From Candidatus Nitrosopumilus sp. (GTDB lineage: Archaea; Thermoproteota; Nitrososphaeria; Nitrososphaerales; Nitrosopumilaceae): a stretch of DNA of 12,366 nt. Shown here piece after piece: positions 1-12,366 of the stretch; position 1 is the stretch's first letter; the number at the start of each line of letters is the position of its first letter. The DNA lies in contig DAOWGL010000047.1 of assembly GCA_030637455.1 (NCBI GenBank), positions 1 to 12,366 of the forward strand, read 5' to 3'. The translations under genes and the position numbers were made by a program. The notes under the pieces are model-generated. The model ran no database searches. It was not told the DNA's origin and worked only from the letters and a program-made list of their open reading frames with translations.

Positions 1-551
1 AATGTACAGTTCCATTTGTTCCAAGAAGTAACAAACCAGTTTACTGCAGTGATTGTTTCAGACAACACAAACCAGATGATTCCAGAGATGATAGACGTTC
101 AGGAAATGATAGATATTCCAGAGATGATAGAGGTTCAAGATCATCTTATGGACGAGAATCTAGTAGAGGTGATAATAGATCTAGAAAACCACGAAATGAT
201 AAATTTTTGAGAAAACAAGAGAGTTTCTTTTCAGGTGGTTCAGACAAATTTTTTGAAACAATTAAAGAAAAATTATATGAAATTCTGGGTGGAAAAGTAT
301 GTTCTAATTGTGGTTTTAGCGATGAAAGAGCATTAGGAATAAGCCCAATTTCTGAAAATGTCACTACTGATAATTCTGGACGTGGGGGAGATGCAGCATC
401 CTGGGGCAAGTATATTTCGGCACCAGATGTTGCTAGAGACGAACTAAAGGTATTTTGTTTAAATTGTAATCAAATTAGAGAACCTATCTCTAAGCGTTCA
501 GAAGATAGTTCAAGACCAAAATCAAAAAAGAGCAAATATTTCCCTAGATGA
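1..551 (+). CDS. CxxC zinc-ribbon / HNH-like protein, 5'-truncated
   Basis: The reading frame is open from base 3 to the TGA at 549-551; the start lies before the window. Three parts are visible. First is the end of a CxxC-x17-CxxC-type zinc ribbon, with Val-Pro-Phe then Tyr-Cys-Ser-Asp-Cys-Phe (Cys codons at 45 and 54). Next is a low-complexity Arg/Asp/Ser/Gly linker (about 66-209), likely disordered and suited to nucleic-acid contact. Last is an HNH-like zinc domain: Cys-x2-Cys at 300-311, then Asp-Glu-Arg-Ala-Leu, and Cys-x2-Cys-Asn at 456-470. In active HNH relatives of this layout an Asp-His follows that Ala-Leu segment; here it is Ser-Pro (342-347), so cutting activity is doubtful while the zinc scaffold remains. 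A role in RNA or DNA binding is inference. Substrate unknown. Confidence 0.7.
   Translation, partial: CTVPFVPRSNKPVYCSDCFRQHKPDDSRDDRRSGNDRYSRDDRGSRSSYGRESSRGDNRSRKPRNDKFLRKQESFFSGGSDKFFETIKEKLYEILGGKVCSNCGFSDERALGISPISENVTTDNSGRGGDAASWGKYISAPDVARDELKVFCLNCNQIREPISKRSEDSSRPKSKKSKYFPR
80..137 (+). repeat. Short in-frame repeat in the Arg/Asp-rich linker
   Basis: A 22-base unit beginning TTCCAGAGATGATAGA occurs at 80-101 and again at 116-137 with one base difference. The spacing is 36 bases, that is 12 codons, so each copy encodes Ser-Arg-Asp-Asp-Arg in the same frame. A shorter related piece, GAAATGATAGA, lies between them. This is coding low-complexity sequence that probably grew by slippage or duplication, not a mobile repeat. 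Confidence 0.7.
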
Positions 552-613
552 TTAGTAAAATCATCTTTGAGAATTTGTTAACACTTTAATTATAATTATT
601 TTCAAATTAAATC

Positions 614-697
614 ATGAATGGTGATTTTAAGGCATTAGGGATTTCCCTAATTGTTATTGTTGGAATTGTAACTGCGTACACTGTATTTGGTCTATAG
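614..697 (+). CDS. 27-residue single-helix membrane peptide
   Basis: ATG at 614 opens 27 codons ending at TAG 695-697. The product has a short polar start (Met-Asn-Gly-Asp-Phe-Lys) followed by about 20 almost wholly hydrophobic residues rich in Ile, Val and Leu, enough for one membrane helix. A TATA-like stretch, TTTAATTATAA (585-595), lies about 24 bases before the ATG, which suits a leaderless transcript. The stop is 2 bases from the stop of the convergent gene on the other strand. The function is unknown; such peptides can be small subunits or regulators of membrane complexes, but nothing here identifies a partner. An ORF this short could arise by chance; the promoter spacing and clean hydrophobic pattern argue for a real gene. 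Confidence 0.5.
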   Translation: MNGDFKALGISLIVIVGIVTAYTVFGL

Positions 698-699
698 AA

Positions 700-981
700 T
701 CATTCTTTGACTATTTCTACAACATGTTCAATAATTTTCGTTGAAATTAACGTGTGTTCTTTGTCCAATATTGATTGTATAAAATCTGCAAAATACTCTA
801 CTGTTTCTTCATCTTTGAGTAGTATGCTATGAGCTGATTTATCTTTCAATGAAATTACCAGTTCATTTTTCACAATGTTTAGAATTCCTGTGATAAAAGT
901 TTCTTTTCCTTCATTTATGAAAATAAGACTAGCTAGTTTTTGTGCCTCATATTTATCATCACAAGTAATGTCTATTTTCAT
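700..981 (-). CDS. Uncharacterised 93-residue protein coupled to trpS
   Basis: Its ATG overlaps the stop of trpS in an ATGA arrangement (978-981), so it is probably co-transcribed and translationally coupled with the synthetase. The sequence suggests a small alpha/beta fold: a strand (KIDITCD), a helix (about residues 10-20), strands around 30-47, then a helix over about 55-72. There is no signal peptide, membrane segment or metal motif; it is probably a soluble cytosolic protein. The strand-helix-strand-strand-helix order loosely recalls small KEOPS Pcc1-type proteins, but I see no diagnostic residues and do not assign it. Function unknown. Confidence 0.75.
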   Translation of the reverse strand: MKIDITCDDKYEAQKLASLIFINEGKETFITGILNIVKNELVISLKDKSAHSILLKDEETVEYFADFIQSILDKEHTLISTKIIEHVVEIVKE

Positions 982-2090
982 TTATTCTCAAAAAGAAATT
1001 GATCTATTTGGTTTTTAGCTTTTTCTCTGTTTTCCTGATGAATTGCAAGAAATGAATTAATTTTTTCAATCAAGATTGCTTTTAGTTCGCCTGAAAGTAG
1101 TTTTCCTGATTTATAATCTTCATAAATTGTTTTTAATTTATCATCATCTGGCTCAAAAAATATTCTTAGATATTGATAGGATACATCGATATCTGGATTT
1201 CCGCCAAGTTTTCTATGTTGTTCAATATCAGGTTGTCCTCCTGAAAATGCATGTTTGTTAATTTTCTTTTTTACTTCAGATGGAGAATCAGTTGTGAATA
1301 TTGTACCTTTTTCATCCGATGCTGACATTTTTCCACCAGGCCCTTCTAAACTAGGAATCATGATATTGTGAACCAATGCTGGTTTTTGTTTTCCAATTTT
1401 TGGTGCAATGTCTCTTGTTAATCTAAAGTGAGGATCTTGATCAACTCCTAATGGAATTAACACTGGTTTATCTTCAATAAAACATGGAGCTGATTGTAAC
1501 GATGTATAAAATATCATTCCAATATTTGTTTCATTTGTAAAACCAAACGTAGCTTTTGTATTTGAAAAATTAATTTTTTTTGCTACCTGAGCTGCAATTG
1601 GATATAATGTTTGAATATTTTTTGTATTTATGATAATTTTTGTTTTTTCTGGGTCAAAACCTAATGCGATAAAATCTAACGCGTTTTCATAAGCAAATTT
1701 TTTTGTATCTTCTAAAGTAAGATTGGGTTTTGAATAAAATTTTTCATCATCGGTAAGTTGAAAATACAAATTCACATCAAATTTTTCTTGTAACCATTTT
1801 GCAAACATCCATGGTACCAAATGTCCTATGTGAGTATGCCCTGAGGGACCTCTTCCAGTATATAGGAAGAATTTGTTTCCTTTCTCATATTCATCAAGAA
1901 TTCTAGTCAGTTCTCTATGTGAGAAGAAAATACCCCTTCTGAGCATAAAATGATCCTCGCCTGTGATTTTCTTGATTTTCTCTAGTAATTCTGAAGAAAT
2001 TTTTTCAGTACCAAATTGCTTGATTAGTTTATCATAGTCAATATCACCCTCAACATGCCAAGGTGTTACAATAAAGTCATCAGCTGACAT
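978..2090 (-). CDS. trpS: Tryptophan--tRNA ligase (TrpRS), archaeal type
   Basis: A class I aminoacyl-tRNA synthetase that activates tryptophan with ATP and charges tRNA-Trp in the cytosol. Its signatures are the HIGH motif in GPSGHTHIGH (HIGH at residues 87-90) and the archaeal/eukaryotic variant of the second ATP loop, GGKMSASD (KMSAS at 254-258). The Rossmann-fold core lies between and around them, followed by a helical anticodon-binding C-terminus. The 370-residue length is normal for archaeal TrpRS, which is longer than the bacterial form. The ATG at 2088-2090 lies 24.5 bases from the centre of a TTTAAA box, supporting this start and a leaderless mRNA. It diverges from pheS and is followed by an overlapping small gene. 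Its substrate tRNA-Trp is encoded at 9821-9894. Confidence 0.97.
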   Translation of the reverse strand: MSADDFIVTPWHVEGDIDYDKLIKQFGTEKISSELLEKIKKITGEDHFMLRRGIFFSHRELTRILDEYEKGNKFFLYTGRGPSGHTHIGHLVPWMFAKWLQEKFDVNLYFQLTDDEKFYSKPNLTLEDTKKFAYENALDFIALGFDPEKTKIIINTKNIQTLYPIAAQVAKKINFSNTKATFGFTNETNIGMIFYTSLQSAPCFIEDKPVLIPLGVDQDPHFRLTRDIAPKIGKQKPALVHNIMIPSLEGPGGKMSASDEKGTIFTTDSPSEVKKKINKHAFSGGQPDIEQHRKLGGNPDIDVSYQYLRIFFEPDDDKLKTIYEDYKSGKLLSGELKAILIEKINSFLAIHQENREKAKNQIDQFLFENK

Positions 2091-2109
2091 TCATCTTGAC
2101 TTAGGTTAA

Positions 2110-2120
2110 GGTTTAAAAAG
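2110..2120. promoter_or_regulatory. Shared bidirectional TATA box of trpS and pheS
   Basis: The 51 bases between the trpS ATG and the proposed pheS TTG contain one obvious TATA-like element, TTTAAA at 2112-2117, which reads the same on both strands. Its centre lies 24.5 bases from the trpS start and 27.5 bases from the TTG at 2142. Both distances match archaeal TATA-to-start spacing for leaderless transcripts. Purine-rich flanks (TTAAGG on one side, AAAAAGA on the other strand) could act as BRE elements. Identification is by pattern and spacing only. Confidence 0.6.
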
Positions 2121-2141
2121 TCTTTTTCGGATTCTTTGCTG

Positions 2142-3530
2142 TTGTCGCAAGTTTTTCATGATATTGAAAAAAAAATTATTACCTCATTAAGAGATAATCC
2201 GAAACAATCTCCTGAATCCCTAGAAAAATCAACACAACTTTCCCCTGATCAAATTAGACGTGGAATTGAATGGCTAAAACTAAAAGATCTGGCAATTGTT
2301 TTTGAATCAAAATCAAGTGTGATAAGTTTAGGAAAAAATGGAATTGAATCATTTGAAAAAGAATTACCTGAAAGAAGATTACTTAATTTACTAAAGGATG
2401 GACCAAAAAAATTATCTGACTTACAAAAAGAATTAGGATTTGTATTTGGACCATCAATTGGGTTAGCTAGAAAAAATAATTGGGTGGATTTTTCATCTAA
2501 TGAAATTTCTATTAAGAACCCGCCTTCAGAACTTCCAGGAGAAAAAACTCTCAAACTAATTGGGATTGAGAAATTATCTAAAGATAAAATTGACAGTGCT
2601 GATTTATCTGGACTTTTAAAAAGACCTGATTTTATTGTTGAGGATGTTATTAAAACAAAAGAAATTTCATTATCTGATGCTGCAAAATCCATTAAGATTT
2701 CAGATTCAGTTGGTGGTATTGATGTTGAAGCTAAAGTTCCAGAAGTTTTCGTTGCAAGAACTCATCCACTAAAAGACACAATTGATGAAATTCGTGAAAT
2801 TTTTGTTACACTTGGTTTTTCTGAAATTTTAGGCAACATAACGCAATCAAGCTTTTGGAATTTTGATGCTCTTTTTACCCCGCAAGATCATCCGGCTAGA
2901 GAATTACAAGACACGTTTTATCTTGATAGAATAAATGCTAAAAAAATTGGAACTCCTGAACAAATTAGAAAAGTTTCTGAATCCCACAAAAAGAATTGGA
3001 GATACCAATGGGACATAAACGAAGCAAGAAAAATGGTTCTTAGAACTCACACTACTTGTGTAACTATCAAACATTTAGCTGAAAACAAACCTGATGAGGC
3101 ACGAATTTTCTCATTAGGACGTGTATTTAGAAATGAAAAAGTCAGTTACAAACACCTTGTGGAATTTAATCAAATTGAAGGAGTTGTTGTTGGAAAAGAT
3201 GCATCCTTGAAAAATTTAATGGGAATTCAACGAGAGTTTTACAAAAGAATAGGAATAACGAAGATAAAATTTTGGCCAACATTCTTCCCATACACTGAAC
3301 CATCACTCCAGACTATGGTTTACAATGAAAAATTAGGAAAATGGATTGAATTATTTGGAATGGGTATTTTTAGACCTGAAGTAACCAAACCGCTTGGAAT
3401 TACACAACCTGTTTTAGCTTGGGGTGGTGGAATTGAAAGAATTGCAATGTTAAAGTATGATCTAGGTGATGTAAGAGAATTTTACAACAACAATCTTGGA
3501 TGGTTAAGGAGTGCTAAAAAATGCCAGTAA
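2142..3530 (+). CDS. pheS: Phenylalanine--tRNA ligase alpha subunit
   Basis: The catalytic subunit of the (alpha-beta)2 class II PheRS, which charges tRNA-Phe. Counting from the TTG at 2142 (462 residues), the N-terminal ~125 residues form winged-helix-like domains typical of archaeal/eukaryotic PheS. The catalytic core follows, with class II motif 2 (GRVFRNE, about 326-332) and motif 3 (GGGIERI, about 428-434). No ATG is available near the 5' end; TTG 2136, CTG 2139 and TTG 2142 are the candidates. I prefer 2142 because it sits about 27 bases from the centre of the TTTAAA box and gives the N-terminus MSQVFHDIEKK. The gene overlaps pheT by 10 bases, so both subunits come from one transcript. 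Confidence 0.96.
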   Translation: MSQVFHDIEKKIITSLRDNPKQSPESLEKSTQLSPDQIRRGIEWLKLKDLAIVFESKSSVISLGKNGIESFEKELPERRLLNLLKDGPKKLSDLQKELGFVFGPSIGLARKNNWVDFSSNEISIKNPPSELPGEKTLKLIGIEKLSKDKIDSADLSGLLKRPDFIVEDVIKTKEISLSDAAKSIKISDSVGGIDVEAKVPEVFVARTHPLKDTIDEIREIFVTLGFSEILGNITQSSFWNFDALFTPQDHPARELQDTFYLDRINAKKIGTPEQIRKVSESHKKNWRYQWDINEARKMVLRTHTTCVTIKHLAENKPDEARIFSLGRVFRNEKVSYKHLVEFNQIEGVVVGKDASLKNLMGIQREFYKRIGITKIKFWPTFFPYTEPSLQTMVYNEKLGKWIELFGMGIFRPEVTKPLGITQPVLAWGGGIERIAMLKYDLGDVREFYNNNLGWLRSAKKCQ

Positions 3531-5161
3531 TCGAACTATCTTATTCTCGCCTCCAAAAATTAATTGGAAAAGTATCAAAAAAACAAATTTCTGACTCTTT
3601 ACCTTTTCTTGGATTGGATATTGAATCAGAAGATAAAGATCTTGTAAGGGTTGAATATAGTCCAAATAGACCTGATTATTCAACTGATTTTGGAATTGCA
3701 CTTGGTTTGCAAGGATTGTTTGGGATTAAGACTGGTCCAATAAAACTAAATGTAAAAAAATCAAACAAATATCTGATTTCTGTTAAATCCAATGTCTCAA
3801 GAATCAGGCCATTTGTAACTGGAATTGTTGCAAAAAATGGCAAAATTGATGATAAAACAATCAAACAATTAATGACAATGCAAGAAGATCTACATTTTGG
3901 AATTGGAAGAAAAAGAAAAAAGTCCTCTATAGGAATACATGATTTAGATAAAATTTCATTTCCATTAGTTTACACTACAACTAATAGAAATCATAAATTC
4001 ATTCCACTAAACTCTGAAAAAGAATTGAATATATCTGAAATACTTGATACCACTGATGTTGGAAAAGATTATGGTTCTTTACTTGGACAGTCTTCCCAGG
4101 TGCCTATAATTTTAGATGAGGATCAAAATACGGTATCATTTCCTCCAATTATCAACGCTGCTGTTACAACTGTCACGACCAAAACAAAAAATCTCTTTGT
4201 AGAGGTAACTGGTCTCAATAAAGACGATGCTGAAGATATGTTATCAGTAGTAGCCACTGTTTTACAAAGTGCTGGTTTTACTTTAGAATCAGTAAAAATT
4301 ACTGGCGCTAAAAATTCTTCACCAAAATTACAATATAGAAAAATGACTGTAAACTCTTCATTGATTAACCAAATTTTAGGTTTGAATCTTTCATCTTCAA
4401 AAATTATTTCATCATTAAAAAAATCTAGATTGGATGCATCATCTAAAGGAACGAACATTATTTGCACAATACCTGCATATAGATTTGATATTTTTGGTCC
4501 TATGGATTTAGTAGAAGAAGTTGCTTTAGGATATGGAATTCAAAATCTTGAACCTACAATATCTCCCTCTCAAACTATTGGAAAAACAAACCCAGTTTCA
4601 TTAAAACTAAAATCACTAGATCAAACTATGATTGGACTTGGATATCTTGAAGCTTTGAATTCTAGTTTGACTAGTAAACGCGTACTATATGATATGACAA
4701 ACAGAGATTCAACAAAACTTCTCTCAGTCCTTGATTCAAAAAGCAGAGAACACACTATTTTACGTGATTCTATACTTCCAGGATTATTAGAAAATCTTTC
4801 AAGAAATATTCATGAGTCTTATCCTCAAAAAATGTTTGAAACTGGAACTGTATTTGCAACTGAAAATCCAATATCTGAAAAAATTAGTTTTTCCGGAATT
4901 AGTGCTCATAAAGATGCAAATTTTACAGAAATAAAATCAATAATTCAATCTGCATTGAACATTGGATTTGGAATTAAAATAGAAACAAAGACTGCAACTG
5001 ATTCTACATTCGAAGAAGGTCATTGTGCATCTATCATGCTAAATAATATCCCAATTGGTATTATTGGAAAAATTGATTCAAAGATTATTGAAAATTACAA
5101 AATTCGTGTACCTGTAGTGGGATTTGAGATTTCTTTATCTGACTCTGTTCTTAAAAATTAA
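3521..5161 (+). CDS. pheT: Phenylalanine--tRNA ligase beta subunit
   Basis: The structural and editing partner of PheS. At 546 residues it is the shorter archaeal/eukaryotic form, lacking the C-terminal anticodon-binding domain of ~800-residue bacterial PheT. Visible parts in order: an N-terminal region with Asp-rich metal/ligand-type motifs (EYSPNRPDYSTDFGIALG, about 45-63), a B3/B4 editing domain in the middle of the N-terminal half, a B5 domain (about 270-345, ending in IPAYRFDIFGPMDLVEEVALGYG), and a catalytically inactive class II-like fold to the end. The ATG at 3521 lies inside the last codons of pheS, whose TAA is at 3528-3530; this overlap implies coupled translation and balanced subunit supply. 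Confidence 0.96.
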   Translation: MPVIELSYSRLQKLIGKVSKKQISDSLPFLGLDIESEDKDLVRVEYSPNRPDYSTDFGIALGLQGLFGIKTGPIKLNVKKSNKYLISVKSNVSRIRPFVTGIVAKNGKIDDKTIKQLMTMQEDLHFGIGRKRKKSSIGIHDLDKISFPLVYTTTNRNHKFIPLNSEKELNISEILDTTDVGKDYGSLLGQSSQVPIILDEDQNTVSFPPIINAAVTTVTTKTKNLFVEVTGLNKDDAEDMLSVVATVLQSAGFTLESVKITGAKNSSPKLQYRKMTVNSSLINQILGLNLSSSKIISSLKKSRLDASSKGTNIICTIPAYRFDIFGPMDLVEEVALGYGIQNLEPTISPSQTIGKTNPVSLKLKSLDQTMIGLGYLEALNSSLTSKRVLYDMTNRDSTKLLSVLDSKSREHTILRDSILPGLLENLSRNIHESYPQKMFETGTVFATENPISEKISFSGISAHKDANFTEIKSIIQSALNIGFGIKIETKTATDSTFEEGHCASIMLNNIPIGIIGKIDSKIIENYKIRVPVVGFEISLSDSVLKN

Positions 5162-5207
5162 AATAAATTTATTAAAAAAATAGTTTTTGATATTATTCCT
5201 TCAATGG

Positions 5208-5216
5208 TTTTTAGTA
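5208..5216 (+). promoter_or_regulatory. Possible TATA box for the structured RNA
   Basis: TTTTTAGTA ends about 21 bases before 5237, and its centre lies about 26 bases before the first base of the GCCCA outer helix at 5238, the expected spacing for an archaeal start there. A second candidate, CTATAATTA (5226-5234), would place the start inside hairpin 1 and fits less well. The RNA could also be made by read-through from pheT. Confidence 0.3.
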
Positions 5217-5236
5217 GGAGTGATTCTATAATTAAT

Positions 5237-5404
5237 CGCCCAAGAGCAAGCATGCAGACGGATTAGGATGAGTCGATCGTAATGATACCAGTGATTTCTA
5301 ATTCACCCAGGCGTGCTACATTATGGGCAACCCCGGTTTCAGAACGCGAGGAGGCGTATGGCTATGACCAATGAGTTTGTGCGAGTCAGAACCGGGGAAC
5401 ATAT
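5237..5404 (+). ncRNA. Candidate two-hairpin H/ACA guide RNA
   Basis: Two hairpins, each followed by an ACA, fit the archaeal H/ACA plan. Hairpin 1: lower stem GCATGC 5250-5255 with GCGTGC 5311-5316; upper stem GGATTAG 5260-5266 with CTAATTC 5298-5304; a kink-turn-like cap with GATGA 5267-5271 and TGA 5292-5294; then ACATTA 5318-5323, which matches the H box ANANNA. Hairpin 2: lower stem CCCCGGTT 5331-5338 with AACCGGGG 5390-5397; a short upper stem CGCG 5345-5348 with TGCG 5380-5383; then ACA 5399-5401. The 3' side from upper stem to ACA is 13-14 and 15 bases, close to the usual 14-16. A T-run follows at once. GCCCA 5238-5242 can also pair with TGGGC 5324-5328. Such RNAs guide Cbf5-dependent pseudouridylation. 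Targets were not identified. If not H/ACA, it is still a strongly structured RNA. Confidence 0.65.
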
Positions 5405-5405
5405 C

Positions 5406-5412
5406 TTTTTTT
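5406..5412 (+). terminator. Poly-T terminator after the structured RNA
   Basis: Seven consecutive T residues begin 5 bases after the final ACA (5399-5401), directly downstream of the GC-rich CCCCGGTT/AACCGGGG stem. Archaeal RNA polymerase terminates at such T-runs. The run continues into AAAAACC, giving TTTTTAAAAA, which could also act as a TATA element for the next gene (ATG 5451) with a leader of about 13 bases. Confidence 0.6.
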
Positions 5413-5450
5413 AAAAACCATTAAACACTGATAAAATATTGTAAAACCAA

Positions 5451-5870
5451 ATGGTGAATTACTGGTTAGCAAAACAAGAGCCTAGTGGACCAAGGGGTTA
5501 TAATTTTGAACAACTCAAAAAAGAAAAAACAACTGTATGGGATGGGGTTCATAACAATTTAGCATTAAAGCATATGCGGGAAATGAAATCCGGTGATCTA
5601 GTATTTTTTTATCATACGGGAGATGAAAGACAAGTCGTTGGAATTATACAAGTTACTTCAAAACCCTATTCAAATCCTAAAGAAGATGTAGAACGATTCA
5701 TTGTAGTTGATGTGAAATATAAAAAAACATTGAAACGCCCAGTAACCCTTGATGAAATGAAAAAAGAGAAAAAATTCAAAGATTGGGAATTAATTCGAAT
5801 TTCTAGGTTATCTGTTATGCCAGTACCCAAGCCCATTTGGGATACGATTGTAAAGATGTCTCAAAACTAA
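5451..5870 (+). CDS. EVE domain-containing protein
   Basis: A single-domain protein of 139 residues matching the EVE family of the PUA/ASCH/YTH superfamily. Family hallmarks: YWLAKQEP at 4-11, TTVWDGVHNNLALKHMREMKSGDLVFFYH at 27-55 (given here as scattered key residues W30, D31, G32, N35, N36, G48, D49, Y54, H55), VVGIIQV at 62-68, VVDV at 85-88, and RLSVMPV-W near the end. EVE domains read modified bases in DNA or RNA, for example as accessory specificity modules or in Thyn1-like proteins; the ligand here is unknown. There is no fused nuclease or helicase, so it is the stand-alone type. The ATG at 5451 follows a TATA-like run and no Shine-Dalgarno site. Confidence 0.9.
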   Translation: MVNYWLAKQEPSGPRGYNFEQLKKEKTTVWDGVHNNLALKHMREMKSGDLVFFYHTGDERQVVGIIQVTSKPYSNPKEDVERFIVVDVKYKKTLKRPVTLDEMKKEKKFKDWELIRISRLSVMPVPKPIWDTIVKMSQN

Positions 5871-5880
5871 GAATAATCGG

Positions 5881-5891
5881 TTTATTGATAT
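5881..5891 (+). promoter_or_regulatory. TATA box of the Lrp-like domain gene
   Basis: TTTATTGATAT begins 33 bases before the ATG at 5914, so its core lies at about -33 to -26. This fits a leaderless mRNA and a promoter separate from the EVE gene, which ends only 11 bases upstream of the box. Confidence 0.45.
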
Positions 5892-5913
5892 AGTCGATTT
5901 ATCTAATTTCTGT

Positions 5914-6153
5914 ATGGCAACAGCTTATGTTTTAATAAACTGTGAACTAGGTTCTGAAGAGGCTATTATCCAGCAACTAAAGGGCTTAGAAGGTGTAAAA
6001 GAAGTTCATGGAACTTTTGGTGCATATGATATTTTGGCCAAGATCGAATCTGACACTGTTGAAAAACTTAGAGAAACAATTACCTGGAAAATCAGGAAAA
6101 TTGAAAAGATTCGCTCAACTCTTACCTTAATGGGTATTGAAGGTCAAACATAA
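5914..6153 (+). CDS. Stand-alone Lrp/AsnC ligand-binding (RAM) domain protein
   Basis: A 79-residue protein comprising one Lrp/AsnC C-terminal ligand-binding domain (beta-alpha-beta-beta-alpha-beta). The family pattern is clear: strand TAYVLINCE (3-11), helix EEAIIQQLKGL (15-25), VKEVHGTFGAYDILAKIE (28-45) with the Gly-x-Tyr-Asp turn that lines the effector site, a helix at 49-60, and the final strand STLTLMGIE. The DNA-binding helix-turn-helix of full Lrp proteins is absent, and the upstream sequence does not encode one. Such single domains are common in archaea; they assemble into rings and may sense amino acids or modulate full-length Lrp proteins, the specific role here being unknown. A T-run at 6160-6165 just after its stop may terminate the transcript. 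Confidence 0.9.
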   Translation: MATAYVLINCELGSEEAIIQQLKGLEGVKEVHGTFGAYDILAKIESDTVEKLRETITWKIRKIEKIRSTLTLMGIEGQT

Positions 6154-6171
6154 ACACCCTTTTTTCTTATT

Positions 6172-6741
6172 ATGATTCTGCATTTTATTTTTGTAGTACC
6201 TGAGAAAGATCGTGAAAAACGACAACTTGAATTTGAATATGTTAAAAAAATGAGTAAATTTTTTCAGGCTTGGTTAAAAGAAAAGTTTGATCAAGATTAT
6301 GAAATTCAATGTGATGAAATGATCACTTATCCTAGAAGCATTCTTCAACGTCTTGATACACACACGTTAGTACGAGATCATCATCAACGTGGTGATGACA
6401 TTTATCATTTCTATCTAACTCATTTCAAACCTTGGTGGACTGATTGTACCTGTGATGGATATCATGCTGAAAATTTTGGAATGACATTTTGGCAATCTCC
6501 AAAAGAATCTAATGATACTTTATTCCTTGCAGAAAAAAATTGTACTACTGTGTCACATGAACTACTTCATGAAATGTTAAGAATTACTGGACATAAAAAA
6601 TTCATTCAAGATGTACATGATGTATGGACCAAACATCTTTTTGAACAATTAGAATTTGAACAGTATGGTGAAGATTTTAAAAAAACTGATGGTAAGCCGA
6701 TGTTTTTAGCAATGGATACTTCACAATTTAATTTAAAATAA
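6172..6741 (+). CDS. Uncharacterised protein with HELLH zinc-protease-like motif
   Basis: A 189-residue protein without signal peptide or membrane segment. Residues 129-133 are His-Glu-Leu-Leu-His, preceded by a helix-compatible segment and followed by H141 and by H149/D150, giving HExxH-x7-H. That is the zincin metal-binding and catalytic pattern, though the third ligand is not at the metzincin spacing. Other features are a first strand LHFIFVVPEKD, a charged helix (about 17-40), and a Trp/Cys/His-rich stretch near 64-100 (H64, H70, H71, H79, H84, W88, W89, C92, C94, H98) that could hold a second metal or a substrate site. It starts 18 bases after the Lrp-like gene and may share its transcript. 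I do not recognise a named family; intracellular peptidase is inference, and a non-catalytic metal protein is possible. Confidence 0.8.
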   Translation: MILHFIFVVPEKDREKRQLEFEYVKKMSKFFQAWLKEKFDQDYEIQCDEMITYPRSILQRLDTHTLVRDHHQRGDDIYHFYLTHFKPWWTDCTCDGYHAENFGMTFWQSPKESNDTLFLAEKNCTTVSHELLHEMLRITGHKKFIQDVHDVWTKHLFEQLEFEQYGEDFKKTDGKPMFLAMDTSQFNLK

Positions 6742-6752
6742 AATATTTCTAA

Positions 6753-7385
6753 TTAACATTTAGTAACTGAATAAATATTATTTTCAAAATTTGCAGTTTT
6801 AAAATCTAATTTATTTTCTGGATCATTGTCTCTTGATTTACTTAATGTTTCAAGTTCTACAAGGGCATCTCCTCTAAAGCCTACTGAAGAACCATAAATT
6901 CCATCAGTTAACATGGTACCGTGATCTCCTTTTTTGATATCATCCACCATATCATAAAATCTGGTTGTTTCTTTTTTATTTACTGGATTTCCTGTTGCTT
7001 TGTTAAATGCAACTGCTATGTACATTCCATTATTTTTTACTGCGACAGGAATTTTATGATTTTTACCTGAAATACCTGGAATTGTATCGTTGACTATAAC
7101 TTCGCATTTATGATACATGCTTGATACATATGCAAAGAATCTGTATTGAGCATATTTTCCTGCAGTATCTTCTTCACATCCAACAAAAACTTTGTGTAAT
7201 AATTCTAAAGCATCATCATTCATACTTTGTAATCTATCATCTATTCTTCCTCTCTCAAGTAGTTCTGATTTACATTCTTTTGCTACTAAAACTAAAATGA
7301 AATCTGGTAAATTGTAATTTTTGAGAGCTGCAACAAATGCACCTGCTTGTGACATGCCAAATTTTGGAAATCCTTTATTGACCAT
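6753..7385 (-). CDS. Uncharacterised 210-residue protein, faintly Mrr-like
   Basis: Soluble, without signal or membrane helices, ending in Cys. The N-terminal ~90 residues look helical. From about 92 to 180 the order resembles Mrr-type PD-(D/E)XK nuclease folds: strand KCEVIVN, GISGKNH loop, strand KIPVAV, strand MYIAVAF, an NPVNKKETTRFYDMV helix start, HGTMLTDG strand and GFRGDALVELETL helix. Where active relatives carry Asp and Glu/Asp-x-Lys, this has Pro (P113) and Val-Ala-Phe (125-127), so it would be inactive if the relation is real; this is low-confidence inference. Unusually for this window there is a GAGGT Shine-Dalgarno site 6 bases before the ATG. It converges with the HELLH gene (11-base gap) and diverges from aconitase. 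Confidence 0.75.
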   Translation of the reverse strand: MVNKGFPKFGMSQAGAFVAALKNYNLPDFILVLVAKECKSELLERGRIDDRLQSMNDDALELLHKVFVGCEEDTAGKYAQYRFFAYVSSMYHKCEVIVNDTIPGISGKNHKIPVAVKNNGMYIAVAFNKATGNPVNKKETTRFYDMVDDIKKGDHGTMLTDGIYGSSVGFRGDALVELETLSKSRDNDPENKLDFKTANFENNIYSVTKC

Positions 7386-7391
7386 AATTAT

Positions 7392-7396
7392 ACCTC
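7392..7396 (-). promoter_or_regulatory. Shine-Dalgarno site GAGGT
   Basis: On the minus strand GAGGT stands 6 bases before the ATG at 7385. It is the only good Shine-Dalgarno match before a start codon that I see in the window, where most genes look leaderless. It supports the chosen start and implies a mRNA with a 5' leader. Confidence 0.5.
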
Positions 7397-7427
7397 AATT
7401 TAGAAAATTTACTACTCCCCAACACTG

Positions 7428-7434
7428 TATTTAA
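7428..7434 (-). promoter_or_regulatory. TATA-like box for the minus-strand unknown gene
   Basis: TTAAATA on the minus strand would place transcription start near 7404, giving a leader of about 18 bases that contains the GAGGT site. Spacing is the only support. Confidence 0.3.
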
Positions 7435-7448
7435 CGGCAGTATTTGGC

Positions 7449-7456
7449 TTATAATT
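7449..7456 (+). promoter_or_regulatory. TATA box of the aconitase gene
   Basis: TATAATTG-type sequence (CTTATAATTG around 7448-7457) is the best TATA match before aconitase. It predicts transcription start near 7479, so the TTG at 7490 would have a leader of about 10 bases, whereas the ATG at 7470 would lie upstream of the transcript. Confidence 0.4.
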
Positions 7457-7489
7457 GTTAAGAATTTAGATGCCTATTGAAAGAATTTT

Positions 7490-9808
7490 TTGAATTTTTC
7501 AATTGTAAATATTAAATTTGGGATTAATTCATCGCATTCTGTGGAAACTGACACTACTGCAGAACTTGTTTCTAATGTTTATTTGAAATTAAAAAATAAT
7601 ATTGTAAAATATAGAAATCTAGTAGGAAGACCATTAACACTTTCTGAAAAAATCTTATCTGGACATCTTAATGAAATTGACGATACTGTTTTCACCGGAG
7701 GGAAAGATTATGTCTTTTTAAAACCCGATAGAGTTGCATTACAAGATGTTACAGGACAAATGGTAATGCTTCAATTCATGCAAGCAGGATTAAAACAAAC
7801 ATCTGTACCAACAACTGTACATTGTGATCATCTCATAAGAGCAGAAGTTCAAGGTGACATTGACATGAAAGTTTCACTTGATGAAAATAGTGAAGTTTTC
7901 AAATTTTTACAATCTGCATCTGCAAAATATGGATGTGGTTTTTGGAAACCTGGTGCAGGTATTATTCATCAAGTAGTTCTTGAAAATTATGCATTCCCAG
8001 GTGGATTGATGATTGGTACTGATTCTCATACTCCAAATGCAGGTGGTCTTGGAATGATTGCAATCGGTGTTGGCGGATTAGATGCTGCAGAAACTATGGC
8101 TGACATGCCTTGGGAATTACTTTACCCTAAAAAAATCGGTGTAAAATTAATTGGAGAACTTAACGGATGGACTGCTCCTAAAGATATTATCTTAAAAGTT
8201 GCTGATGAGTTAACAGTATCTGGCGGTACAAATGCTATTGTAGAATATTTTGGACCTGGAACAAAATCTATCAGTTGTACAGGTAAGGCCACCATTACTA
8301 ACATGGGTGCTGAAATTGGTGCTACTTGTTCTGTATTCCCATATGATGAAAGAATGGAAACTTATCTCAAATATACAAACAGAGAAAGCATTGCTCAATT
8401 AGCAAATCAAAATAAAGAATCCCTTGTTGCAGATCCTGAAATAGAATCAAATCCCGAAAAATTCTTTGATAGAGTAATTGAAATTAATCTTTCAACACTA
8501 GAGCCACACATTGTAGGTCCTCACACTCCTGATTTGGCAAGAACCATAACGGAATTATCTGATGATGTAAAATCTAAAGACTATACTGATCCAATCTCTG
8601 TTGCATTAATTGGTAGTTGTACAAATTCTTCTTACGAAGATATGTCTAGAGCAGCAAGTATAGCTAAACAAGCAAAAGCTAAAGGAATCAAATCAAAGAT
8701 TCCTCTATTGGTAACTCCTGGGTCTGAACAAATTCGTGGTACTATAGAGAGAGATGGACAAATGGATTCTCTTATCGACATTGGTGCAACTGTTTTAGCT
8801 AATGCATGTGGCCCTTGTATTGGTCAATGGAATAGACCTGAACTTGAAAATGATCAACAAAATACTATTGTTACAACATTTAACAGAAATTTCCCAGGAC
8901 GAAATGATGGTAAGAGAAGTACTCTGAACTTTATTGGTAGTCCTGAAATGATTATTGCTTTAGCATTAGGTGGTAGACTTTCATTTAATCCATTGAAGGA
9001 TGATCTGATTGCATCTGATGGAACAAAGTTTAAACTTGAAGCACCTAAACCTGCACCAGAAGTTCCTGAAGAAGGTTTTATGAGACCTGAAGGAATTTTT
9101 ATTGCACCTCCTAGTAATTCTGAAGATATCGAAGTTCTCATTGATCCTAATAGTAAAAGATTACAGCGTTTAGAACCATTTTCAAAATGGGATGGTAAAG
9201 ATTTTGAAAACATTCCAATTATGGTAAAGGCTAAAGGTAAATGCACTACTGATCATATTTCCCCTGCAGGAGCTTGGCTTTCTTTAAGAGGACATTTAGA
9301 TAATCTTAGTGATAACATGCTTTTGGGAGCAGTCAATGCTTTCAATGATCAAGTTGGACAGGGTAAGAATATTCTAAATAATAATCAGGAATCATTTTCA
9401 CAAATTGCTAGACAATACAAAGAAAAACAGATGAGATGGGTAATTGTTGCTGATAATAATTACGGTGAAGGAAGCAGTAGAGAACATGCTGCAATGACTC
9501 CTCGCTTTTTAGGATGTGCAGCAGTAATTACAAAAAGTTTAGCAAGAATTCACGAAACTAATCTGAAAAAACAAGGTATCTTGGCATTGACATTTGGTAA
9601 TCCTGATGATTATGAAAAAATTCTTGAAGATGATAAAATTAGTTTACTTGAACTAAATGAATTATCTCCGGGTAAACAAGTACGATGTATCATTTCTCAT
9701 TCTAATGGAGAGAAAGATGAAATCTTACTTGATCATTCATACAATAAATCCCAAATTGAATGGTTCAAGTCTGGCTCAGCACTAAATGTATTGAGAAACA
9801 ATCTATAG
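7490..9808 (+). CDS. acn: Aconitate hydratase
   Basis: A [4Fe-4S] enzyme interconverting citrate and isocitrate through cis-aconitate in the TCA-type carbon route. Counting from TTG 7490 (772 residues), the cluster cysteines are C377 (GSCTNS) and C440/C443 (ACGPC). The substrate-site Asp-Ser-His is at 178-180, SGGTNAIVEYFG at 244-255, and the swivelling domain carries NNYGEGSSREHAA at 656-668. Overall it resembles the mitochondrial aconitase type more than AcnB. The start is uncertain: the frame has a TGA at 7478-7480 and the first usable codon is TTG 7490; GTG 7541 is an alternative, and the conserved part begins only near residue 25. A T-run at 9811-9816 follows the stop. Confidence 0.95.
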   Translation: MNFSIVNIKFGINSSHSVETDTTAELVSNVYLKLKNNIVKYRNLVGRPLTLSEKILSGHLNEIDDTVFTGGKDYVFLKPDRVALQDVTGQMVMLQFMQAGLKQTSVPTTVHCDHLIRAEVQGDIDMKVSLDENSEVFKFLQSASAKYGCGFWKPGAGIIHQVVLENYAFPGGLMIGTDSHTPNAGGLGMIAIGVGGLDAAETMADMPWELLYPKKIGVKLIGELNGWTAPKDIILKVADELTVSGGTNAIVEYFGPGTKSISCTGKATITNMGAEIGATCSVFPYDERMETYLKYTNRESIAQLANQNKESLVADPEIESNPEKFFDRVIEINLSTLEPHIVGPHTPDLARTITELSDDVKSKDYTDPISVALIGSCTNSSYEDMSRAASIAKQAKAKGIKSKIPLLVTPGSEQIRGTIERDGQMDSLIDIGATVLANACGPCIGQWNRPELENDQQNTIVTTFNRNFPGRNDGKRSTLNFIGSPEMIIALALGGRLSFNPLKDDLIASDGTKFKLEAPKPAPEVPEEGFMRPEGIFIAPPSNSEDIEVLIDPNSKRLQRLEPFSKWDGKDFENIPIMVKAKGKCTTDHISPAGAWLSLRGHLDNLSDNMLLGAVNAFNDQVGQGKNILNNNQESFSQIARQYKEKQMRWVIVADNNYGEGSSREHAAMTPRFLGCAAVITKSLARIHETNLKKQGILALTFGNPDDYEKILEDDKISLLELNELSPGKQVRCIISHSNGEKDEILLDHSYNKSQIEWFKSGSALNVLRNNL

Positions 9809-9810
9809 AA

Positions 9811-9816
9811 TTTTTT
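9811..9816 (+). terminator. Poly-T terminator after aconitase
   Basis: Six T residues begin two bases after the aconitase TAG. They lie just before the end of the convergent tRNA gene and would stop transcription from running antisense through it. Confidence 0.45.
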
Positions 9817-9820
9817 AAAG

Positions 9821-9894
9821 TGGGCCCGATCGGATTTGAACCGACGATCGATGGTTTTGGAGACCATCGCCCTACCAGGCTAGGCTACGAACCC
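9821..9894 (-). tRNA. tRNA-Trp (anticodon CCA), intronless
   Basis: Folds as a complete 74-base cloverleaf on the minus strand. The acceptor stem GGGTTCG pairs with CGGGCCC (two G-T pairs); T8 A9; a D stem GCCT with GGGC; an anticodon stem ATGGT with ACCAT around the loop CTCCAAA, which reads CCA at 34-36; a five-base variable region; and T stem GTCGG with CCGAT around TTCAAAT. The discriminator base is A73. CCA is not encoded (next bases CTT), so it is added by the CCA enzyme. No intron interrupts the anticodon loop, unlike many euryarchaeal tRNA-Trp genes. It is the substrate of TrpRS encoded at 978-2090. Confidence 0.97.
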
Positions 9895-9918
9895 ACAAGA
9901 ACCGAAATATTTTGCTTG

Positions 9919-9926
9919 AATTTTAA
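9919..9926 (-). promoter_or_regulatory. TATA box of tRNA-Trp
   Basis: TTAAAATT on the minus strand lies 25-32 bases upstream of the first tRNA base (9894), the standard archaeal distance. Confidence 0.5.
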
Positions 9927-9938
9927 CTATTACTAAGA

Positions 9939-9944
9939 TTTATT
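9939..9944 (+). promoter_or_regulatory. TATA box of the membrane-anchored protein gene
   Basis: TTTATT lies 27-32 bases before the ATG at 9971, consistent with a leaderless mRNA and favouring that ATG over the TTG at 9944, which overlaps the box itself. Confidence 0.45.
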
Positions 9945-9970
9945 TGCAAATTGGCAGTATTTGCAGTAAA

Positions 9971-10504
9971 ATGGTAAAACCAATTTACATTGTATTGGGT
10001 GCAATCCCAGTTATTGCTGCTCTTTTACTTTCAACTCCACTATTACTAAAAAATGAAATTCCTACATCCGCTGCTAATTATACCGATAATGTTGAAATTG
10101 AATATACTAAACACCAGTTAAAAAAAATCTCTTATGGTGTAACTGAACGTACTGGAGCACAGAAAACTGAAATCCTTTACATCAAAAATAATGGTGACAT
10201 AAAATATTCAGTAACTGAACAAGGATATCTAAGACCTGATGTTAGCTCAAAACTAGATGAAAACAAATTAAACAAAATTAAAGCACTCATTAAAGAAACT
10301 GGTTTTATTTCAATCCCTTCTGAATCTTTTAAGATAATGGAAAATGTAACTGAATACCAAAAATCAAATGTCAAAGTTACACTAAACGGTCGTGTTAATC
10401 AGATTCATTGGCCACAACAAAATGTAACTGAAGATTTTATTCCACCAATAATTACTATGGTTGAATCTGAATTGGATTTGATTATGTCTGAATTTAGTGA
10501 ATAG
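9971..10504 (+). CDS. Membrane-anchored surface protein, unknown function
   Basis: From ATG 9971 the product is 177 residues. One N-terminal hydrophobic helix (about residues 4-27, IYIVLGAIPVIAALLL) follows a short Lys-containing start and acts as an anchor or signal. The remainder (about 30-177) is a polar, mixed alpha/beta domain likely outside the cell. Three N-x-T sequons (one soon after the helix and two further on) are possible N-glycosylation sites, in line with an exterior position. An in-frame TTG at 9944 would add 9 residues but overlaps the promoter. It precedes pdxS by 30 bases without an obvious functional link. No known domain recognised. Confidence 0.8.
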   Translation: MVKPIYIVLGAIPVIAALLLSTPLLLKNEIPTSAANYTDNVEIEYTKHQLKKISYGVTERTGAQKTEILYIKNNGDIKYSVTEQGYLRPDVSSKLDENKLNKIKALIKETGFISIPSESFKIMENVTEYQKSNVKVTLNGRVNQIHWPQQNVTEDFIPPIITMVESELDLIMSEFSE

Positions 10505-10534
10505 ATACAAATAGTCTTTAGGAAAAATTAACAC

Positions 10535-11503
10535 ATGCTTCCCTTATCTGGTGAACGACTTGATGCTAAAGGAATAGTTTCTGATAAATTAAATTCAATT
10601 GATACTTTACGTGGTTCCTCCACTGTTAAACGTGGATTTGCTCACATGCTCAAAAATGGAGTTGTAATGGATGTTACAACTGTAGAACAAGCTCAAATTG
10701 CTGAAGAAGCAGGAGCAGTATCTGTAATGGTATTAGATAAACTTCCATCTGAAGTTAGAAAAGCTGGTGGAGTTGCACGAACTGCAAGCATTAGAATTAT
10801 TGAAGACATTATGGACTCTGTAACAATTCCTGTGATGGCTAAATGTAGAATTGGCCATGTCAATGAAGCATTAGTTTTACAAGAAACTGATGTAGATATG
10901 ATTGATGAATCTGAAGTTTTAACACCTGCAGATGAACTTCGTCATATCTGGAAATGGGATTTTACTACTCCAGTTGTTAATGGTGCAAGATCTTTGGCTG
11001 AAGCATTAAGGAGAATTGAAGAGGGTGCATCAATGATTAGAACAAAAGGAGAACCTGGAACCGGAAATGTTGCAGAAGCTATCAAACATATTAAAAAAGT
11101 AAATGATGAGTTGAGAACCATCAAATCAATTTATGATTCTGGAGATAATCAAGAATTAGTTAGAATGTCAAGAGAATTCAAAGTATCTTATGATATTGTT
11201 GAACAAACTGCAAAACTTGGAAGATTACCAGTTGTTAATTTTGCTGCAGGTGGAATCGCAACACCTGCTGATGCTGCATATTTGATGTCTTTAGGCTGTG
11301 ATGGTATCTTTGTTGGTTCTGGAATCTTTAATTCTGATGATGCAAAAGAAAGAGCAAGAGCAATAGTTTTAGCTACTACTTTTTGGAATGAATCAGACAA
11401 AGTCAAGGAAGCACAAAAAATGATAGATGAAAGACAATCTATGATAGGATTAGATGTTAACACTTTAGAATTACGTATGCAAGATCGTGGTGGCTCAGCA
11501 TGA
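10535..11503 (+). CDS. pdxS: PLP synthase, synthase subunit PdxS
   Basis: Makes pyridoxal 5'-phosphate from ribose 5-phosphate, glyceraldehyde 3-phosphate and ammonia supplied by PdxT (the DXP-independent route). The (beta/alpha)8 barrel is complete. Catalytic residues line up with D24, K81 and K149 of the Bacillus enzyme: D46 (VVMDV), K103 ([10 protein letters not shown]) and K171 (RTKGEPGTG), a constant offset of 22. The phosphate loop [14 protein letters not shown] and the VGSGIF segment are intact. At 322 residues it is about 28 longer than Bacillus PdxS, mostly a charged N-terminal extension before VKRG. It overlaps pdxT by 4 bases (ATGA 11500-11503). Confidence 0.97.
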
Positions 11504-12117
11504 GTCTTACTGTTGGTGTATTATCCATTCAAGGAGACGTTCAAGAAAATATGTTGTCATCTAAATCTGCAATTGATGAATTGGGACTAGATGTAGATGT
11601 TGTTGATGTTAGAACTCCTGAAGACATTTCTCAATTAGATGGTTTGATTATTCCTGGTGGGGAAAGCACTACAATTGGCCAATTATCTCTAGTAAATGGT
11701 TCTCTAAAGATCCTAAAAGAAAAAATCCAGAGTGGTATGCCTGTTCTTGGAATTTGTGCAGGAATGATTATGTTATCAAATACTGCAAATGACAAGATAA
11801 TTGGTAAAACTGATCAACCACTTTTAGATATTTTGGATATTAAATTAGAGAGAAATTCATTTGGAAGACAAAAAGAATCTTTTGAATCTGATATTTCCAT
11901 GGATTCAATCAACATTCCAAAGTTTCATGGGGTATTCATTCGAGCACCATCTGTATCTGATGTGGGATCTGATGTAGAAGTTTTATCCAAATTTAACGAA
12001 CGAATAGTTGCAGTCAAAAAAGGAAACGTAATTGGTACTGCTTTTCATCCTGAATTAACTGAAGATACAGCATTGCACAAATATTTCATTAATCTTGTGA
12101 ATAAATCAAAAAATTAA
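11500..12117 (+). CDS. pdxT: PLP synthase, glutaminase subunit PdxT
   Basis: A class I glutamine amidotransferase that hydrolyses glutamine and channels ammonia to PdxS in the 12+12 PLP synthase complex. The catalytic triad is visible: C86 (GICAGM), H183 and E185 (FHPEL). The N-terminal [13 protein letters not shown] segment, which contacts PdxS and shapes the oxyanion hole, is intact, as is PGGESTTIG (52-60). Length 205 residues is normal for the family. Start ATG overlaps the pdxS stop, so translation is coupled. Confidence 0.97.
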
Positions 12118-12146
12118 TCCATAATAAGATGAATGCTGAGCAATTC

Positions 12147-12154
12147 TTTTTAAC
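12147..12154 (+). promoter_or_regulatory. TATA box of the 3'-edge secreted protein gene
   Basis: TTTTTAAC lies 24-31 bases before the ATG at 12178, consistent with a separate promoter and a leaderless mRNA. The T-run within it could also help end the pdxST transcript. Confidence 0.45.
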
Positions 12155-12177
12155 TATAGTTTAGTCCATCTTTTAAA

Positions 12178-12366
12178 ATGAACAAAAATTTTGTCTTTTT
12201 TTCTATTTTAGCCTCAATTTTGATTGGTAGTACTTTTGGACTATTTTCAATTGGGGATTCATTTGCAGAAGATAATCTATCTGTAAGCCGAGAAGACTCT
12301 GAAGCATATCAGAAACAGTTAGAAAAATCAGAAAAAGAAAAAGAAAAAGCTAAGGAACGAAAACAA
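12178..12366 (+). CDS. Secreted Lys/Glu-rich protein, 3'-truncated
   Basis: ATG at 12178 opens a frame that stays open to the window edge (63 codons seen). The first 30 residues form a signal peptide: Lys at position 3, a hydrophobic core (about 5-25) and a probable signal peptidase site after Ser-Phe-Ala at 28-30. The mature part begins acidic (EDNLSVSRED) and becomes a Lys/Glu/Gln-rich repeat pattern from about residue 45, typical of a coiled coil or long charged helix. The rest of the gene is outside the window, so no function can be named. Confidence 0.75.
   Translation, partial: MNKNFVFFSILASILIGSTFGLFSIGDSFAEDNLSVSREDSEAYQKQLEKSEKEKEKAKERKQ

Follow-up and report, generated by a model that had tools for sequence, protein, structure and literature searches.

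In this study, we show that the gap after an ORF called pheT in Candidatus Nitrosopumilus, an archaeon that oxidises ammonia in the sea, holds an unannotated structured RNA at positions 5238-5401 (+) of the window, the whole 12,366-nt stretch of DNA that was analysed, and we propose that this locus very probably encodes an archaeal box H/ACA guide sRNA of two units, directing pseudouridylation in 23S rRNA. The interval of about 164 nt, whose ends are approximate, comprises an outer stem (P0), hairpin 1, a hinge, hairpin 2 and a terminal ACA, all on the + strand like each of its elements given below. An earlier note on the surrounding 176-base stretch, which is the source of the names pheT and EVE for the flanking ORFs, had claimed two hairpins with ACA triplets, and these lie where it placed them (5318-5320 and 5399-5401). 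A double-hairpin H/ACA guide RNA is also in our analysis the best reading, the features of archaeal H/ACA RNAs that can be tested in sequence being present or nearly so. The stretch 5237-5412 folds at -55.6 kcal/mol (z = -2.62 against dinucleotide shuffles, with 2 of 200 shuffles equal), a value that is modest alone; we accept the RNA as real because the comparison of relatives settles what fold energy alone leaves modest. No other RNA family fits the locus better: Rfam 15, searched with the window at E<=5, gave only tRNA and weak CrcZ matches, both away from the locus, and four distant loci gave no match at E<=1. We have little doubt that the RNA belongs, as a new member, to the archaeal H/ACA class; it is not reported among the open-licence literature matches listed, which is weak evidence of novelty.

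The stems and ACA boxes on which the earlier note staked its reading are kept in relatives, and the compensatory changes for which it suggested looking are found. The alignment set consisted of 38 representatives at 97% identity, drawn from the 80 distinct cores of the full-length loci, and later of 46 sequences after eight more divergent ones were added (alignment A2). In A2, 92.9% of the cells pair and 17 of the 37 pairs are changed on both sides, against 8.7 in shuffles; the covariation score is 0.212 versus 0.122 in shuffles and at most 0.069 in slid versions, and none of 500 shuffles reaches any of five measures. The shuffles ignore relatedness, and the slid control, which retains it, scores far lower. 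In hairpin 1, the lower stem (5249-5255 with 5311-5317) has six of seven pairs doubly changed, and the upper stem (5262-5268 with 5296-5302, spanning 5262-5302 with its apical loop) shows compensatory changes as well. In hairpin 2, the lower stem (5331-5338 with 5390-5397) is nearly invariant, with two of nine pairs doubly changed, and the upper stem (5344-5350 with 5376-5382, spanning 5344-5382 with its K-turn) has four of seven; the latter is the weakest helix, with 74.8% of cells paired. The hairpin 2 lower-stem strands CCCCGGUU/AACCGGGG are almost invariant in A2, whereas those of hairpin 1 vary freely. Across several families, a hairpin 1 set of 37 sequences (A5, L170 left out) has 12 of 16 pairs doubly changed and a covariation score of 0.490 versus 0.272 in shuffles; this set was selected by pocket motif, and the invariance of its pockets therefore proves nothing.

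Each unit has the stem-pocket-stem layout, as drawn by the covarying stems, and tandem GA with an NNU bulge, the sequence mark of a K-turn, is largely invariant in both hairpins in A2. The GATGA/TGA cap that had been read in hairpin 1 fits such a K-turn, with UGA at 5269-5271 (invariant in A2) facing AGUGA at 5290-5294; the second strand as a whole (5290-5295) is made of the bulge AGU followed by GA and U, and its UGA is invariant in A2. The K-turn of hairpin 2 is formed by GAGG (5351-5354) and CCAAUGA (5368-5374), in which CC and UGA are invariant in A2. In L155, L158, and L164, the hairpin 1 apex is reduced to UGA-loop-UGA, which is short and resembles a K-loop, and it is K-loop-like in L165 too; K-turn and K-loop are alternatives in archaeal H/ACA RNAs (PMC4652768, in the part available). 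The first ACA box (5318-5320) is present in 45 of 46 sequences in A2 and 15 of 17 in alignment A3, and in the same numbers of sequences it begins exactly 13 nt from the first base of ACCCAG. The terminal ACA (5399-5401) is present in all sequences (46/46 and 17/17), and in 46/46 and 16/17 it begins exactly 14 nt from the first base of GUCAG. The earlier note also saw an H box ANANNA in the hinge and a run of seven T after the RNA. Neither is conserved: the former occurs in 24/46 sequences in A2 and 2/17 in A3, and at least five T within about 30 nt after the ACA occur in 21 of 82 distinct loci. The hinge box is conserved as ACA only, without a true H box.

In the accessible text of PMC4652768, the published geometry has a GA stem of 10 bp and an ACA distance of 14-15 nt in productive folds and 14-16 nt generally. 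In hairpin 1, U5302 lies 15 nt from the ACA, and 10 layers separate A5262-U5302 from the second GA pair; in hairpin 2, the closing position A5344/C5382 lies 16 nt from the ACA and the guide strand 14 nt. Thus, both hairpins have the 14-16 nt spacing and only hairpin 1 the stricter 14-15 nt. Two machinery genes are present in the lineage, a Cbf5-type DKCLD domain having been found in all seven genomes searched, the window's own included, and Nop10 in six of these seven, absent only from the window's 80%-complete genome. Judged on these sequence features, membership in the archaeal box H/ACA class appears well supported and is highly probable.

The outer stem is an addition to this layout. Complementary strands stand before hairpin 1 and just past its ACA (GCCC/GGGC, CCUC/GAGG, GCCUAC/GUAGGC, CCCGCCG/CGGCGGG, and CCCACCG/CGGUGGG in different loci); in the window they are GCCCA (5238-5242) and UGGGC (5324-5328). 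On the MAFFT alignment A1, P0 came out with just 85.5% of its cells paired and a single doubly changed pair, because the spacers differ, and a free helix search was therefore used. Its first version put 95 of 97 loci over the cut-off versus 35.5% of shuffles, a lenient control, and a few places were mispicked (L144, L161). In the partner-exchange test on 49 diverse loci, whose partner strands covary, the mean helix score was 17.4 versus 12.6 (sd 0.5) after exchange, a value that 0 of 500 exchanges reached, and 48 of the 49 loci scored at least 10 versus a mean of 36.2 after exchange; by eye, five (L224, L225, L232, L233, and L236) have no convincing P0. Hence, most of the loci checked have an additional covarying helix around the first ACA, and in many deep lineages this helix directly abuts the ACA. 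The descriptions of Pf7/Pab40 and Af4, in the portions available, mention no outer stem around the ACA box. Between P0 and the lower stem of hairpin 1, AGAGCA (window 5243-5248) is unpaired and nearly invariant in A2.

The earlier note placed a pocket in each hairpin, and the pocket strands are better drawn as GACGG/ACCCAG in hairpin 1 and AGA/GUCAGA in hairpin 2. It proposed comparing them with 16S and 23S rRNA. The rRNAs scanned were those of a close relative, the organism's own assembly being without rRNA, and E. coli numbers were obtained by counting on, over short segments, from correspondences given in the literature. A flexible stacking-energy scan of the pockets with free offsets and gaps along 16S and 23S was not better than shuffled guides (577, 651, 331, and 709 of 1000 shuffles were as good in four settings). 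It was replaced by the published H/ACA spacing with a shuffle control of its own, and with this set spacing U1921 of 23S came out on top for hairpin 2 and, only under relaxed pairing rules, U2586 of 23S for hairpin 1.

For hairpin 2, the 5' guide strand AGA (5341-5343) is complementary to 23S UCU (E. coli 1923-1925), and the 3' strand GUCAGA (5385-5390) to UCUGAC (E. coli 1915-1920). By simple pattern, AGA is found in 39/46 sequences in A2 and 12/17 in A3, and GUCAG in 46/46 and 17/17. At the 14-nt setting, the best site is UCUGAC-[U]C-UCU, i.e., U1921, with a score of -15.6 (next -7.6), first of the 989 uridines of 16S and 23S; shuffled guides equal this score in 94 of 1500 trials. The real rRNAs contain the pattern UCUGACUNUCU a single time; of 3000 shuffled pairs, 8 contain it. 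At the 16-nt setting, hairpin 2 prefers 23S 2287. Just before GUCAGA, the dinucleotide differs between distant relatives (GA, GG, CA, AA), as would be expected if it faces the unpaired U1921-C1922. The predicted pairing, with U1921-C1922 left unpaired, is of textbook geometry, and we regard U1921 as the reasonably probable target of hairpin 2. The H. marismortui pseudouridines 1956/1958 correspond to E. coli 1915/1917 and to yeast 2258/2260 (PMC2584109, available part); counting on, site 1921 therefore corresponds to yeast 2264, which lies in helix 69 and is a pseudouridine made with snR3 (PMC8307265, in the text accessible). E. coli 1915/1917 themselves were rejected by hand as sites for hairpin 2 for poor pairing.

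For hairpin 1, GACGG (5257-5261) is complementary to 23S CCGUC and ACCCAG (5305-5310) to CUGGGU. GACGG is found in 43/46 sequences in A2 and 15/17 in A3, and ACCCA in 46/46 and 15/17; both are in 20/20 matches of model R2 (A6), counts to be taken with caution as R2 was built from sequences picked by pocket motif. The earlier statement that only half of this pocket fits the CUGGGU segment was too cautious, because GACGG fits CCGUC, five bases downstream of CUGGGU. At the 14-nt setting, hairpin 1 scores best at CUGGGU-U[U]AGA-CCGUC, i.e., U2586, with -22.2 (next -16.6), first of the 989 uridines, provided that the top position may be mismatched and that 0-3 extra bases in the target are tolerated. 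This rank is partly post hoc, because the setting, the mismatch and the extra bases were chosen after the CUGGGU/CCGUC match. Shuffled guides equal the score in 25 of 1500 trials. CUGGGU-N(2-8)-CCGUC has a single occurrence in the real rRNAs, and 19 of 3000 shuffled pairs contain it. At U2586, the top mismatch sets U2585 against a C or U in most sequences, two additional target bases are unpaired (five instead of the usual two), and the guide base U5303 is unused if A5262-U5302 closes the stem. In L221, L232, and L233, an A stands before ACCCA in place of the C or U of most others; it would pair with U2585, consistent with U2586 as the target. Strict settings give 16S position 1017 (14 nt) or 23S 355 (15 nt), not U2586, and our estimate is lowered for this reason, so that we lean only slightly toward U2586 as the predicted target. 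According to the available part of PMC2584109, the equivalent of E. coli 2586 is a known pseudouridine in Haloarcula (psi2621 of H. marismortui); it was not found as such in P. abyssi and is a plain U in the yeast column of the table.

It is possible, though on balance unlikely, that the RNA is of the H/ACA type and that its pockets, either one or both, serve other sites. Hairpin 2 might act on U1923 (yeast psi2266) instead of or besides U1921, since an 8-nt strand, GAGUCAGA, pairs fully with UCUGACUC; two uridines two apart were likewise proposed for Haloferax HP2 (PMC2584109, part available). However, the two bases preceding GUCAGA are those that vary in distant relatives, as expected if they face the unpaired U1921-C1922, and U1923 does not rank at the 16-nt setting. 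Hairpin 1 might guide another rRNA or tRNA uridine such as 23S 355, its best site at the 15-nt setting with 6+2 pairs; but only two pairs would form on the 5' side and the GAC of the conserved GACGG would be left unexplained. Among the 16S and 23S uridines scanned, we keep to U1921 and U2586 as the predicted pair; in the 23S of L116 they are positions 2024 and 2686. The target segments hardly vary among relatives: in the 23S of 17 relatives, CUGGGUUUAGACCGUC is present in 17 and UCUGACUCUCUUAAGG in 15, with one base change in L172 and an insertion in L177. L177 (23S of G002) gives a 23S match spanning 3764 nt, and after UCUGACUCUC its helix 69 region is split by this insertion, which lies within the hairpin 2 target and may be an intron.

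The element is widespread. A DNA search of the order at E<=1e-3 found it in 190 of the 400 sampled genomes, counting the window's own, and in 22 of 66 genera. It is present in 110 of the 111 loci compared, the exception (L080) ending within pheT, and in full length in 107, with 80 distinct cores; among the 111, the window locus and several contigs are counted twice, and 80 were reached via the PheT protein. In a sample of 397 genomes from the phylum, a whole-RNA model matched 83, and in a chosen set of 20 it matched 17; these counts include genomes that supplied model sequences. The hairpin 1 model alone matched 127 of the 397 genomes in 48 of 170 genera. An alignment of 86 distinct upstream stretches made for a promoter was not interpretable.

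A PheT-like sequence lies in the same 1 to 5 kb stretch as the RNA in 46 of 58 loci chosen by DNA or RNA search independently of gene order (L124-L131, 6/8; L141-L157, 15/17; L158-L170, 12/13; L218-L237, 13/20; L132, without the RNA, excluded), at a variable distance of up to about 1.6 kb (L230); an EVE-like gene downstream is not constant. This neighbourhood would suit a cis element of the pheST transcript, i.e., a 3' UTR stabiliser or processing signal in place of a trans-acting guide. We find this very improbable, since it leaves K-turns, ACA spacing and rRNA complementarity unexplained; moreover, hairpin 2 occurs alone in the f8 loci (L156, L159, L160), and in family f2 (L164, L165, L168) the two hairpins are separate matches with a TATA-like UUAUAAAU before the second. 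The trans-acting guide thus stands as our reading of the locus.

Several further observations concern the composition of these loci. In L157 (1501-1640; genome of about 0.8 Mb), hairpin 2 is retained and hairpin 1 is without guide strands and ACA, with the 23S target segments intact despite this decay; a lineage loss of the peptidyl-transferase guide is possible. In many of L218-L237, a second hairpin, its strands being AGAGAG and either GUUAG or GAUAGG, is seen by eye downstream of hairpin 1; it has its own enclosing helix, and its guide differs from that of hairpin 2. A similar second hairpin was folded in L161, L162, L163, and L169. In the window, a 370-aa ORF at 978-2090 (-), presumably TrpRS, has similar sequences near the RNA in several distant loci too, and a tRNA-Trp lies at 9820-9894 (-).

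As a mechanism, we propose that L7Ae would bind each hairpin at its K-turn and that Cbf5-Nop10-Gar1 would sit along the stem and ACA box of each, so that every hairpin would offer a bipartite antisense pocket to 23S rRNA in which one uridine may be converted to pseudouridine. In hairpin 2, GUCAGA would pair with UCUGAC and AGA with UCU, leaving U1921-C1922 of the helix 69 region unpaired at the site of yeast psi2264. In hairpin 1, the peptidyl-transferase centre would be paired at two segments, CUGGGU with ACCCAG and CCGUC with GACGG, so that the hairpin is positioned to modify U2586. We infer transcription, RNP assembly, modification and the exact uridines; taken as predictions, two sites in the catalytic heart of the ribosome are probably modified via this RNA. 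The five unpaired target bases of hairpin 1, instead of two, might also suggest a ribosome-assembly chaperone, guide-like and pairing with rRNA without modifying it, yet the elements for catalysis are present by sequence and the available part of PMC2584109 gives U2586 as a known pseudouridine in Haloarcula; a chaperone seems hardly credible to us in place of a modification guide. More tentatively, and with more doubt than confidence, we suggest that an old guide has been kept through much of the phylum near PheT-type genes and that its first unit may be a structural variant of the H/ACA type. Its ACA would be clamped by P0 and the lower stem in place of forming a free tail, and its pocket would hold the 23S peptidyl-transferase loop with five unpaired target bases, making a pseudouridine at U2586.

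The double-hairpin H/ACA RNA of Haloferax volcanii, which we take to be sR-h45, is similar in its description, as far as the accessible account goes: it has two units, the first a candidate for E. coli 2586 and the second for helix 69. There, HP1 was an in-silico candidate for psi2621 (E. coli 2586), and the candidate sites of HP2 were two uridines of helix 69 (PMC2584109, available part); the second unit was assigned E. coli 1915/1917, in contrast to 1921 here. Pyrococcus Pf7/Pab40 and Archaeoglobus Af4 also carry several H/ACA units per RNA, one of them on helix 69, but in the descriptions available Pf7 has three hairpins, not two, and the helix 69 target of these RNAs is the E. coli 1915 equivalent. 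Archaeal H/ACA RNAs with two or three hairpins have been called rare (PMC7991803, in the text available). The site predicted for hairpin 2 coincides in helix 69 with that of yeast snR3 (psi2264), and yeast snR84 makes psi2266, the equivalent of U1923; unlike the present RNA, snR3 and snR84 are eukaryotic H/ACA snoRNAs. For marine archaea, the open-licence literature matches listed include no guide-RNA or pseudouridine report.

If the enclosed ACA is real, it raises the question of how Cbf5 binds a box flanked by two helices. A guide that fits the peptidyl-transferase centre can be traced across the phylum in 48 of the 170 genera sampled, and Rfam recognised it neither in the window nor at the four distant loci searched. 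The two hairpins provide a concrete, testable pair of predicted ribosomal modification sites in marine archaea.
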